From the NCBI RefSeq assembly GCF_003287935.1, contig NZ_CP030287.1, forward strand, positions 8,217,350 to 8,281,349: a stretch of 64,000 nucleotides of DNA, written 5' to 3'. This document shows positions 1 to 64,000 of the stretch, piece after piece (positions within the stretch are counted from its first letter, which is position 1; every line of letters starts with the position of its first letter). Under the pieces are notes generated by a model that saw only the letters and a program-made list of their open reading frames with translations, searched no databases and was not told the origin of the DNA. This DNA comes from Streptomyces sp. ICC1. Its GTDB lineage: Bacteria; Actinomycetota; Actinomycetes; Streptomycetales; Streptomycetaceae. Both the position numbers and the translations under genes were made by a program.

Positions 1-93
1 GGATGTTTAGGATCATGTCGCGGCATCGCGTGTCGGTCACCGGCCGGGTGAGACATGGAGGTGCCGAGACATGCCTTTCGGAGGCATTCACCC

Positions 94-483
94 ATGGCTG
101 TTCAGCTGAACCACACGATCATCCACTCCCACGACCACCGGGAGTCGGCCGAGTTCCTGGCGTACTTCCTCGACCTGGAGGTCGGAGCCCCCTGGGGCCC
201 CTTCATTCCCGTCGAGATCGCCAACGGCGTCACCCTGGACTTCGCGACCATCCCGGCCGAGTCCATCACGGCGCAGCACTACGCGTTCCTCGTCTCCGAG
301 GCCGAGTTCGACGAGGCCTTCGAGAAGATCAAGCGGGCGAAACTCACCTACTTCGCCGACCCGCACGGTCTGCGCCCCGGCGAGATCAACCACAACGACG
401 GCGGCCGCGGCGTGTACTTCCAGGACCCGTCGGGCCACGGCATGGAACTGATCACCCGCCCGTACGGCGGCTTCAAGGAATAA
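94..483 (+). CDS. VOC (glyoxalase/dioxygenase-fold) protein
   Basis: A 129-residue single-domain protein of the vicinal-oxygen-chelate superfamily. The N-terminal strand carries LNHTIIHSHD and the C-terminal end has a GHGMELITRP strand, the usual positions of VOC metal ligands (His near the start, Glu near the end). Substrate is not predictable; relatives include glyoxalases, fosfomycin-resistance proteins and ring-cleaving dioxygenases. The ATG at 94 is chosen because GGAGG lies at 80-84, 9 nt upstream; a longer frame from 55 has no such site and adds residues atypical of the fold. It is a lone gene facing the 3' end of the HEAT-repeat gene. Confidence 0.85.
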   Translation: MAVQLNHTIIHSHDHRESAEFLAYFLDLEVGAPWGPFIPVEIANGVTLDFATIPAESITAQHYAFLVSEAEFDEAFEKIKRAKLTYFADPHGLRPGEINHNDGGRGVYFQDPSGHGMELITRPYGGFKE

Positions 484-551
484 GGACCGAGGAGCAACCG
501 GAGCTGCCGGGCCACCGCACAACGGGCCCGGCAGCCCGGCGGCCCCGCGGC

Positions 552-2102
552 TCAGTCCAGCATGCGCCACATGACCGCCTCGGGCAGCGCCGGGTTCCGC
601 GCCGCCGCCTCCGCCGTCTCCTCGGCTCCGAGCAGCCCGGCCAGCGCGGGCCCCGGCAGCCGCGGATGCCGGGCGGCGAGCGTGCGGACGGACCCGTCCG
701 GGTCGTCGAGCAGCCGCAGCACCGACTCCGCGGACAGCCTGGGGTCGGTCGCCGACCGGCCCCGGACCTCCTCGTCCCCGTCCCGGCTGAAGCGTTCCAC
801 CAGCTCCGGCGTCGAGTCCGGGTCGTCCAGCGCGAGCTGGCGCAGCCGCCGGTTCGGGTCGTCGGCGTGGCGGAGCAGGTCCCGACCGGGGAAGTTCGGG
901 TGGCCGTAGGGGCGGTTGGGCGTGGAGAGGCTCCCGGTCCACCAGTTCCAGACCTCCAGCAGCATCGCCGCCGGCGCGTCGTCGCAGTGCTCGGCGAGGA
1001 AGAGCCGCACGACCCGGTCCTCGTCCCGGGCGAGGCGCTCCGCGACATCGGGCGGCAGCCGCCGGGCCGTCGCCACGCCGGCGCGCAGCACCGGATGGAC
1101 CGAAGCGGCGAGCCGCCGCATCGCTTCGGGGTCCTCGTGCAGGGCCGTCACCCACGGGACGGACCTCCGCATCCCGCTCAGCTCCAGGCCGGCGAGCAGG
1201 CCGGCCCGCCGCTCCTCCGTCAGCTCGGGCCGCACCGACACGGCGTGACGTACGTCGTGGTCCGGATCCGCGGCGAGAACGGCCACCAGTTCCGGTTCCA
1301 GGTACGGGTTCCCCGCGAGCCCGCGGCGCACGGCGGGGTCCCCGTCCGCGCAGATCCGGGCGGCGAGGTCCCGGTCCAGCCGTCGGGTCTCCACCAGGCC
1401 GTGGCGCGCGGCCATGCCGTCGAGGAGCTCGCCCGTGACCGGGACCTCCTCGTGCCGGGCCAGCGCGACCGCCGTCCGCACCGCCTCGGCGGGGTCGCCG
1501 GCCAGCCGGGCCCGGACCTCGTGGCCGAACCCCGCCCAGCCCGCCCCGCAGGCCGCCGCGCGCACGGACGGGGCCGGATCGCGGGCCAGTGCGCCGAGCA
1601 GCCGATCCGGCATGCCGTGCAGGCTCGCGGCGTCCGCCCTGACCGCGTCGGAGGCGGCGCCCGCCAGCGCTTCGTACGCCTCCTCCGTCAGCCGCGCCCG
1701 GGCGACCTCGACCGCGTCGACCGCCAGCCAGTACATCCGCTGGGAGTTCGGCTCCGCGAGCACGAGCCGGGACCACTGGTCGGCCGTGAACCCGACACAG
1801 GTGCGGGTGCCGGTCCGGGAGAAGCCCAGCGTGGTGCCCCGGTGTTCGGCGAACCCGGCGCGCAGCTTCGGGTCCGGGTGGGCGATCACCGCCTCCAGCA
1901 CGGCCTGCGGCAGGTCCGGCCGGTACGACAGCCGGCCGCTGATGCCGATCAGCCCCACCAGGATCCCGTCGGGCGCGGAGCGGTTCATGCTCAGGCCCTC
2001 CAGCCGGGAACGGCGGAGCCGCTCCCCCGCCGCTTCCCCGAACCGCAGCCCGTCCCAGACCGCCGCGTCAGTGCCCCGCTCGTTCCCCATCCTCCGGAAC
2101 AT
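552..2102 (-). CDS. HEAT/leucine-rich-repeat-variant (LRV) protein
   Basis: About 510-516 residues built of repeated helical units with the pattern 'LA-DPDP-VR-AVA-NP-LP', for example AAHPDPKLRAG, ADPDHDVRHAVS and DDPDGSVRTLAARHPRLPG, which is typical of LRV/HEAT solenoids common in Streptomyces. Such solenoids bind proteins or act as scaffolds; no catalytic motif is visible. It overlaps the end of the upstream ABC ATPase gene. Two ATG codons are possible (2102 or 2090); GGAGG sits immediately before the second, too close to be ideal, so coupling to the ATPase gene is likely. It is probably the last gene of the cobalamin-transport operon, though its role there is unknown. Confidence 0.8.
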   Translation of the reverse strand: MFRRMGNERGTDAAVWDGLRFGEAAGERLRRSRLEGLSMNRSAPDGILVGLIGISGRLSYRPDLPQAVLEAVIAHPDPKLRAGFAEHRGTTLGFSRTGTRTCVGFTADQWSRLVLAEPNSQRMYWLAVDAVEVARARLTEEAYEALAGAASDAVRADAASLHGMPDRLLGALARDPAPSVRAAACGAGWAGFGHEVRARLAGDPAEAVRTAVALARHEEVPVTGELLDGMAARHGLVETRRLDRDLAARICADGDPAVRRGLAGNPYLEPELVAVLAADPDHDVRHAVSVRPELTEERRAGLLAGLELSGMRRSVPWVTALHEDPEAMRRLAASVHPVLRAGVATARRLPPDVAERLARDEDRVVRLFLAEHCDDAPAAMLLEVWNWWTGSLSTPNRPYGHPNFPGRDLLRHADDPNRRLRQLALDDPDSTPELVERFSRDGDEEVRGRSATDPRLSAESVLRLLDDPDGSVRTLAARHPRLPGPALAGLLGAEETAEAAARNPALPEAVMWRMLD

Positions 2103-2916
2103 AGACGATGTTCGGAACCCCTGCCGTCGGGTGGCTGCCCACCCGGGTGCGGACCCCGTAGACCTCGGTCAGCAGGGCCTCCGTCAGCACCTGCGCCGGG
2201 GTGCCCGAGGCGGCCACCCGGCCGTCCGCCAGGACGTAGAGGCGGTCGCAGTACATCGCCGCGAGGTTGAGGTCGTGCAGGACCAGCAGGGCCGTTGCCG
2301 GCAGGGCGCGGACCAGCCCGAGGATCTCCAGTTGGTAGCGGATGTCCAGGTGGTTGGTCGGCTCGTCGAGGGCGAGCAGGCCGGGGTCCTGGACGAGCGC
2401 GCGGGCCACCAGGGCGCGCTGGCGCTCGCCGCCGGAGAGCTCGTCGAACCGCCGCCCCGCGAGGGCGGCCGCCCCCACGGTCTCCAGGGCCTCGCCGACA
2501 CGGCGCGCGTCCTCGGGACCGTCCTGCTCCCAGAACCTCTTGTGCGGGCTGCGCCCCATGGCCACCACTTCCCGCACGGTGAGGCCGAAGGCGCCGGCCG
2601 CGTCCTGGGGAACGACCGCCACCCGCCGGGCGCGGTCCTTGACGCCCAGCGATGCCGTGTCCGCGCCGTCCAGCAGCACGCGCCCGCCGGTCGGGCGCAG
2701 GGTGCCGTAGACGCAGCGCAGCAGCGTCGTCTTGCCGCTGCCGTTGGGCCCGACCACGCCGACCGTCTCGCCGGGGCGGGCGGTGAGGTCGATTCCGTGC
2801 AGCAGCGGCTGCCCGTCGATCTCGTAACGGACGGCTTCGACGGCGAGTTCCGCGGGCCCCGCCGCAGGCCCCGCCCCAGGCCCCGTCTTCGGGCCCGCCT
2901 TCCGTCCGACCGTCAT
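2068..2916 (-). CDS. btuD: Cobalamin/siderophore-type ABC transporter ATPase
   Basis: A 282-residue FecE/BtuD-type ATPase. Walker A is GPNGSGKTT near residues 55-63, the signature is LSGGERQ, Walker B is LLALDEPTNHLD and the switch His follows in LLVLHDLN. It should power the import of a B12-type or Fe-siderophore substrate together with the permease immediately upstream. Its ATG overlaps the permease stop as ATGA (2913-2916). The N-terminal 20 residues are a Gly/Pro/Ala-rich extension. Because a cobalamin riboswitch precedes the operon, a corrinoid or a cobalt-related ligand is favoured over iron; this is inference from regulation. Confidence 0.9.
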   Translation of the reverse strand: MTVGRKAGPKTGPGAGPAAGPAELAVEAVRYEIDGQPLLHGIDLTARPGETVGVVGPNGSGKTTLLRCVYGTLRPTGGRVLLDGADTASLGVKDRARRVAVVPQDAAGAFGLTVREVVAMGRSPHKRFWEQDGPEDARRVGEALETVGAAALAGRRFDELSGGERQRALVARALVQDPGLLALDEPTNHLDIRYQLEILGLVRALPATALLVLHDLNLAAMYCDRLYVLADGRVAASGTPAQVLTEALLTEVYGVRTRVGSHPTAGVPNIVYVPEDGERAGH

Positions 2917-3995
2917 CCCACGACCCCTTCGGTACGGGTGGAGCGGCGCAGCATCCACAGGAAGAACGGCCCGCCGACGAGCGCGGTGACCACGCCGACG
3001 GGGATCTCCTCCGGCGCGGCGACGGTACGGGCGGCCAGGTCGGCCAGGGTCAGGAACACCGCCCCGCCCACCGCGGCCACGGGCAGCAGCGCCCTGTGCC
3101 CGGCGCCGACGGCCATGCGGGCGGCGTGCGGAACCATCAGCCCCACGAAGCCGATCGCCCCGCTGTAGGCCACGAGCACCCCGATGACGAGCGAGGTGAG
3201 GACGAAGACGGCGGCCCGGAACCGCCCGGTGTCCAGGCCGAGCGTGTGCGCGCCCTCCTCGCCGGCGAGCAGCAGGTCGAGCGGCCGGGCCAGGGCGACG
3301 AGCAGGCCGGTGCCGAGGACCAGGGCGGCCGCGGGCAGGGCCAGCTCGCCCCAGCGGGCCCCGCCGAGACCGCCGAGGGTCCAGAACAGCACGCTGCGGA
3401 TCTGGTCGGGGTGCGCGGCCAGTACCAGGACCAGGCTGGTCAGGGCGGACAGGATGTACTGGACGGCGACTCCGGCGAGGATCAGCCGGCCGGTGGTCAT
3501 GGCGCCGCCCCGCCGGGCCATCGCGTAGACGGCGACGAGCGCGCCCATCGATCCGGCGAAGGCGGCGAGCGGCACGGCGGCCCCGCCCGCGAAGCCGAGG
3601 ATCCCCGCGCCGAAGACGATCACCAGGACCGCGCCGGCCGAGGCCCCGGAGGAGGCCCCGAGCAGGAACGGGTCCGCGAGCGGGTTGCGCACGAGGGCCT
3701 GCAGCACGGCTCCCGCGACGGCGAGCCCGGCGCCGACGACGGTGCCGAGGAGCACGCGCGGCATCCGGACGTCCCACACGATGGCGCCGAAGGCACCGCC
3801 GCCCGTGCCCGGCGCCGGTCCGGCGAGCAGGACGTCGAGCACCTGGCCCGGGGGGATCCGCACCGGCCCCAGGGCCAGCCCGGCCACGGCGGAGACGGCG
3901 AGCGCGGCGGCGAGTACGGCGAGGGTCACCGAGGTCCGGATCGCACGGGGCGTGCGGATCGTACGGGGCGTGCGGCGCGTGCGGTGCGCCCTCAC
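2913..3995 (-). CDS. btuC: FecCD/BtuC-type ABC transporter permease
   Basis: A 360-residue polytopic membrane protein of the FecCD family with about ten hydrophobic segments. Family motifs include RMPRVLLGTVVGAGLAVAG, QALVRNPLADPFLLGASSGA, and the ATPase-docking region GFVGLMVPHAAR. Translation starts at GTG 3995, which overlaps the stop of the binding-protein gene (GTGA), and its own stop overlaps the ATPase start (ATGA), so the three genes are translationally coupled. The first 20 residues are Arg/Thr-rich and precede the first membrane helix. It forms the channel of the riboswitch-controlled importer. Confidence 0.9.
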   Translation of the reverse strand: MRAHRTRRTPRTIRTPRAIRTSVTLAVLAAALAVSAVAGLALGPVRIPPGQVLDVLLAGPAPGTGGGAFGAIVWDVRMPRVLLGTVVGAGLAVAGAVLQALVRNPLADPFLLGASSGASAGAVLVIVFGAGILGFAGGAAVPLAAFAGSMGALVAVYAMARRGGAMTTGRLILAGVAVQYILSALTSLVLVLAAHPDQIRSVLFWTLGGLGGARWGELALPAAALVLGTGLLVALARPLDLLLAGEEGAHTLGLDTGRFRAAVFVLTSLVIGVLVAYSGAIGFVGLMVPHAARMAVGAGHRALLPVAAVGGAVFLTLADLAARTVAAPEEIPVGVVTALVGGPFFLWMLRRSTRTEGVVG

Positions 3996-4990
3996 GCGGG
4001 GTCGGGGTCGGGGTGGAGCTGGGAGCCCAGCGACTCGACGGCGTCGGCGACCCGCACCCCGAGCACGGCGGAGGAGAGCGGGAGCACCACGAACCGCCGG
4101 TTCTTGACCGCGGGAACCCGCGCCAGCGCCGGGTCGTTCAACAGACGCTGCTTCTTGGCTTCGACGGTGGTGCCGCCGTAGTCGTAGATGAGGACGACCT
4201 CGGGCGCCCGCTCGATGACCTTCTCCCACGACACATCGCCGAAGGTGTCCTGGAGGTCGGCGAACACGTTCGTCCCGCCCGCCAGGGAGATGATCTCGCT
4301 GCCGATGCCGTTGCCCCCCGAGGTGAAGGCGGAGGCGTCGCCCGAGTCGTAGACGAAGACGCCGGGCTTGGCCTTGTCCTTCACCCGCGCGGTGACGGCG
4401 TCGATGCGGCGCTGCTCGTCGGCGATGAGCCTGTCGCCGCGCTCGGGCACGCCGAAAGTGCGCGCCACCTCGGTGATCTCGGTCTTGAGCTGGTTCAGGC
4501 CGACGGGCCCGTCCGTGCAGTACTCCACGCTGAGCCGGGAGTCGATGCCGGATTTCGCGAGCCCCTCGCGGTCGCGGCCCTGCGCCTTGTCGAAGGCGCT
4601 GGAGTAACCCCCGTACACGAAGTCCGGGTTGGCGCCGAGCAGAACCTCCTTGGAGGGGTACTCCTTCGCCAGGACCTTGATCTTGTCGTAGGCCGGCCGG
4701 TAGGCGGGCAGCACCGCGTCGTCGAGATAGGCGGTCCCGGCCATCCTGTCCTCCAGCCCGAGGGCGAGGAGCAGCTCGGTGGCGTGCTGGTTCATGGTCA
4801 CGGCCCGCCGCGGGGGCACCTGATAGGTGCTGCTGACACCGCAGTTGGCGACGGTGTACGGGTACCCGGGCGCGGCGCCCGCCCCCTCGGCCGCCCCCTT
4901 CGCCCCGGGTGGTCCCCCGCACGCGGCGAGGGTGATCAGGAGCGGGACGGGTACGAGTGCGCGCAGCAGGGCGCGGGGGTACGACGGCAC
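3992..4990 (-). CDS. btuF: ABC transporter substrate-binding lipoprotein (BtuF/FepB type)
   Basis: A 332-residue periplasmic-binding-protein family III lipoprotein. The lipobox LAAC places the lipidated cysteine at residue 24 after a hydrophobic signal segment. The body has the two-lobe pattern of this family, including RAVTMNQHATELLLALGL in the first lobe and VVLIYDYGG in the second. It captures the ligand outside the membrane and hands it to the permease encoded directly downstream with a 4-nt GTGA overlap. A cobalamin riboswitch lies between 5040 and 5160 on the same strand, so vitamin B12 or a related corrinoid is the likely ligand; related proteins also bind ferric siderophores. Confidence 0.88.
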   Translation of the reverse strand: MPSYPRALLRALVPVPLLITLAACGGPPGAKGAAEGAGAAPGYPYTVANCGVSSTYQVPPRRAVTMNQHATELLLALGLEDRMAGTAYLDDAVLPAYRPAYDKIKVLAKEYPSKEVLLGANPDFVYGGYSSAFDKAQGRDREGLAKSGIDSRLSVEYCTDGPVGLNQLKTEITEVARTFGVPERGDRLIADEQRRIDAVTARVKDKAKPGVFVYDSGDASAFTSGGNGIGSEIISLAGGTNVFADLQDTFGDVSWEKVIERAPEVVLIYDYGGTTVEAKKQRLLNDPALARVPAVKNRRFVVLPLSSAVLGVRVADAVESLGSQLHPDPDPA

Positions 4991-5039
4991 GGCGAGGCCT
5001 CTCCGGGGGATCCGCGTCCCCTGGTCGAACGGTCGAATC

Positions 5040-5160
5040 GAAGAGGCGGTGCGTCAGTGTCTGACTCCCGGCGCCCGCGGGGCTCCGGTCACAGTGGCGG
5101 GACCGCACCGGATTCGCACCGGTTTCCTGTCCTGCACCGCCTGGATAACTCGGACGATTC
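5040..5160 (-). promoter_or_regulatory. Cobalamin (AdoCbl) riboswitch
   Basis: Read on the minus strand, the segment contains the conserved core GGAAACCGGTGCGAATCCGG, then CCCGCCACTGTGACCGGAG, then GGAGTCAGACACTGACGC, in the order expected for cobalamin riboswitches (core helices, CCCGC-ACTG segment, then the B12-box-like CAGACAC). It ends about 50 nt before the start of the binding-protein gene, so it should repress the importer when cobalamin is plentiful. Exact boundaries of the outer P1 stem are estimated. Confidence 0.85.
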
Positions 5161-5204
5161 TGCCAGACGGGTGACCCCGGCCGACGCCCGCACCCGAATC
5201 GGCC

Positions 5205-5573
5205 CTACGGCGCGGGCCGTCGCGAGCCGTCGGGGTTGTGCGGTGTCGTCGGATCGTCCGGGGGCCTGGGCAGGAAGGCGAGGGCGCCCATGCCCTCCGT
5301 GCGGGACCAGGTCCGGTACTCCGCCGCGGTCTCGACTCCGTGAACGAACCGCTCCGGTTCGGCGGGGTCGAAGTCCTGGTGGACCACTCCGGCCACCTCC
5401 AGGATGTCCAGCAGCATCCGGGCCGTCAGCGGGGCGTTGAGCTGCTCGGCGACGCCCTCGGCCCCCCACCGGATGATGGTCTCCGCGGCCCGGGCGACGC
5501 CCTCCGCCGTGGCCGTGGGAAGGGCCAGCGCGAGCGAGGCCCGCACGATCTCGACCGCGTCCTCGGAGCGCAC
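5205..5573 (-). CDS. Conserved hypothetical protein, second gene of a two-gene operon
   Basis: A 122-residue mostly helical protein with no signal peptide, membrane segment or metal motif. The C-terminal 25 residues are Pro/Asp-rich and likely disordered. Its ATG lies only 3 nt after the stop of the upstream membrane-protein gene, so the two are surely co-transcribed and perhaps partners. I do not recognise a characterised family. The 3' end faces the cobalamin riboswitch region. Confidence 0.7.
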   Translation of the reverse strand: MRSEDAVEIVRASLALALPTATAEGVARAAETIIRWGAEGVAEQLNAPLTARMLLDILEVAGVVHQDFDPAEPERFVHGVETAAEYRTWSRTEGMGALAFLPRPPDDPTTPHNPDGSRRPAP

Positions 5574-5576
5574 GGA

Positions 5577-6272
5577 TCACCGCCTCCTTTCGCACACGAT
5601 GCAGAGGCCCGCGCGAGCGGTGAAGCCCAGGGCCAGTTTGCCCGTGTTCTGCGCCTGCCGCAGGCACTCGTGCCGGTCGAGATGAGCGTACTGCTGGGTC
5701 GACATCGTGTCCCTGACGAAGACCTCCCAGTGGTCCTGGGCCTTCACCCAGTCGTTGCGGTGCGCCACCCGGACCCAGGTGTCGACGAAGTCCTGCCGTG
5801 CGTGGGTTCCGTGGAAGTACGGCCCCAGATCGTCTATGAGGCCGGGGAGGCGGACCCGCTGACGCAGCGTTCGCCGCTGGAAGAGGGTGTTGGTGGAGAT
5901 CGACTTCACGCGGCTTATGCGTTCGGCGATGACATGGCCGGCGAACCCACCGATGATGGCCGGGACCAGGAGCCAGCCGACCAGCGAGGCCAGCCACAGG
6001 AGCACGTGCTTCGGGGCGTCGATCAGGGTGAACACCCGGTACACGCTGCTGGGGCTGCCCGCCCGCGCCGCGAAGACGTACAGGAGCACCAGGCACACGG
6101 CCATGGGCAGTCCCCAGTCCACTATCCACTGGGTGACCCCCTTCAGGGCCTTCCGCGAGCGCCACAGGCGCAGCCAGCGCCGCAGGAGGCGCCGGCGATC
6201 GGGCGGCAGATCGAGATGGCCTGGCACAGGGATGGGTCCGCCGAGCAACTGTTCCCCCCGGATCTCCGTCAC
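5577..6272 (-). CDS. Membrane protein, DUF6313-like
   Basis: A 231-residue protein with two clear membrane segments at about residues 49-67 (IVDWGLPMAVCLVLLYVFAA) and 90-112 (LLWLASLVGWLLVPAIIGGF). The cytoplasmic N-terminus is Arg-rich, and the C-terminal half is soluble with a C-x2-C pair near the end (LCIVCERRR). The layout resembles Streptomyces DUF6313 proteins as I recall them; this was not checked. It forms a tight operon with the 122-residue protein downstream. Function unknown. Confidence 0.65.
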   Translation of the reverse strand: MTEIRGEQLLGGPIPVPGHLDLPPDRRRLLRRWLRLWRSRKALKGVTQWIVDWGLPMAVCLVLLYVFAARAGSPSSVYRVFTLIDAPKHVLLWLASLVGWLLVPAIIGGFAGHVIAERISRVKSISTNTLFQRRTLRQRVRLPGLIDDLGPYFHGTHARQDFVDTWVRVAHRNDWVKAQDHWEVFVRDTMSTQQYAHLDRHECLRQAQNTGKLALGFTARAGLCIVCERRR

Positions 6273-6350
6273 GCCTGAGCGCGATCAACTCCCGTCATAT
6301 ACCGGGAATCCCCGCCGCGTACAAGACCGCACACCGAGCCCCGGAAACGC

Positions 6351-6395
6351 CTGTGGCCCGGGCTCGACGACTTGGTCGTCGAGCCCGGGCCACAG
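6351..6395. terminator. 20-bp perfect hairpin downstream of tRNA-Trp
   Basis: Bases 6351-6370 and 6376-6395 are perfect reverse complements around a 5-nt loop (CTTGG). It lies 15 nt beyond the 3' end of the minus-strand tRNA gene and is the expected position for its terminator. There is no strong T-run on either side, as is common in Streptomyces. Confidence 0.75.
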
Positions 6396-6409
6396 GACTT
6401 CTCGCGTTG

Positions 6410-6483
6410 CAGGGGTGGCAGGAGTCGAACCTGCGACATCTGGTTTTGGAGACCAGCGCTCTGACCAGCTGAGCTACACCCCT
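6410..6483 (-). tRNA. tRNA-Trp (anticodon CCA)
   Basis: The minus strand folds as a complete tRNA: acceptor stem AGGGGTG/CACCCCT, D-arm GCTC...GAGC, anticodon arm CTGGT-CTCCAAA-ACCAG giving anticodon CCA, and T-arm GCAGG-TTCGACT-CCTGC. The discriminator base is G, normal for bacterial tRNA-Trp. The CCA tail is not encoded (GCA follows), so it is added after transcription. Confidence 0.97.
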
Positions 6484-6525
6484 TCGGTGGGTCCAACCAT
6501 GCCATGGCGTCCGCCTGAGATCCAA

Positions 6526-7272
6526 TCAATTCGGTGGTCGACGGCCGAGAATTTCGTCGCGGGATCGGGCGCCGCAGGAGCGGAGCCAGTCGATGAGCGC
6601 GATGTCCTCGCCGGTCAGGGCAGCGTCGAGGGGGGTAAGGGAGCCGTGGCCGATCCAGTTGATGTCCGCTCCTCGAGACAGCAGGTATCGGGCCGTGGAC
6701 AGTCGGCCCCCGTGGCACGCGCCCCAGAGGGCTTCGGTGACCTCCTCGGGATCCGCCCCCGCGGCGACGAACTCCCTTACAGGGCCGAGCAGTCCGAGGG
6801 CGGCCGCGTCCCACAGGGTGGGGCGGGCCCCAAGGTCCAGGAGGCGGCGCGCCGCGCGCCACTGGCCGAAGCCGGTCGCGTCGGCCAGCGGAGTGCCGCC
6901 GCCGAGCACCGCGCCCGGGGCTTCGATGTCGGCGCCCGCCTCGACGAGGGCGTCGAGCGCGGGGACGTCGTCGTTGCTCGCGGCCCAGTGCAGCGGGGTC
7001 TCCTCGTGCGAGCCGCCGAACCGGGCCCCCGGGTCGGCGCCGGCCGCGACGAGGGTACGGATCACCTCCGCGGTCCGGGGGCGGTGCCCGGGCCAGTCCA
7101 CGGCGATGTGCAGCAGGCTGCGCTCGCCCGCCGCCTCGCCGTGCCGCACGATCCGGGCCCCGGCGAGCCCGGGGTGCGCGGCCAGCAGCCGCCCGAGTCC
7201 GTCGAGGTCGCCGGCCCGGATCGCCGACGTGACGGCGACGGCGAGCGGGTCCTGTGCCGGGAGGGAGAGCAT
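6526..7272 (-). CDS. Ankyrin-repeat protein
   Basis: A 248-residue cytoplasmic protein made of ankyrin repeats. Recognisable units include ETPLHWAASNDDVPALDALV, EAGADIEAPG, and LLSRGADINWIGHGSLTPLD, with the TPLH and GADI hallmarks. Ankyrin arrays mediate protein binding; no enzymatic domain is fused. It starts at the ATG at 7272, just beyond the broken end of the acyl-AMP ligase remnant, and ends near the tRNA-Trp gene. Confidence 0.9.
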   Translation of the reverse strand: MLSLPAQDPLAVAVTSAIRAGDLDGLGRLLAAHPGLAGARIVRHGEAAGERSLLHIAVDWPGHRPRTAEVIRTLVAAGADPGARFGGSHEETPLHWAASNDDVPALDALVEAGADIEAPGAVLGGGTPLADATGFGQWRAARRLLDLGARPTLWDAAALGLLGPVREFVAAGADPEEVTEALWGACHGGRLSTARYLLSRGADINWIGHGSLTPLDAALTGEDIALIDWLRSCGARSRDEILGRRPPN

Positions 7273-7282
7273 GCGGCCAGCC

Positions 7283-7960
7283 TACGAGGCGACGAGCGGC
7301 GGGCGGGGGACGAGGGGCGAGGGAGGCGGCACCGTCCGCGAGCAGGAGGAACGCCACCTGGTCGGCGCGCTGCACGAGCGGCTGCTCGGGCGGGGAGTCG
7401 AGGGAGGCCAGCGGGAAGTAGTGGCAGCCGGACGGGTCGGTGGTGAAACCGCCGTACGGGGACGCGGCGCCCGGCGCCTCCAGGGGGAACACCCTGCGCA
7501 GGAAGGGCCCTTCGGCCGCGATGTCCGCGGCCATCGCCGTGTGGTCGAAGCCCCGGTACGTCGAGGGGCCGACGTAGCCGGTGGCCTGGCTGACCCGCAC
7601 GATGTGCGACAGCTCGGCCGCGCGGTGCGTGACCGGGCACAGCACGGGGACCACGCCGGCGCGCATCAGCGCGAAGACGGTGGTGACGAACTCGGGGACG
7701 TTCGGCAGCTGGACGACGACCCGCTGCCCGCGCCGCAGGCCACGCAGCCGGAACCCGGCGGCCATGCGGTCCGCCCGCCGGTTCAGGGTGGCGTACGTGA
7801 TCCGGTTGTCGCCGTGCACGAGCGCGGTCCGCGGCCCGAACCGCAGGGCCCAGCCGCGCAGCAGGCTGTCCAGCGTGGTGCCGCGCCAGTGCCCGGCCGC
7901 CCAGTAGCGGTCGACGAACTCCTCGGGCCAGGGTGTGTAGCCGTCCGGCATGGGTGTCAT
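7283..7960 (-). pseudogene. N-terminal part of a DhbE/EntE-like aryl-AMP ligase (cut off)
   Basis: About 225 residues match the start of 2,3-dihydroxybenzoate-AMP ligases: WPEEFVDRYWAAGHW, TYATLNRRADRMAAGF, VQLPNVPEFVTTVFALMRAG and ADQVAFLLL. Homology stops just where the ATP-binding GGTTG loop (core motif A3) should follow; here the frame reads DGAAS and then enters non-homologous Pro/Arg sequence upstream of the ankyrin gene. The full family length is about 540 residues, so two thirds are missing. The start is well supported (ATG 7960 behind GGAAGGAAG). The stub cannot be an active ligase. Whether this is a real deletion or a false assembly join near 7310 cannot be settled from the sequence. 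Confidence 0.75.
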
Positions 7961-8174
7961 GCGCTTCCTTCCGTCCCGTCGGTCTCGGCACCGGGGAGCG
8001 ACCCGACCCTGCCGTCCTGATCTTGGCCATCCAAGCCGTGGGCACCCCCTCGCGCGCAATGCGCTTTCCCGACCAAGGACGCCGGATTCCCTCAGCAGAA
8101 ACCCCAACACACACCGCTGACCAGCAGGTATGTTCGATCTGGGAAGATCGGGCCTTGGTCCGAGCCCACATGTG

Positions 8175-8200
8175 CGTCTCCGTCTCCGTCTCCGTCTCCG
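8175..8200. repeat. Hexamer tandem repeat GTCTCC
   Basis: Four consecutive copies of GTCTCC lie directly upstream of the ribosome-binding site (GGAGGG) of the beta-propeller gene. Copy-number change here would alter the 5' leader but not the reading frame. Confidence 0.8.
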
Positions 8201-8212
8201 GAGGGTCCCTGT

Positions 8213-9787
8213 ATGACTGCCGTACCCACTGTCCTGCGCGTTTTCGGCGACGGTCCGTTCGCCGAGGCGGGCGAGCCGGGCGCGGCCGTCACCGACGAGC
8301 GCTCGGGGCTGGTCGCGGTGGGCGGCGACGTGGGACGGCTCCGGTGGAACGGCCACGGCAGCGGAGAGCGGCGGTGGACCGAGCACCGGATCGGCGTGTA
8401 CGAGCGGGACGGCCTGCGGTGCCGACATCTGGTGCCGTCCCGCCACCGGGTGAACTGCCTCGCCTTCCATCCCGTCCTGCCCCTCCTCGCGGTCGGCACC
8501 GGCTCGTACGACGGCGGCTGCCATTTCACCGGCGAGCTGCTGCTCGTCCACCTGGACACCGGCGAGACCGTGTCCGCGCTGGAGCACCCGCGCGAGGTGG
8601 TCCGGATGGAGTGGCGGAGCGCGACCGCGCTGAGTCTGGCCGTGGCGCCCGCGGACGACTGGGAGGACCCGCTGGCGCACGAACGGGCGCACCCGGCCGT
8701 GATCGAGCGCGCCGACTGGTCCGCTGTCGGGCACCAAGGCGTCTCCGCGGTGGAACTGGCGGCTCCGGCTGAGGAGTTCGACCGGGCGGACCCCGGCGCG
8801 GACGCCTCCTGGCTGCTCCTCGGCCTCGCGGGCTCCGCGGGCCGGGACTGGAGCCCGCGCACCCGGGTGCGGGCCGTCGAGGCCCTGCCGGACGGCCGGG
8901 TCCTGGCCGCACTGGACGGCGTACTGGCCGAGGCGTGGCTGCCGTCGGGCGAACGGCAGTGGGCCGTCGAGGACGAGGAGGGCGGCCGCGAGCTGCTCCT
9001 CGCCCCGGACGCGGCATCGGTGTGGGCCAACGCGGAACGCCCGCGCCGTCCCCACCGCACGGCACGTCCCGCCCCGCGGGTCGCCCGTCTCTCCGCCGAC
9101 GACGGGCGCGTCCTGGAGAACCTGCCGGTGGAGGACGCGGTGACCCTGCTGAGCGGCGGCGGCCGTACGCTCCTGCGCGCCCTGGAGGGATACCGGGGCA
9201 CCCGGCCGCTGACGGTCCTGGGCCCCGACGGCCTTGCGCAGGGGCCGGCCGTCACCGGTTTCGACCCGCTCAACCACGCCTTTCCCGTCCGCCACGCGAG
9301 CGCGCCGTACCTTCTGGTGGGCGCCGACCCGCACAAGCCGCATGCGGACAAGTGGATCGCGACGGTCGACGCGGACGGCACGCTCCGCCGGATCTGCCCG
9401 CATTCCCCGGAGCCCGGGGAGCACCACTTCGGCGGTCCGGCCGCCGAGACCGGCGGATCCCTGGTGTACGCGGGCACCGTCTTCCCCGAGGACGGGTCCT
9501 ACGTCGTGCGCCGCTCCCTGGCCGACGGGGCCGTGCGGTGGCGGTTCCGGTCGGAGGTGCCCGCGACCGCTCTGGACACCGACGGGGAAGTGGTTCACGT
9601 CGCCGGCGCCGACGGCACGCTGCTGGCACTCGACGCCTCCGACGGCTCGGTGCGGTGGCGTACGCAGCTGCGGGTCCACGGCGCGGCGACCGTCGCGCTG
9701 TCGCTGGCGGCGGCCCCCGGCGGAGGACTGCTCGCCGGAACCGCCGACGGCCGGATCCTGCACCTCGCCGACCGGCCACGGCCCTGA
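8213..9787 (+). CDS. WD40/PQQ-like beta-propeller protein
   Basis: A 524-residue soluble protein with repeating beta-propeller blades; the last ones follow the PQQ/quinoprotein pattern (EVVHVAGADGTLLALDASDG, SVRWRTQL, GGLLAGTADGRILHL). No signal peptide is present, so it is probably cytoplasmic. Propellers of this kind serve as binding platforms; no catalytic motif is visible. The ATG at 8213 follows GGAGGG at a good distance. It converges with the kinase-TIR pair; their stops are about 40 nt apart. I do not recognise a named family. Confidence 0.8.
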   Translation: MTAVPTVLRVFGDGPFAEAGEPGAAVTDERSGLVAVGGDVGRLRWNGHGSGERRWTEHRIGVYERDGLRCRHLVPSRHRVNCLAFHPVLPLLAVGTGSYDGGCHFTGELLLVHLDTGETVSALEHPREVVRMEWRSATALSLAVAPADDWEDPLAHERAHPAVIERADWSAVGHQGVSAVELAAPAEEFDRADPGADASWLLLGLAGSAGRDWSPRTRVRAVEALPDGRVLAALDGVLAEAWLPSGERQWAVEDEEGGRELLLAPDAASVWANAERPRRPHRTARPAPRVARLSADDGRVLENLPVEDAVTLLSGGGRTLLRALEGYRGTRPLTVLGPDGLAQGPAVTGFDPLNHAFPVRHASAPYLLVGADPHKPHADKWIATVDADGTLRRICPHSPEPGEHHFGGPAAETGGSLVYAGTVFPEDGSYVVRRSLADGAVRWRFRSEVPATALDTDGEVVHVAGADGTLLALDASDGSVRWRTQLRVHGAATVALSLAAAPGGGLLAGTADGRILHLADRPRP

Positions 9788-9830
9788 ATTCCGGCGCCGG
9801 CGGGCGGTGAACGGGCAGGCCGGCCCCCGG

Positions 9831-11408
9831 TCAGATGTGGGAGAATCCCTGGTTCTGAAGCGCCCGGTCCAAGTACCAGAACGTGCGGTCGATGGCGTGC
9901 CTGGGGAAGGTGCTCGTGTACGGCTCGGCGGGGAGCGGGACCGATTCGCATCCGTCCTCGGCCAGGACGATCACCCGGTCGAACCCGTAGTGGCCCTGGA
10001 ACAGGCCGATCTCGTGGATCACGTTCTGGCGCGCGACGAGCTGGCCGTCGCCCGTCGCGTCCTCCGCGGTCAGCACGCAGATCGCGAAACTGCAGCGCTG
10101 CAGGTAGTCGGTGAGCGCCTCGGTGACCGGCCTGCTCCCCCAGGAGTCCGACTCGAACGAGTACACCGGCAGGCCGAACCGGCGCTCCACGAAGGACTTC
10201 ACGGCGAGCCACTCGGGGCTGCGGCCGTGGGCGATGAAGACTCCCGCGGGAAGGGCCGCCGCGCGCCGGGCCGCGTCGTGGGAGCGGATGAAGTCCTTGG
10301 TGACGGCGGCCAGTCCGCCGTGGCCGTGACTGCCGACGTAGCGCAGCTTGTGCCGGGCCAGGGTCATGCCGAGCAGGGAGCCGAGCTCCACTTGCAGCCG
10401 GTCGCTCGTCAGGACCGCGAGCAGGCCGGCGGCGAACACGTCGCCCGCCCCGGTGGCGTCCTCGATCTGGTCGTCGGCCAGGACGATCTGCGGGTGGAAG
10501 TCCTCCACCGCCTTGCCGTTCTCGCTGCGCCAGACGTGGATCCCGGTGCGCCGCTTGACGACGATGACGCTCCTGTCGTTCGCGAGGCCCTGGAGGAGGT
10601 GCCCGGCGATGTCCTCGTCCGTGTCGCCGCCGTTCCTCCTGCCGAGCTCGTGGAACTCGCGGTGGTTGAGCATGAGGTACGCGGTCAGCCCGCAGATCCC
10701 GAGGACCTCCTCGGTCGGCAGGGTGCACCAGACGTGCCCGGGATCGAAGCTGATCAGTGTGGCGGGGCTGGCTTCCTTGACCGCGCGCAGGGTGGCGAGG
10801 AGGGCGGCGGGCGTGCGGTCGTCGAGGAACGAGGTGACGTGGACGACCCGGGCGGTGGCGAGGTACGCGACGACCTCGTCGAAGGAGCGCGCCAGGTGGT
10901 CGGCCATGGCGCTGTTGGCGCCGGCGTGGGTGAGGAGCGTCCGGTCGCCGTCCTCCGTCAGGGAGAAGCAGATGCCGCAGAGGTGGTCGTCGTCCCTGAA
11001 GACGAACGGGTGGTCCACACCGAGGCCGCGCAGTTGGTCGATCGCCGACAGCCCGGGGCCGGGTACCCGGCCGGCGACCCCGACGTAGCCCAGGTTCAGG
11101 CCCAGTTGGAGCTGGGCGAGCACGTTGACCGCGTTGTAGGCGGAGCCGCCCAGGGACGTCTGCAGCGTGGACGTGTTGATCGCTTCGAGCGCCGCGAAGA
11201 CCGTGGCCTCGTCCACCGCGGTCTCCGTACCCCATTCGGGGACGGGTGCCTCGCCGTCGAGCAGTTCGGCGATCCGCGTGGTGAGCGGCCGGCGGTCCGG
11301 GCTCGCGTTCCTGTCGACATGGGTGATGTAGTCGAGGTTGAGCGCCCCGATCCCGACGACGTCCAGGGCGAAGCCGGACCGCGGTCGGTTCGTCGGATCA
11401 GCGGTCAT
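9831..11408 (-). CDS. PfkB-family kinase fused to a CAP12/STING-type TIR domain (catalytic Glu present)
   Basis: A 525-residue two-domain protein. Residues about 15-370 are a ribokinase/PfkB-fold kinase: GIGALNLDY near the start, SLGGSAYNAV for the substrate region, and IEDATGAGDVFAAG with catalytic Asp323. Residues about 388-500 are a TIR domain of the predicted nucleotide-binding class known from CAP12/STING effectors (Pfam PF10137): VFIAHGRS, then CSFAICVLTAED, then ARQNVIHEIGLFQG, where E466 is at the position of the catalytic NADase glutamate. The ATG at 11408 lies inside the end of the upstream paralog (11-nt overlap), so the two are translationally coupled. Kinase substrate unknown. 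TIR NADase activity is inferred from motif; a role in phage defence is a hypothesis. Confidence 0.85.
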   Translation of the reverse strand: MTADPTNRPRSGFALDVVGIGALNLDYITHVDRNASPDRRPLTTRIAELLDGEAPVPEWGTETAVDEATVFAALEAINTSTLQTSLGGSAYNAVNVLAQLQLGLNLGYVGVAGRVPGPGLSAIDQLRGLGVDHPFVFRDDDHLCGICFSLTEDGDRTLLTHAGANSAMADHLARSFDEVVAYLATARVVHVTSFLDDRTPAALLATLRAVKEASPATLISFDPGHVWCTLPTEEVLGICGLTAYLMLNHREFHELGRRNGGDTDEDIAGHLLQGLANDRSVIVVKRRTGIHVWRSENGKAVEDFHPQIVLADDQIEDATGAGDVFAAGLLAVLTSDRLQVELGSLLGMTLARHKLRYVGSHGHGGLAAVTKDFIRSHDAARRAAALPAGVFIAHGRSPEWLAVKSFVERRFGLPVYSFESDSWGSRPVTEALTDYLQRCSFAICVLTAEDATGDGQLVARQNVIHEIGLFQGHYGFDRVIVLAEDGCESVPLPAEPYTSTFPRHAIDRTFWYLDRALQNQGFSHI

Positions 11409-12972
11409 GCGGATGTCCTCCCCGGGCCAGGATCCGTTCCCTGACCAGCATGCGTTCCAGTTCCACGAAGGTTGCGCCGATGCGGCCGGGAGCGAAGTCC
11501 AGGCGGATCAGGCCGGCGTTGTTGGAGAACTCCTCGCATCCTTCCTCCGCCAGGATGGCGACCTTGCCGAAACCGTAGTAGCCCTGGAAGACGCCCACCT
11601 GGTGAACGGCGCTCTCGCTGGCGCGCCGTTGACCGGCGGCCATCACCCGGGAGGCCGACAGGACGCAGATCGCGAACGCGCAGCGGCCCAGTTGTTCGCG
11701 CATCACCTGCGGGTGGCGGGCGTCCTGGCCGCGCGGGTGGTTGAGGGTGTGGACCGTCAGCCGGCAGTCGTCTTCCAGGAACGTCCGCAGGGCGTCCCAC
11801 TGGGCGTCCTCGTCGTGGGCCACGAGGACGGCCCCGGGGCGGGTGCCGGGCGCCGTGAGCGCTTCGGTCGACTGGAGGAAGCCCTCCCGGCCGAGCACCG
11901 GCAGCGCGGACGTGCCGGTGTGCGCCTGGACGGCCCGCAGGCGCGAGAGGCTCAGGCCGAGGAAGGATCCGAGCTCGGCTTGGAGCCGGGTGGAGGCGAG
12001 CGCGGCGATGACCGACGCCGAGAACACGTCGCCGGCCCCGGTCGCGTCCTCGATGGCGCCCTCCCGGACCGGTCGGCGCAGTTGGAACCGCTGGGCGAGC
12101 ACCCCCGTCGGCGCGGTCCGGAAGACCTCCACGCTGTCGTACCGCTTGGTGACGAACACGGTGCAGCTCGGGCCGCACCTGGCCAGCACCCGCTGGGAGA
12201 GGACCTCGTCCGACTCCCCCAGTGCGTACTCGCCCAAGGCCTTGAACTCCCTGTGGTTGACGAACAGCAGGTCGCTGAGGGCCAGGATGCCGTCCACCGC
12301 CCCGCTCCGGTTCTCCGCCCACGCGAAGCCCGGGTCGAAGCTCAGCAGCAGGGCCGGATTGATCCGGCGTGCCCGGCAGAGCACTTCGAGCAGCACCGGC
12401 GGGGTCAGCTCGTCCAGGAACGACGTGACGTGGACGATCCGGGCCTGCGCCAGGTAGTGGGCGATCTGCTCGCCGTTGCGCGTCAGGTGCTCGGCCATGA
12501 GGTAGTTCGCACCGGGATGGGTGAGCATCACCCTCTCGACGTCCTCCAGGTACGACAGGCAGACGCCGGCGAGCCGTTGCGGCCTGCGGGCGACCCAGCG
12601 CCGGTCGATGCCGAAGAGGTCCATCTGCCGTACGAAGGACAGCCCGGGCGTCTCGATCCGCCCGGCGACTCCCACGTAGCCCAGGGTCAGGCCCAGCCGC
12701 ATCTGGGCGAGGGTGAAGGTGGTCAGCCACGCCGAGCCGCCCAGGGAGGCGTCCAGCGACGCGGCGCCGAGCCTGCCGATCGCCTTGGAGATCGCGATCT
12801 CGTCGATGGGGCCCTCGGTGTTCCACTCGAAGCGCGCGGTGGACTCGGAGACCCGGTCGGCCATGTGCGCCGACAGCCGCGAAACGCTCGCGATGTAGTC
12901 GACGTTGAGCGCCCCCACCCCGACGATCTCCGGACCGTGCCGCCTTGCGTCGGAGCGACTCGCAGCGTCCAT
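11398..12972 (-). CDS. PfkB-family kinase-TIR paralog with Glu to Gln change in the TIR domain
   Basis: A 524-residue paralog of the downstream gene with the same order of domains. The kinase part (about 13-360) retains GVGALNVDY, DASLGGSAW and IEDATGAGDVFSAS with catalytic Asp315. The TIR part (about 381-495) retains VLVAHDED, CAFAICVLSASR and the VFQGYYGFGKVAILAEEGCE block, but the helix that carries the catalytic glutamate reads ASESAVHQVG, so Q458 stands where its partner has E466, and the RQN of the partner is lost. The kinase looks active and the TIR looks dead. ATG 12972 is chosen from the GGGGGTG just upstream. Likely forms a hetero-complex with, or regulates, the active partner; that is inference. 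Confidence 0.83.
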   Translation of the reverse strand: MDAASRSDARRHGPEIVGVGALNVDYIASVSRLSAHMADRVSESTARFEWNTEGPIDEIAISKAIGRLGAASLDASLGGSAWLTTFTLAQMRLGLTLGYVGVAGRIETPGLSFVRQMDLFGIDRRWVARRPQRLAGVCLSYLEDVERVMLTHPGANYLMAEHLTRNGEQIAHYLAQARIVHVTSFLDELTPPVLLEVLCRARRINPALLLSFDPGFAWAENRSGAVDGILALSDLLFVNHREFKALGEYALGESDEVLSQRVLARCGPSCTVFVTKRYDSVEVFRTAPTGVLAQRFQLRRPVREGAIEDATGAGDVFSASVIAALASTRLQAELGSFLGLSLSRLRAVQAHTGTSALPVLGREGFLQSTEALTAPGTRPGAVLVAHDEDAQWDALRTFLEDDCRLTVHTLNHPRGQDARHPQVMREQLGRCAFAICVLSASRVMAAGQRRASESAVHQVGVFQGYYGFGKVAILAEEGCEEFSNNAGLIRLDFAPGRIGATFVELERMLVRERILARGGHPHDR

Positions 12973-13111
12973 GGCACCCCCATGCCGACCGGCCCACCGA
13001 ATCCGTGGCGGAGACATACCCCGTCGGCGTGCGTCTCTCACCCGCGCGGGGCGGCGACGTCCGGGGGAGGGTGCGGCGACGTCTGGGGGCCTCAAGCGCC
13101 TCCAGCCCCCT

Positions 13112-13945
13112 TCAGCCCCCCGTGAAACGCGGGGGCCGGCGCGCCGCCTTGGCGCTGTAGCCCTCGCGCGCGTCCTCCGAGGTGAGGGTGAGCGCCGCCG
13201 TCATCGCGACGCGGTCCAGGGCCGCTGGGAGGGCGGCGTCCGCGTAGGAGTCGATCGCGCGTTTGATGCCCTGGACGGCCAGCGGGGCGTTCGCGGCGAT
13301 CTCCGCAGCGAGGGCCCGTGCGGTGCCCTCCAGCTCCCCGGGCGGGACGACCTCTTGGACCAGGTTCAGCCGGTGCGCCGTCTCCGCGTCGATGCGACGG
13401 CCCGTCAGGGCGAGGTACTTCGCCCAGCCCGCGCCCGTCTCGCGGGCGATGCGCAGGTCTCCGCCCGCGTCCACCGCGACGCCCAACTGGGCCTCGGGCA
13501 GCGCGAAGACGGCGTCCCGCGCCGCCACCCGGATGTCGGCCATCAGCGCCAGCTCGAAGCCGAATCCCAGGCAGTAGCCCTGCACCGCCGCCACCACCGG
13601 CTGCGGCAGGCGGGCCAGGACCGCGAAGCGCTCGTGGACCCAGCGGATGCCCTCGTAGTAGTTGCGGTTGCGCCCCGCCGCCGACTCCCCCGTGATCGCC
13701 CCGCCGGGGGCGGTCACGTCGATGCCCGCGCAGAAGGCCCGGCCCTCGGCCCGCAGCAGCACCGCGCGCACGTCCGGGTCGAAGCGGATCCGGTCCGCCA
13801 GCAGGCCCAGCTGACGCGTGGACTCCCAGCTCCAGCCGTTGAGCTTGTCCGGCCGGCAAAGGGTGAGTTCCGCGATCCCGTCCGCCACGTGCAGCCGGAT
13901 CCGTTCCTCACCCTCCGCGATCTCCGTGCTGATGGTGTCGATCAC
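13112..13945 (-). CDS. Enoyl-CoA hydratase/isomerase family protein
   Basis: A 277-residue crotonase-fold protein. Visible motifs are the N-terminal LCRPDKLNGWSWES strand, AEGRAFCAGIDVTAPGG for the first oxyanion-hole loop, QGYCLGFGFELALMADIRVA for the second, and PEAQLGVAVDAGGDLRIAR around the usual catalytic region. It should hydrate or isomerise an acyl-CoA in fatty-acid or aromatic-acid degradation, in the cytoplasm; the precise substrate is unclear. The ATG at 13945 gives full length. Next upstream on the same strand is the PIG-L deacetylase, 23 nt away. Confidence 0.9.
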   Translation of the reverse strand: MIDTISTEIAEGEERIRLHVADGIAELTLCRPDKLNGWSWESTRQLGLLADRIRFDPDVRAVLLRAEGRAFCAGIDVTAPGGAITGESAAGRNRNYYEGIRWVHERFAVLARLPQPVVAAVQGYCLGFGFELALMADIRVAARDAVFALPEAQLGVAVDAGGDLRIARETGAGWAKYLALTGRRIDAETAHRLNLVQEVVPPGELEGTARALAAEIAANAPLAVQGIKRAIDSYADAALPAALDRVAMTAALTLTSEDAREGYSAKAARRPPRFTGG

Positions 13946-13968
13946 GCGGACACCCTAGGGCGCACCCG

Positions 13969-14733
13969 TCAACGCGGGAAGACCTCGAACGCCACCGCCG
14001 GGCGGCCGCCGAACCGGGCCGCCGCCATCCGGGCGTTGCCCGTCAGGAAGCCGCGCACGTACGTCTCGGGGTCCTCGTCCGTCAGCGCGTCGATGTACGC
14101 CTTGTGCTCCATCAGGGACTTCACCGAGCGCTCCATGCCCGGACCGGCGTCCGCCGCGTGCGTCGGCGTCGTGGTTCCGGACACCGCGACCCAGCGGACC
14201 CCGTTCCACGGCTCCAGGCCCTGCTCCGTGAGGAGTTCGGGGAAGATCCAGCGGTTGCCGGCGTCCCCCGCAGCGTCCAGGGTGGCCCGGCCGACCGCCT
14301 TGTGGTCCGGGGTGTTCCACCAGCCGCCGCCCTCGGCCCCGCCCCACGTGTCGCGGTGGTTCATGGTGACGACCAGCTCGGGGCGGTGCCGGCGGATGGC
14401 GGCCGCGATGTCCCGGCGCAGGTCGAGGCCGTACTCGAGCACCCCGTCGCGGTGGTCGAGGAACTCCACGGCGGACACTCCGACGACGGCCGCGCTCGCG
14501 CGCTGTTCGGCTTCGCGCAGCGGGGCGCACTCGGCGGGGGCGATTCCGTCGATCCCCGCCTCGCCGCGCGTGGCGAGCAGGTAGACGACCTCCCGGCCGC
14601 CGTCCGTCCAGTCCGCGATGGCCGCCGCGCAGCCGTACTCGAGGTCGTCGGGGTGGGCCACCACGGCGAGCGCGCGCGTCCAGTCGGTGGGCATGGGCTC
14701 CAAGGGCGCGGGCCCGTCCAGTTGTTCAGTCAT
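13969..14733 (-). CDS. PIG-L family deacetylase (LmbE-like)
   Basis: A 254-residue zinc-dependent N-deacetylase. The metal-binding AHPDD signature is at residues 26-30, a second motif MNHRDTWGG carries a conserved His-Asp, and PDHKAVGRA supplies the last His. Family members include MshB (mycothiol synthesis), bacillithiol BshB and antibiotic-pathway deacetylases. The ATG at 14733 is only 18 nt from the divergent start of the MBL-fold gene, so both mRNAs probably have short or no leaders. Its 3' neighbour is the enoyl-CoA hydratase. Confidence 0.9.
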   Translation of the reverse strand: MTEQLDGPAPLEPMPTDWTRALAVVAHPDDLEYGCAAAIADWTDGGREVVYLLATRGEAGIDGIAPAECAPLREAEQRASAAVVGVSAVEFLDHRDGVLEYGLDLRRDIAAAIRRHRPELVVTMNHRDTWGGAEGGGWWNTPDHKAVGRATLDAAGDAGNRWIFPELLTEQGLEPWNGVRWVAVSGTTTPTHAADAGPGMERSVKSLMEHKAYIDALTDEDPETYVRGFLTGNARMAAARFGGRPAVAFEVFPR

Positions 14734-14751
14734 GTCTCGCACAATAGGCGC

Positions 14752-15585
14752 ATGGACAGACAAGGGCCGGTAGTGGCCCTGCTCGACGCCTCCGGGGCGT
14801 TCTTCGAGCCCGCCCGCACGGCGTTCCCCGGAGCGGGCGCCGCCGCCTGGGCGGCGGCCGCGCTCGTGGACCCCGGCGCCGCCGGTCCCGACGGCTCCTG
14901 GCTGCTGGACTTCCGGTGCTTCGCCGTGGCCCGGCCGCACGGCCGCTGGGTGCTCGTCGACGCCGGGGTCGGCCCGGCGCACGGGCCCGCGGCCGGCTGG
15001 GCCCCGGTCCCGGGCCGGCTGCCCGCCGCGCTCGAGGAGGCCGGGATCGCGCCGGGCGACGTGGAGGCGGTGGTCCTGACGCATCTGCACGAGGACCACA
15101 CGGGCTGGACCCTGGACCGGGCAGGCCTGCCGTTCTTCCCGGCCGCGCGGTACCTCGTACAGGGCGCGGAGGTCGCGGCCCTGGACCGGGCGGATCCCGT
15201 GTGGGACTGGGTCGTCGCACCGCTGCGGGCCACGGGGCAGCTGCACGAGGTGTCCGGGGTCCACCGGCTCGCCCCCGGCCTGACCCTGCTCCCGACGCCC
15301 GGGCACACCCCGGGCCACCAGTCGGTGCTGGTGGAGGGGTCCGGCGCGGGCGGCGGGGTCCGGGACGTGCTGGTCACCGGTGACGTGCTCGTCCACGCCG
15401 TACAGCTGGCCGATACGGCCGTCCCGTACTCCCACGAGCGCGACCGGGCCGCCGCCCGCGCCTCCCGGGAGGAGCTGCTGGCCCTGGCGGCGCGCCGCGG
15501 CGCCCTCCTGGCCACCGCGCACCTGACCCGGGCCTTCGTGGAGCCGGCCGTACCGCGGGATCCGGCCTGTCAGGGGATCGTCTAG
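14752..15585 (+). CDS. Metallo-beta-lactamase-fold hydrolase
   Basis: A 277-residue MBL-fold protein. The metal motif HLHEDH is at residues 111-116, a further metal His is in LLPTPGHTPGHQS, and the bridging Asp lies in DVLVTGDVLVH. Quorum-quenching lactonases and other small-ester hydrolases of this fold share the layout; the substrate cannot be named. The ATG at 14752 has no Shine-Dalgarno sequence in the 18-nt gap to the divergent PIG-L gene, which fits leaderless translation. Its TAG stop (15583-15585) interlocks with the TAG stop of the convergent S33 hydrolase through a shared CTAG. Confidence 0.9.
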   Translation: MDRQGPVVALLDASGAFFEPARTAFPGAGAAAWAAAALVDPGAAGPDGSWLLDFRCFAVARPHGRWVLVDAGVGPAHGPAAGWAPVPGRLPAALEEAGIAPGDVEAVVLTHLHEDHTGWTLDRAGLPFFPAARYLVQGAEVAALDRADPVWDWVVAPLRATGQLHEVSGVHRLAPGLTLLPTPGHTPGHQSVLVEGSGAGGGVRDVLVTGDVLVHAVQLADTAVPYSHERDRAAARASREELLALAARRGALLATAHLTRAFVEPAVPRDPACQGIV

Positions 15586-16892
15586 ACCTCGTCGCGCACG
15601 AGTGCCAGCAGCCGGTCCAGGACGCGGGGGCCGCCGGCCCGGACGCCGTCGTGTTCGAACTCGTCCGTCACCCAGGTCTTCAGCCCCCGGACCGCCCGGG
15701 CCGTGGCCAGGGAGTGGGCGGTGTCCACGTACATGTCGTCGTGGTAGACGGCGGCGGCCACCGGCACCTCGTTCGCGGCGAGCCGCGCCCGGTCGTACAG
15801 CGGCGTCCAGCCGGTACGGGCGGCCAGCAGCTCGGCGGTCTCGCGCAGCGGGGCGAGCGCCGGATCGCAGGTGAAGTGCCAGGGGTGGACGGTCTCGCCG
15901 GTGAAGTACATCGCCTCGTCGCCCGCGAGGGTCTTCGCGGCGTCGAAGCGCGGGTGGTCCGCGCGCACCCGCTCGGCGGCCCAGCCGAGGGGCGCGCCCG
16001 GGTCCTGGGCGTAGATCGCCTCGTGGACCAGGGCGTAGAGCGGGTGCCCGGCGAAGGAGAGCTGCGCGTGGACGGCCTCGAGGAAGGCGTCGGAGAGAGC
16101 GGGCCCGGCCTGCGTGGGGACGAAGGCGTCCTCCAGCAGGTAGTGCAGCTGGTGGCTGCCGTCCGAGCCGCCGAGGAGGATCCCGAGGGACTGGAAGGCC
16201 TCGACCGTCAGCCGGTAGCCGCCGGGGAGCCGCGCGGGCTGCTCGCTCAGGTGGGCGGCGATCCGCCGGGCGCGCTCCACGTCCATGGGGTAACGGGCGT
16301 AGTGCGCGCGGTTCTTGCGCTCCATGCGGGGGTACGCGGCTTCGTAGACCTCGGCCGCCGTCGCGTCGAGGGACGGCAGCCCGCCGGTGATGAGGGCCGC
16401 GGTCAGCCCCTCGGGGGCGGCGCAGAGGTAGTGGGTGACGCAGAACCCGCCGAAGCTCTGCCCGAGGACCGTCCAGGGCTTGCCGCCGGTGAGGAGGGGC
16501 CGGATGGTCTCGGCGTCGCGCACGATGGAGTCGGCCCGGAAGTGGACGAGGTACTCGGCCTGCTGCTCCGGGGTTCCGCGCAGCGGCAGGGTCTGCCGGT
16601 TGACCGGGGTGGAGCGGCCGGTCCCGCGCTGGTCCAGGAGCAGCACCCGGTACTCGGACAGGGCCCGCTCCAGCCAGGCCTGCCGGCCGATGAACCGGCG
16701 CGCGCCGAAGCCGGGACCGCCCTCCAGGTAGAGCAGCCAGGGCAGGGATTCCGGGTCCTTGCCGGCGGCGACCAGCTCGCGCGCGTACAGCTCGATCCGC
16801 TCGCCGTCGGGGCGGGCGTGGTCGAGCGGGACGGTGAAGCGGTGGTCGGTGAGGACGACACCGGGCTGGCGGTAGCTGGCACTGGCGGTCAC
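15582..16892 (-). CDS. Alpha/beta hydrolase, S33 proline-iminopeptidase-like
   Basis: A 436-residue alpha/beta-hydrolase of the prolyl aminopeptidase group. Motifs: YLEGGPGFGA for the oxyanion loop, LLLDQRGTGRSTP, and the nucleophile elbow VLGQSFGGFC (Ser in GQSFGG). The catalytic His is probably in DEFEHDGVRAGG near the C-terminus. No signal peptide, so it acts in the cytoplasm and probably trims N-terminal proline or hydrolyses amides. GTG 16892 is preferred, with GAGGGGCC upstream; a longer frame runs into the repeat element. The stop overlaps that of the convergent MBL gene. Confidence 0.88.
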   Translation of the reverse strand: MTASASYRQPGVVLTDHRFTVPLDHARPDGERIELYARELVAAGKDPESLPWLLYLEGGPGFGARRFIGRQAWLERALSEYRVLLLDQRGTGRSTPVNRQTLPLRGTPEQQAEYLVHFRADSIVRDAETIRPLLTGGKPWTVLGQSFGGFCVTHYLCAAPEGLTAALITGGLPSLDATAAEVYEAAYPRMERKNRAHYARYPMDVERARRIAAHLSEQPARLPGGYRLTVEAFQSLGILLGGSDGSHQLHYLLEDAFVPTQAGPALSDAFLEAVHAQLSFAGHPLYALVHEAIYAQDPGAPLGWAAERVRADHPRFDAAKTLAGDEAMYFTGETVHPWHFTCDPALAPLRETAELLAARTGWTPLYDRARLAANEVPVAAAVYHDDMYVDTAHSLATARAVRGLKTWVTDEFEHDGVRAGGPRVLDRLLALVRDEV

Positions 16893-16962
16893 GGACGGCC
16901 CCTCGGGTACCTCTGCCCGGGCCGGGTCGCGGCCGGGGTGCGGATTGGCGGTGCCGCCGAGT

Positions 16963-17115
16963 CTAGTGCTGTGGCCGGAAAGGTTTGCCGGGTCGCGGTG
17001 TCCGGTGCGGTGCATCTCCCCCAGCTACCGCTGGGAGGGGCCCCCGGGCGGAGGGCCGCGGCTCGTACTGGACGTACCGCCGTGGTCCGGTGAACCTTTC
17101 CGGTCACAGCACTAG
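16963..17115. mobile_element. MITE-like element, copy A (153 bp, 29-bp terminal inverted repeats)
   Basis: Starts CTAGTGCTGTGGCCGGAAAG and ends CTTTCCGGTCACAGCACTAG; the 29-bp ends are reverse complements at 26 positions. CTAG bounds the element at both sides, suggesting a CTAG target or duplication. The interior (about 95 bp) has no ORF. It shares the ends and part of the interior (GGTCGCGGTGTCCGGTGCGG, CTCGTACTGGACGTACCG) with copy B at 44958-45122, so both derive from one non-autonomous family. Confidence 0.8.
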
Positions 17116-17198
17116 TACGGACCGTCAGGGAATCCTGGCCCTTGCTTCGGCTCTCCCCGCCGCCTGGCGCCGGGTCCGGGTCCCGGCGCCGGGCTCGG

Positions 17199-18284
17199 TC
17201 AGAACTCGACCACCGAGCGGAGCACCTCGCCCCGCTCCATCCGCGCGAAGGCCTCCTCGACCCCGTCGAGCGCGATCCGTTCGGAGACGAACGCGTCGAG
17301 GTCGAGGCGCCCCTGGAGGTAGAGGTCGACGAGCAGCGGGAAGTCCCGCTCGGGCAGGCAGTCCCCGTACCAGGAGGACTTCAGGGCGCCGCCGCGCCCG
17401 AAGACGTCGAGCAGAGGGAGTTCGAGGCGCATCTCCGGCGTCGGGACGCCGACCAGGACCACCGTGCCGGCCAGGTCGCGCGCGTAGAACGCCTGGCGGT
17501 ACGTCTCGGGGCGGCCGACGGCATCGATGACCACGTCGGCGCCGTTCCCGCCGGTGAGCTCCTGGATGGCCTTGACCACGTCCACGGCCGCGCCGTTGAC
17601 GGTGTGCGTGGCGCCGAGGCCCCGCGCCCATTCGAGCTTCCGGTCGTCGAGGTCCACGGCGATGATCCGCGAGGCTCCGGCCAGCCGGGCCCCGGCCACG
17701 GCGGCGTTGCCCACTCCCCCGCAGCCGATGACGGCGACGGAGTCGCCGCGCCCGACGTTGCCGGTGTTCAGGGCCGCGCCGAGACCGGCCATCACCCCGC
17801 AGCCGAGCAGTCCCGCGGCGGCCGGCGAGGCGGCCGGGTCCACCTTGGTGCACTGGCCGGCGGCGACCAGGGTCTTCTCGGCGAAGGCACCGATGCCCAG
17901 CGCCGGGGAGAGCGGGGTGCCGTCCTCCAGGGTCATGGACTGGGTGGCGTTGTGCGTGGCGAAGCAGTACCAGGGGCGGCCGCGCTTGCAGGCCCGACAA
18001 TTGCCGCACACCGCACGCCAGTTGAGGACGACGAAGTCACCGGGGGCCACGGAGGCGACGTCCGGTCCGACCGATTCGACGACCCCGGCCGCCTCGTGGC
18101 CGAGCAGGAAGGGGAACTCGTCGTTGATCCCGCCCTCGCGGTAGTGCAGGTCGGTGTGGCAGACCCCGCAGGCCTGGACCCGTACGAGCACCTCGCCGGG
18201 CCCCGGGTCGGGCACGAGGATCGTCGTGGTCTCCACCGGCGCGCCCTTGCTCCGTGCGATGACCCCTCGTACGCGATGCGTCAC
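17199..18284 (-). CDS. mscR: S-(hydroxymethyl)mycothiol dehydrogenase
   Basis: A 361-residue class III-type zinc alcohol dehydrogenase that oxidises the formaldehyde-mycothiol adduct with NAD, the actinobacterial formaldehyde-detoxification route. The N-terminal [19 protein letters not shown] start, [20 protein letters not shown], the structural-zinc cysteines in [15 protein letters not shown], the cofactor motif GCGGVG and [18 protein letters not shown] are all characteristic of MscR. Length is normal. The MBL-fold hydrolase that often follows mscR is not adjacent here; instead an 83-nt gap and a MITE-like element lie downstream. Confidence 0.93.
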
Positions 18285-18418
18285 TTGCTACCCCGATCTC
18301 GATCACGGTCTCGTCGACTGCTCGGCCGATCCCGCGCAGGATCCGCCGGTCCGGCCAACGTACACGCGCTTTCCCGCGTGCGGGAGTTGCCCCACGCCCC
18401 GGCGTGCCGGTCGCAGAA

Positions 18419-19093
18419 CTAGGCCAGTTCCGGTGGTACGGCCGCGCGCAGGGCCGCGGCGAAGGCGGCCACGGCGGGGTGGGCGCCGGCTCCGCTGCGG
18501 AAGGCCACCTTGGTGCGGCGCTCCATGAGGAGCCGGGTGAGCACGACGGCCCGGTCCGCGTGTCCGGTGATCCCGAGCTGCGGCACCACGGCCACCCCCT
18601 GGCCGGCCGCGACCAGGGCGAGGACGGTCGCGAACTCGTCCACCTGGTGCCGGATCCTCGGTGTGAACCCGGCGGCCTGGCAGGCCCGCAGGGTCATGGC
18701 GTGGCAGAGCGTGCCGGGCGTGGCGGTGATCCAGGGCGCGTCGGCGTGGGTACGGAGCGTCGCGCCCTGGTCTGCGGCGGCGGTCGCGCACGCGCTGCGC
18801 GCCGGGGACCTGGACGTGGCCCACGGGGCGGCCGGCGGACGGGGCAGATGGGTATAAGAGGCCAGCCCCAGGGTGACGGCCATGCGGACCAGTTCCGCCG
18901 AGGTGTTGATGCCCAGCTTGGCCCGGATGCGGCGGAGGTAGGCGTCGACCGTGTGCCTGGAGAGTCCCATGGAGCGGGCCGTCTGCACGTAGGTGCACCC
19001 TGCGGCGATGTATCCCAGTGCCTCCTGCTCGCGGGGGGCGAGTACGGCGGCGGCGGGGGCTTCGGCGTGCGGCGTGGCGAGTGTGAGGCTCAT
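18419..19093 (-). CDS. LuxR-type HTH N-terminus joined to a LysR substrate-binding C-terminus (probable chimera)
   Basis: A 224-residue frame made of two unrelated halves. Residues 1-77 are a compact LuxR-type helix-turn-helix regulator (LAPREQEALGYIAAGCTYVQ, SRHTVDAYLRRIRAKLGI). Residues 87-224 are the C-terminal half of a LysR effector domain (DQGATLRTHADAPWI, EFATVLALVAAGQGVAVVPQLG). The bridge, residues 77-84 (LASYTHLP), is encoded by bases that read CTCTTATACCCATCT on the minus strand, 14 of 15 identical to the Tn5 mosaic end used in Nextera libraries. The LuxR start is sound (ATG 19093 behind GGAGG). I regard the fusion as an assembly artefact and each half as an incomplete gene. Confidence 0.7.
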   Translation of the reverse strand: MSLTLATPHAEAPAAAVLAPREQEALGYIAAGCTYVQTARSMGLSRHTVDAYLRRIRAKLGINTSAELVRMAVTLGLASYTHLPRPPAAPWATSRSPARSACATAAADQGATLRTHADAPWITATPGTLCHAMTLRACQAAGFTPRIRHQVDEFATVLALVAAGQGVAVVPQLGITGHADRAVVLTRLLMERRTKVAFRSGAGAHPAVAAFAAALRAAVPPELA

Positions 19094-19297
19094 GGGGTTT
19101 CCTCCGACACATCGGCTCGGTCGTCGCTGCTCACGCCCTCGGAAGCAGGGGACAAATCCAGGAATGTGGATGTATGTCCGTGTTAAAGAGCCTGTCGGTG
19201 GGACTTCATCGGGGTGTCCGTCGACTGTCACAGGCGTGTCACAGGCGACGTCCGCCCGCGCGCCGCGGGAACCATCGCGCCGGATCCGTGCTCTTCC

Positions 19298-21793
19298 TCA
19301 GAACCCGACGAGGGACTGCTCGGCCCAGATCGTCTTGCCCACGGGGGTGTGCCGGGTGCCCCAGCGCTGCGAGAGCTGCGCGACCAGCAGCAGGCCGCGC
19401 CCTCCCTCGTCGAAGATCCGCGCGCGCCGCATGTGCGGGGCGGTGTTGCTCGAGTCCGAGACCTCGCAGATCAGCGTGCTGTTCTCGTGGATCAGCCGCA
19501 GCTGGATCGGCGGCTCGCCGTACCGGATGGCGTTGGTGACCAGCTCGCTGACCACGAGCTCGGTGACGAAAGCGGCGTCGTCGAGCCCCCAGGCCGCCAG
19601 CTGCTCGGTGGCGTCCCGACGGGCCTGCCCGACCACGGAGGGGTCGGACGGCACGTCCCAGACGACGACCTTGTCCGCGTGCAGGGCCCGGGTACGGGCG
19701 ACGAGCAGGGCGACGTCGTCATCGGGTGGATGCGTCAGCAGAGCCGTCAGCACGCGGTCGCAGACCGCGTCCAGGGTGGAGGCGGGGCGGGCGAGCGCCG
19801 TGAACATGTTGTCCAGGGCCTCGTCGATGTCGTGGTCGCGGGCCTGCAGCAGGCCGTCGGTGTACAGGGCCAGGATGCTCCACTCGGGAAGCTCGACCTC
19901 GATGGTCTCGAAGGGCAGCCCCCCCAGGCCCAGCGGCGGCCCCGCCGGGACGTCGAGGAGGTACACGGAGCCCTCCGGAGAGACGACCACGGGCGGCGGG
20001 TGGCCCGCCCGGGCCACGGTGCAGTGCCGGGTGACCGGGTCGTAGACCACGTACAGGCACGTGGTGCCGATGCCCCCGGCGGCGTCCCCCGCTCCTCCGG
20101 GGTCGGTCTCGTCGGCGGACAGGTGGATGACGAGGTCGTCGAGGTGGGTGAGCAGCTCGTCGGGCGGCAGGTCGACATCGGCCAGGGTGCGCACCGCGGT
20201 GCGCAGCCGGCCCATGGTCGCGGTGGCGCGCATGCCGTGGCCGACCACATCGCCCACGACCAGGGCCACCCGCGCGCCGGACAGCGGGATCACGTCGAAC
20301 CAGTCCCCGCCCACACCGGCATCGCCCCCGGCGGGCAGGTAGCGGGTGGCGATCTCGAGGGCCGTCTGCACGGGCATCGTGTGTGGGAGCAGGCTGCGCT
20401 GCAGCGTCATCGTGCTGGTGTGCTCCCGTACGTGCCGGGGTGCGTTGCGGATGCTGACGGCTGCCTTGGCCACGAGCTCCTCGGCCAGCCACAGGTCCTT
20501 CGGCTGGAAGGGCTCCCGGCGCTGATGACGGCTGAAGACGGCCAGCCCGAGGGTCATGCCGCCCGCGCACAGCGGCACCACCATCAGCGAGCGGGTCCCG
20601 TACTCGCCGATCCAGGCGGCGCCGGGGTCCTGGGCGGCCCATGCGGCGATGGCCGGATCCGTCGTCTCGTACACCGCGCCGCGGCCCGCGGCCAGGCATT
20701 CGACGGCGGGTGACAGCGGTGGGTAGACGGTCGTCCCGCCGATCGCGACCCGGGACTCCGGGGTCGCGTCGAGGACCGACCGCACAGCGGTACGCCGCAC
20801 GGTGACCGGCCCCGTCACCGGGCCGGCGGCCGGGTCGGCGCGGCGCGGGAGGGGTTCCAGCAGGTCGACGACCGCGAAGTCGGCCAGCCGGGGGACGGCG
20901 ACATCGGCCAGCTCCTGCGCCGTACGGGCGTTGTCCTGGGTGGTGCCGATGCGCGCGGCGTCCGCGCCGGTGGCGGTGGTGCCGTGGGCCGTGACCTGGC
21001 GGCGGCCGGCCTGGGGCGCGGTCCGCTCGTGGGCGGTCAGGCACACGGCGCGGACCCTGCCGTCCGGGTCCCGCAAGGGGGAGAGCGAGGTCACCCAGCC
21101 GCCCTCAGTGCCCGCGCCCGTGCCCGTGCCCGCGTCCGCCGGGCGGATGAAGGCGTCCACGTTCTGCGGCTCACCCGTCTCCAGGGCCAGGCGCATCTTG
21201 CGCTCGGTCTCGTCGCTCACGGGGTCCGGCGCGATCTCGGGCAGGCGGAGCCCGCGCATCTCGGCCTCGGTGAGGGACAGTGCGCGCTTCATCCCGGCGT
21301 TCGCCAGCACCAGCCGCAGGTCCTCGTCGAAGATCGCCAGGAAGCTCGTGGACTGGGCGAACGCCCACTCCCTCAGCGGTTCGTCCAGGGGCGTGCCGGG
21401 TCCGCCCGGCACGGCGGACACCACGAACCACCTGGTGGTCCCGCTGGTGGACGTCCACCGGTGCGCGAGCAGCCTCGGCTCCAGTCGGTGGCCGTCCCGG
21501 TGCCGAAGTGCCACGGTGCCGCTCCACCTCTCCCGGTCGGCAGGGATCCGCCGTGCCGGATCGCCGGCGGCTGCGCCGGCATCGGCATCGGCATCGGCGA
21601 GGAACTCGGCGACGGGCCGTCCCACGGCCTCGGCGGGCGGGTAGCCGAGCAGGCGGCCGGCGCCTTCGCTCCACTCGGTGACGATGCCCTGCTCGTTGAC
21701 GGTCGCCGTGGCCGTGTACGCCGGTTCGGGGGAGGCGCCCGTATCCTCCGGCCGCTCACCAGGAGAGGTGGGAATTCGCTCCATCGCGCTCAT
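19298..21793 (-). CDS. PAS-GAF-SpoIIE phosphatase with C-terminal HATPase
   Basis: An 831-residue cytoplasmic regulator. Order of domains: PAS (about 25-130), second PAS (about 150-255, beginning FAQSTSFLAIFDEDLRLV), GAF (about 290-440), PP2C/SpoIIE phosphatase (about 470-680, metal motifs GGDWFDVI and VVGDVVGHG), and an anti-sigma-like HATPase (about 700-825, SELVTNAIRYGEP and DEGGRGLLLVAQL). Such proteins both phosphorylate and dephosphorylate anti-anti-sigma factors and are very common in Streptomyces. ATG 21793 follows GAGGGCGAG; ATG 21784 is an alternative. The Asp/Ala run near residue 70 is low complexity. Specific stimulus unknown. Confidence 0.9.
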   Translation of the reverse strand: MSAMERIPTSPGERPEDTGASPEPAYTATATVNEQGIVTEWSEGAGRLLGYPPAEAVGRPVAEFLADADADAGAAAGDPARRIPADRERWSGTVALRHRDGHRLEPRLLAHRWTSTSGTTRWFVVSAVPGGPGTPLDEPLREWAFAQSTSFLAIFDEDLRLVLANAGMKRALSLTEAEMRGLRLPEIAPDPVSDETERKMRLALETGEPQNVDAFIRPADAGTGTGAGTEGGWVTSLSPLRDPDGRVRAVCLTAHERTAPQAGRRQVTAHGTTATGADAARIGTTQDNARTAQELADVAVPRLADFAVVDLLEPLPRRADPAAGPVTGPVTVRRTAVRSVLDATPESRVAIGGTTVYPPLSPAVECLAAGRGAVYETTDPAIAAWAAQDPGAAWIGEYGTRSLMVVPLCAGGMTLGLAVFSRHQRREPFQPKDLWLAEELVAKAAVSIRNAPRHVREHTSTMTLQRSLLPHTMPVQTALEIATRYLPAGGDAGVGGDWFDVIPLSGARVALVVGDVVGHGMRATATMGRLRTAVRTLADVDLPPDELLTHLDDLVIHLSADETDPGGAGDAAGGIGTTCLYVVYDPVTRHCTVARAGHPPPVVVSPEGSVYLLDVPAGPPLGLGGLPFETIEVELPEWSILALYTDGLLQARDHDIDEALDNMFTALARPASTLDAVCDRVLTALLTHPPDDDVALLVARTRALHADKVVVWDVPSDPSVVGQARRDATEQLAAWGLDDAAFVTELVVSELVTNAIRYGEPPIQLRLIHENSTLICEVSDSSNTAPHMRRARIFDEGGRGLLLVAQLSQRWGTRHTPVGKTIWAEQSLVGF

Positions 21794-21930
21794 CTCGCCC
21801 TCGCTCGTCCCCCGCGCGCCTCCATGGGACCCGCGCGGCCGGGGGTTCCACTGTCCAGCATGATCCGGCGGGGCAGGGAGCACCAACGCAGTGACGGGCC
21901 TCCCCGGGCGGGCCTGACCGGGGAGGGGCG

Positions 21931-22596
21931 TCAGGCGGCTCCGGCGGCGCGGCCGGGCGGCGTGAGCACGAGGGCCAGGACCGCGTCCCCCGCCCGCCAC
22001 ACCATCGCGCGGCGCCGTCCGCCGAGGAGGGGCGGGCGCAGGCCGAGGATCGGGATGCGGTGCGGGGCGGCGCCGAAGACGCCGCTCCGGTCGGCCTTCA
22101 CCGCGGCTTCCTTCAGCGACCAGGCACCGGCCAGGGCGTCGGGCCGGTCCGTACCGATGAGGGAGAGCTCCCCGGGGGACAGGATGTGGTCGGCGGCGCG
22201 GCGTACGGCCGCCGCCGAGGCGCTCTCGCACAGGTCCACTCCGACCGGTTCCGGCGCGAGGGCCGCGGCGACGTGGCCGGCGGTGTGGCTGATGGAGAGG
22301 TGCGCGCCGGGCACCGGGCTGCCGCCGACGAGGACGCGCGGGCTGCCGTCGTCGCGCGGGAGGATCTCCACCTCGTCCTCCGGGGCGGCGCGGACCTCGG
22401 CGACCAGGCGCTTGGCGAGCAGCCGGCCGGCCGCCCACTCGGCCTGCCGCCAGGCGGGCAGCCCGCGGATGACGCGCCGTTCGGCCGCAGACAGGACCGG
22501 TCCCGGCGGGAGGCCGGGGCGCCGGGCCACGATGAGGGCGGCCCCGCCCCACCGGTGGATGCGGCCCGGGGCGATCGGCGGGAACACGGTGTCCAC
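21931..22596 (-). CDS. 4'-phosphopantetheinyl transferase
   Basis: A 221-residue Sfp-type transferase that loads the phosphopantetheine arm onto carrier proteins. Motifs are HLSISHTAGHVAAAL, VGVDLCE for the Mg-binding Asp, and WSLKEAAVKA (W-x3-E-x3-K). It begins 9 nt after the stop of the ACP-oxoamine synthase gene, so they form an operon, and the adjacent ACP domain is an obvious substrate. This marks the end of a biosynthetic cluster whose upstream part is lost at an assembly join. Confidence 0.92.
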   Translation of the reverse strand: MDTVFPPIAPGRIHRWGGAALIVARRPGLPPGPVLSAAERRVIRGLPAWRQAEWAAGRLLAKRLVAEVRAAPEDEVEILPRDDGSPRVLVGGSPVPGAHLSISHTAGHVAAALAPEPVGVDLCESASAAAVRRAADHILSPGELSLIGTDRPDALAGAWSLKEAAVKADRSGVFGAAPHRIPILGLRPPLLGGRRRAMVWRAGDAVLALVLTPPGRAAGAA

Positions 22597-22605
22597 CGGG
22601 GGGCC

Positions 22606-24501
22606 TCAGGCCGCGCGGGCGGCATCGGCCGGGTCCGGGGCATCGGCCGGGTCCGGGGCCTCGCCCGCGTCGGCCGGGTCGCCCGCGTCGGCCGCAGCGA
22701 GGCGCCCGAGCTCTTGCTCCAGCGCGGCCACGGCGTCGCGGATCTGCTCGGGCGTGTGGTCGGCGGTGATGAAGAAGCGCAGCCGGGCCATCTCCTCGGG
22801 TACGGCCGGGTAGAGGATCGGGTTGACGCTGATGCCCCGCTGGAACAGGGCCTCCGCGAGCCGCAGGGTCTTCAGGGAGTCGCCCACGATGCACGGGACG
22901 ACCGGCGTGTCGTGGCTGTCCCCGATGTCGACGCCCGCAGCGCGGGCGAGGCGGACGAACAGGGCGGCGTTCTCCGCGAGCCGTGCCACGCGCTGCGGTT
23001 CGGCACGCAGCAGGCGCAGGGCGGTCAGGGACGCCGCGGTGTCGGCCGGGGTCATGCCGGCGCTGTAGACGAAGCCCGGGACGGTGTAGCGCAGGTACTC
23101 CACGACCTCGCGGCGCCCGGCGACGTACCCGCCGCAGCTCGCCAGGGCCTTGGAGAGCGTGCCCGACCACAGGTCGACGGCCGGGCGGTCGATGCCGAAG
23201 TGCTCGCCGACGCCGCGCCCCGTAGCGCCGATGGTTCCGATGCTGTGCGCCTCGTCGATCATCAGCAGGGCGCCGTGCCGGTGCTTGACCTCGATGAGGG
23301 CCGGCAGGTCGGCGATGTCGCCGTCCATGCTGTACACGCCCTCGATGACGACGAGCACCCGCCGGTACTGGTGGCGGACCTGTCCGAGGACGGCGTCGAG
23401 GGCGGCCGCGTCGTTGTGGGGGAACGGCCGCCGGGTCGCGCCGGAGAGCTTGCACCCCTGCAGGATGCTGTCGTGGGCGAGGGAGTCGTGGATGACGAGG
23501 TCCCCGGGTCCGACGAGGTGCCCGATCACGGTGACGTTGGTGGCGTGGCCGTTGGCCAGGGTGACCGCGGCCTCGCATCCGAGCAGGTCGGCGAGTTCGG
23601 CTTCGAGCTCCAGATGGAGCGGACGGCTGCCGGACAGCAGCCGGCTGGCGGACGCCGAGGTGCCGCAGGCGTCGATGGCCCGCTTGGCGGCCTCGTTCAC
23701 CTGGGGGTGCGTCGCCATGCCGAGGTAGTTGTAGCCGGAGAACGAGAGCAGTTCCCGGCCGTCGATCACCGTCGTGTCCGTCATGCCGCCTTCGTGGACG
23801 AGGAAGTACGGGTTGCGCAGCCCGGTCCGGTCGAAGGTGGCGATGCGCTCGCCGTGGGCGGCGACCTCCGGGAAGCACTCGATCCGCGTGTGCTCCTCGG
23901 GCAGCGGGGCGGCGGCGGGAGCGGCCGGCGCCTGGGGCGGGGCTCCGTCGCCGTGAGCGTCCTCGGCGTGCGCGGCCCCGTCGTGGCCGTCTCGTTGTAC
24001 GGGGACGGCCGCGTCCGCGGCGTCCGCGGAGCCGGTCGCGATCAGCGCGGCGATCCTCCCGGCGGTCGGCCGGTCGGCGGCGCTCTCGTCGAACCTCCAC
24101 CGGGGCCACTGCCGCTTGAGGGAGGTGAAGAGATCGGTCAGCATCAGCGAGTCGAAGCCGAGCTCGTCGATCAGCGGCTGGTCGGCGCGCAGCCGGTCCA
24201 CCGGGAACGCGCTGATCCGGGCCACGTGCCCGAGCACGGCCTCGGTGACCTCGTCGAGGTCCCCGGCCGGCACCGGCTCCTCGCAGGCGGGAGGCGCGGG
24301 GGACAGCGGGGCCGTGGGGGCCGCGGCGAGGGGGAGGTCCGGTACGGCGGCCAGGGGCGCGGGAGGGGCAGCCGCCGGGTCGGCGGCCCGCGCGGCCGGG
24401 TCCCGTACGGGGAGGGCCTCCGTGAGCCGGTTGATGAGGGCCACCTGCTGCCGGACCAGCTGGAGCAGGTCGTCCATCGGGTTGTTCGCCGGGGCGTTCA
24501 T
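22606..24501 (-). CDS. ACP-alpha-oxoamine synthase (AONS-like) didomain protein
   Basis: A 631-residue protein. Residues about 75-155 are an acyl carrier protein with the attachment serine in DELGFDSLM (Ser118). After an Ala/Pro linker, residues about 220-610 are a PLP-dependent alpha-oxoamine synthase: SFSGYNYLGMATHPQV, IDEAHSIGTIGATGRG and SGTLSKALAS with the PLP lysine at 451. Such didomains condense an amino acid with an ACP-bound acyl chain by decarboxylation, as in prodiginine-type and PKS-terminated pathways. ATG 24501 has a perfect GAGGAG site. A phosphopantetheinyl transferase follows. The product is unknown because the upstream cluster is cut 25 bp before the start by a sequencing-adapter scar. 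Confidence 0.9.
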   Translation of the reverse strand: MNAPANNPMDDLLQLVRQQVALINRLTEALPVRDPAARAADPAAAPPAPLAAVPDLPLAAAPTAPLSPAPPACEEPVPAGDLDEVTEAVLGHVARISAFPVDRLRADQPLIDELGFDSLMLTDLFTSLKRQWPRWRFDESAADRPTAGRIAALIATGSADAADAAVPVQRDGHDGAAHAEDAHGDGAPPQAPAAPAAAPLPEEHTRIECFPEVAAHGERIATFDRTGLRNPYFLVHEGGMTDTTVIDGRELLSFSGYNYLGMATHPQVNEAAKRAIDACGTSASASRLLSGSRPLHLELEAELADLLGCEAAVTLANGHATNVTVIGHLVGPGDLVIHDSLAHDSILQGCKLSGATRRPFPHNDAAALDAVLGQVRHQYRRVLVVIEGVYSMDGDIADLPALIEVKHRHGALLMIDEAHSIGTIGATGRGVGEHFGIDRPAVDLWSGTLSKALASCGGYVAGRREVVEYLRYTVPGFVYSAGMTPADTAASLTALRLLRAEPQRVARLAENAALFVRLARAAGVDIGDSHDTPVVPCIVGDSLKTLRLAEALFQRGISVNPILYPAVPEEMARLRFFITADHTPEQIRDAVAALEQELGRLAAADAGDPADAGEAPDPADAPDPADAARAA

Positions 24502-24518
24502 CGGGGTCTCCTCGGACG

Positions 24519-25298
24519 GTGCCCTCGTCTCGTGGGCTCGGAAATGTGTATAAGAAACAGCCCCAGCCCGCCCCGCCGCAGGCGGGCGCCCCCGGGAAGG
24601 CGCCGACGATGGCGCCCGGGCCGAACGGCCTGACCCCCGTCTTCGAGCGGGCGAAGCAGCGGACCGACAAGACCGTGGCGCTGACCTTCGACGCCGACAT
24701 GACCTCCGACCAGGGGCCGCGCGCGGCGGACGGGGAGCACTTCGACAACCCGCAGCTGATCTCCACGCTGCGCACGCTCAAGGTGCCCTCGACGGTCTTC
24801 ATGACGGGCCGCTGGGCCGAGCAGTACCCGGACCAGGCGAAGTCCATCGGCACCGATCCGAACTTCGAGATCGCGAACCACTCGTACAGCCACCACGCCT
24901 TCAAGTCCCCCTGCTACGGGCTCCCCACCCTCGACGAGGCCGCCGCCCGCGCCGACGTGGACCGGGCCTTCGAGGCCTTCCGCAAGGCGGGGGCCGTCAA
25001 CACCGTCCCGTACTTCCGCTTCCCCGGCGGCTGCTACGACGACCAGGCGCTGCGGGCGATCTCCACGGCCAAGGTCACGGCCGTCCAGTGGGACGTGGTC
25101 AGCGGGGACGCCTTCGCGAAGGATCCCGACGCGGTGGCCGAGCAGGTGCTGTCCGGGGTGAAGCCCGGATCGGTCGTGGTCATGCACTGCACGCGCAGCG
25201 CCGCCCCGGTCACCGAGGAGGCCATCCGGAAGATCGTCCCGGAGCTGCGCAAGCGCGGCTACCGGTTCGTCAAGGTGTCCGAGCTCATCGGGAATTGA
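24519..25298 (+). CDS. Polysaccharide deacetylase, N-terminus missing
   Basis: A NodB-fold deacetylase. Visible motifs are ALTFDADMTSD (catalytic base and metal Asp), NHSYSHHAF (metal histidines) and YFRFPGGCYDD, with the C-terminal VVVMHCTRSAAP. The frame opens inside adapter-like sequence (24527-24560), so its first 15 residues are not real; a secreted or lipoprotein leader is expected but absent. The last 215 residues look intact. These enzymes remove acetyl groups from peptidoglycan or chitin at the cell surface. Confidence 0.82.
   Translation: MPSSRGLGNVYKKQPQPAPPQAGAPGKAPTMAPGPNGLTPVFERAKQRTDKTVALTFDADMTSDQGPRAADGEHFDNPQLISTLRTLKVPSTVFMTGRWAEQYPDQAKSIGTDPNFEIANHSYSHHAFKSPCYGLPTLDEAAARADVDRAFEAFRKAGAVNTVPYFRFPGGCYDDQALRAISTAKVTAVQWDVVSGDAFAKDPDAVAEQVLSGVKPGSVVVMHCTRSAAPVTEEAIRKIVPELRKRGYRFVKVSELIGN
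24527..24560 (+). other. Illumina Nextera adapter sequence (assembly scar)
   Basis: Bases 24527-24541 equal the 15-base Nextera read-2 overhang (GTCTCGTGGGCTCGG) exactly, and 24542-24560 match the 19-bp Tn5 mosaic end at 17 positions (mismatches at positions 2 and 15 of the end). Together 32 of 34 bases fit. It separates the ACP-oxoamine synthase gene from a headless deacetylase gene. It is not biological sequence of this genome. Confidence 0.92.
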
Positions 25299-25396
25299 CT
25301 TCCGCTCCCCTCCCTAAAGGGCAGAGCACTGGCCAAGTTCCCGGTAGCGCGGGCAGCGGCGCGAAGCGACGGAACCGCGGCGGCCGCGCCGCGGGT

Positions 25397-25588
25397 TCAG
25401 CCGGAGCAGGCCGTGCGCTGCGCTTCCTGCCACTCGCACACCGGGCACAGCACCACGCCCGGGGTCGCGACCCCGTACTCGGTGGGCTTGCCGCACTGCA
25501 CGCAGTCGGCGTACGGCGGCCCGGCCACCCGCCCGGCGGGGGCCGCGGGGGCGGGGCAGTAGGAGGCGTCCTGCTCGATCGGGTCCAC
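25397..25588 (-). CDS. Small Cys-rich protein (zinc-ribbon-like)
   Basis: A 63-residue acidic to neutral protein with two C-x2-C pairs (DCVQCGKP and LCPVCEWQ) spaced about 25 residues apart, the pattern of a small zinc ribbon. A further cysteine lies near each end. Conserved small proteins of this type are common in Streptomyces and have no assigned function. It is divergent from the Pth2-like gene. Confidence 0.6.
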   Translation of the reverse strand: MDPIEQDASYCPAPAAPAGRVAGPPYADCVQCGKPTEYGVATPGVVLCPVCEWQEAQRTACSG

Positions 25589-25674
25589 GGGTACGAGCGT
25601 ACTCAGCCCCGGCCGGGACCGGCCCGCCCCCTGCCCCGCCGTCCCTGTCGGTGCGGGCTGGCAGAATCGGCCGG

Positions 25675-26424
25675 ATGAGCACCGAGGACGCGCAAGCGCA
25701 CACAGGGGTACCCGCCGTCGGGGCGGACAGCCCGTTCCGGCAGGAGCGGATCGCCCGCGACGAGGCCCCGCAGTTCGTGCTGCCGCTGGTGGTGCGGATC
25801 GAGAAGACCGGGCCGCCGGCCCGTACGGACGCCCTGGAGACGGCGGCGCGCGCGGTGCTGGTACTGCTCACGGACGAGCGGTCGGCCGACGGCGGCGAGT
25901 GGGCCGAGGCCGTGCGGGACTGGCAGGACGCGCGGATCCGCAAGGTGGTCCGCCGGGCGCGCGGGGCGGAGTGGCGCAAGGCCGGCACCCTGCCGGGCGT
26001 CACGGTGCGGGGCGGAGCCTCGGAGGTACGGGTCTTCCCGCCGGTCCCGCTCGACGGCTGGCCCAAGGAGCTCGCCAAGCTCCAGGTGTCGGGCACCGAG
26101 CTGGACGATCCGGAGCCGGCCGCCCCCGCGGAGCCCGGACTGCCGGTGCTGTGGCTCAACCCGGACGTGGAGATGTCCGCCGGCAAGGCGATGGCCCAGG
26201 CCGGGCACGGCGCGCAGCTGGCCTGGTGGGAGCTGACCGGCGCGGAGCGCGCCGCCTGGCGGGACGCCGGCTTCCGGCTGGCCGTGCGCACGGCCCCGCG
26301 CGAGCGCTGGCCGGAGCTGTCCGCGAGCGGCCTGCCGGTGGTGCGGGACGCGGGGTTCACGGAGATCGCACCGGGTTCCTGCACCGTGGTCGCGGACCAT
26401 CCCGCACTGCGGGCACGGCTCTAG
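25675..26424 (+). CDS. Peptidyl-tRNA hydrolase 2 (Pth2)-like protein
   Basis: A 249-residue protein. The C-terminal half has the Pth2 signature LWLNPDVEMSAGKAMAQAGH followed by GAQLAWWEL, and ends with EIAPGSCTVVADHP. Pth2 recycles peptidyl-tRNA in archaea and eukaryotes; actinobacterial versions carry an extra N-terminal domain of about 120 residues, as here. The ATG at 25675 is preferred over 25651. The TAG stop (26422-26424) is supplied by the CTAG that begins a solo copy of the MITE-like repeat. Confidence 0.82.
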   Translation: MSTEDAQAHTGVPAVGADSPFRQERIARDEAPQFVLPLVVRIEKTGPPARTDALETAARAVLVLLTDERSADGGEWAEAVRDWQDARIRKVVRRARGAEWRKAGTLPGVTVRGGASEVRVFPPVPLDGWPKELAKLQVSGTELDDPEPAAPAEPGLPVLWLNPDVEMSAGKAMAQAGHGAQLAWWELTGAERAAWRDAGFRLAVRTAPRERWPELSASGLPVVRDAGFTEIAPGSCTVVADHPALRARL

Positions 26425-26462
26425 TGCCGTGACCCGGTGGACCTTTCCGGTCACAGCACCAG
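26421..26462. repeat. Solo, internally deleted copy of the MITE-like element
   Basis: Begins CTAGTGCCGTGACC and continues CCTTTCCGGTCACAGCACCAG, i.e. the two ends of the 153/165-bp family without the interior. GTGACC and GGTCAC can pair, so it may also act as a terminator for the Pth2-like gene. The final CTAG has mutated to CCAG. Confidence 0.7.
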
Positions 26463-26571
26463 CGCCGCCGGGAACCTCAAATGTTGCTCTGAACGTCCTC
26501 CTCGGCGGTTGGCTCGACTCCGACGGGGCCATGACATCGACACACGGACCGACGAGCGGGGGCGAGGGGAC

Positions 26572-27972
26572 ATGAAGCCCATGGCACACCTGGGGGTGGG
26601 CATCGGATGGCGGCCGGAGATCGCGGAAGCGGTGGAAGGCCTGCCGGGGCTGGACTGGGTCGAGGTGGTGGCCGAGAACATCTGCCCCGGCCACCTGCCG
26701 GAGCCGCTGCGGCGGCTGCTCGACCGCGGGGTCCGCGTCGTGCCCCACGGGGTCTCGCTCGGACTCGGCGGCGCCGACCGGCCGGACCCGGCGAAGCTGG
26801 CCGCGCTCGCCGAGCGGGCGGTGGCGCTGGGGGCGCCGATCGTCACCGAGCACATCGCCTTCGTACGGACCTCCGCGCTGGGGGCCGCGCCGGCGCTGGA
26901 GGCCGGGCACCTGCTGCCCGTGGCGCGGACGCGGGACGCGCTGGACGTGCTCTGCGAGAACGTGCGCATCGCACAGGACGCGCTGCCGGTGCCGCTCGCG
27001 CTGGAGAACATCGCCGCGCTGCTGGCCTGGCCCGGCGAGGAGCTCACGGAGGGGCAGTTCCTGACGGAGCTCGTCGAGCGGACCGGCGTGCGGCTGCTCA
27101 TCGACGTGGCCAACCTGCACACCAACCGGGTGAACCGCGGGGAGGACCCGGCCGCCGTGCTGGACGGGATCCCGCTGGAGGCGCTGGCGTACGTGCACGT
27201 CGCCGGGGGCGTGGAGCGGGGCGGGGTGTGGCACGACACCCACGCGCACCCGGTGCCGGAGGTGGTGCTGGACGTGCTGGCGCAGCTCCGCGCCCGGGTG
27301 GACCCGCCGGGGGTGCTCCTGGAGCGGGACGACGACTTCCCGCCGGACGGGGAGCTGGCCGGGGAACTCACCGCGATCCGGGGGGTCCTGGACCGTGCCG
27401 GGACCCCGTCCCGGCCCCTGCCGGACACCGCACCGGATGCCGTGGCGGGTGCCACGGCGGCTGCCGCACCGGACGCCGCGCCGGATGCCGTGGCGGCTGC
27501 CGGCACGGATGTCCCGGCGCGCCCGTCCGCCGGGCCCGCGGGACCCGGCGGCACGGCGCTGGACAAGGCGCGGACGCGGGTCGGCCTCGGCCAGGCCGCG
27601 CTCCTGTCGGCCCTGGTGGCCGGCACGCCCGTGCCCGAGGGGTTCGACCGGCAGCGGGTCCGGGTCCAGGCCCGGGCGCTGGCGGCCAAGCGGGCCGGGG
27701 TCGTGGCCCGGCTGGCCCCCGAGCTGCCCGGGATCCTGGGCGGGCAGGAGCCGTACCGCAAGGCCTTCCTCGACTACGCCCGGCACCGGCCGATGGCCTC
27801 CGGGTACCGGCGCGACGCGCTGGACTTCGCCGAGCACCTGCTGATCCGGGACCTGCCCGCCGATCCCGCGGCACGGCGCCGGCTCACGCTCTGGTGGCAG
27901 GACCGGGCCGGGGCGCGGCCGCCGCGCCGCATCGTGCGCTGGGCCCGCGCGCTGGCGGGGAGAGCGGCATGA
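26572..27972 (+). CDS. DUF692/MNIO-family enzyme with C-terminal domain
   Basis: A 466-residue protein. Residues about 5-285 are the TIM-barrel DUF692 domain of multinuclear non-heme iron oxidative enzymes: [61 protein letters not shown] and HDTHAHPV, giving the expected His, Glu, Asp and Asn metal ligands. After an Ala/Pro linker (about 290-335), residues 340-460 are a helical domain ([20 protein letters not shown] to the end). Characterised MNIOs (MbnB, TglH) oxidise cysteine in peptide substrates. Its stop overlaps the start of a membrane protein with a Cys-rich tail (ATGA), so that tail is a candidate substrate. ATG 26572 follows GAGGGG. Confidence 0.9.
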
Positions 27973-29027
27973 ACTTCTTCGACCTCCTCGCCCTCGGCAT
28001 CTGGATCGGCGTCATCACCTCCACCGCCCTCCTGGTGCGCGGTCTGCGGCGCGCGCAGCCCTCCACCTTCGGCCCCGCTCCCCGGCTGCACGACCTGTCC
28101 GAGGCCGCCTTCATGGCGGGCGGCCCCGGCGCGGTGGTGGATGCCGCGCTCGTCTCCCTGCTCTGCGACGGCCGGATGGTGGTCGGCGGGCCGGGCATCG
28201 TCCAGCTGCGGCCCGGGGTGCGGGCGACCGATCCCGCCGAACGGGCCGTGCTCCAGGCCCACCGGGGCGCGGCGTCCGGCTGGCTCTACCAGATCCGGTA
28301 CGCCGCCATGCGGGACCCGGCCGTCCAGGAGACCGGCGACGCGCTGGCCGCCCGCGGGCTGATCGCCGCGCCCGGCGGGCGGCGCGCGCAGTACCACCAC
28401 GGGGTGATCCAGGCGTCCGTGTGCGGGGTGCTGCTGATCCTGTCGCTGCCGCTCACCTTCGTCGCCCTCGCCCTGTACGCGGGCTCCGGCGACTTCCACG
28501 TGCCGTTCATCGCCGAGGTGTTCCCCGTTCTGCTGGCCGGAATCATCGCGGCCGCCGTCGGCGCCTCGCGCGCCCGGCAGCGGATCACCGGGGCGGGGGC
28601 GGCGGCCCTGCGCGACATCCGCGCCCACTACCGGACCGACCAGAGCCCGTACGTCCAGACCTCGTTGTTCGGGCTGCGCGGCCTGCGCGACCCCTACCTG
28701 CGCGAGCAACTGGTGCCGGCGGCCCGCGGGACCCGGCTGGCCGCGGCCCAGTCCCGTCCGCGTACCGGCAGCTCAGAGCCTGCTTGGGGGTCCGGAGCCG
28801 AGCTGGTTCCGGTCGTCTGGTGCGCGGGCTCCGACGGCGGCGGGTCGGGAGGATCCGGCGGGTCGGGCTGCGGATCGGGGTCGAGCTGCGGCTCCTCGGG
28901 CGGCAGCGGCTGCTCGTCGGGATCGAGCTGCGGCTCCTCCGGCGGCGGTTCCAGCTGTTCCGGCAGCAGTTCCAGCGGTTCGAGTTGCAGCAGTTCGTCC
29001 GGTTCCAGTTGCAGCAGCAGTTCCTGA
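27969..29027 (+). CDS. TIGR04222-type membrane protein with Cys/Ser/Gly-rich tail
   Basis: A 352-residue protein. One N-terminal membrane helix ([18 protein letters not shown]), a TIGR04222-like segment ([25 protein letters not shown]), two further helices near residues 150-195, and then from about residue 298 a low-complexity tail of Gly, Ser and seven evenly spaced cysteines (units such as [13 protein letters not shown]). It is translationally coupled to the MNIO enzyme gene (ATGA overlap). The tail resembles a modifiable peptide rather than a folded domain. Whether the enzyme acts on these cysteines is a hypothesis. The next gene is a shorter paralog without the tail. Confidence 0.85.
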
Positions 29028-29110
29028 CCTCCCATCACGGACCCGTCACGAGCTGCTCACACCTCGGCAGAGCCCTATGCCCGGGCTTCCACATCTTGTA
29101 GAAATCGGGC

Positions 29111-29902
29111 ATGTTCTGGGTCCTGTTCCTGCTCTTGGCCTGGGCAGGGGTGCTGATCGCGTGCACCCGCCTCCTGAGAGCCGCCGGCGAAACCGCGGAG
29201 CCCGCCGACGGGCCGCCCGCCGACGGGCGCCCGCGTCACGACGAGCTCAGCCTGTACGAGGCCGCGTACCTGGCCGGCGGCCCGCGGCGGGTGGCCGAGC
29301 TGACGCTGCTCTCGATGCAGCGCCAGCGGCGGCTGCTGCTCGCGCACACCGGCTGGGCCACCGTGCTCGACCCGGTGGGGCGCGATCCGCACGAGCGGTC
29401 CGTGCTCGGGGCGTTCGGGCCGGACGGCCAGGAGCCGGTGGTGTCCGTACGGGCGGTCGCGGAGCGGGATCCGGCCGTACGGGACCTCGCGGACCGGCTG
29501 GGCGAGGCGGGCCTCGCGCTGCGCGCCGGGACCCGGCAGGACATCGGCGAGGGGATCCGGTCGGTCCGCCGGGCCACCGGACTGGTACTGGCCATGACGG
29601 TGGCCGCGCTGTGCGTGCCGACGCCCGGGACCACGACCACGATCGTCCTGTGCTGGTTCTCGCTGCCGCTGATCCTGGCCCTGGGGTGCCTGGCCATCGC
29701 CCGCGTCGAGGGGCACGCGCACTCCTCCTGGGCCTCCCCCGCCGGCCGGCGGCTCCTCGTGGAGCTGGAGCAGGAGCGGGGCGGCCGGGGCTCGCTCGCC
29801 GCGGTGGCCCTGCGGGGGCCGCGCGCGGTCGACGACCCCGAGGTGCGGGCGGCGCTCGCGTACGGCAGGCGGGGGCCGATTCCGCGGCAACGGGGGCATT
29901 GA
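29111..29902 (+). CDS. TIGR04222-type membrane protein without Cys tail
   Basis: A 263-residue paralog of the preceding protein: N-terminal helix (VLFLLLAWAGVLIACT), then ELSLYEAAYLAGGPRRVAELTLLSM, and two central helices near residues 157-195. It lacks the Cys/Ser/Gly tail. Same strand and 83 nt downstream, it likely belongs to the MNIO operon and may pair with the tailed protein in the membrane. Function unknown. Confidence 0.8.
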   Translation: MFWVLFLLLAWAGVLIACTRLLRAAGETAEPADGPPADGRPRHDELSLYEAAYLAGGPRRVAELTLLSMQRQRRLLLAHTGWATVLDPVGRDPHERSVLGAFGPDGQEPVVSVRAVAERDPAVRDLADRLGEAGLALRAGTRQDIGEGIRSVRRATGLVLAMTVAALCVPTPGTTTTIVLCWFSLPLILALGCLAIARVEGHAHSSWASPAGRRLLVELEQERGGRGSLAAVALRGPRAVDDPEVRAALAYGRRGPIPRQRGH

Positions 29903-29982
29903 GCGCGACACCGGCCGGTGATCCTGTACAGGGGGCCGCTCGCCGGATCTCATCGGACCATCCGAAGAGATGAGGGTCCGTC

Positions 29983-30210
29983 ATGCGCGGGACGAGCCGA
30001 GGGCGCCGCACCACACTGGTCCTCGCGCTGACTTCCGTCCTGGCGGGTCCGCCCGCCGCGGCGGCCACGGCCGAGGGCCCTCCCCCGCCCCCGGGCTCCG
30101 CCGCCACGGCGACGGCCGCCGCCGAAGCCGCCGGGGCCGAGCTCGTCGCCCGGCGGGCGGCGGCCGCCGCCCGCGCGGCCCCGGGCCGCCCCCCCGCGGG
30201 GCGCGGGCTG
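29983..30210 (+). pseudogene. N-terminal fragment of a secreted protein
   Basis: From ATG 29983 the frame encodes a signal peptide (RTTLVLALTSVLAGPPAAAATA) and an Ala/Pro-rich start, then at about 30205-30215 it changes to unrelated sequence of different composition and stops at 30363. The mature domain is missing. I take it as the truncated start of an exported protein, cut either by deletion or by a false join. Confidence 0.5.
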
Positions 30211-30433
30211 GACTTCGGGCGTCTTGGCTCATGCTCTCCTCTGCCTGCCCGTCCTCGGTTCGGTGTCCCCGGTCCCTCTGACACAGACGGCCGGAAGTCC
30301 TCAAGGGTTCCACGGTCCATGGCGTACCGGAACCAATCCGAAGAATGGGACCTGCTGGGATGAACACCGAGCAAGTCCCGCCTTACCTGCGGTTTCCCCT
30401 GCGGGCGCGAGGCGGCGCGGGCGGCTGCGCCGG
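30211..30433. other. Unassigned stretch with possible gene starts on both strands
   Basis: This 220-bp stretch is less GC-rich than its surroundings. On the minus strand an ATG at 30232 follows a good AGAGGAG site but the frame runs at once into the signal-peptide fragment. On the plus strand an ATG at 30361 (MNTEQVPP) opens a frame that does not continue into the rhodanese domain. It looks like a divergent promoter region whose flanking genes have been replaced, so it may be a small misassembled piece. Confidence 0.4.
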
Positions 30434-30934
30434 GTGCGGCGTGGGGCGCACACGACCACCGCCTCCGCCGCCTCCGCCAGCGCCGTCCTGTCCGTCCCCG
30501 CCGCAGCCCCGGCCGAGGCGGCCGCCCACTACGCCGCCCGGCTCGCCTTCGAGGCCGACGTGTCCGACGTCCGCGCCGACCTCCTCGCTGGCGTCCCCGG
30601 CATCGTCGTGGTCGACTCCCGCAGCGAGGAGGGCTGGAACCAGGGCCGCATCCCCGGCGCACTGCACATCCCGACCGCCCGGATCGCCGAGCTGGCCCCG
30701 TCCCTGATCGACCCCGCCGCGACCGTGGTCACGTACTGCTGGGGCCCCGGCTGCAACGGCGCCACCCGCGCCGCACTCGCCTTCGCCCGGCTCGGCTACC
30801 AGGTGAAGGAGATGCTCGGCGGTTTCGAGTACTGGGTCCGCGAGGGCTTCGCCTTCGACACCGCCCAGGGCCCCGACCAGCGCCGGGTCGACGACCTGAC
30901 CGCCCCGCGCTCGGGCATCTCCTGCGCCTGCTGA
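30434..30934 (+). CDS. Rhodanese-domain protein
   Basis: A single rhodanese domain of about 150 residues, with VDSRSEEGWNQGRIPGALHIP, and the active-site loop YCWGPGCNGATRAAL holding the reactive cysteine. Single-domain rhodaneses carry sulfur or act in sulfur transfer and detoxification. The start is uncertain: GTG 30434 gives 166 residues but lacks a clear ribosome-binding site, and the sequence just upstream may be misjoined. It is followed by the FdhF-like gene. Confidence 0.8.
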   Translation: MRRGAHTTTASAASASAVLSVPAAAPAEAAAHYAARLAFEADVSDVRADLLAGVPGIVVVDSRSEEGWNQGRIPGALHIPTARIAELAPSLIDPAATVVTYCWGPGCNGATRAALAFARLGYQVKEMLGGFEYWVREGFAFDTAQGPDQRRVDDLTAPRSGISCAC

Positions 30935-31066
30935 ACGGCGAGGGCGGGTCGTCGGGCGGGCCGGTGGAGCGGGTCGTGGGGCAGGCCGTGGGGCGGCCGC
31001 GCACCAGGGACCGATCCCGCCCAGGACGACCCCCGCATCACCCCGCCCGAGCACCACGCGGTCGGC

Positions 31067-33304
<2,238 letters not shown>

Positions 33305-33314
33305 GGGCACGGCG

Positions 33315-34637
33315 TCAGCCGATGTCGACCACCCGGGCCCACGCGGGCGGAGAGTCCGGGACGTAGTCGGGATTGTCCTCGTCCCAGGACTCGGAACCCC
33401 GGAAGAGGCCCACCACCGTGCGGCACGGCGGTCGGCTGTCCGGCCAGGGGGTCTGCCCGTCGGTCAGGACCACGATGACGTCGGGGCGCGGGCCGCTCCG
33501 CAGCGCCTTGGCGAAGCCCGCGCGCAGGTCCGTGCCACCACCGCCCAGGAGCGGGATCCCCTCGGCCCGGGCCAGCGGGTGCGCGATCCGGGCGGCGGCG
33601 TCGCACGGCACCACGGTGATCAGGTCCCGGCGGCCGCCCACGGCACGGGAGATGGCGGCGACCTCGTGCAGGGCGCTGCCCAGCTCCGCGTCGCTGACCG
33701 ACGCGGAGGTGTCGATGATCACGCTGACGCGCGGCGGCCGGCGCCGGAGGCTCGGCAGGACCACGCCGGGCAGCCCGGCCGAGCGGCGCGACGGCCGCCC
33801 GTACGTGTAGTCCTCGCCCGCCCCCGAACCCGAGGTCGCCGAGCGCACCGCCGCCCCCAGCAGCTCCCGCCACGGCTGCGGCGGGTGGAAGGCCTCCTCC
33901 GCCCAGCGCCGCCATCCCTTGGGGGTGTCGCCCGGCCGGCCCCTGATGCCCTGCGCCACCCGGAAGCGGACCGCGTCCCGTTCCTGCGCGCTGAGGCCGT
34001 ACGCGCCGTCCGGGCCCAGGTCCCACTCCCGGTCCAGGCCGTCGGCGCCGCTGCCGCAGTCCAGCCAGGCCAGGTGCTGGGTGTGCGGACCGAATCCGAA
34101 CATGCGCAGGTAGTCCTCCATGAGCTCCCCCTCGGGCAGCCCCACGTGCCTCGGGTCCACGGCGTCCGGGGGCCGGACCAGCCCGTCGCCGAACACGTCG
34201 TCGTTGATCTCGAAGTCCGCGGCGATGTTCATCCGCAGCCGTTCGCCCGGGCCGGTCAGCCCGCGGGCCCGGGCGACCCGGTCGCTGCGCCCGTGGTGGT
34301 CGCGCAGCAGGTGGGACACCTCGTGCACCCACACCCCGGCCAGTTCCTCCACCGGGGTGCGGTCGACGAACGCGGGGGAGACGTAGCACCGCCAGTGCCG
34401 GTCGACGCCCATCGTCGGCACCCGCCGCGACTCCACGACGTGCAGGGCGAAGAGTGCGGTGGCCAGGTAGGGCCGGACCCGGACGGCGTGCAGGCGGGCG
34501 GTGAAGAGTTTGCCGAGGTCCAGCGCACCCGTCCCGTCCGGCGTTCCTGTCCCGTCCGGTGTCCCCGTCCCGTCCGGTGCCCCTGTCCCGTCCGGTGTCC
34601 CCGTCCGGTCCAGCGTCCCCGTCTCGTCCGGCATCAT
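33315..34637 (-). CDS. VWA-like metallopeptidase-domain protein (DUF2201)
   Basis: A 440-residue protein. After a Thr/Pro/Asp/Gly tandem-repeat start (residues 5-38), residues about 45-270 are the putative metallopeptidase domain with HEVSH in the zinc-type HExxH motif, and residues about 300-435 are a VWA-like domain with a MIDAS motif DTSASVS and VLTDGQTPWP. DUF2201 proteins are typically paired with MoxR-like AAA+ ATPases, as here: its ATG overlaps the ATPase stop (ATGA). The pair probably works as a chaperone remodelling or inserting metal into a target; the target is unknown. FdhF-type genes next door make a molybdoenzyme link possible but unproven. Confidence 0.87.
   Translation of the reverse strand: MMPDETGTLDRTGTPDGTGAPDGTGTPDGTGTPDGTGALDLGKLFTARLHAVRVRPYLATALFALHVVESRRVPTMGVDRHWRCYVSPAFVDRTPVEELAGVWVHEVSHLLRDHHGRSDRVARARGLTGPGERLRMNIAADFEINDDVFGDGLVRPPDAVDPRHVGLPEGELMEDYLRMFGFGPHTQHLAWLDCGSGADGLDREWDLGPDGAYGLSAQERDAVRFRVAQGIRGRPGDTPKGWRRWAEEAFHPPQPWRELLGAAVRSATSGSGAGEDYTYGRPSRRSAGLPGVVLPSLRRRPPRVSVIIDTSASVSDAELGSALHEVAAISRAVGGRRDLITVVPCDAAARIAHPLARAEGIPLLGGGGTDLRAGFAKALRSGPRPDVIVVLTDGQTPWPDSRPPCRTVVGLFRGSESWDEDNPDYVPDSPPAWARVVDIG
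34536..34625. repeat. In-frame tandem repeat (GTCCCGTCCGGTG-type)
   Basis: About 18-bp units (GTCCCCGTCCCGTCCGGT and variants) repeat five times and encode the TGTPDGTGAPDG run at the N-terminus of the VWA/metallopeptidase protein. Unit length is a multiple of three, so copy changes would keep the frame. Confidence 0.8.
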
Positions 34638-35830
34638 CGGCCGCCGTTCGCCGCGCCCGCCATGGACCGGGCCGCCACCCGGTCGGCGCGCCGGGACAGG
34701 GCCACGGCTCCGGAGAGCCGCTCGATCGACTCGGGGACGTCCCAGTCCTCGCGGCGCAGCGCGGCGAGCGTGGTCGCGGGGACGACCACCAGGTCGGGGG
34801 CCCCGGTCTCCATGGCCCGGGCCAGGATCGCCCACGCCGCCTCCCACCGGGACTTCTCCGGGCGTTTGCGGACCGCCGCCACCACGCCGTCGAGCACGGC
34901 CTGGCGCAGGTCCCCGCGCTCGGGCAGGACGGCGCTCGCTGGGTCGGCGAGCAGCACCTCGGGGTCCGGGAGGTCCATCCGGTCCAGGCCGGCCAGCAGT
35001 TCCAACCCCGGACCGTCGCCCACGGTGCCCCTGACCAGGAGGGAGAGGACCTCGCGGGAGGAGCCGGCCGCGGTGGCGAAGGCGATCAGGGACAGCGTCA
35101 TCTCCCAGCTGCGGGGCGACGGCCAGGGGCCGCCCCGGCGGGCCTCGCCGGTGGGGAGCCGGTGGACGAGCTCGGGGCGGGCGGTGAGGAGCCCGCACAC
35201 CGCGCGGCGGGCGAAGGCCACGGCTTGCGGCAACCTCGAAGGGTCGAGCAGCGGCAGGGTCGCCGTGGGCCAGGTCCCGCCGAGGCCGCGTACGACCACG
35301 TCGGGGTCGTGGGTCCACTGGAGGTGGACGAACCGGTTGGCCAGGGGCGGGCTCAGCTCCCAGCCGTCGGCCGCCGAGGACCGCGGATTGGCGGCGGCGA
35401 CGATCCGTACCTCGGGCGGCAGCCGCAGGGCGCCGATCCGCCGTTCCAGTACGAGGCGGAGCAGGGCGGCCTGGACGGCCGGCGGCGCGGTGGACAGCTC
35501 GTCCAGGAACAGCAGTCCCCGGCCGGCCCGTACGAGGCGCACCGCCCAGTCCGGCGGTGCCATCGGGACGCCCTGCTCGGCGGGGTCGTCCCCGATGACG
35601 GGCAGGCCGGAGAAGTCGGACGGCTCGTGCACGCTGGCGATCACCGTGGTCAACGGCAGGTCCAGGGAAGCGGCGAGCTGGGTCAGGGCCGCGGTCTTGC
35701 CGATGCCCGGCTCGCCCCACAGGAGTACGGGCAGGTCCGCGGCCACGGCCAGGGTCAGGGCCTCCAACTGGGTGTCGGGGCGGGGTTCGGTGGTCGTGTC
35801 GCGCAGCAGGGCCAGCAGCCGGCCGGCCAC
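34634..35830 (-). CDS. MoxR-like AAA+ ATPase, N-terminal end uncertain
   Basis: About 398 residues. Walker A is GEPGIGKTA, Walker B LLFLDEL, and the sensor-1 motif VAAANPRSS. MoxR ATPases act as hexameric chaperones with VWA partners, here the overlapping downstream gene. The frame upstream of GTG 35830 is open only to a TGA at about 35880, inside an adapter-like stretch, so the natural start was probably removed. GTG 35830 is the first start available and begins just before family homology. Confidence 0.85.
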   Translation of the reverse strand: MAGRLLALLRDTTTEPRPDTQLEALTLAVAADLPVLLWGEPGIGKTAALTQLAASLDLPLTTVIASVHEPSDFSGLPVIGDDPAEQGVPMAPPDWAVRLVRAGRGLLFLDELSTAPPAVQAALLRLVLERRIGALRLPPEVRIVAAANPRSSAADGWELSPPLANRFVHLQWTHDPDVVVRGLGGTWPTATLPLLDPSRLPQAVAFARRAVCGLLTARPELVHRLPTGEARRGGPWPSPRSWEMTLSLIAFATAAGSSREVLSLLVRGTVGDGPGLELLAGLDRMDLPDPEVLLADPASAVLPERGDLRQAVLDGVVAAVRKRPEKSRWEAAWAILARAMETGAPDLVVVPATTLAALRREDWDVPESIERLSGAVALSRRADRVAARSMAGAANGGR

Positions 35831-35909
35831 CTGGAGCCGGGAGGGGGCGGCGGTGTGTGAGGCCTCGGTGGTGTCCGGGGAGGGTCAGATGGGAAAAGGG
35901 GAGAGGGGC

Positions 35910-36119
35910 CGACACCGTGGAGGCCTTCGCGGCCGGCTCCGAGGCGCCCTCGGGGGTCATGGTGATGTCGGCGAAGGCCATCCGCTTGCCGAGTTTGGTG
36001 ATCCGCACGTCGACCAGCCCGTCGGCGCCGACCACCGGCCGCGGGAAGCTGGTGGGCTGCTGGACGGTGGTCATCGGGCCGTAGGCCCCGCGCGCGGCGG
36101 AGACCGCGATGACGGTGTC
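35910..36119 (-). pseudogene. Fragment of a hotdog-fold (PaaI-type) thioesterase
   Basis: About 70 residues match the C-terminal two thirds of a PaaI-like thioesterase: VIAVSAARGAYGPMTTVQQ, RPVVGADGLVDVRITKLGK and MAFADITMTPEG. The N-terminal substrate-side part (HGGAV-type motif) and the last strand are missing. One break is at about 35,900 beside the AAA+ gene, the other near 36,120 beside the SDR gene. The fragment has no credible start codon and should be non-functional as shown. Confidence 0.6.
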
Positions 36120-36162
36120 GGTGTCGGTCTCAGGAGCGGCCGCGGGCCCGGGCCGGTCTCCG

Positions 36163-37104
36163 TCAGCGTGCCGCCGCGACGGCCGTGGCCGGGCCGACGC
36201 CGGTGAGGGACTCCGCCCGCGCCCAGAGCCGGGCATTGGCCGCGGGGTCCAGGGCGCCGCGGGTGATGCGGGCCTCGGCGCTGGGGCCGACCAGCCCGAA
36301 CCGGCCGCCCGGGCCGTAGTAGCCGCCGGCCGCCGCGTCCGGGCTGGTGGCGGCGTGGAGCAGCGGCTCCGTGCCGGGTCCGACCTCCTGCTTCGGGAGG
36401 AGGTCCACCGCGCTGACGATCCGGTGCCCGAGCGAGGGCCGGCCGGTGAGCAGGCTCGCTCCGGCGGTCTGCAGGTTGGTCTTGGTGTAGCCGGGGTGCG
36501 CGGCGGTGCTGCGCAGCGGCCAGCCGTGCTCGGCGGCGAGGACGGCCAGGTGCCGGGCCATCATCAGGTCGGCCAGTTTGGACTGCGCGTACGAGCGCAT
36601 GGGACTGTAGCGCCGCCGCTCCCACTGCAGGTCGGCGAAGTCGATCCGGCCGAAGTTCGCCGTGCCGCTGCTCATCGTGGCCACGCGCGGGGCGGGGGCC
36701 GCGAGCAGGGCGGGCAGCAGCCGCACGGTCAGGGCGAGCGGGCCGAGGAAGTTGCTGCCGAACTGGAGCTCGAAGCCGTCGGACGTGGTCATCCGGGTGG
36801 GCGGGGCCATCACCCCGGCGTTGTTCACGAGCAGGTCGAGCGGGGTGCCGTCGGCGAGGATCCCGTCGGCGAAGGCCTCGACCGAGGCGAGGTCGGCCAG
36901 GTCGACGCGGCGCACCTCGACCCGGGCGCCGGGGTGGCGGGCCAGGATCTCGGCGCGGGCCCCGTCGCCCTTGGCGGGCGTACGGACGGCCAGCACCACG
37001 CGGGCTCCGGCCTCGGCGAGGCGGCGGGCGGCCTCCTTGCCCGTACCGCTGTTGGAGCCGGTCACGACGGCGAACTTTCCGGACTGGTCGGGGACGGCGT
37101 ACAT
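36163..37104 (-). CDS. Short-chain dehydrogenase/reductase
   Basis: A 313-residue SDR of the retinol/protochlorophyllide-reductase-like group. Cofactor motif [18 protein letters not shown], and the catalytic YAQSKLA (Tyr-x3-Lys) are all present. It should reduce or oxidise a carbonyl/alcohol with NADP; the Arg in VVLAVRTP fits NADP. Its promoter faces that of the TetR gene, and three operator palindromes lie between them, so it is almost certainly the regulated target. Ends 40 nt before the hotdog fragment. Confidence 0.9.
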
Positions 37105-37196
37105 GGCGGGCTCCTCGAAGGCGGAAGTGGGTGGGGGACGGGCCGACGGGCCGGACGGGTGGATCCGTAGGCTCGTGGATCCCGGATCCCGATAAG

Positions 37197-37266
37197 AGAC
37201 CGGCGGTCTGCCATCCCTCTCCGAAGCTAGCAGACCGCCGGTCTGATAACAACAGACCGCGGGTCT
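37197..37266. promoter_or_regulatory. Three TetR-type operators between SDR and TetR genes
   Basis: Three 13-bp palindromes of the form AGACCGNSGGTCT stand at 37197-37209, 37232-37244 and 37254-37266. They share both arms (AGACC and GGTCT) and sit in the 184-bp divergent promoter region, the middle and last 22 bp apart (two helical turns). They are the probable binding sites of the adjacent TetR regulator and should control both genes. Confidence 0.87.
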
Positions 37267-37288
37267 CTACGCTCTGTAAGCTGTCGTC

Positions 37289-38026
37289 GTGACCACGCCC
37301 ACGAATTTCCAGCGCGCCCGCAGCGAGGAGCAGCGCGCCGCCCGCCGGCGGACCATCCTCGACGCCGCCGCCGCCATGCTCACGGAAATGCCGGTCGCTC
37401 AGGTCACCCTGAACGAGCTCGCCAGGCGGGCCGGGCTGGCCAAGTCCAACGTGCTGCGCTACTTCGAGTCCCGCGAGGACGTTCTGCTCGAACTGCTCGA
37501 CGGCGCCACCCGCGAACTGCTCGCCCACCTCGACGGCGCGCTCGCCGAGGCCGTCGACAGCGCCCCGCCCGCCGAGCGGCCCGACCGGCTCGCGGCGTGC
37601 CTGGCGCGGGCGCTCGTCGAACGGCCCGTCCTGTGCGACCTGATCAGCGCCCAGGCCGCCGTCCTGGAGCGCAACGTCTCCCCGCAGGTCGCCGCCCAGT
37701 ACAAGCGGGCCGCCATCGCCAACGCCACCGCGCTGGCCGAGCGGGTCGCCGCGCACCTGCCGGAGCTGGGCACGGCCGACTCCTTCCGCTTCGTCGCCGG
37801 GACGGTCATGGTCACCGGGGCCGTCTGGGCCCACGCCCATCCCTCGGCCGCCATGCTCGCCGCCTACGAGGCCGACCCCGCGCTCGCGGTGCTGCGCCTC
37901 GACTTCGGCGCCACGCTGCGCGAGACGCTGGAGGTCCTGCTGTCCGGGCTGCTGGCGCGCGCGCAGCGCGCGGCTCTGGGATCGTTGACGGCGGGGGACG
38001 ATTCCGCCCGGCGCGACAGGGCATAG
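37289..38026 (+). CDS. TetR-family transcriptional regulator
   Basis: A 245-residue repressor. The N-terminal HTH is TLNELARRAGLAKSNVLRYFESREDVLLELL, with the usual helix 1 RRRTILDAAAAML. The C-terminal ligand domain resembles TetR proteins with a TetR_C_17-like pocket. It is transcribed away from the SDR gene, and three palindromes in the shared promoter region point to autoregulation and control of that gene. GTG 37289 is the start closest to the operators; the last operator ends 22 nt before it. Confidence 0.92.
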   Translation: MTTPTNFQRARSEEQRAARRRTILDAAAAMLTEMPVAQVTLNELARRAGLAKSNVLRYFESREDVLLELLDGATRELLAHLDGALAEAVDSAPPAERPDRLAACLARALVERPVLCDLISAQAAVLERNVSPQVAAQYKRAAIANATALAERVAAHLPELGTADSFRFVAGTVMVTGAVWAHAHPSAAMLAAYEADPALAVLRLDFGATLRETLEVLLSGLLARAQRAALGSLTAGDDSARRDRA

Positions 38027-38071
38027 GACACGACAGCGCAGCATGGGACGCGACAGCGCAGAGGAGCGGTC

Positions 38072-38527
38072 ATGTCCGGACAGTTCGAGGCGAGCGTCGA
38101 GATCGACCGCCCCGCCGAAGAGGTCTTCGCGTACCTCGCGGACGGGCGCAACGACCCGGAGTTCAGTCCGCGAGTCCAGCGGATCACCCGGATACCGGAC
38201 GGCCCGACGGCCGTCGGCACGGTCTTCCGCAGCACCGTGAAGGACGCGGGGATGAAGACGGGCCGCGAGTTCGCCATCACCGTGCTCGACGCGCCGCGGC
38301 AGATCCGGTGGGCGGAGATGAGCAAGAACCTGGTCACCGCGGAAGGCGGCTACGACCTGGAGGAGCTCCCCGGCGGCCGCACCCGGGTCCGCATCTTCAA
38401 CACCCTCACGGGCCACGGGTTCGGCAGACTCCTGGTCGGCCTGGCCCTGAGCGCGGCGCGCAAGGACGCCCCCGGCTTCGGCCGCCGCATCAAGGCGGCG
38501 GTGGAGGCGTCCCCGCGCACGAGCTGA
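38072..38527 (+). CDS. SRPBCC (polyketide cyclase-like) protein
   Basis: A 151-residue START/SRPBCC-fold protein: FEASVEIDRPAEEVFAYLAD at the start, then NDPEFSPRVQRI, and a C-terminal helix GRLLVGLALSAARK. These proteins bind hydrophobic ligands; many Streptomyces copies have unknown roles. ATG 38072 has AGAGGAG upstream. It follows the TetR gene by 45 nt on the same strand and may be co-transcribed. Confidence 0.87.
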   Translation: MSGQFEASVEIDRPAEEVFAYLADGRNDPEFSPRVQRITRIPDGPTAVGTVFRSTVKDAGMKTGREFAITVLDAPRQIRWAEMSKNLVTAEGGYDLEELPGGRTRVRIFNTLTGHGFGRLLVGLALSAARKDAPGFGRRIKAAVEASPRTS

Positions 38528-38533
38528 AGGCAG

Positions 38534-38612
38534 GTCCGGTTCGGAACCGGCTCGGAACCGGATCAGAGCCGGATCAGAGCCGGATCAGAGCCGGATCAGA
38601 ACCGGTTCGGTC
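38534..38612. repeat. 12-bp tandem repeat between convergent genes
   Basis: GATCAGAGCCGG and near-copies repeat four times, flanked by the inverted pair CCGGTTCGGAACCGG and AACCGGTTCGG. It lies between the SRPBCC stop and the S33 peptidase stop and extends into the last codons of the latter, so it may serve as a bidirectional terminator. Confidence 0.75.
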
Positions 38613-40224
38613 CCGAGGGCGGGAACGGCAGCGGCTTCGGCGGCGCCGCGTCGGGTCCGGGCCGCAGGGGTGAAGTGCCGGGAACCGTCCGGCAGTTCAC
38701 GTCCTTGGCCGGCAGCTTGCCCGTGACCAGATAGGCGGTGACCGGCGCGGTGGCGCAGGAGTTGGGGTCCGCCAGGTACACACCGTGGCCCTCACCGCCC
38801 AGCGCCAGCACCATCCGCGACCCCCTCAGCGCCTCGTGCAGGCCCCGGCCGCTGACCAGCGGGGTCTGTGAGTCCCACTCGTTCTGCACGGTCAGCACGG
38901 CGGCCCGCTTCTTCATCGGCGTCGCCGGCTCGAGCGGCCGCTGCCAGAAGGCGCACGGCTTGATGTTCGAGGCGAAGTCCCCGTAGAGCGGGTACGCGGC
39001 CTTGTCGCGGACCGCGTCGCGCCGGTAGCGCTCGGGGTCGCGCGGCCAGGAGTCCGTGTCCCCGCACACCACGCTCCAGAAGACGGCGATGCCGTTGTCG
39101 GCGGCCGGCTCGGCCGTGGCGGGCTTGCCGGCGGCCGGCCGGGCGGGCGCGGCCTTCCCGGAGAGCGCCCGCTTCATGTCGAAGTCCGGGCCGAGGGCGC
39201 CCGACGCGCTGCCCGGCTTCCCCTCGGCGGCTTCCTTCAGCGCCGCCACCAGCGGTGTGGCCTCCGCGGGGTAGAAGAACAGCGCGCGCGCCGCCCGGAT
39301 GTCGTCGCCGCCGATCTTCTGCCCCTGGAAGTCGATCGGCTCCCGCTCGGCGCGCGCCACCAGGTCCCAGAAGGTCTTGGACACCGCTGCCGGGCTGTCG
39401 CCGAGGTGGTACTGGTCCGCGCGCTCCGCCGCCCACCGCGTCCACCGCTTGAAGGCCGGCTCGGCCTCCGTCGCCCACACCCGGATCATGTCGCGCCAGA
39501 TCAAGTCCGGGTCGACCCCGCTGTCGAGCACGAACCGGTCGGTGCGGTCCGGGAACAACTGCGTGTACACCGAGCCGAGGTAGGTCCCGTACGAGTACCC
39601 CAGGTAGGAGATCTTCCGCTCGCCCAGCACCGCGCGGATCGTGTCCATGTCGCGCGCGGTGTTGCGGGTGGTGATGTACGGGAGCACGGAGCCGGCCTTC
39701 TCCCGGCACTTGTCGGCGACGGTACGGGCCCACGCCACGTCGGAGGGGAAGGTCTCGGGCCGGTACGCCCGGTCGAAGTTCTGCTCGGCGTCGGTCAGTC
39801 CGCAGCTGACCGGGCTGCTGGCGCCGACCCCTCGCGGGTCGAAGCCGATCAGGTCGTACCGCTCGCCCACCTCGCGCGGCAGCGCCTCCCCGAGGCTCAG
39901 CGGGAGGTCGAGCCCGCTGCCGCCCGGCCCGCCCGGGTTCATCAGCAGGACCCCGTGCCGCTTCGCCGGATTGGTGCTGCGCACCCGGGATATGGCGAGG
40001 TCGATCGTGCGGCCCTCGGGGCGCCGGTAGTCGAGCGGCACCTTGAGGGTGGCGCATTCGTACGAGGCGGGCTGGTCGGCGCTGCACCGGTGCCAGGCGG
40101 GCTTTTGCCGCAGGTACTCGGCGTCGGCGGGCGCGGCGGAGGCCTGGGCGGCCGCGAGCAGCGGCACGGAGCTCGCGAGGAGCCCGGCGGCGGCCACGAG
40201 GGAAGCCAGTCGTTTCTTGCGCAC
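38596..40224 (-). CDS. Secreted S33 tripeptidyl aminopeptidase-like hydrolase
   Basis: A 542-residue exported alpha/beta hydrolase of the Streptomyces tripeptidyl-aminopeptidase (SlpD/Tap) group. Signal peptide: RKKRLASLVAAAGLLASSVPLLAAAQASA. Motifs are LMNPGGPGGSG (oxyanion), GFDPRGVG, the nucleophile elbow YLGYSYGTYLG, and the C-terminal domain with LTVQNEWDSQTP and GGEGHGVY for the catalytic Asp and His. It removes peptides or amino acids from peptide N-termini outside the cell. GTG 40224 fits the signal peptide, with AAAGGA upstream; ATG codons farther up lie in non-coding sequence. Length is normal. Confidence 0.92.
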   Translation of the reverse strand: MRKKRLASLVAAAGLLASSVPLLAAAQASAAPADAEYLRQKPAWHRCSADQPASYECATLKVPLDYRRPEGRTIDLAISRVRSTNPAKRHGVLLMNPGGPGGSGLDLPLSLGEALPREVGERYDLIGFDPRGVGASSPVSCGLTDAEQNFDRAYRPETFPSDVAWARTVADKCREKAGSVLPYITTRNTARDMDTIRAVLGERKISYLGYSYGTYLGSVYTQLFPDRTDRFVLDSGVDPDLIWRDMIRVWATEAEPAFKRWTRWAAERADQYHLGDSPAAVSKTFWDLVARAEREPIDFQGQKIGGDDIRAARALFFYPAEATPLVAALKEAAEGKPGSASGALGPDFDMKRALSGKAAPARPAAGKPATAEPAADNGIAVFWSVVCGDTDSWPRDPERYRRDAVRDKAAYPLYGDFASNIKPCAFWQRPLEPATPMKKRAAVLTVQNEWDSQTPLVSGRGLHEALRGSRMVLALGGEGHGVYLADPNSCATAPVTAYLVTGKLPAKDVNCRTVPGTSPLRPGPDAAPPKPLPFPPSGPNRF

Positions 40225-40578
40225 GGGGGCCGTTCCTTTCGGGAGGGCGGTTGTCGCTCCACCCTGGGGCACGCGGCGGCCCGGGCGAATCCCTCCGTGG
40301 TGTGGGTCGCCCTCGTTCTCGCGAATGACCGGAATTCCGGACAATCGGCCGACACGCCGGTGGTTTTGTCCCTCCGTCAGCCAGGGGAGGAGCCGTCACC
40401 GGGCAGTCGGGCGTGCGGCACCGTAGCAGCCATCCGAGGTGTTGCCCGGATGTTTGTCCAGTCGTGATGGGGCTTCAGGAAGGGGGTCCGGTCGGGCATT
40501 AGCGTCCCTTGGCACCCGGGGGTCCGGTGGAGCGGCGCGCGGCCGCTCCCGGGCCGCGCCGGGAGCAAAGGAGGCACA
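40225..40578. other. Divergent intergenic region
   Basis: This 354-bp gap holds the promoters of the S33 peptidase (minus) and the DUF4142 gene (plus). The middle is less GC-rich (around 40330-40380 and 40430-40470). I see no RNA gene, clear palindrome or convincing small ORF; AAAGGAGG at its right end is the ribosome-binding site of the DUF4142 gene. Confidence 0.5.
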
Positions 40579-41556
40579 GTGCTGTCGATCCGCCGGTCGA
40601 GCGTCGCAGGAATGTCGGTCGCCTCGCGCCACGTGATGGGGACGGGCATCGTCATCGGCGCCCTCGCCCTCACGCTGATCGCGCTGCTGATCCCGGTGCG
40701 GAGTTTCGGCGGGAGAGCCGTGGCGGCCGCCCCGGCCCCCGCCCTGGCCGCGGACGACGACGGAGCCGGGGTCATGAGCACCGGCTTCGGGCCGCTCACC
40801 CCGCAGGACCGCGACTTCGTCCGCAAGGTCCGCCTCGCCGGGCTGTGGGAGCTGCCCGCGGGCCGCCAGGCCCAGGAGCGGGGAACCCGCCAGTCCGTGC
40901 GGACGGCGGGGGAGCACCTCGTGGAGGGGCACGCCGAACTGGACCGGCGGGTCCTGGAGGTGGGCCAGGCCCTCGGAGTCGAGCTGCCCGACCGGCCGAG
41001 CCCCCAGCAGCAGGCCTGGCTCGACCAGTTGGACCGGGCCGGGGGAGCCACGTACGAGCGGCTGTTCATCCAGCTGCTGCGCCGGGCGCACGGAAAGGTG
41101 TTCACACTCGTCGCCCAAGTGCGGGCGCAGACCCGCAACTCCATGGTCCGAGAGCTCGCCACGGACGCCAACGCCACGGTCCTGGACCACATCTCGGTCC
41201 TAGAGGCCAGCGGGTTGGTGGACTTCGACGGCTTGGCGGACACGGTGCCCGCTCCCGGCTCCCCCGGCTCCCCGGCCCCGTCCCCCGCGACCAACCCGTC
41301 CGCGTCCGGTGACGTCGCGGGCGCCGCGGCCCGGACGGCCCCGGGCGCGATCTCCAGGCGCCCGTACCCTCCGATCCGCGCGGGCGGCTCCCGCCCGCCG
41401 GCCCGGACCGCCTCCGGGGGGTGGCCGACTGCCCGGCCGACCACCGCCGCCGGGGTACGGGGGCGGGGTGGGGCCCGGCCCGCCACGGAAACCTCGTCGA
41501 AGGGGCGGGCGGGCTCCAGCCCTGCCCGGGGCGTCGGCGGCGTCAGTGTTGTATAA
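40579..41556 (+). CDS. DUF4142 protein with long Pro/Ala tail
   Basis: A 325-residue protein with one N-terminal membrane/signal segment (GTGIVIGALALTLIALLIPV) and a ferritin-like helical DUF4142 domain at about 70-215 (TPQDRDFVRKVRLAGLWELP, GEHLVEGHAELDRRV). DUF4142 domains are exported four-helix bundles of unknown function. GTG 40579 has a perfect AAAGGAGG site. Beyond residue 220 the sequence is low-complexity, and the last 10 residues come from the adapter-like scar at 41531-41564, so the true C-terminus is unknown. Confidence 0.82.
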   Translation: MLSIRRSSVAGMSVASRHVMGTGIVIGALALTLIALLIPVRSFGGRAVAAAPAPALAADDDGAGVMSTGFGPLTPQDRDFVRKVRLAGLWELPAGRQAQERGTRQSVRTAGEHLVEGHAELDRRVLEVGQALGVELPDRPSPQQQAWLDQLDRAGGATYERLFIQLLRRAHGKVFTLVAQVRAQTRNSMVRELATDANATVLDHISVLEASGLVDFDGLADTVPAPGSPGSPAPSPATNPSASGDVAGAAARTAPGAISRRPYPPIRAGGSRPPARTASGGWPTARPTTAAGVRGRGGARPATETSSKGRAGSSPARGVGGVSVV

Positions 41557-41564
41557 GGGGGAGG
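41531..41564 (+). other. Probable Illumina Nextera adapter (assembly scar)
   Basis: GCGTCGGCGGCGTCAG at 41531-41546 matches the end of the Nextera read-1 overhang at 14 of 16 bases, and TGTATAAG from the Tn5 mosaic end follows after a 1-nt shift (TTGTATAAGGGGGAG). Genes on both sides end abruptly here. Confidence 0.75.
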
Positions 41565-41674
41565 GCCTTGACCGAACCCGCGGCCGAGACCCCGGCCGGG
41601 GCCGTGAGGTCGAGTGCCGCCTCCGGGTCCGGTAGGGGGAGGGCCGCCGGAGCGGTGGCGGTGGGGCGCTTCAT
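41543..41674 (-). pseudogene. First about 38 codons of an unidentified gene
   Basis: ATG 41674 is preceded by GGGAGG at 7 nt, so it is a genuine start. The product opens MKRPTATAPAALPLP and continues DPEAALDLTAPAGVS, then ends with LPLIQH, whose codons come from the adapter scar. The rest of the gene is lost at this join. No family can be assigned. Confidence 0.55.
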
Positions 41675-41803
41675 TCCGGGGCCTCCCTGGCGCGGTGACG
41701 CGTACGTCCGCTCGGTCCGTCCGGTCGAAACGGGGAGCAGGCCCCCGGTTCGTGGGGACTCTCGTTCAAACGGGGAAGGGGTCCCCGGTTATTTCACCCT
41801 CCC

Positions 41804-41821
41804 GTGTGACCTGGGTCACAC
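41804..41821. promoter_or_regulatory. Crp-like binding site upstream of the M6 protease
   Basis: GTGTGACCTGGGTCACAC is an 18-bp near-perfect palindrome (one mismatch) that contains TGTGA-N6-TCACA, the Crp consensus. It lies 127 bp before the M6 metalloprotease start. Two imperfect 24-bp direct repeats (AAACGGGGA...CCCCGGTT) about 40 bp apart lie just upstream. Confidence 0.65.
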
Positions 41822-41947
41822 CACAGCAGCCCCTCCGGTCCCGTTTGGCCTCTCCCGGCGCGCGGGCACGCCCGGGCCGTCGGAGGGTGATCGCACAGAG
41901 CGCAGTCCGGACCCGGCCGGCTGCCGCGGACCCGAAGGCCGATCTCC

Positions 41948-43228
41948 ATGCCGCAGACGCGCCACCGGATACGCAAGCCACGCCGCACCAGCGCCTACAT
42001 CGGCATCACCGCGCTGGCCCTCGGCGTCACGGCGACCGCGAGCGCGGGGATATCCAGCCGCGGCCATTCGGCGGCCGGCCCCAAGGCCGCGACCTCCGCC
42101 GAATCGATGCTCGCGCCCTGCCGGATCTCCGGAGCCATGGGCGTGCAGATGTCCGAGGGGCTGCCGACGCCTCCCGGGTACTCGCGCTCGACCGGCGAGG
42201 TCCGGGCGCTGAACCTGATGATCGACTTCCCCGACGCCAAGGGCGAGGGCACGGCGACCGACCGGCTGGCGGAGTTCTTCCCGCAGACCTCCGACTGGTT
42301 TCGCACCAGCTCCTACGGGCGGCTCAGCTACCGCGCCGAGGCGCCCATAAGGAACTGGCTGCGGATGCCGATGCCCTTCGCGGCGTACGGGATCGGGCGC
42401 GGCTCCCCGTACGAGCCCGGCTACCGCCAGCTCGTGGAACACATCGTCAAAACCGCCGACGCCGAGGTCGATTTCTCCCGGTATGACCTGATCAACATCC
42501 TGGTCACGCCGAACGCCGGGCCCTCCGCCCTCGACACGGTCCTGTCCGTCACCTTCTCCGGCAACCCCGAGGCCCCCGTGGCCGACGGCGTCCCGCTCGC
42601 CAACACGTCCTTCGTCTACAGCCGCCAGGACGACGGCTCCGGCTCCTACCGGGAGACCGGCTACCGCGTCCTGCCCCACGAGAACGGGCACGTGTTCGGC
42701 CTGCCCGACCTCTACACCGCCGACGGCGGGGGCACGGTCGGGCACTGGGACATCATGAGCGAGGACTGGGGCGCCAACAACGACCTGCTGGGCTGGCACA
42801 AGTGGAAGCTGGGCTGGCTCGACGGCTCCCAGATCAGCTGCGCCGGAAAGTCCGGCGTCAGCGACCACGTGCTGTCCCCGCTCGCCGTCGAGGGCGGCAC
42901 CAAGCTGGCCTTCATCCCGGTGTCGGAGAGCGCCGGGTACGCGGTGGAGGTGCGCACCCGGGCCGGGAACGACGAGGCCATCTGCAAGCCCGGGGTCCTC
43001 ATCTACAAGGTGGACTCCGAGGTGGACACCGGCCGCGGGCCCGTCACCGTCTCCGACAGCTCCCATGCGAGCGGAGGGTGCACCCGGCGGCCCAATGTGC
43101 ACGCGGAGCTCTCGGACGCGCCGTTCCGGCCGGGCGAGACCTTCACCGACGACAAGGCGGGCATCAGCGTCTCGGTCGTGGGCGAACTGCGCAACGGCAG
43201 CTACCAGGTGCGGGTCATCCGGCCGTGA
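41948..43228 (+). CDS. Secreted M6-family metalloprotease
   Basis: A 426-residue exported protease. The signal segment is AYIGITALALGVTATASAG. The zinc site is VLPHENGHVFGLPD (HExxH-x-x-G-x-x-D), followed by the HWDIMSEDWG methionine-turn-like region, as in immune-inhibitor-A/M6 enzymes. No C-terminal PKD or carbohydrate module follows. It should degrade extracellular protein. ATG 41948 gives a normal signal peptide. A Crp-like palindrome upstream suggests control by Crp, in keeping with secondary-phase secretion. Confidence 0.88.
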   Translation: MPQTRHRIRKPRRTSAYIGITALALGVTATASAGISSRGHSAAGPKAATSAESMLAPCRISGAMGVQMSEGLPTPPGYSRSTGEVRALNLMIDFPDAKGEGTATDRLAEFFPQTSDWFRTSSYGRLSYRAEAPIRNWLRMPMPFAAYGIGRGSPYEPGYRQLVEHIVKTADAEVDFSRYDLINILVTPNAGPSALDTVLSVTFSGNPEAPVADGVPLANTSFVYSRQDDGSGSYRETGYRVLPHENGHVFGLPDLYTADGGGTVGHWDIMSEDWGANNDLLGWHKWKLGWLDGSQISCAGKSGVSDHVLSPLAVEGGTKLAFIPVSESAGYAVEVRTRAGNDEAICKPGVLIYKVDSEVDTGRGPVTVSDSSHASGGCTRRPNVHAELSDAPFRPGETFTDDKAGISVSVVGELRNGSYQVRVIRP

Positions 43229-43263
43229 CCCGGCGCCCGCGCCCGGCGTCGGGCCCGGCGTCC

Positions 43264-43320
43264 GGCCCGGAGTCCGGCCCGGCGTCCCGCCCGGCGTCCC
43301 GCCCGGCGTCCCGCCCGCAG
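43264..43320. repeat. 13-14-bp tandem repeat after the M6 protease gene
   Basis: CGTCCCGCCCGG-type units repeat four to five times just downstream of the protease stop. It is intergenic and has no coding role. Confidence 0.65.
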
Positions 43321-43364
43321 CCCTTGGGCCCGGCCGAAGGGCCCGGGCCGGACCGGCCCTCGTG

Positions 43365-43394
43365 CCCGGCAGGCCGCCGCGGTGGCCTGCCGGG
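43365..43394. terminator. Hairpin, 11-bp stem
   Basis: CCCGGCAGGCC (43365-43375) pairs perfectly with GGCCTGCCGGG (43384-43394) across an 8-nt loop, in the gap between the M6 protease and the MDR dehydrogenase. It is a likely terminator for the protease transcript although no T-run follows. Confidence 0.6.
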
Positions 43395-43511
43395 AGCGCC
43401 GCGAGGTCGAGTCGCTCGGCCCGCCGGTTCGCGACCTCCGGCCCCCTGCCCGACCGGATCCGGGCGGCGATGGTTGAGTGGACCAGCCGTGTCACACCGT
43501 AGGGAGACCCC

Positions 43512-44393
43512 TTGAAGGCCTTCGCGCTGCGCCGGACCGGCGAGCCGCCCGCCGTGGCGGACCGGCCCGTTCCCGAACCCCGGGCGGGCGAAGTCCTCGT
43601 ACGCACCTCGGCCGCGCTCATCTGCGCCTGGGACGGGCACACCGCCGCCGGAGCGCCCACCGGGCTCGGCCACGAGGCCGTCGGCACCGTCGAGGCCATC
43701 GGCCCCGGAGTCTGCCCGTCCTACGTCGGCCGGCGCGTCGGGGTCGAGGGCCACGGGCGGCTCGCCGAGTTCTTCCGCGCCCCGGCGGCCGGAGCCGGGC
43801 TCGTGGCGCTCCCCGACAGCATCAGCGACCACCAGGCCCTGTACGCGGCCGGCTCGCTGCCCACCGGCTTCGCCGCCGCCGAGGAGTCCGGACCGCCCCC
43901 GGGCGGGAGCGTCGTGGTCTTCGGGCAGGGCGCCGTCGGGCTCGGCGCCACCATCGCGGCCGGGCGGCTGCGCGGTGCGCGCGTCATCGCCGTCGAGCCG
44001 GAGATGAAGCGGCAGCGCCTCGCCCTGCGGTTCGGGGCGGACGTGGTCATCGATCCGGCCTACGAGGACACCGCCGAGCGGATCCTGGAGCTGACCGGCG
44101 GCGCCGGCGCGGACCGGGCGATCATGGCGACGGCCTCGCCCGCCGCCGCGAGGGCGGCCCGCGAAGGGCTCTCCGGCGGCGGCCGGATCACCTACGCCCG
44201 CTGCCGGCCGCCGCAGAGCAGCGGCGCGCGGTTCGCGCGGGCCCTGCGGCTGATCGGCGAGGGGCTCGTGAACCCGACGGTGATCACGACCCACGAATTC
44301 CCCTTCCACCGTGTCGAGGAGGCCTTCGCCCGGCTCGTCGCCCGGGAGCCCGGCATGATCAAACCGGTCATCCTCTTCCCCCGCCCGAGCTGA
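43512..44393 (+). CDS. MDR-superfamily dehydrogenase lacking structural zinc
   Basis: A 293-residue medium-chain dehydrogenase. GHEAVGTVEAIGPGV and the cofactor loop VVVFGQGAVGLGATIAA identify the family. It is about 50 residues shorter than zinc ADHs: the four-cysteine structural-zinc loop is absent and the first catalytic ligand region reads ALICAWDGHTAA, so zinc catalysis may be reduced or altered. The start is TTG 43512 behind AGGGAG. Substrate unknown. It precedes RidA on the same strand by 88 nt. Confidence 0.82.
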   Translation: MKAFALRRTGEPPAVADRPVPEPRAGEVLVRTSAALICAWDGHTAAGAPTGLGHEAVGTVEAIGPGVCPSYVGRRVGVEGHGRLAEFFRAPAAGAGLVALPDSISDHQALYAAGSLPTGFAAAEESGPPPGGSVVVFGQGAVGLGATIAAGRLRGARVIAVEPEMKRQRLALRFGADVVIDPAYEDTAERILELTGGAGADRAIMATASPAAARAAREGLSGGGRITYARCRPPQSSGARFARALRLIGEGLVNPTVITTHEFPFHRVEEAFARLVAREPGMIKPVILFPRPS

Positions 44394-44481
44394 TCCGCGG
44401 CCTGATCCGCGCCCCCCAGCCACGACCCGACCCGCGACCCGATCCGCCGTCCGGAGCCCGCTCCGTGAAGGGACCCCCGTC

Positions 44482-44961
44482 ATGCCCAGCACCCCCGAAG
44501 AACGCCTCGCCGCCGCCGGACTGAAGCTCCCGCCGACCCCCTCGCCGGTCGCCGTCTACGTCCCGGCCGTCCAGAGCGGCCACTACGTGTACACCTCGGG
44601 CCAGCTCCCGATGGTCGACGGCTCCCTCCCGCTGACCGGCAAGGTCGGCGCCGAAGTCACCCCGGAGCAGGCCAAGGAGCTGGCGCGGCAGTGCGCGCTG
44701 AACGCGCTGGCCGCCGTCGCCTCCGTCTCCGGGGACCTGTCCGCCGTCAAGCGCGTGGTCAAGGTCGTCGGCTTCATCGCCAGCGATCCCCACTTCACCG
44801 GCCAGCCGGGCGTGCTCAACGGCGCCAGCGAGCTGCTGGGCACCGCCTTCGGCGACGCCGGCATCCACGCCCGCAGCGCCGTCGGCGTGTCCGTGCTGCC
44901 GTTGGACGCCCCCGTCGAGGTCGAGCTCGTCGTGGAACTGCACACCCCTATGGGCGTCTAG
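44482..44961 (+). CDS. RidA/YjgF-family enamine/imine deaminase
   Basis: A 159-residue RidA-like protein: YVYTSGQLPMVDG, QCALNALAAVASVSGDL, FGDAGIHARSAVGVSVLPLDAPVEVE. The Arg that anchors the substrate carboxylate (HARSAVG) is present. RidA hydrolyses reactive enamines from PLP enzymes. The TAG stop at 44959-44961 is formed by the CTAG that starts MITE-like copy B, so the last residues (HTPMGV) may differ from the ancestral end. Confidence 0.9.
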   Translation: MPSTPEERLAAAGLKLPPTPSPVAVYVPAVQSGHYVYTSGQLPMVDGSLPLTGKVGAEVTPEQAKELARQCALNALAAVASVSGDLSAVKRVVKVVGFIASDPHFTGQPGVLNGASELLGTAFGDAGIHARSAVGVSVLPLDAPVEVELVVELHTPMGV

Positions 44962-45122
44962 TGCTGTGGCCGGGAAGGTTTGCCGGGTCGCGGTGTCCGG
45001 TGCGGTGCATCGCAAGGCGGAGGACCACGCCTCGTACTGGACGTACCGGTGTGGTCCGACAACGCGGCGAGGTGCCGTGCCGGGCGCCGCGACCCGGTGA
45101 ACCTTTCCGGTCACAACACTAG
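44958..45122. mobile_element. MITE-like element, copy B (165 bp)
   Basis: Same ends as copy A: CTAGTGCTGTGGCCGGGAAG at the left and CTTTCCGGTCACAACACTAG at the right, bounded by CTAG on both sides. The interior shares GGTCGCGGTGTCCGGTGCGG and CTCGTACTGGACGTACCG with copy A but is otherwise different. A further partial left end (CTAGTGCTGTGGCCGG, 45119-45134) abuts it. It supplies the RidA stop codon and, from the other side, ends a minus-strand gene after about 16 codons. Confidence 0.8.
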
Positions 45123-45182
45123 TGCTGTGGCCGGCTCTTTCGTTTGACGGCTGTTGACGGTGGGATCGACGCGCCCGATCAC
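45111..45182 (-). pseudogene. Stub of the gene after xdhB (likely 2Fe-2S subunit), ended by the repeat
   Basis: GTG 45182 overlaps the FAD-subunit stop as GTGA, the usual coupling in such operons. The frame reads VIGRVDPTVNSRQTKE and then enters the repeat end (EPATALVL) and stops. The (2Fe-2S) and molybdopterin subunits that normally follow are absent. Identity is inferred from position only; the 16 residues are too few for a family match. Confidence 0.45.
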
Positions 45183-46075
45183 GCACCCCCGCGGGGCGAG
45201 CGGCCGCCGCGCGAGCCGCAGTACTGCTCCCACGTCCAGACGAGCTGGCGGCGGGCCATGACGGCGACCGCGTGGCGGCGGTACTTCGCCGTTCCGCGGA
45301 CGTCGTCGATCGGGTTCGTCGCCCCGGAGGCGAGGTCGCCGAACTGCTTGACGACCGACGGGGTGATGACCTCGCCGGACTCCCAGAAGCCGCCCTCTTC
45401 GAGCACGGCGTTCAAGAACTCCTCGGCGGTCTTCGCCCGGATCGGAGTGGGGGCCGCGGAGCCGATGCCGGTACGGACCGTGCGGGTCGCGGGGTGCAGG
45501 GCGAGGCCGAACGCGCAGACGGCGATGACCATCGCGTTGCGGGTGCCGACCTTCGAGTACTGCTGGGGGCCGTCCGCCTTCGTGATGTGGACGGCCCGGA
45601 TCAGCTCGTCCGGGGCGAGCGCGTTGCGCTTGACGCCCGTGTAGAACGCGTCGATCGGGATCAGGCGGGATCCGCGTACGGACTCCACCTCGACCGCGGC
45701 GCCCGCCGAGAGCAGCGCGGGGTGCGCATCACCGGCCGGCGAGGCGGTGCCGAGGTTGCCGCCGACGCTGCCCCGGTTGCGGATCTGCGGGGACGCGACC
45801 GTGTGCGAGGCGAGCGCGAGTCCCGGAAGCTCCGCGCGCAGGCTCTCCATGATCCGCGTGTACGGGACGCAGGCGCCCAGCCGGACCGCGTCCCCGCCGA
45901 CCTCCCACTCACGCAGCGCGGCGATGCGGTTGAGGTCCAGGAGCTGTTCGGGCCGGCGGTGGTCGAAGTTGATCTCGACCATCACGTCCGTGCCGCCCGC
46001 GATCGGGACGGCCGTGGGGTACTCGGCCTTCGCGGCGAGCGCCTCCTCCCAGCTGGCGGGGCGAAGGAAGTCCAT
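45179..46075 (-). CDS. FAD-binding subunit of a xanthine dehydrogenase-family enzyme
   Basis: A 298-residue CoxM/XdhB-type subunit. The FAD motifs PIAGGTDVMVEIN and the SPQIRNRGSVGGNLGTASPAGD block, with the C-terminal VRTGIGSAAPTPIRAKTAEE, are characteristic. It should pass electrons from the molybdenum centre to NAD in purine (xanthine) oxidation. ATG 46075 (MDFLRPASWEEAL) is chosen; ATG 46090 is an alternative 5 codons up. It is divergent from a PucR-type regulator, which fits purine catabolism. The other two subunits are missing downstream because a MITE-like element ends the operon. Confidence 0.87.
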   Translation of the reverse strand: MDFLRPASWEEALAAKAEYPTAVPIAGGTDVMVEINFDHRRPEQLLDLNRIAALREWEVGGDAVRLGACVPYTRIMESLRAELPGLALASHTVASPQIRNRGSVGGNLGTASPAGDAHPALLSAGAAVEVESVRGSRLIPIDAFYTGVKRNALAPDELIRAVHITKADGPQQYSKVGTRNAMVIAVCAFGLALHPATRTVRTGIGSAAPTPIRAKTAEEFLNAVLEEGGFWESGEVITPSVVKQFGDLASGATNPIDDVRGTAKYRRHAVAVMARRQLVWTWEQYCGSRGGRSPRGGA

Positions 46076-46274
46076 GTGGGGGGCTCTCATTCGTCGTACC
46101 TGTGGGGCAAGTGCGGCCCCCGGGGCGGGTGTTCGACAGTCACCGATCCCATGAACCATGGCGAGCGGACTCAAACCGATTTCCGTGGAATTACCCCAAC
46201 GTAAAGTCCTGACCTGCGGTTCTGTGGGATGTCGAACAGATCGGCCCGGTTGCGGCGCATGGCAGGGTGGAGCC

Positions 46275-47180
46275 ATGAGGCTGCGTGATCTGCTGTCGTC
46301 CGAAGCTCTCCCCGGGCTGCCCGAACTGCGCCTGCTCGGCGGCGGCGGGCACCTCGACCGGCCCGTGCTCGCCGCCGTGACCATCGACCTGCCCGACCCG
46401 GGGCGCTTCGTGTCCCCCGGGGACCTGGTGCTGTCCGGGCTGGCCTGGCGCCGCAAGGACGCCGGGGCCGGCCAGTGCGACGCCTTCGTACGCGTCCTCG
46501 TGGAAGCCGGCTGCGCCGCACTGGGCGCGGGCGAGGCCAAGTTCGGGCACGTGCCCGCCGATCTGGTGGAGGCCTGCGACCGGCACGGGCTGCCGCTGCT
46601 CGCGGTGGGCGTGGAGGTGCCCTTCACGGCCGTCACCGAGTACGTGGCGCGCAGCCGGGCCGGGGCGCGGGTCGGGAACCTCGCCGCGCTGGTCGACCGG
46701 CACCGGCGGTTCACCGCCGACCGGCAGGCCGGGGCAGGGGCCGACGCCCTCCTCGAGCTGATGCTGGCCGAGCTGGACCTGCGGGCGTACATCCTCTCCC
46801 CCACGGGCCGGCAGATCGCGGGTGCGCGGCCGCCGCTGCCGGAGAAGACGGCCTCGGCGCTGGCGGGCCGGTTCCTGGCCGCCGAGCGGGCGGGCGGGCC
46901 CGCCCCGCACCGCACGGTCGCCCGCTCCACGGCGTACTCGCTGTTTCCGGTGCGCACCGGGCCGGACGCCGGGGCCGCGCCGACCGACTGGCTGATCGCG
47001 GTCGAGGCCGACTGCGCCGACTGGGGCCGCGAGCGCGTGGACCTCGTGGAGCGGCTCGCGCGGCTGGTCGCGGTGGAGCGGTCCGGGCGCGACACCGACC
47101 GCACGGCGCGCCGGAGCACCGCCGGGCGGCTGCTGGCCCTGTTGGAGCCGCACGGCGGGGGCGGGCCGGGTGGAGGGTAG
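46275..47180 (+). CDS. PucR-family regulator, C-terminal HTH missing
   Basis: A 301-residue protein with the N-terminal PucR purine-sensing domain (MRLRDLLSSEALPGLPELRLLGG, FVSPGDLVLSGLAW, VEAGCAALGAGEAKFGHVPADL) and the start of the GGDEF-like middle region. Family members have 500 or more residues and end with a PucR-type HTH; here the frame stops soon after RRSTAGRLLALLEP. The C-terminus is replaced by Gly/Pro sequence, so DNA binding should be lost. The divergent FAD subunit gene is the expected target of the full-length regulator. A join near 47,170 next to the NRPS 3' end is suspected. Confidence 0.8.
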   Translation: MRLRDLLSSEALPGLPELRLLGGGGHLDRPVLAAVTIDLPDPGRFVSPGDLVLSGLAWRRKDAGAGQCDAFVRVLVEAGCAALGAGEAKFGHVPADLVEACDRHGLPLLAVGVEVPFTAVTEYVARSRAGARVGNLAALVDRHRRFTADRQAGAGADALLELMLAELDLRAYILSPTGRQIAGARPPLPEKTASALAGRFLAAERAGGPAPHRTVARSTAYSLFPVRTGPDAGAAPTDWLIAVEADCADWGRERVDLVERLARLVAVERSGRDTDRTARRSTAGRLLALLEPHGGGGPGGG

Positions 47181-47195
47181 GGCGGGCGGGCGGAG

Positions 47196-49772
<2,577 letters not shown>

Positions 49773-49790
<18 letters not shown>

Positions 49791-49813
49791 TACACCCCCT
49801 GGACCCCGGGCTC
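49773..49813. terminator. 18-bp perfect palindromic hairpin at the NRPS/kinase boundary
   Basis: GAGCCCGGGGTCCAGGGG (49773-49790) is the exact reverse complement of 49796-49813, with a TACAC loop. It lies 44 nt beyond the stop of the sensor kinase gene and is probably its terminator; the NRPS frame breaks off at the same place. Confidence 0.7.
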
Positions 49814-49856
49814 CGCCGGATCAGACCACCGGCCGGCCAGGCCAAGCGCGCGCAGG

Positions 49857-51035
49857 TCAGGCCACCCGGTCCCGCCACGGGAGCTCCGCCGTCACCACCG
49901 TCCCCGCACCCTCCGGGGAATCCACCACCAGCACCCCGTCCACCGCGCCGAGCCGCTCCGAGAGCCCCGCCAACCCCGACCCGGCCAGGGCATCCGCCCC
50001 GCCGCGCCCGTCGTCCGACACCCGGATCAGCAGCCGCCGCTCCGCCCGCCACACCTCCACCGAGGCGCCCCGCGCCTGCGGCCCCGCGTGCTTGCTCACG
50101 TTCTGCAGCAGCTCCGAGACCACGAAGTACGCGATCCCCTCGATCGCCTCCGCCGGCCGCGCCGGCATGTCCACCGACACCTTCACCGGCACCAGGCACC
50201 GCGAGGCCACCGACGACAGCGCCGCGTCCAGACCCCGGTCGGTCAGCACCGCCGGGTGGATGCCCCGCGCCAGGTCCCGCAGTTCGCGCAGCGCCAGCTT
50301 CACCTCACCATGCGCCTCGTCCACCATCGCCGCCGCCCCCTCGGGGTCCTCCAGCAGCTTCTCCTTCGCCAGGCCCAGCCCCATCGCCAGCGCCACCAGC
50401 CGCGCCTGTGCCCCGTCGTGCAGGTCCCGCTCGATCCGCCGCAGGTCCGCCGCCGCGGTGTCGACGACGACCCCGCGGTCGGACTCCAGCTCCGCGATCC
50501 GCCGCTCCAGTTCGTCCGAGGGAGACAGCAGGCCCCGTACCATCGCCCGGTCCACGTTCGCGAGCCCCCGCACCACCCACGGCAGCACCGGCCACAGCAC
50601 GAACAGCCCGGTCAGCGCCACCGTGAAGGTGAGCACTGCCCACGGCAGCCGGATCAGCTCGAACAGCACGGTCCGCCACGCCACCGAGTCCTTGAGGCTC
50701 GCCCACAGCCAGGGGAAGAATCCGCCCGAGCGCGCCGGCCCGGGCATCGGGCTCGGCTCGTCCACCCGTACGCCCAAGAGGTCGCGCGCCCGGGCCCGTT
50801 CCAGCCGTCCCAACTGGCGAGACAGGAACAGGCCGCCCGCGAACAGCGGAAGACCGATCGCGGTCACGGCCAGACCACCCGCGGTCGACACCATGACGAC
50901 CGTGTAGACGAACCCGATGAGGGCGGCGGGGAAATTGCTCAGCAGGTACGCGATTTCCTTCCAGGTCCCGGCACTGAAGGGGGCGCGGACGGGAGGAGGG
51001 GTGTCGCCGTCGGGGGTGTGATCGGTCGCGGTCAT
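49857..51035 (-). CDS. Sensor histidine kinase (NarL-partner, HisKA_3 type)
   Basis: A 392-residue membrane kinase. Four membrane helices (two near residues 33-70 and two near 120-160), then the dimerisation/phospho-acceptor helix RIERDLHDGAQARLVALAMGL with His in ERDLHDG, and a HATPase with LLQNVSKHAGP, and DDGRGGADALAGSGLAGL. It should phosphorylate a NarL/LuxR response regulator, which is not adjacent, perhaps because the downstream side is cut at the palindrome near 49,790. It is divergent from nuoA, an arrangement I recall for the second nuo cluster of S. coelicolor. Confidence 0.92.
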   Translation of the reverse strand: MTATDHTPDGDTPPPVRAPFSAGTWKEIAYLLSNFPAALIGFVYTVVMVSTAGGLAVTAIGLPLFAGGLFLSRQLGRLERARARDLLGVRVDEPSPMPGPARSGGFFPWLWASLKDSVAWRTVLFELIRLPWAVLTFTVALTGLFVLWPVLPWVVRGLANVDRAMVRGLLSPSDELERRIAELESDRGVVVDTAAADLRRIERDLHDGAQARLVALAMGLGLAKEKLLEDPEGAAAMVDEAHGEVKLALRELRDLARGIHPAVLTDRGLDAALSSVASRCLVPVKVSVDMPARPAEAIEGIAYFVVSELLQNVSKHAGPQARGASVEVWRAERRLLIRVSDDGRGGADALAGSGLAGLSERLGAVDGVLVVDSPEGAGTVVTAELPWRDRVA

Positions 51036-51190
51036 GCGCCCACCCTGTCAAGCGCGCGGACCCGATGCCATGGGGTAGCCGGGCCGAGGTAAACGGGGGA
51101 TAACCCCACCCCGTCGGGCCCAGGCCCTAGACTCCCGTCCGTAACAGATCAACCTGATCGTCGACAGTCGCCGAGGAACGAGGAACGGAC

Positions 51191-51598
51191 GTGCCCGAAC
51201 CGACGGTATCGACCGTGACCGTGCTCGCTGCGGACTACTTCCGGACGTATTCGGTCGTCGGCCTCCTGGCCGCGCTCGGTGTGCTCTTCGTGGCGGTGGC
51301 GTTCGGCGCCGGCCGCCTGCTGCGGCCCAACGTCCCGACCCGCGAGAAGCTGCTGACGTACGAGTGCGGTGTGGACCCGGTGGGCGAGGGCTGGGCGCAC
51401 ACCCAGGTCCGCTACTACGTCTACGCCTTCCTCTACGTCATCTTCGCCGTCGACTCGATCTTCCTGTTCCCGTGGGCGACGGTGTTCGCCGCCGCCGGTT
51501 ACGGCGCCACGACGCTGGTGGAGATGTTCATCTTCCTCGGCTTCCTGGCCGTCGGCCTGCTCTATGCGTACAAGAAGGGCGTCCTCGAATGGCTGTGA
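51191..51598 (+). CDS. nuoA: NADH-quinone oxidoreductase subunit A
   Basis: A 135-residue membrane subunit of respiratory complex I with three transmembrane helices. The conserved loop [22 protein letters not shown] and helix [15 protein letters not shown] are diagnostic. Start GTG 51191 follows GAGGAACGAGGAACG. The stop overlaps nuoB by 10 nt. This cluster appears to be the second, partial nuo set rather than the 14-gene operon, since the sequence after nuoC is not nuoD; that point depends on whether the nuoC join is real. Confidence 0.93.
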
Positions 51599-52206
51599 CT
51601 CCGGCCGGTACCCCGGCCGTGCCGTCGGAGCCGCAGCTGCTCCCGGAGCCGAAGAGGCTGGGAGTGCTCTCCCGCCTCGCGCCCGAGCCCATGAAGGTGG
51701 TCCTCAACTGGGGCCGCCGCTACAGCCTGTGGGTCTTCAACTTCGGCCTCGCCTGCTGCGCCATCGAGTTCATCGCGGCCTCGATGGCCCGCCACGACTT
51801 CATCCGGCTCGGCGTCATCCCCTTCGCGCCCGGACCGCGCCAGGCCGACCTCATGATCGTTTCCGGCACGGTGACGGACAAGATGGCCCCGGCCGTCAAG
51901 CGGCTGTACGAACAGATGCCGGAGCCGAAGTACGTCATCTCCTTCGGCGCCTGCTCCAATTGCGGCGGGCCGTACTGGGACTCGTACTCGGTGACCAAGG
52001 GCGTCGACCAGATCATCCCGGTCGACGTCTACGTCCCGGGCTGCCCGCCCCGCCCCGAGGCGCTGCTGCAGGGCATCCTCAAGCTGCAGGAGAAGATCGC
52101 CCGCGAATCGCTGGCGGAGCGCTACGCGACGACGGCCCGGCCGTCGCCCGCGCAGCTCACCAGCGGCCTGGTCACCCCGCCGGCGGCCCCCGGGGCGGAC
52201 GCGTGA
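51589..52206 (+). CDS. nuoB: NADH-quinone oxidoreductase subunit B
   Basis: A 205-residue peripheral subunit that holds the N2 4Fe-4S cluster. Ligands are the tandem Cys in LACCAIEF, the Cys in [13 protein letters not shown] and the PGCPPRPE motif. It conducts electrons to quinone. The ATG overlaps the nuoA stop, and the stop overlaps the nuoC start (GTGA), so the three are coupled. Confidence 0.95.
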
Positions 52207-53522
52207 ACCTCTACGACTCCCTCCCGGACGCGGCGGGAACGGTCTTCGGCGAGGAAGCCGTGGGCTCGTACGCCTACTCCGTCCTCACCGTCGACGTCCC
52301 CACCGCCAGCTGGATCCCCGCGCTGGAGATCGCCCGCGACAAGCTGGGCTGCACGTACTTCGACTGGCTGAGCGCGGTGGACGAGCCGGGCACGGGATTC
52401 CGCATCTGCGCCCACGTCGTCTCCCTCGAGAACCACCGCGTACGCCGCCTGCTGCTGCGGACCACCGTCCCGCACTCGGCGCCCTCCCTGCCCTCGGCCG
52501 TCGCCGTCTACGCGGGCGCCGAATGGCACGAGCGCGAAACCTTCGAGATGTTCGGAGTCGTCTTCACCGACCACCCGAACCTGGTCCCGCTGCTCCTCCC
52601 CGAGAACTTCGAAGGCCACCCGCTGCGCAAGGACTTCGTCCTCGCGGCGCGCGTCGCCAAGGCCTGGCCGGGAGCCAAGGAGCCGGGCGAGGCGCACGAC
52701 CCGGACGCCCCGAAGCGCCGCCAGATGCTTCCGCCGGGCGTGCCGGACCCCAACGACTGGGGCCCGATGAAGGGCCAGCTCCCGCCGGCCCCGGACTGGC
52801 ACGGCATGGGGGACTGGCACGGCGGACCGATGGTGGCCTTCGACCTGGAGACCACGGGGACCGACATCGAGTGCGACCGCATCGTGACGGCGGCGGTCGT
52901 GGCGCTCGGGCCGGACGGGCAGGTGGCACGCGAGCGGACGTGGCTGGTGGACCCGGGGGTGCCCATCCCCGAGGAGGCCTCCGCCATCCACGGCATCTCC
53001 ACGGACCGCGCCCGCGCGGAGGGGATGGCGGCGGCTCCGGCGATAGAGGAGATCACGCAGACGCTCTTCGAGGAGCTGGGCTCGGGGACCCCGCTCGTGG
53101 TGATGAACGCGCGGTACGACCTGACCCTGCTGGACCGCGAGTGCCGGCGGCACGGGATCCGGCCGCTGGGCGAGCGGTGGCCGGGCAGGCCCGCGCCCGT
53201 CATAGACCCCCTGGTCCTGGACAAGCACGCGGACCGGTACCGCAAGGGCAGGCGGACCCTCCAGGCCCTCTGCGAGCACTACGGCGTGACCCTCGACGAG
53301 GCGCACAACGCGGGCGCGGACGCGCTGGCGGCGGCCCGGACGGCGCGGCGGATGGGGGCGAGGCACGCGGCGATAGGGACGGTCGCGCTGGCCGAGCTCC
53401 ACGACCTGCAGATCCGCGCGGCGGCCGAGCAGGCGGTGTCGCTGCAGAGCTACCTGCGCCGGACCTCGGACCCCGAGGCGATAGTCGAGCGGGCCTGGCC
53501 CGTCGTGCCCTACCGGGTCTGA
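52203..53522 (+). CDS. nuoC: NuoC fused in frame to a DnaQ-like 3'-5' exonuclease
   Basis: A 439-residue frame of two halves. Residues 1-198 are Nuo[41 protein letters not shown], and the tail [21 protein letters not shown]. Residues 203-439 are a DEDD exonuclease: [21 protein letters not shown] and the last motif [13 protein letters not shown]. The exonuclease has its own ATG at 52806. The two meet inside a direct repeat GACTGGCACGGC present at 52794 and 52812, which could have driven an assembly error or a real recombination. NuoC is complete or nearly so; nuoD is not found next. Confidence 0.8.
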
Positions 53523-53547
53523 GGGCGGACGCGGCAGGATCCGGCTC

Positions 53548-54135
53548 ATGAGACTTCCCCGAAGCGCCCACACCGACCGTCCCTGGCGGATCCACGAGAT
53601 CGCCCCCGACTTCCAGGTCGAGGACGTGTGGGAGCTGCCCACGCCGGGCGGCCCCGACGACCTCGCCCGGCTCGTGGAGCAGTTCGCGAACGGCACGGGC
53701 GAGGTCTCCTCGCCGGTCGGGCGCGCGCTCTTCGCGATCCGCCGGCGGCTCGGGGCGCTGCTCGGCTGGGACCGGCCGGCCGACGGGGTCGGCGGCCGGG
53801 TGGCCTCGCTGCGGGACCGGCTGCCGGAAGACCTCCGGGAGGGCCCCCGGGGACCGGAGTTCGGCGCGTTCCCGTTCACCTCCGTCTACCAGACGCACGA
53901 CGAGTGGGCGGCGGAGACGGCCAACCGGACCGTGCACGGCGTGCTGCACATCGGCTGGGTCGAGGACGGCGCCGGCGGCCACCACGGGCAGATGGCCGTC
54001 CTGGTCAAACCCAACGGCCTGCTCGGCGGGCTCTACATGGCCGGCATCAAGCCCTTCCGGTACCTCGGGGTGTACCCGGCGATGATCCGCGGCATCGGCC
54101 GCGCATGGCGGGCCGGTCAGCAGGCCGGTCAGTAG
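53548..54135 (+). CDS. DUF2867 protein
   Basis: A 195-residue soluble protein. The segment RIHEIAPDFQVEDVWELP at the start and the FPFTSVYQTHDEWAAETANRTVHGVLHIGWV core match DUF2867 proteins, a START/SRPBCC-like family of unknown function. The C-terminal LVKPNGLLGGLYMAGIKPFRYLGVYP is also typical. It overlaps the convergent next gene by 7 nt. Confidence 0.82.
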   Translation: MRLPRSAHTDRPWRIHEIAPDFQVEDVWELPTPGGPDDLARLVEQFANGTGEVSSPVGRALFAIRRRLGALLGWDRPADGVGGRVASLRDRLPEDLREGPRGPEFGAFPFTSVYQTHDEWAAETANRTVHGVLHIGWVEDGAGGHHGQMAVLVKPNGLLGGLYMAGIKPFRYLGVYPAMIRGIGRAWRAGQQAGQ

Positions 54136-54770
54136 TCGGGCCACTCGTCGCGGTAGACGACGTGGAGCCCCGAGCCGCTCCCGAAGTAGCCGTTCCCCTG
54201 GTCCAGCTCGACGCAGTAGTGCCGCCGGGCGGGGTGGGCGTAGACGTGGCCGGAGCCGTTGTGGGCGACGTCGGCGAAGACCCACGCGGTGTCGGCGAAC
54301 AGCGTGGCGCTCCCCGTCAGGAACAGCGTTTCGGTGTGGACGCGGGTGTGGAACCGGTCCCGGTTCTCCTTGTGGTGCCGCTCCTGCGGGTAGTGGTCGA
54401 CCGCGGGGTCGAAGGCGGTCGGCCCCGGTAGGTCCGCCGTCCGTGCCCGGCCGGCGCCGAGCTTGGCCCGCAGCTCCTTCCAGCGCGAGGGTGCGAACTG
54501 GAGCGAGTGGTGCAGCAGGACGAGGTCGAGTCCGGGCCGCCCCGTGGCGGGGTCGTCGCGCCGCAGCGGGACGTGGACCAGCGAGCGCGGCGAGGTGGCG
54601 GCGAGCGCCCACAGCCCGGCGATCAGCTGGGCGGCGCCCTGGTCGACCTCGGCGTCCAGGTACCAGCGGCCCTCCGACAGCACCGCGCGCTCCGGCGGCC
54701 GGGCCGGGCGGATCACCTTGAACTCCGCGGCACCGAGCCGGGCCTGGTGGATGGTGAGGGGAAGTTTCAT
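54129..54770 (-). CDS. Hypothetical protein, conserved in actinobacteria
   Basis: A 213-residue cytoplasmic protein, no signal or membrane segment. Features: a 24-residue basic start with PLTIHQARLGAAEF, an Arg/His-rich middle (HYPQERHHKENRDRFHTRVH) and a C-terminal YCVELDQGNGYFGSGSGLHVVYRDEWP. I do not recognise the family or any catalytic motif. It lies 23 nt after the phosphotransferase gene stop in the same direction, so it is probably downstream of it in one operon. Confidence 0.7.
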   Translation of the reverse strand: MKLPLTIHQARLGAAEFKVIRPARPPERAVLSEGRWYLDAEVDQGAAQLIAGLWALAATSPRSLVHVPLRRDDPATGRPGLDLVLLHHSLQFAPSRWKELRAKLGAGRARTADLPGPTAFDPAVDHYPQERHHKENRDRFHTRVHTETLFLTGSATLFADTAWVFADVAHNGSGHVYAHPARRHYCVELDQGNGYFGSGSGLHVVYRDEWPDY

Positions 54771-54793
54771 ATGCGGAGATTTGTACGGCAGTG

Positions 54794-55660
54794 CTAGAAC
54801 GCGTGCCAGCGGATTTCCGGGTCGCCCTCGCGCAGGGAGGCCACCCGGCGGCGGAATTCGGCCAGGGCCCCGGGGTTGGTCGGGGCGTGCTGGGAGACCC
54901 AGGCGCAGCTGGCCGTTTCGCGGGCGCCGCGCAGGAGCGCGCAGCCCTCCCACTCGCGCACGTCCCAGCCGTACGCCGCCGAGAAGGCCCCGTAGGACTC
55001 GGCGGGCAGCCCGTACCGGTCGCGGGAGAGCGCCATCACCACCAGGTCGTGCTCGCGCAGGTCGGCGGAGACCGTCTCCAGGTCGACCAGGACCGGCCCG
55101 TCCGGACCCACGTGGACGTTGCGGGGCAGCGCGTCGCCGTGGATCGGGCCCGGCGCCAGGTGCGGGGTGAGGGCGGCGACCTGGTCGGCGTACCCGTCGC
55201 GGCGGGCCCGCAGGTACGCCGCGTCCGCCGGGTCGATCGCCTCGCCCGCCAGCCGGAGCCAGCGTTCGACCCCGCCCAGCAGGTCGCGCGGCGGCAGTGC
55301 GAAGGGCGGCGCGGGCAGGGCGTGGATCTGCCGCAGCAGCGCCGCGAGGTCCTCGGGGCCGGCCGGGCGGACCGCGTCCGGGAGCCGGTGCCACAGCGTC
55401 ACCGGGTGGCCGTCCACCAGACGGGGCGCCGGCTCGGCCGCGCGGACCGCCGGGACCCCGGACTCCGCGAGCCAGCCCGCCACCGCGAGCTCCAGCTCGG
55501 CCCGCGGCAGCAGCGCCGCTTCCCGGCCGACCTTGGCGACCAAGCCTCCGCCGAGCGCGAAGACGGCGTTCTCGCCGAGGGCCAGCAGCTCGGGCGCCCC
55601 GGCCCGCGCCGAGGTGAGGCCCGCCGCCGTCAGTGCGTCCCTGGCCTGTGCCTCGTCCAT
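54794..55660 (-). CDS. Aminoglycoside phosphotransferase-family kinase
   Basis: A 288-residue APH/choline-kinase-fold protein. Motifs are FALGGGLVAKVGRE for the nucleotide Lys, the Brenner motif GPIHGDALPRNVHV with catalytic Asp, and VLVDLETVSADLREHDLV for the metal Asp. It should phosphorylate a small hydroxyl compound; aminoglycoside resistance is possible but cannot be inferred, as this family is large and diverse. The ATG at 55660 is followed upstream by the divergent glycosyltransferase. Confidence 0.85.
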   Translation of the reverse strand: MDEAQARDALTAAGLTSARAGAPELLALGENAVFALGGGLVAKVGREAALLPRAELELAVAGWLAESGVPAVRAAEPAPRLVDGHPVTLWHRLPDAVRPAGPEDLAALLRQIHALPAPPFALPPRDLLGGVERWLRLAGEAIDPADAAYLRARRDGYADQVAALTPHLAPGPIHGDALPRNVHVGPDGPVLVDLETVSADLREHDLVVMALSRDRYGLPAESYGAFSAAYGWDVREWEGCALLRGARETASCAWVSQHAPTNPGALAEFRRRVASLREGDPEIRWHAF

Positions 55661-55759
55661 GCCGTGCTCCGCAGTCCGTCCGTCCCGGTGGGTGCCGGGG
55701 TGATCGTGATGCGCCAAGTTTCGCACCGGGTCGGCGATCTCTTCGCCTTTTAGGTTGCA

Positions 55760-55771
55760 CGAGACGTCTCG
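55760..55771. promoter_or_regulatory. 12-bp palindrome in the glycosyltransferase promoter
   Basis: CGAGACGTCTCG is a perfect palindrome, followed by another half GTCTCG. It ends 18 nt before the glycosyltransferase ATG and overlaps the probable promoter, so it is a candidate operator for an unidentified (TetR-type) regulator. Confidence 0.55.
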
Positions 55772-55789
55772 TCTCGTTATGGTCATCGC

Positions 55790-57064
55790 ATGACCTCAGC
55801 CGCGAAGCCCGCCCACATCGCCATGTTCTCGATCGCCGCCGCCGGCCACGTGAACCCGAGCATCGAAGTGATCCGCGAGCTCGTCGCCCGCGGCCACCGC
55901 GTCAGCTACGCCGTTCCCGCCGCCTACGCCGGCAAGGTCGCCGAGACCGGCGCCACCCCGGTGATCTGGAACTCCACCCTGCCCACCGAGGACGACCCCG
56001 ACGCGTGGGGCACCGAGCTCATCGACAACATCGAGCCCTTCCTCACCGACGCCGTCCAAGCCGTCCCGCAGCTCGCGGCCGCCTTCGAGGGCGACGAGCC
56101 GGACCTCGTCCTCCACGACATCACCGCTTATCAGGCCATGGTCCTCGCCCACCGCTGGGGCGTCCCCGCCGTCTCCCTCTCCCCGAACCTGGTCGCGTGG
56201 ACCGGCTACGAGGAGGAGGTGGCCGAGCCGATGTTCGCCGCACTGCGCGCCTCCGAGCGCGGGCAGGCGTACTACGCCCGCTTCCGGGCCTGGCTCGACG
56301 AGAACGGCATCGACGAGGACAGCGACCGCTTCGTCGGCCGCCCCCGCCGCAGCATCGTGCTCATCCCGCGCGCCCTCCAGCCGCACGCCGACCGGGTCGA
56401 CGAGGCCGTGTACACCTTCGTCGGCGCCTGCCAGGGCGACCGCAGCGCCACCCAGGGCACCTGGACGCGCCCCGCGGGCGCCGAGGGGAAGAAGCTCCTC
56501 CTGGTCTCCCTCGGCTCCACCTTCACCAAGCAGCCGGCCTTCTACCGGGCCTGCGTCGAGGCCTTCGGGGACCTGCCCGACTGGCACGTGGTGCTCCAGA
56601 TCGGCAAGTTCACCGACGAGGCCGAGATCGGCGCGATCCCCGCCAACGTCGAAGTCCACCGCTGGGTTCCCCAACTGGACATCCTGCGCCGGGCCGACGC
56701 CTTCATCACCCACGCGGGCGCGGGCGGCAGCCAGGAGGGCCTGGCCACCGGCACCCCGATGGTCGCCGTCCCGCAGGCCGTCGACCAGTTCGGCAACGCC
56801 GACATGCTGGCGGGCCTCGGCGTCGCCCGGCACGTCCCGATGGACGAGGCCGACGCCGCCACCCTGCGCGAGGCCGTCCTCGCCCTGGTCGCCGACCCGG
56901 AGGTGGCAGCCCGGGCGGAGGCGATCCGCGCCCGGATGGCCACCGAGGGAGGCACGCGCCAGGCGGCGGACCTGATCGAGGCGGAGCTGGCCGGAGCGGC
57001 GGAAACGGCCGGGCGGCCCGGACCGGCCGCGCTGTCAGCGGACCGGCCTATCGTGCAGGCATGA
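55790..57064 (+). CDS. mgt: Macrolide-type glycosyltransferase (MGT/OleD-like)
   Basis: A 424-residue GT-B, GT1-family enzyme. The catalytic His is in [11 protein letters not shown]; the donor site is in [16 protein letters not shown] and the C-terminal motif is [22 protein letters not shown]. Macrolide-inactivating MGTs move glucose from UDP-glucose to the drug and occur in many Streptomyces as self-protection or detoxification. The ATG overlaps no upstream gene; its TGA stop overlaps the next ATG by 4 nt. Acceptor specificity is inferred only from family resemblance. Confidence 0.85.
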
Positions 57065-57615
57065 CCAAGACGAAGTACGCGGCGCTGCTCCGGGGCATCA
57101 ACGTCGGCGGGAACAAGAAGGTCCCGATGGCCGAACTGCGCCAGGTCCTGCACGAGCTGGGCCACGAGGACGCTCAGACCTACCTGCAGAGCGGCAACGC
57201 CGTCTTCAGCAGCGGGAAGAAGACGACCCCCGAGGCCCTCGCCCGCGAGCTGGAGGCGGCCATCGAAGCCCACTTCGGCTTCCGCGTCCCCTGCCTGGTG
57301 GTCGACGGCGCGTACCTGCGCGCCGTCGCCGACGCCTGCCCGTTCCCGGCCGCCGACCTGGAGGGCAAGCAGCTCCACGCCACCTTCTGCTCCGAGCAGC
57401 CCGACGGTTCCCGCTTCGCGTCCATCGACGGACCCGCGTACCTCCCGGAGGAGTACCGGGTCGGCGACCGCGTCGTCTACCTCTACGCCCCGAACGGCCT
57501 GGGCCGCTCCGCACTGGGAGAGGCCCTCGCCAAGCCGGCCGTGGTCAAGGGACTCGACGTGACCACCCGAAACTGGAACACGGTCGCCAAGCTGGTGGAA
57601 CTCACCCAGGATTGA
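57061..57615 (+). CDS. DUF1697 family protein
   Basis: A 184-residue cytoplasmic protein: [34 protein letters not shown], and the C-terminal [13 protein letters not shown]. This exact pattern ([10 protein letters not shown] and TRNW-T) defines DUF1697, a family of unknown activity. It is translationally coupled to the glycosyltransferase (ATGA overlap). Confidence 0.9.
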
Positions 57616-57618
57616 CGC

Positions 57619-58230
57619 ATGGACTTTGCCGATCTCGCCGTGCCGGACGCCGAGCACCCGCCCGCGCCGGTCCCCGTCGACTGGCCGGCGGTCGAGGAGT
57701 GGCTCGGGCTCCGGCTCCCCGCCGACTACAAGCGACTGGCCGACGTCTGGGGGCCGGTGGCGTTCGGCGCGGACTGCGTGATCCCCACTCCCTGCGCCCA
57801 ACCCGAGGACGGGGACGACCAGGACCGGTTCGACTACGGAGACTGGCTGCGCGACACCCACCGCGAGGCCCGCATCGACGCCCGGGCCCTGCCGGAGCCG
57901 CAGCGCCCGGCCGTCCACCCAGCCCCCGGCGGGCTGCTCGCCTGGGGCACGGTCCGGTCCATCGACACCCTGTTCTGGGACACCTCGGTCTCCCCGGACC
58001 CCGACCGGTGGACGGTCGTCATCCGACGCGCGTACCGGTCCGACCACCGCGCCCCCGAACGGTGGGAGGCCCACGACCTCACCCTGACCGAGTACCTGGC
58101 CGACGCCTGCACCCGCCCGGGGACCCCGCTGCCCGCCACCCGCCCCTCCCCGACGCCCGCCCCGACCCTGTGCCCCGCCGCCCCCCCGCCGGGCCGCCCC
58201 GCCCGGTCCGCCCGGGCCGTACCGGGCCGG
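57619..58230 (+). CDS. SMI1/KNR4-like protein, C-terminal end uncertain
   Basis: Residues 1-165 are a SUKH/SMI1-KNR4 domain: DWPAVEEWLGLRLPADYKRLAD, WGPVAFG, and LLAWGTVRSIDTLFWDTS. SUKH proteins are often immunity or signalling proteins. The gene begins 4 nt after DUF1697. The open frame continues to 58611 but from about 58200 it is antisense to other genes, so the real stop was lost at a join. A natural end near residue 180 is probable. Confidence 0.75.
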
Positions 58231-58407
58231 CCGGGCGCCGGCGCCCGCGTCCCGGACCAGCGCCGCGTCCGCGGCGTTGGGGACGGAAGCGTTCAGCCGC
58301 CCCGTGGAGGCGTCGAACCACATGCCCGCCACACGGTCACCGACCCGGCCCCGGATGAGGGTGGCCGCCCGGCCGGCGGCAGCCTCGTCGGCGACGCGGT
58401 CGCGCAC
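58222..58407 (-). pseudogene. Fragment of a streptogrisin-type protease pro-domain
   Basis: About 62 residues match the alpha-lytic protease pro-domain: VADEAAAGRAATLIRGRVGD and VAGMWFDASTGRLNASVP, followed by AALVRDAGAGARPARYG. In a full gene, a serine-protease domain would follow. Neither a start nor a protease domain is present; it lies between the SMI1 gene and the SNF2 fragment. Confidence 0.6.
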
Positions 58408-58489
58408 CGTGGGTGGAGAGGGGGGCCGGGGCGGCGGGGGGCGGCACGCGGGGGCCGGGGCGGAGGGGGGACGGGGACGGGCGGGCGTG

Positions 58490-59764
58490 GGCGGAAGCGA
58501 CCAGGACCGACTGGGGACGCAGCGGGGCCAGGGGGCGCCTGGCCTCGGGGAGCAGGTCCGGCGGCCCGGCGGGCAGATCGCCCTGGCGGCCGGGTGCGTG
58601 GCGCCGGGTGAGGGGGGGGGCTGCGGTGGGGGAGAGCAGGCCGGGGAGGTCGCCGGAGGCGGCGGCGGACGCCGGCGCGGGGCGTCCCACGACGGCGCGG
58701 GCGGTGAGCGTACGGGCGAGCCCGCGCGGCCAGTGCACCTGCACCCCGTCGGCGGCCAGGGCGCGACCGGCCTCCCCGAGCAGCTCCGCGACCTCCTCGT
58801 CGGCCAGGTCCACGGAGTCGGGGACGGCCGCGCCGAGCAGCGGCGCGAGCGGACGCCAGAGGCGGGCGGCGCGGCGCAGGGCCCGGAGCGCGTCCAGACG
58901 GGCACGCGGCGGGAAGCCGGCAGCGGCGGCGCCCGCTCCGGCCCAGACGTCGGCGGCGTCCGCGACGAGCGCGGCGTCGGCGAGGCCGTGCATCTGCAGC
59001 ACGGCCCGGAAGGCGGGGGGCTCGCAGGAGGTGTCGAGGTCGATCCGGAGCGAGACGCGCACGCCCGCCTCGTGCTCGGCCGCGACCTCGGCGGCCCATT
59101 CGCGCAGCTCGGGGTGGAGTCCGGGCTCGACGGCGGCGTAGGCGGGCCCGCCGGCGGCGGCGGGCGCCGCGGGGGAGCGGGGCAGGGTGTCGGCGACGGC
59201 GTCGAGGAAGGCGCGCAGCAGCGGCTCCGGCGCGGGCAGCCGTGCCGGGCCGTCTCCGTCGGGGTCGAGGCCGGGGCCGAGCGGCACGCAGTGCGCGGCG
59301 GGAGGCATTGCGGCCGCCAGCTCCCGGACCTCCGCCAGGTCGGCGGCCTCCAGAGGGCCGAGCCGCCAGGCGTCGTACCCGGCGGGGCTCACCCCGGGCA
59401 GCAGCAGCCCGCGCGCGGCGAGGCGCAGGGCCAGCAGGGCGGCGGCGCCCCAGAAGGGCGCTGCCCCGGCCGACGCGGCGGCCCGGACCCGGGTCAGCAG
59501 CGCCACGGCGTCGGCCACCGGCAGGACGAGTGCGCTGACGGTGACGGTCCGCAGGTCCGCGGCGACGACGGTGAGCTCTTGGAGGGTGCCGGGGCCGGTG
59601 AGCCCCTGCAGCTCGTGCCGCAGCCCCTGGAGATCCGCATCCGCATCCGCATCCGCATCCGCGTCCGGATCCGGCTGCCAGAAGGCGATCCGGCCGGCAC
59701 GGGGAGGTTCCGCGGGCAGGAAGACGGCGTGGGAGCTGATGAGGCCGGAGATCGTCGAGAGCAC
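58490..59764 (-). pseudogene. N-terminal part of a SNF2-type helicase
   Basis: About 425 residues match the N-terminal region of Streptomyces SNF2-related helicases: SSHAVFLPAEPPRAGRIAFW, LRIDLDTSCEPPAFRAVLQMH, and LWRPLAPLLGAAVPDSVDLADEEVAELL followed by GVQVHWPRGL. The ATPase core, expected after another 500 residues, is absent, because the frame breaks near 58,490. GTG 59764 follows GAGG. A GCATCC hexamer repeat makes a Asp-Ala run near residue 45. Not functional as shown. Confidence 0.72.
59633..59668. repeat. Hexamer tandem repeat GCATCC
   Basis: Six near-identical hexamers, encoding alternating Asp-Ala near the start of the SNF2 fragment. Length changes would be in frame. Confidence 0.8.
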
Positions 59765-59840
59765 GCAATCCTCAAACTTGACCGGAAACGGGGCGGCCGA
59801 GATTAACCCACCCGCGAGGCCCGCAGGCCGAGGCGCCGCC

Positions 59841-59854
59841 GTGACCCAGGTCAC
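59841..59854. promoter_or_regulatory. Crp-like palindrome
   Basis: GTGACCCAGGTCAC is a 14-bp palindrome with GTGA-N6-TCAC spacing, like the site at 41804. It is 100 bp before the small membrane protein gene and 77 bp before the SNF2 start, so it may control either. Confidence 0.55.
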
Positions 59855-59953
59855 TGCGGGTTCCCCGCGTCGATCGGTCGCGCGAGTGGGAACGCGGGAG
59901 CGGGAGCACGCGTTGAGTGGGGTAGTGGCCGACGGAGAAAGAGGTGTCCGCAG

Positions 59954-60136
59954 ATGTCCACGAGCGGAAAGGTCGCGGTTGCCGGAGTAGTGGCAGCCAT
60001 CGTGCTGTTCTGGGCGGTCGGGTTCTGGGCGGGACTGCTGGTCCTGATCGGTGTGCCGACGGCCGCCTACCTGCTGTTGGACTCCTCCCAGCGTCGTAGG
60101 CTGCGGGGAATATCCAGGAAGCAGATCGGCCGCTGA
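59954..60136 (+). CDS. Small membrane protein (60 aa)
   Basis: A 60-residue protein with one or two closely spaced hydrophobic helices (VAGVVAAIVLFWAVGFWAGLLVLIGVPTAAYLLL) and a basic C-terminal tail (SQRRRLRGISRKQIGR). The positive C-terminus puts it inside the cell. No known family; ATG 59954 has AGAAAGAGG upstream. Confidence 0.75.
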   Translation: MSTSGKVAVAGVVAAIVLFWAVGFWAGLLVLIGVPTAAYLLLDSSQRRRLRGISRKQIGR

Positions 60137-60159
60137 GGCCGCCACGGGGGCAGTGATCC

Positions 60160-60714
60160 ATGAGCACGGCGAGAGCGGCGCAGGTCGCGGCGGTCAGCAG
60201 CAACGGCGTCTACTCGTTCACCAAGCCCACGCGCGAGAGCATCAGGCTCATCGAGGGACTGGGGGTCGAGGGCGACGTTCACGCGGGCGTCACGGTGAAG
60301 CACCGTTCGCGCGTGGCCCAGGACCCGACGCAGCCGAATCTGCGGCAGGTCCACCTCATCCACCGGGAGCTCTTCGAGGAGGTCGCGGAGGCGGGTCACC
60401 AGGTCGAGCCGGGCCAGCTCGGCGAGAACGTCACGACCGAGGGCATCGACCTGCTCGGCCTGCCGACCGGCACCCTGCTGCGCCTGGGCGAGGACGCCGT
60501 GGTGGAGGTGACCGGCCTGCGCAACCCGTGCCTGCAGATCGACGCCTTCCAGCACGGGCTGCTCAAGCAGGTGGTGAGCCGGGACGAGGAGGGCAACCTG
60601 CTCCGCAAGGCCGGAATCATGGGCGTGGTCCACCGGGGCGGCACCATCCGTCCCGGCGACACCATCGAGATCACGCTCCCGCCGGTCCCGCACGTCCCGC
60701 TCGACCGGGTCTGA
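60160..60714 (+). CDS. MOSC-domain protein
   Basis: A 184-residue MOSC protein. Motifs: VEGDVHAGVTVKHRSRV, the RQVHLIHRELFEEV region, GENVTTEGIDLLGL, and TGLRNPCLQIDAFQ with the conserved Cys that binds sulfur. MOSC domains carry sulfur in molybdenum-cofactor-related reactions and detoxify N-hydroxylated compounds. 23 nt after the small membrane protein gene and probably co-transcribed. Confidence 0.88.
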   Translation: MSTARAAQVAAVSSNGVYSFTKPTRESIRLIEGLGVEGDVHAGVTVKHRSRVAQDPTQPNLRQVHLIHRELFEEVAEAGHQVEPGQLGENVTTEGIDLLGLPTGTLLRLGEDAVVEVTGLRNPCLQIDAFQHGLLKQVVSRDEEGNLLRKAGIMGVVHRGGTIRPGDTIEITLPPVPHVPLDRV

Positions 60715-60890
60715 CGCGAAAGCGACGGCCCGGACCGGACCTCGATGACAGTGCGGCTCAGCATCGCGTACAGGTGACGGTGCACGTCGCACAGCACATC
60801 ACCAGGTGCAGATCCGGGGCGGTGAGGGCGGGTTCGGGGTGTCCCACATCGTGAAAGGCCGGGAGGCGGCGGCGTACGGCGCCGCGCCGG

Positions 60891-61394
60891 TCAGTAGTAG
60901 TCCCGCATCAGCACGGTCGCCCACTCGGGCTGGCGGTGGTCGCCGCGCGGGCCGAACTCCGCCATGTACGGCTTGAGATCGAGCACCGGGGTGCCCGACA
61001 CCGCGTCCAGGCCCTCCACGTGCACCTCCGGACCGTCGGCCGCCCCGGCGTCCACCTTCACGACGCGGCAGCGCGAGACGCCCAGCCGGTTCGGCCGGTT
61101 CTTGCCGCGCTGCGCGAAGATACCGACGAGCGGCCAGTCCGGATTGCCCCGCGGGTGACGCGCGCCCGTCTCGATCCTGTCCTGCGGCACCCGGTCGAAG
61201 TGGTAGACCACCTCGACGTGCGAGAAGTCCTCCAGCCCGTACAGCGCCTCGGGGCCGAACCGCTCCCGGTCCAGGCGGATCACCGCCGCCTCCCGCCCCC
61301 AGTCGTCGTCGACGACCTCCGCGCGGCCGCCGACCACCACGCCCACCGGGACCATCCCCACCGAACCCACCGGACCCACCGAACCTGCCGTCAC
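60891..61394 (-). CDS. TrmO/TsaA-like tRNA methyltransferase
   Basis: A 167-residue beta-barrel methyltransferase of the YaeB/TrmO family: GLEDFSHVEVVYHFDRV, then GIFAQRGKNRPNRLGVSRCRV (R-x-NRLG is the family mark), and VLDLKPYMAEF. TrmO methylates N6-threonylcarbamoyl-adenosine in tRNA; some members are uncharacterised. GTG 61394 follows AAGGGGGAGG; a shorter start at 61355 is possible. It is 17 nt from the stop of the upstream gene. Confidence 0.87.
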   Translation of the reverse strand: MTAGSVGPVGSVGMVPVGVVVGGRAEVVDDDWGREAAVIRLDRERFGPEALYGLEDFSHVEVVYHFDRVPQDRIETGARHPRGNPDWPLVGIFAQRGKNRPNRLGVSRCRVVKVDAGAADGPEVHVEGLDAVSGTPVLDLKPYMAEFGPRGDHRQPEWATVLMRDYY

Positions 61395-61411
61395 GGCCTC
61401 CCCCTTCGCGT

Positions 61412-62200
61412 TCAGACCGGCCGCACCGCGACGCGGTCCAGCGCGGTCAGCAGCTCCGCCAGCTCCGGGAGTTCCCCGTCCGCCTCGGGCGGGACCGCCA
61501 GGACCTCGCTCGGCTCCTCGTCCAGCAGGACGAAGGCCGCCCCGCCGGTACGGGCCACCAGCGACCAGCCGGGGCCGTCCACGCGCAGCGTGCGCGCCTC
61601 CTCGCCGGCGAAGGACGACCGGACCCGGCCCGGCGGCGGCACGGTCCGGGTGTAGCCCAGCGCCTCCTTCAGCGCCCGCGCCAGCCCCGGGTGCGAGGCG
61701 GCCGCCGCCCCACCGTCCGAGGCCACGCGCTCGCTCCAGGTCGCCCACTCGCGGGCGATCTGGTCGGCGCCCATCCGCCGCTGCACCGGCCCCCAGGCCT
61801 CGGCCGAAGGCGGTGCCAGCGGCACCCGGCCCGTACCGTCGGCGCCCTGCTCCGGATCGTGCGGCTCGGGTATGCCCGCCGTCGACACCGCGAGCTCCAG
61901 CGGCCAGCCCGCCAGCGAGACCACGATGGACCGTTCGTCGGGGGACAGGTCGTATTCCATCCCGCAGTCCCAGGAAGCGATGGCCATGGCCACGAGCGAG
62001 ACGTCGTCGACCACGACCGTCCAGCGCGCGCCCTCCTCGTCCTGGCCGAGCACCAGCCCGTACCCGGATGCCGCCGGCGGCACGCCCAGCAGCGAGCAGG
62101 CCTCGGGGAAGTCGTCACCCAGGATGCTCGGGAACTGCGCGGGGGTCAGCAGCACGGCGGTCAGCACGTACAGCGAACCGCCGTCCTCCTCGTCGGACAC
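61412..62200 (-). CDS. Hypothetical protein
   Basis: A 262-residue soluble protein. The N-terminal part (LYVLTAVLLTPAQFPSILGD and DDVSLVAMAIASWDCGMEYDL) and C-terminal beta part (WSLVARTGGAAFVLLDEEP) show no enzyme motif. The ATG start follows a stop-to-start gap of about 150 bp from the methyltransferase. Same operon as the TrmO-like gene. Confidence 0.7.
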   Translation of the reverse strand: MSDEEDGGSLYVLTAVLLTPAQFPSILGDDFPEACSLLGVPPAASGYGLVLGQDEEGARWTVVVDDVSLVAMAIASWDCGMEYDLSPDERSIVVSLAGWPLELAVSTAGIPEPHDPEQGADGTGRVPLAPPSAEAWGPVQRRMGADQIAREWATWSERVASDGGAAAASHPGLARALKEALGYTRTVPPPGRVRSSFAGEEARTLRVDGPGWSLVARTGGAAFVLLDEEPSEVLAVPPEADGELPELAELLTALDRVAVRPV

Positions 62201-62347
62201 GTGGCCTCCCGGTCGTTCTCTCGTCGGCGCACCCTAACCAGCGAGTAACCACCGCGTCGAGAGGCGGCGGGAGGAGATTTCCAGGCCCGCCACCTGCGCG
62301 GAGGGTTTGGCGCCCGCGGCGGGGAGGGCGACGTGCGACGTCCGCCC

Positions 62348-62959
62348 TCAGGCGGTGCGCACGGCCAGTGCCATGAACCGGGCGTCCTCGTCCGCGTACG
62401 AGGTCATCCGCCAGCCCGAACCGGCCAGCAGCGGGCCGAGGTTGTGCTCCGCCCGCATGTCGTCCGGGGTCAGCTCGCGGCCGTGGCGCGCCGCCAGGGC
62501 CGCGCGCCCGATCGGGTGGAACAGCGCGAGCCGCCCGTCGGGGCGAACCACGCGGGCGAGTTCGCGCAGGTTGGCCCCCGGGTCGGGCAGGTGGGCGATG
62601 AGCCCGGCGGCGAAGACCGCGTCGAGCGCCCCGTCGCGCAGCGGCAGCTGCGCCACGTCCGCGAGCAGCAGCGCGCCCTGCGCGCCCCGGCCGGCGTCCC
62701 GCGCGGCGGCCAGCATCTGAGGGGTGAGGTCGGCGCCGAGCACGGTGCCCGACGGGCCCACGGCCGCGCGCAGCGCGGTCATCGCCCGGCCGGTGCCGCA
62801 GCCCGCGTCGAGCACCCGGTTCCCGGGCCGCAGACCGAACTCGGCCACCGCCGTCTCGAAGGCGGGGCCGTCGCCGGGGAACTTGCGGTCCCAGTCGGCC
62901 GCGCGCGCTCCGAAGAACTCCTGGACGCGGGTGTGATCCTGTGTGCGGTCTTCGCTCAT
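62348..62959 (-). CDS. Class I SAM-dependent methyltransferase
   Basis: A 203-residue Rossmann methyltransferase: motif I VLDAGCGTGRAM, motif II region GADLTPQML, and DAVFAAGLIAHLPDPGANLRELARV (post-motif). Substrate unknown; close relatives methylate menaquinone/ubiquinone precursors or small metabolites. ATG 62959 is chosen because the frame upstream has no coding character. Its stop lies 147 bp from the next gene. Confidence 0.88.
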   Translation of the reverse strand: MSEDRTQDHTRVQEFFGARAADWDRKFPGDGPAFETAVAEFGLRPGNRVLDAGCGTGRAMTALRAAVGPSGTVLGADLTPQMLAAARDAGRGAQGALLLADVAQLPLRDGALDAVFAAGLIAHLPDPGANLRELARVVRPDGRLALFHPIGRAALAARHGRELTPDDMRAEHNLGPLLAGSGWRMTSYADEDARFMALAVRTA

Positions 62960-63127
62960 GTGCCCATGATCCCCCACCTCGGTCCGGGCACATGCCTGCG
63001 GAACGTGTGCAAGGTGGTACGCGGTGTGATCGCAGATGAACGTATCTCTGTCATATTCCAGCAGTTCCAGTGGCTTTCGAAATGCGCCCCTTGTTCGCGC
63101 CCTCACCCGGACTAGCGTCCCGTGGCC

Positions 63128-63961
63128 ATGGGACACCTGGACCACGCCGCCTATGGCTGGCTTACCCCCGCGCTGTCATACGTGATGGCCTGCATCGGCG
63201 CTGCCCTCGGGCTGCGCTGCACCGTCCGCGCACTCGAGGCCGCGACCGGAGCCTCCCGCCGCAACTGGCTCCTCACGGCGGCCTCGGCCATCGGGACGGG
63301 CATCTGGACGATGCACTTCGTCGCGGTGCTCGGCTTCCACGTCACCGGGACCGAGATCCGCTACAACGTGCCGCTGACCATCCTCGGGCTGCTCGTCGCC
63401 GTCGTCGTGGTCGGCGCCGGAGTGTTCGCCGTCGGCTACGGCAAGGACCGCGGCCGCGCCCTCGTCCTCGGCGGCCTCACCACCGGCCTGGGCGTCGCGA
63501 GCATGCACTACCTGGGCATGGCGGCCCTGCGCCTGCACGGATCGGTCTCCTACGACCCGCTGATGGTCGGGCTCTCCATTGCCATCGCCGTGGTCGCCGC
63601 CACCGCCGCCCTGTGGGCGGCGCTCAACATCAAGTCCCCGGTGGCCGTCGCGGTCGCCTCGCTGATCATGGGCGCCGCCGTCACCAGCATGCATTACACC
63701 GGCATGCTCGCCGTCGCCGTCCACGTCGTCCCCTCGGACGCACCGCTGCCGGGCGCGACCGCCATGCAGTTCATCTTCCCGCTCGCCGTCGGCCTCGGCT
63801 CCTACCTCTTCATCACCTCCGCGTTCGTCGCGCTCTCCCCGACCGCCGACGAACGCGCGGCCTCCGCCGCCGCTTCGGCCGACCGCCGCCTGGGGGAGCG
63901 CGGTGCGGCGGCCGCCCCGCCCACCGTGTCCGCTTCCGCCCCGTCGCCGCCGGGCCGCTGA
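63128..63961 (+). CDS. MHYT-domain integral membrane protein
   Basis: A 277-residue protein with seven membrane helices and three MHYT-type motifs: GIWTMHFVAV, VASMHYLGMAAL and VTSMHYTGMLAV. The MHYT domain is thought to sense oxygen, CO or NO through copper. No GGDEF or other output domain is fused, so a partner may be needed. ATG 63128 or GTG 63122 starts the frame. The C-terminal 45 residues are Ala/Ser-rich and probably disordered. Confidence 0.9.
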   Translation: MGHLDHAAYGWLTPALSYVMACIGAALGLRCTVRALEAATGASRRNWLLTAASAIGTGIWTMHFVAVLGFHVTGTEIRYNVPLTILGLLVAVVVVGAGVFAVGYGKDRGRALVLGGLTTGLGVASMHYLGMAALRLHGSVSYDPLMVGLSIAIAVVAATAALWAALNIKSPVAVAVASLIMGAAVTSMHYTGMLAVAVHVVPSDAPLPGATAMQFIFPLAVGLGSYLFITSAFVALSPTADERAASAAASADRRLGERGAAAAPPTVSASAPSPPGR

Positions 63962-64000
63962 GACCGGGGCGGCGGCCCGCGGAGCGCCGCCCGGCCTTCC

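Follow-up and report, generated by a model that had tools for sequence, protein, structure and literature searches.

Two overlapping genes, A and B, lie in the window, the stretch of 64,000 nucleotides of the Streptomyces sp. ICC1 genome analysed here, and each joins a PfkB-type kinase to a TIR domain. The locus raises the question of what a TIR with an intact-looking active site gains from being encoded directly behind a paralog in which the catalytic glutamate is replaced. The sequence-only reading had described tandem kinase-TIR paralogs on the minus strand with a short overlap, and the open reading frame coordinates together with the Pfam matches agree with that description exactly (Table 1). 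The two proteins are 40% identical, and the codon-position GC of both genes is gene-like. PF00294 (PfkB) scores 55 bits in A and 81.1 bits in B (Pfam cut-off 25.8), and PF10137 (CAP12-PCTIR_TIR) scores 26.2 bits in A, barely above the Pfam cut-off of 24.7, and 65.2 bits in B. These PF10137 matches and the alignment of B to CAP12 and PycTIR structures bear out the assignment of the C-terminal domains as CAP12/STING-type TIRs. The overlap probably couples the translation of the two genes, and a GGGGAGG motif is located at 11417-11423, within the 3' end of A and ahead of B. A promoter and terminator scan at the locus returned nothing.

Table 1. Positions in the window of the gene pair, its domains and the residues discussed
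Feature	Position	Strand	Remarks
Gene A (upstream)	11398..12972	-	524 aa; ATG start; PfkB-type kinase and degenerate CAP12/Pycsar TIR
Gene B (downstream)	9831..11408	-	525 aa; PfkB-type kinase and intact-looking CAP12/Pycsar TIR
A/B overlap	11398..11408	-	11 nt
A kinase domain	11992..12699	-	PF00294 match, residues 92-327
B kinase domain	10404..11186	-	PF00294 match, residues 75-335
A TIR domain, catalytically degenerate	11494..11829	-	residues 382-493; pocket residues lost
B TIR domain	9945..10241	-	residues 390-488
A D315 codon, GAGD kinase catalytic Asp	12028..12030	-	Asp in 120/120 listed A-type
B D323 codon, GAGD kinase catalytic Asp	10440..10442	-	Asp in 120/120 listed B-type
B N92 codon	11133..11135	-	counterpart of N73 in T. 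gondii adenosine kinase by alignment
A Q458 codon	11599..11601	-	same alignment column as B E466
B E466 codon, predicted catalytic Glu	10011..10013	-	SfSTING E84 equivalent; Glu in 120/120 listed B-type
B BB-loop region	10110..10160	-	residues 417-433; conserved in B, free in A
A DD-loop region (SNxAGLIRLD)	11497..11529	-	residues 482-492; conserved in A, free in B
DNA shared with the Streptomyces sp. ISL-43 copy	9821..13042	.	91.5% identical; L003 8367-11589

Residue patterns of the TIR and kinase domains

Searches at E 1e-3 yielded 501 relatives of B and 484 of A. The homolog lists hold the best 120 of 501, 484 and 191, and the best 120 each for A and B are nearly all two-domain proteins; a precomputed PF10137 annotation is missing from 8/119 listed A-type homologs and from 0/119 listed B-type homologs. 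A-types and B-types form one clade each. The TIR helix had been read as containing E466 in B and Q458 in A, and the two residues indeed occupy one alignment column. In a test of recurrence set beforehand, Glu fills this column in 120/120 B-type and 0/131 A-type proteins; the best 120 A-types have 101 Q, 9 R, 5 L, 2 H, 1 K and 2 gaps, and 11 further A-types have 8 Q, 1 L, 1 F and 1 Y. With hundreds of relatives in the searches, and with the split tracking both clades without exception in the proteins examined, the observation is not due to chance. The absence of Glu from the A-type column makes A at most a pseudo-enzyme member of the PF10137 family.

The remainder of the pocket follows the same division. 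F418, W423, R460 and E466 are kept in 118-120 of 120 B-type proteins, and their equivalents are lost in A. R460, N462 and E466 of B align with R78, N80 and E84 of SfSTING, whose roles in the NAD pocket and active site are described in the accessible part of PMC9402430. E466 is likewise aligned with the Glu of CAP12 (9lmq and 7un8) and PycTIR (8jsj), the similarity to these single solved structures being weak (2.8e-4 for 9lmq, 0.051 for 8jsj and 0.13 for 7un8). In the structure model E466 falls within helix 461-474, and the structure-comparison lists were filled by matches to the kinase domain. With its putative catalytic Glu and NAD pocket residues, the TIR of B is a candidate NAD+ hydrolase.

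The new finding here is that the two proteins conserve complementary loops: B its BB loop and A its DD loop. The entropy of B residues 423-431 is 0.86 bits in B versus 3.15 bits in A, and that of the DD-loop windows of A is 0.74-0.92 bits in A versus 2.0-2.4 bits in B; N484 and G487 of the A DD loop are each present in 117/120 A-type proteins. The DD-loop argument arose post hoc, after inspection, and the non-TIR segments A 39-51 and B 353-366 display conservation contrasts of similar size. According to the accessible part of PMC9402430, SfSTING needs its TIRs to assemble with one another for NADase activity; in the assembly the BB loop of each TIR stacks on a DD loop contributed by a different TIR, and D110, located on the DD loop, makes the active site of the partner complete. 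The equivalent of D110 is placed to about two residues, at B 493-495 and A 485-487. The sequence-only reading had proposed a hetero-complex of A and B; this stands as the best reading and gains support from the loop complementarity, which suggests, at the level of sequence, that the two proteins would assemble physically.

Regarding the kinase part, which has a ribokinase-like fold, the GAGD motif had been seen in both proteins, and its Asp proved to be retained in 240/240 homologs (the best 120 A-types and the best 120 B-types). The NXXE motif, which has a functional role in PfkB kinases, is kept in the same set (N in 239/240 and E in 240/240), and the K285 equivalents are, like the GAGD Asp and NXXE, retained in nearly all A and B proteins. 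B N92 aligns with a residue of T. gondii adenosine kinase (N73) that we take to be a ribose contact. Its column holds N in 120/120 B-types, and in A-types 91 L, 15 I, 13 N and 1 A. None of the NCBIfam equivalog cut-offs was reached by the kinases, and the nearest named families are the ribose-1-phosphate and adenosine kinases.

Pairing, mobility and genomic context

Recurrence of the tandem pair was also a preset test, and A directly precedes B in 12/12 loci read. These comprise the 10 fusion loci among 50 loci, the window and L069; the other loci of the 50 contain 10 closer kinase-only relatives (L013-L022) and 30 remote PfkB kinases. The two genes overlap by 4-35 nt in 11/12 loci, and in the twelfth (L011) they are separated by a 33-nt gap. 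Six fusion-holding genomes searched whole gave two matches apiece. With equal contig size as a proxy for A and B lying on one contig, 50/106 listed A-type clusters (contigs of at least 3.5 kb) match the contig size of a listed B-type cluster, with 0.5 expected, and 56/106 have no such match among the listed B-types. Taken with the residue split, the pairing at 12/12 loci argues for the earlier view that an active-looking TIR stands beside a dead paralog as a conserved unit. Distances among A proteins and among B proteins correlate (r 0.95, p 0.0001; Mantel test on 11 loci without L069, a near-copy of L007 with 98.3% identity over 15 kb), a correlated divergence that shared vertical descent would also produce.

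The fusion occurs in 5/295 genomes of the genus and 3/394 of the class sample, and the named hosts among the matches listed are almost all actinobacteria. Comparison of the ISL-43 locus (L003, 21.6 kb) with the first 30 kb of the window revealed the A-B unit as the sole homology, besides cross-matches between A and B. A-B is a two-gene cassette that moved alone. In four relatives the pair is missing beside a conserved flank block, with one-sided breaks only, the B-side break resting on one gene of about 70% identity. None of 100 relatives has both flanking genes adjacent, as an exact empty site would; G037 and G020 possess both flanking genes, far apart or on different contigs. A 16-nt inverted pair of 88% identity flanking the cassette (9814-9829 and 13130-13145) is taken as chance, because the best inverted or direct 16-mers between the two 200-bp flanks of the 12 loci (11-14/16) do not exceed the mismatched-locus controls (11-16/16).

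A PADLOC scan found no defence-island signature among 116 neighbour proteins at 11 loci; it covered genes of at least 90 aa within 7 kb under simple ORF calling, with L069 and 3/119 neighbour proteins omitted. No kinase-TIR fusion was found in searches of plasmid, phage and IMG/VR collections. Seven plasmid records match the TIR part only (query residues 355-522; 5/7 were examined), and the single phage match is a TIR-like stretch annotated as a CMP/hydroxymethyl hydrolase. The neighbours without defence signal and the lack of the fusion in the plasmid, phage and viral collections weaken a defence role. As for the closer kinase-only relatives, their neighbourhoods (L013-L022), read by eye for other effectors, displayed no effector swap.

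Proposed mechanism and competing explanations

We tentatively propose, at somewhat less than even confidence, that A and B constitute a two-subunit, self-contained, horizontally mobile switch in which kinase folds gate an NADase whose TIR site is split. B would be the NAD+ hydrolase, its TIR bearing the catalytic Glu and NAD pocket, and A would be a pseudo-enzyme partner that has lost the pocket and kept its DD loop constant. The DD loop of A would reach into B and finish its active site, as in TIR-STING. The kinase folds of both chains may recognise, along with ATP, a small molecule, namely a ribose-containing nucleoside or sugar phosphate, whose binding state would determine how the two TIRs are arranged. 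The lack of the ribose Asn in most A-types counts against the proposal. Only a change in ligand state, most likely in phage infection, would lead to NAD+ destruction and arrest of the cell, so that the defence would probably be of the abortive-infection type. The fuller claim, that this is an immune NADase with its TIR site split across two obligate paralogs and with kinase folds sensing an infection-linked metabolite made or consumed, seems to us possible but doubtful.

In many toxin-antitoxin pairs the partner gene comes first and the effector second, with overlap, and the A-B order follows this layout. A may be a resident, antitoxin-like inhibitor that caps the TIR of B and prevents its self-assembly until the kinase ligand or a phage product frees B to assemble as B:B and destroy NAD+. 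The fusion is never unpaired in the 12 loci or the six whole genomes, a dead Gln TIR is equally expected of an inhibitor, and the conserved DD loop of A could plug the pocket of B as well as complete its site. The DD loop of B nevertheless varies freely, which would be odd if B:B assembly built the active site, and we regard inhibition by A as rather unlikely.

Pseudouridine kinase and pseudouridine-5-phosphate glycosidase act in sequence, and a metabolic role can be drawn along similar lines: a bifunctional enzyme whose kinase phosphorylates a nucleoside, possibly modified, and whose TIR-like glycohydrolase cleaves the N-glycosidic bond. Retention of the kinase residues, unnecessary for pure sensors, the nearest named families, the sister kinases without a TIR in ordinary genomic settings and the missing defence island are in line with such an enzyme. 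However, the TIR matches the CAP12/Pycsar family with pocket residues present, a salvage enzyme with a catalytically dead partner would be unusual, and the 12 loci share no recurrent neighbouring gene for transport or catabolism, which renders this role improbable. A housekeeping-type regulator of NAD or development in actinobacteria, breaking down NAD+ in a controlled manner instead of causing anti-phage death, would suit the range of named hosts but not the patchy distribution or the cassette-like movement of the pair, and is very improbable.

Relation to known systems

To our knowledge, no described sensor-TIR design resembles a kinase-gated heteromeric TIR switch. TIR NADases are known in combination with sensors of cyclic nucleotides or CRISPR ligands, with Argonaute and with protein sensors. 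Among the hits listed in the literature searched (kinase plus TIR, antiphage systems and the TIR side, with most subscription papers outside its scope), no PfkB-TIR system appeared. The accessible part of PMC13142454 treats PF10137 TIRs and does not mention a kinase there, and that of PMC7824862 reports PfkB sugar kinases in cyanophages. The PfkB of PMC11676413 and PMC11341870 is a namesake, a kinase of the KKP module, as far as the accessible text of both goes.

One of the nearest systems is the CBASS Cap12 TIR-STING (SfSTING 7un8; 9lmq), which shares with B the Pfam TIR family, the RxNxxxE motif and the catalytic Glu. A and B differ from it in having a PfkB kinase instead of STING and in consisting of two unlike chains, one of them dead. 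Neither has a cyclic-nucleotide receptor domain as in CBASS, nor the cyclic-nucleotide-binding domain of Pycsar, with whose PycTIR (8jsj) B shares the TIR family and, at a weak score, the aligned Glu. Models for CD-NTase, pyrimidine cyclase and Thoeris, including a ThsA-type partner, had no match at E 1e-15 among the 116 neighbours at 11 loci. Among the PADLOC families, PDC-S35 matches the TIR of B (4.2e-10, residues 379-488) over profile positions 110-223 of 264 only, with the first 109 unmatched, and A at E 0.051; the kinase part matches no family at E 1. Going by its name, PDC-S35 is presumably a single-gene candidate. The pseudouridine enzymes resemble A and B in placing a PfkB kinase alongside an enzyme of N- or C-glycosidic bonds, but the glycosidase has a different fold and the system has no dead paralog.

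Paired NAD-processing paralogs are also represented by FAM118A/FAM118B. Either protein on its own has very little activity, the two combined are far more active, and active-site residues of both partners are required, according to the accessible part of PMC12700824; they have a sirtuin fold and no kinase, whereas in A and B one partner is dead. If the proposed switch is real, a metabolic kinase sensor would connect the metabolism of nucleosides or sugars with TIR activation. The pairing of an active-looking with a dead TIR provides a natural test of whether neighbouring TIRs share active sites, since evolution itself points to the residues, E466 of B and the DD loop of A. Plant paired TIR-NLRs such as RPS4/RRS1 are likewise encoded by paired genes with one TIR active and the other not, and differ from A and B in having NLR sensors and no kinase. 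The A-B pair may bear on the question of why plants have such pairs with one inactive member.

The gene pair and its two TIR domains

Genes A and B, which overlap by 11 nt, encode PfkB kinase-TIR fusions with 40% identity to each other, and the window holding them lies at 8.22-8.28 Mb on a 9.03-Mb contig. Both domains pass the Pfam cut-offs in both products, the TIR of A only barely (26.2 vs 24.7 bits), and the two matches to PF10137, the CAP12/Pycsar TIR family, in the whole genome are this pair. ORF translations and alignment bore out the sequence-only reading in its details, namely D323, D315, E466 of B, Q458 of A and the overlap.

Coordinates of the genes, the segment and the related loci
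Feature	Location	Strand	Description
Gene A	window 12972-11398	minus	524 aa; PfkB kinase + CAP12/Pycsar TIR (Pfam)
Gene B	window 11408-9831	minus	525 aa; PfkB kinase + CAP12/Pycsar TIR (Pfam)
Kinase lid segment A 39-51	window 12820-12858		includes ESTARFEWN
DUF6313 protein	window 5580-6104		1.9e-100
Actinacidiphila L017	10037-11095		kinase-only relative of B
Actinacidiphila L018	10016-11053		kinase-only relative of B
Winogradskya L013	1338-2387		kinase-only relative
Winogradskya L014	9947-10969		kinase-only relative
Microcystis phage L102	2501-2794		match to the TIR of B

The column of E466 is Glu in all of the best 120 of 501 B-type matches (B itself included) and in none of the best 120 of 484 A-type matches (101 Q, 9 R, 5 L, 2 H, 1 K, 2 gaps); a search from a divergent A-type protein (best 120 of 191) added 11 A-types, again without Glu (8 Q, 1 L, 1 F, 1 Y). 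The proposed E/Q pattern thus recurs in homologs, with Glu in 120/120 B-type and 0/131 A-type sequences among the matches listed. The kinase GAGD Asp is kept in 240/240 sequences (best 120 of 501 for B and of 484 for A), and a kinase-domain tree places A in one clade (local support 0.952) and B in another (0.799).

According to PMC9402430, SfSTING, the CBASS Cap12 TIR-STING, uses R78, N80, E84, aromatics including W33 and F37, and D110 from the opposite TIR. Residues R460, N462 and E466 of B align with R78, N80 and E84 in PDB 7un8 (that pair alone is weak, E 0.13; the chain-to-paper numbering offset of 8 was counted by hand), and F418 and W423 fall near W33 and F37, approximately, via the CAP12 structure 9lmq (E 2.8e-4). 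Among the best 120 of 501 B-types, R460 is kept in 120, N462 in 114, F418 in 120 and W423 in 118. Among the best 120 of 484 A-types, the R460 column includes Asp (72), Ser and Asn (15 each), Gly (10), Ala (3) and 2 gaps, F418 is replaced by Leu in 88, the W423 column is mixed, and N462 is retained in 51. A precomputed PF10137 assignment is missing from 8/119 A-type vs 0/119 B-type homologs among the matches listed. Judged by its residues, the A domain is a pseudo-TIR, more than a point mutant.

Recurrence and mobility of the pair

The tandem pair recurs in other genomes: A lies directly 5' of B on the same strand in 12/12 fusion loci read (the window, L003-L012 and L069), with overlaps of 4-35 nt in 11 and a gap of 33 nt in L011. 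Six whole genomes with the fusion have two matches each. With equal-sized contigs as a proxy for one shared contig, 50 of 106 A-type entries (contigs of at least 3.5 kb) have a B entry with an equal-sized longest contig among the matches listed (0.5 by chance), and 56 have none there. Over 11 loci, distances among A proteins track those among B proteins (r 0.95, permutation p 0.0001), a pattern that shared vertical descent would produce as well.

Prevalence of the pair is low. Within Streptomyces, 5/295 genomes, this one included, carry both genes; 3/394 genomes of the class sample have the fusion, and 7/394 of the family sample have matches, three with the pair and four with a single match confined to the kinase part.

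A segment of 3223 aligned bases, starting 70 nt ahead of A and ending 10 nt past B, is 91.5% identical in Streptomyces sp. ISL-43 (L003); apart from A-B cross-matches, the 21.6 kb of L003 compared has no other homology to the first 30 kb of the window. Four relatives without the pair keep, at 81-91%, a block whose first gene is that of the enoyl-CoA hydratase, and this homology ends where that gene does, at 13112 in three relatives and at 13119 in one. On the B side, homology in two relatives is confined to the gene up to 9760, a weak indication at ~70% identity. These observations fit a two-gene accessory cassette. Flanking repeats were not above controls. Near-identical L007/L069 excepted, no gene family recurs beside the pair in the 12 loci read.

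Complementary TIR loops and a putative A:B complex

Conservation (sequence-weighted entropy) was compared between A and B across 483 nine-residue windows. Mean entropy is equal in the kinase domains (A 1.29, B 1.28 bits) and higher in the TIR of A (1.65 vs 1.21 bits). The strongest B-over-A contrast is the BB-loop region, B 423-431 (0.86 vs 3.15 bits), closely followed by the linker segment past the kinase, B 353-366. Of the stretches more conserved in A than in B, the kinase lid segment A 39-51, possibly a kinase-kinase contact, ranks first; the DD-loop region A 482-492 (B 490-500) ranks fifth, ninth and tenth (0.74-0.92 vs 2.0-2.4 bits), beside the C-terminal helix A 504-515. In its motif SNxAGLIRLD, N484 and G487 are each kept in 117 of the best 120 of 484 A-types, and SN..G recurs in 11/11 further A-types among the matches listed. 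According to PMC9402430, neighbouring SfSTING TIRs stack BB loop on DD loop, and the DD loop completes the active site of the partner TIR. The TIR part of the pattern, noticed post hoc, is therefore what one would expect if the DD loop of A met the BB loop and pocket of B, with the D110 equivalent placed to within about two residues.

We propose that B would be an NADase and A a non-catalytic partner that completes or positions its active site, with the kinase folds as a ligand-controlled hinge; NAD+ loss and growth arrest would be the probable output and phage infection the probable occasion. An A:B complex with NADase activity in B appears fairly likely. A defence role is held only tentatively, as is the full statement joining A:B NADase, kinase-fold hinge and NAD+ loss upon phage infection. 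Paired NAD-processing paralogs have a precedent in FAM118A/B, a natural pair far more active together, according to PMC12700824. The serious rivals are that A is an inhibitor, which is unlikely, and that A/B is a nucleoside kinase + N-glycosidase enzyme, which is more unlikely still.

Open-access literature searches (kinase-TIR, kinase-antiphage and TIR-side) found no PfkB-TIR system, and PADLOC models gave no match to the kinase part. The TIR is a known kind of effector; its pairing with a kinase domain and the presence of a dead paralog are new to us, and there is a chance that the pair is more than a variation on known TIR effectors.

Surroundings and relatives

Ten window neighbours were scanned and several named by family (enoyl-CoA hydratase, PIG-L deacetylase, alpha/beta hydrolase, zinc dehydrogenase, a regulator, and PQQ/WD40, ankyrin and periplasmic binding proteins); none of the ten is a defence gene. 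Among 116 neighbour proteins at 11 loci, eight PADLOC families matched at E 1e-15: mad3 in four members, and mad2, two GajB models, C3a187, two PDC-S03 models and RTasHel once each. To us these look like generic helicases and comparable proteins, not systems. Across these 11 loci, taken by themselves, the neighbourhood counts weakly against a defence role. Plasmid, phage and IMG/VR collections yielded no kinase-TIR fusion.

Immediately downstream of the DUF6313 protein is a small protein that has no Pfam match. The phage stretch matches the TIR of B at 43.9% across 98 residues, is partly annotated as a CMP/hydroxymethyl hydrolase and adjoins a transposase gene. Three rhizobial plasmids (L071-L073) encode proteins with B-like TIR domains, in regions holding IS elements, integrase, a VapC pair or nuclease genes.

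The Actinacidiphila kinase-only relatives lie between GNAT-like and sulfite-reductase-like genes, the latter followed by sulfur-assimilation-like genes, and those of Winogradskya directly follow a glyceraldehyde-3-phosphate-dehydrogenase-like gene, all neighbours being named by reading sequences. A further kinase-only relative (L065, genome G743) has two TGA codons within the match and is perhaps a decaying gene.
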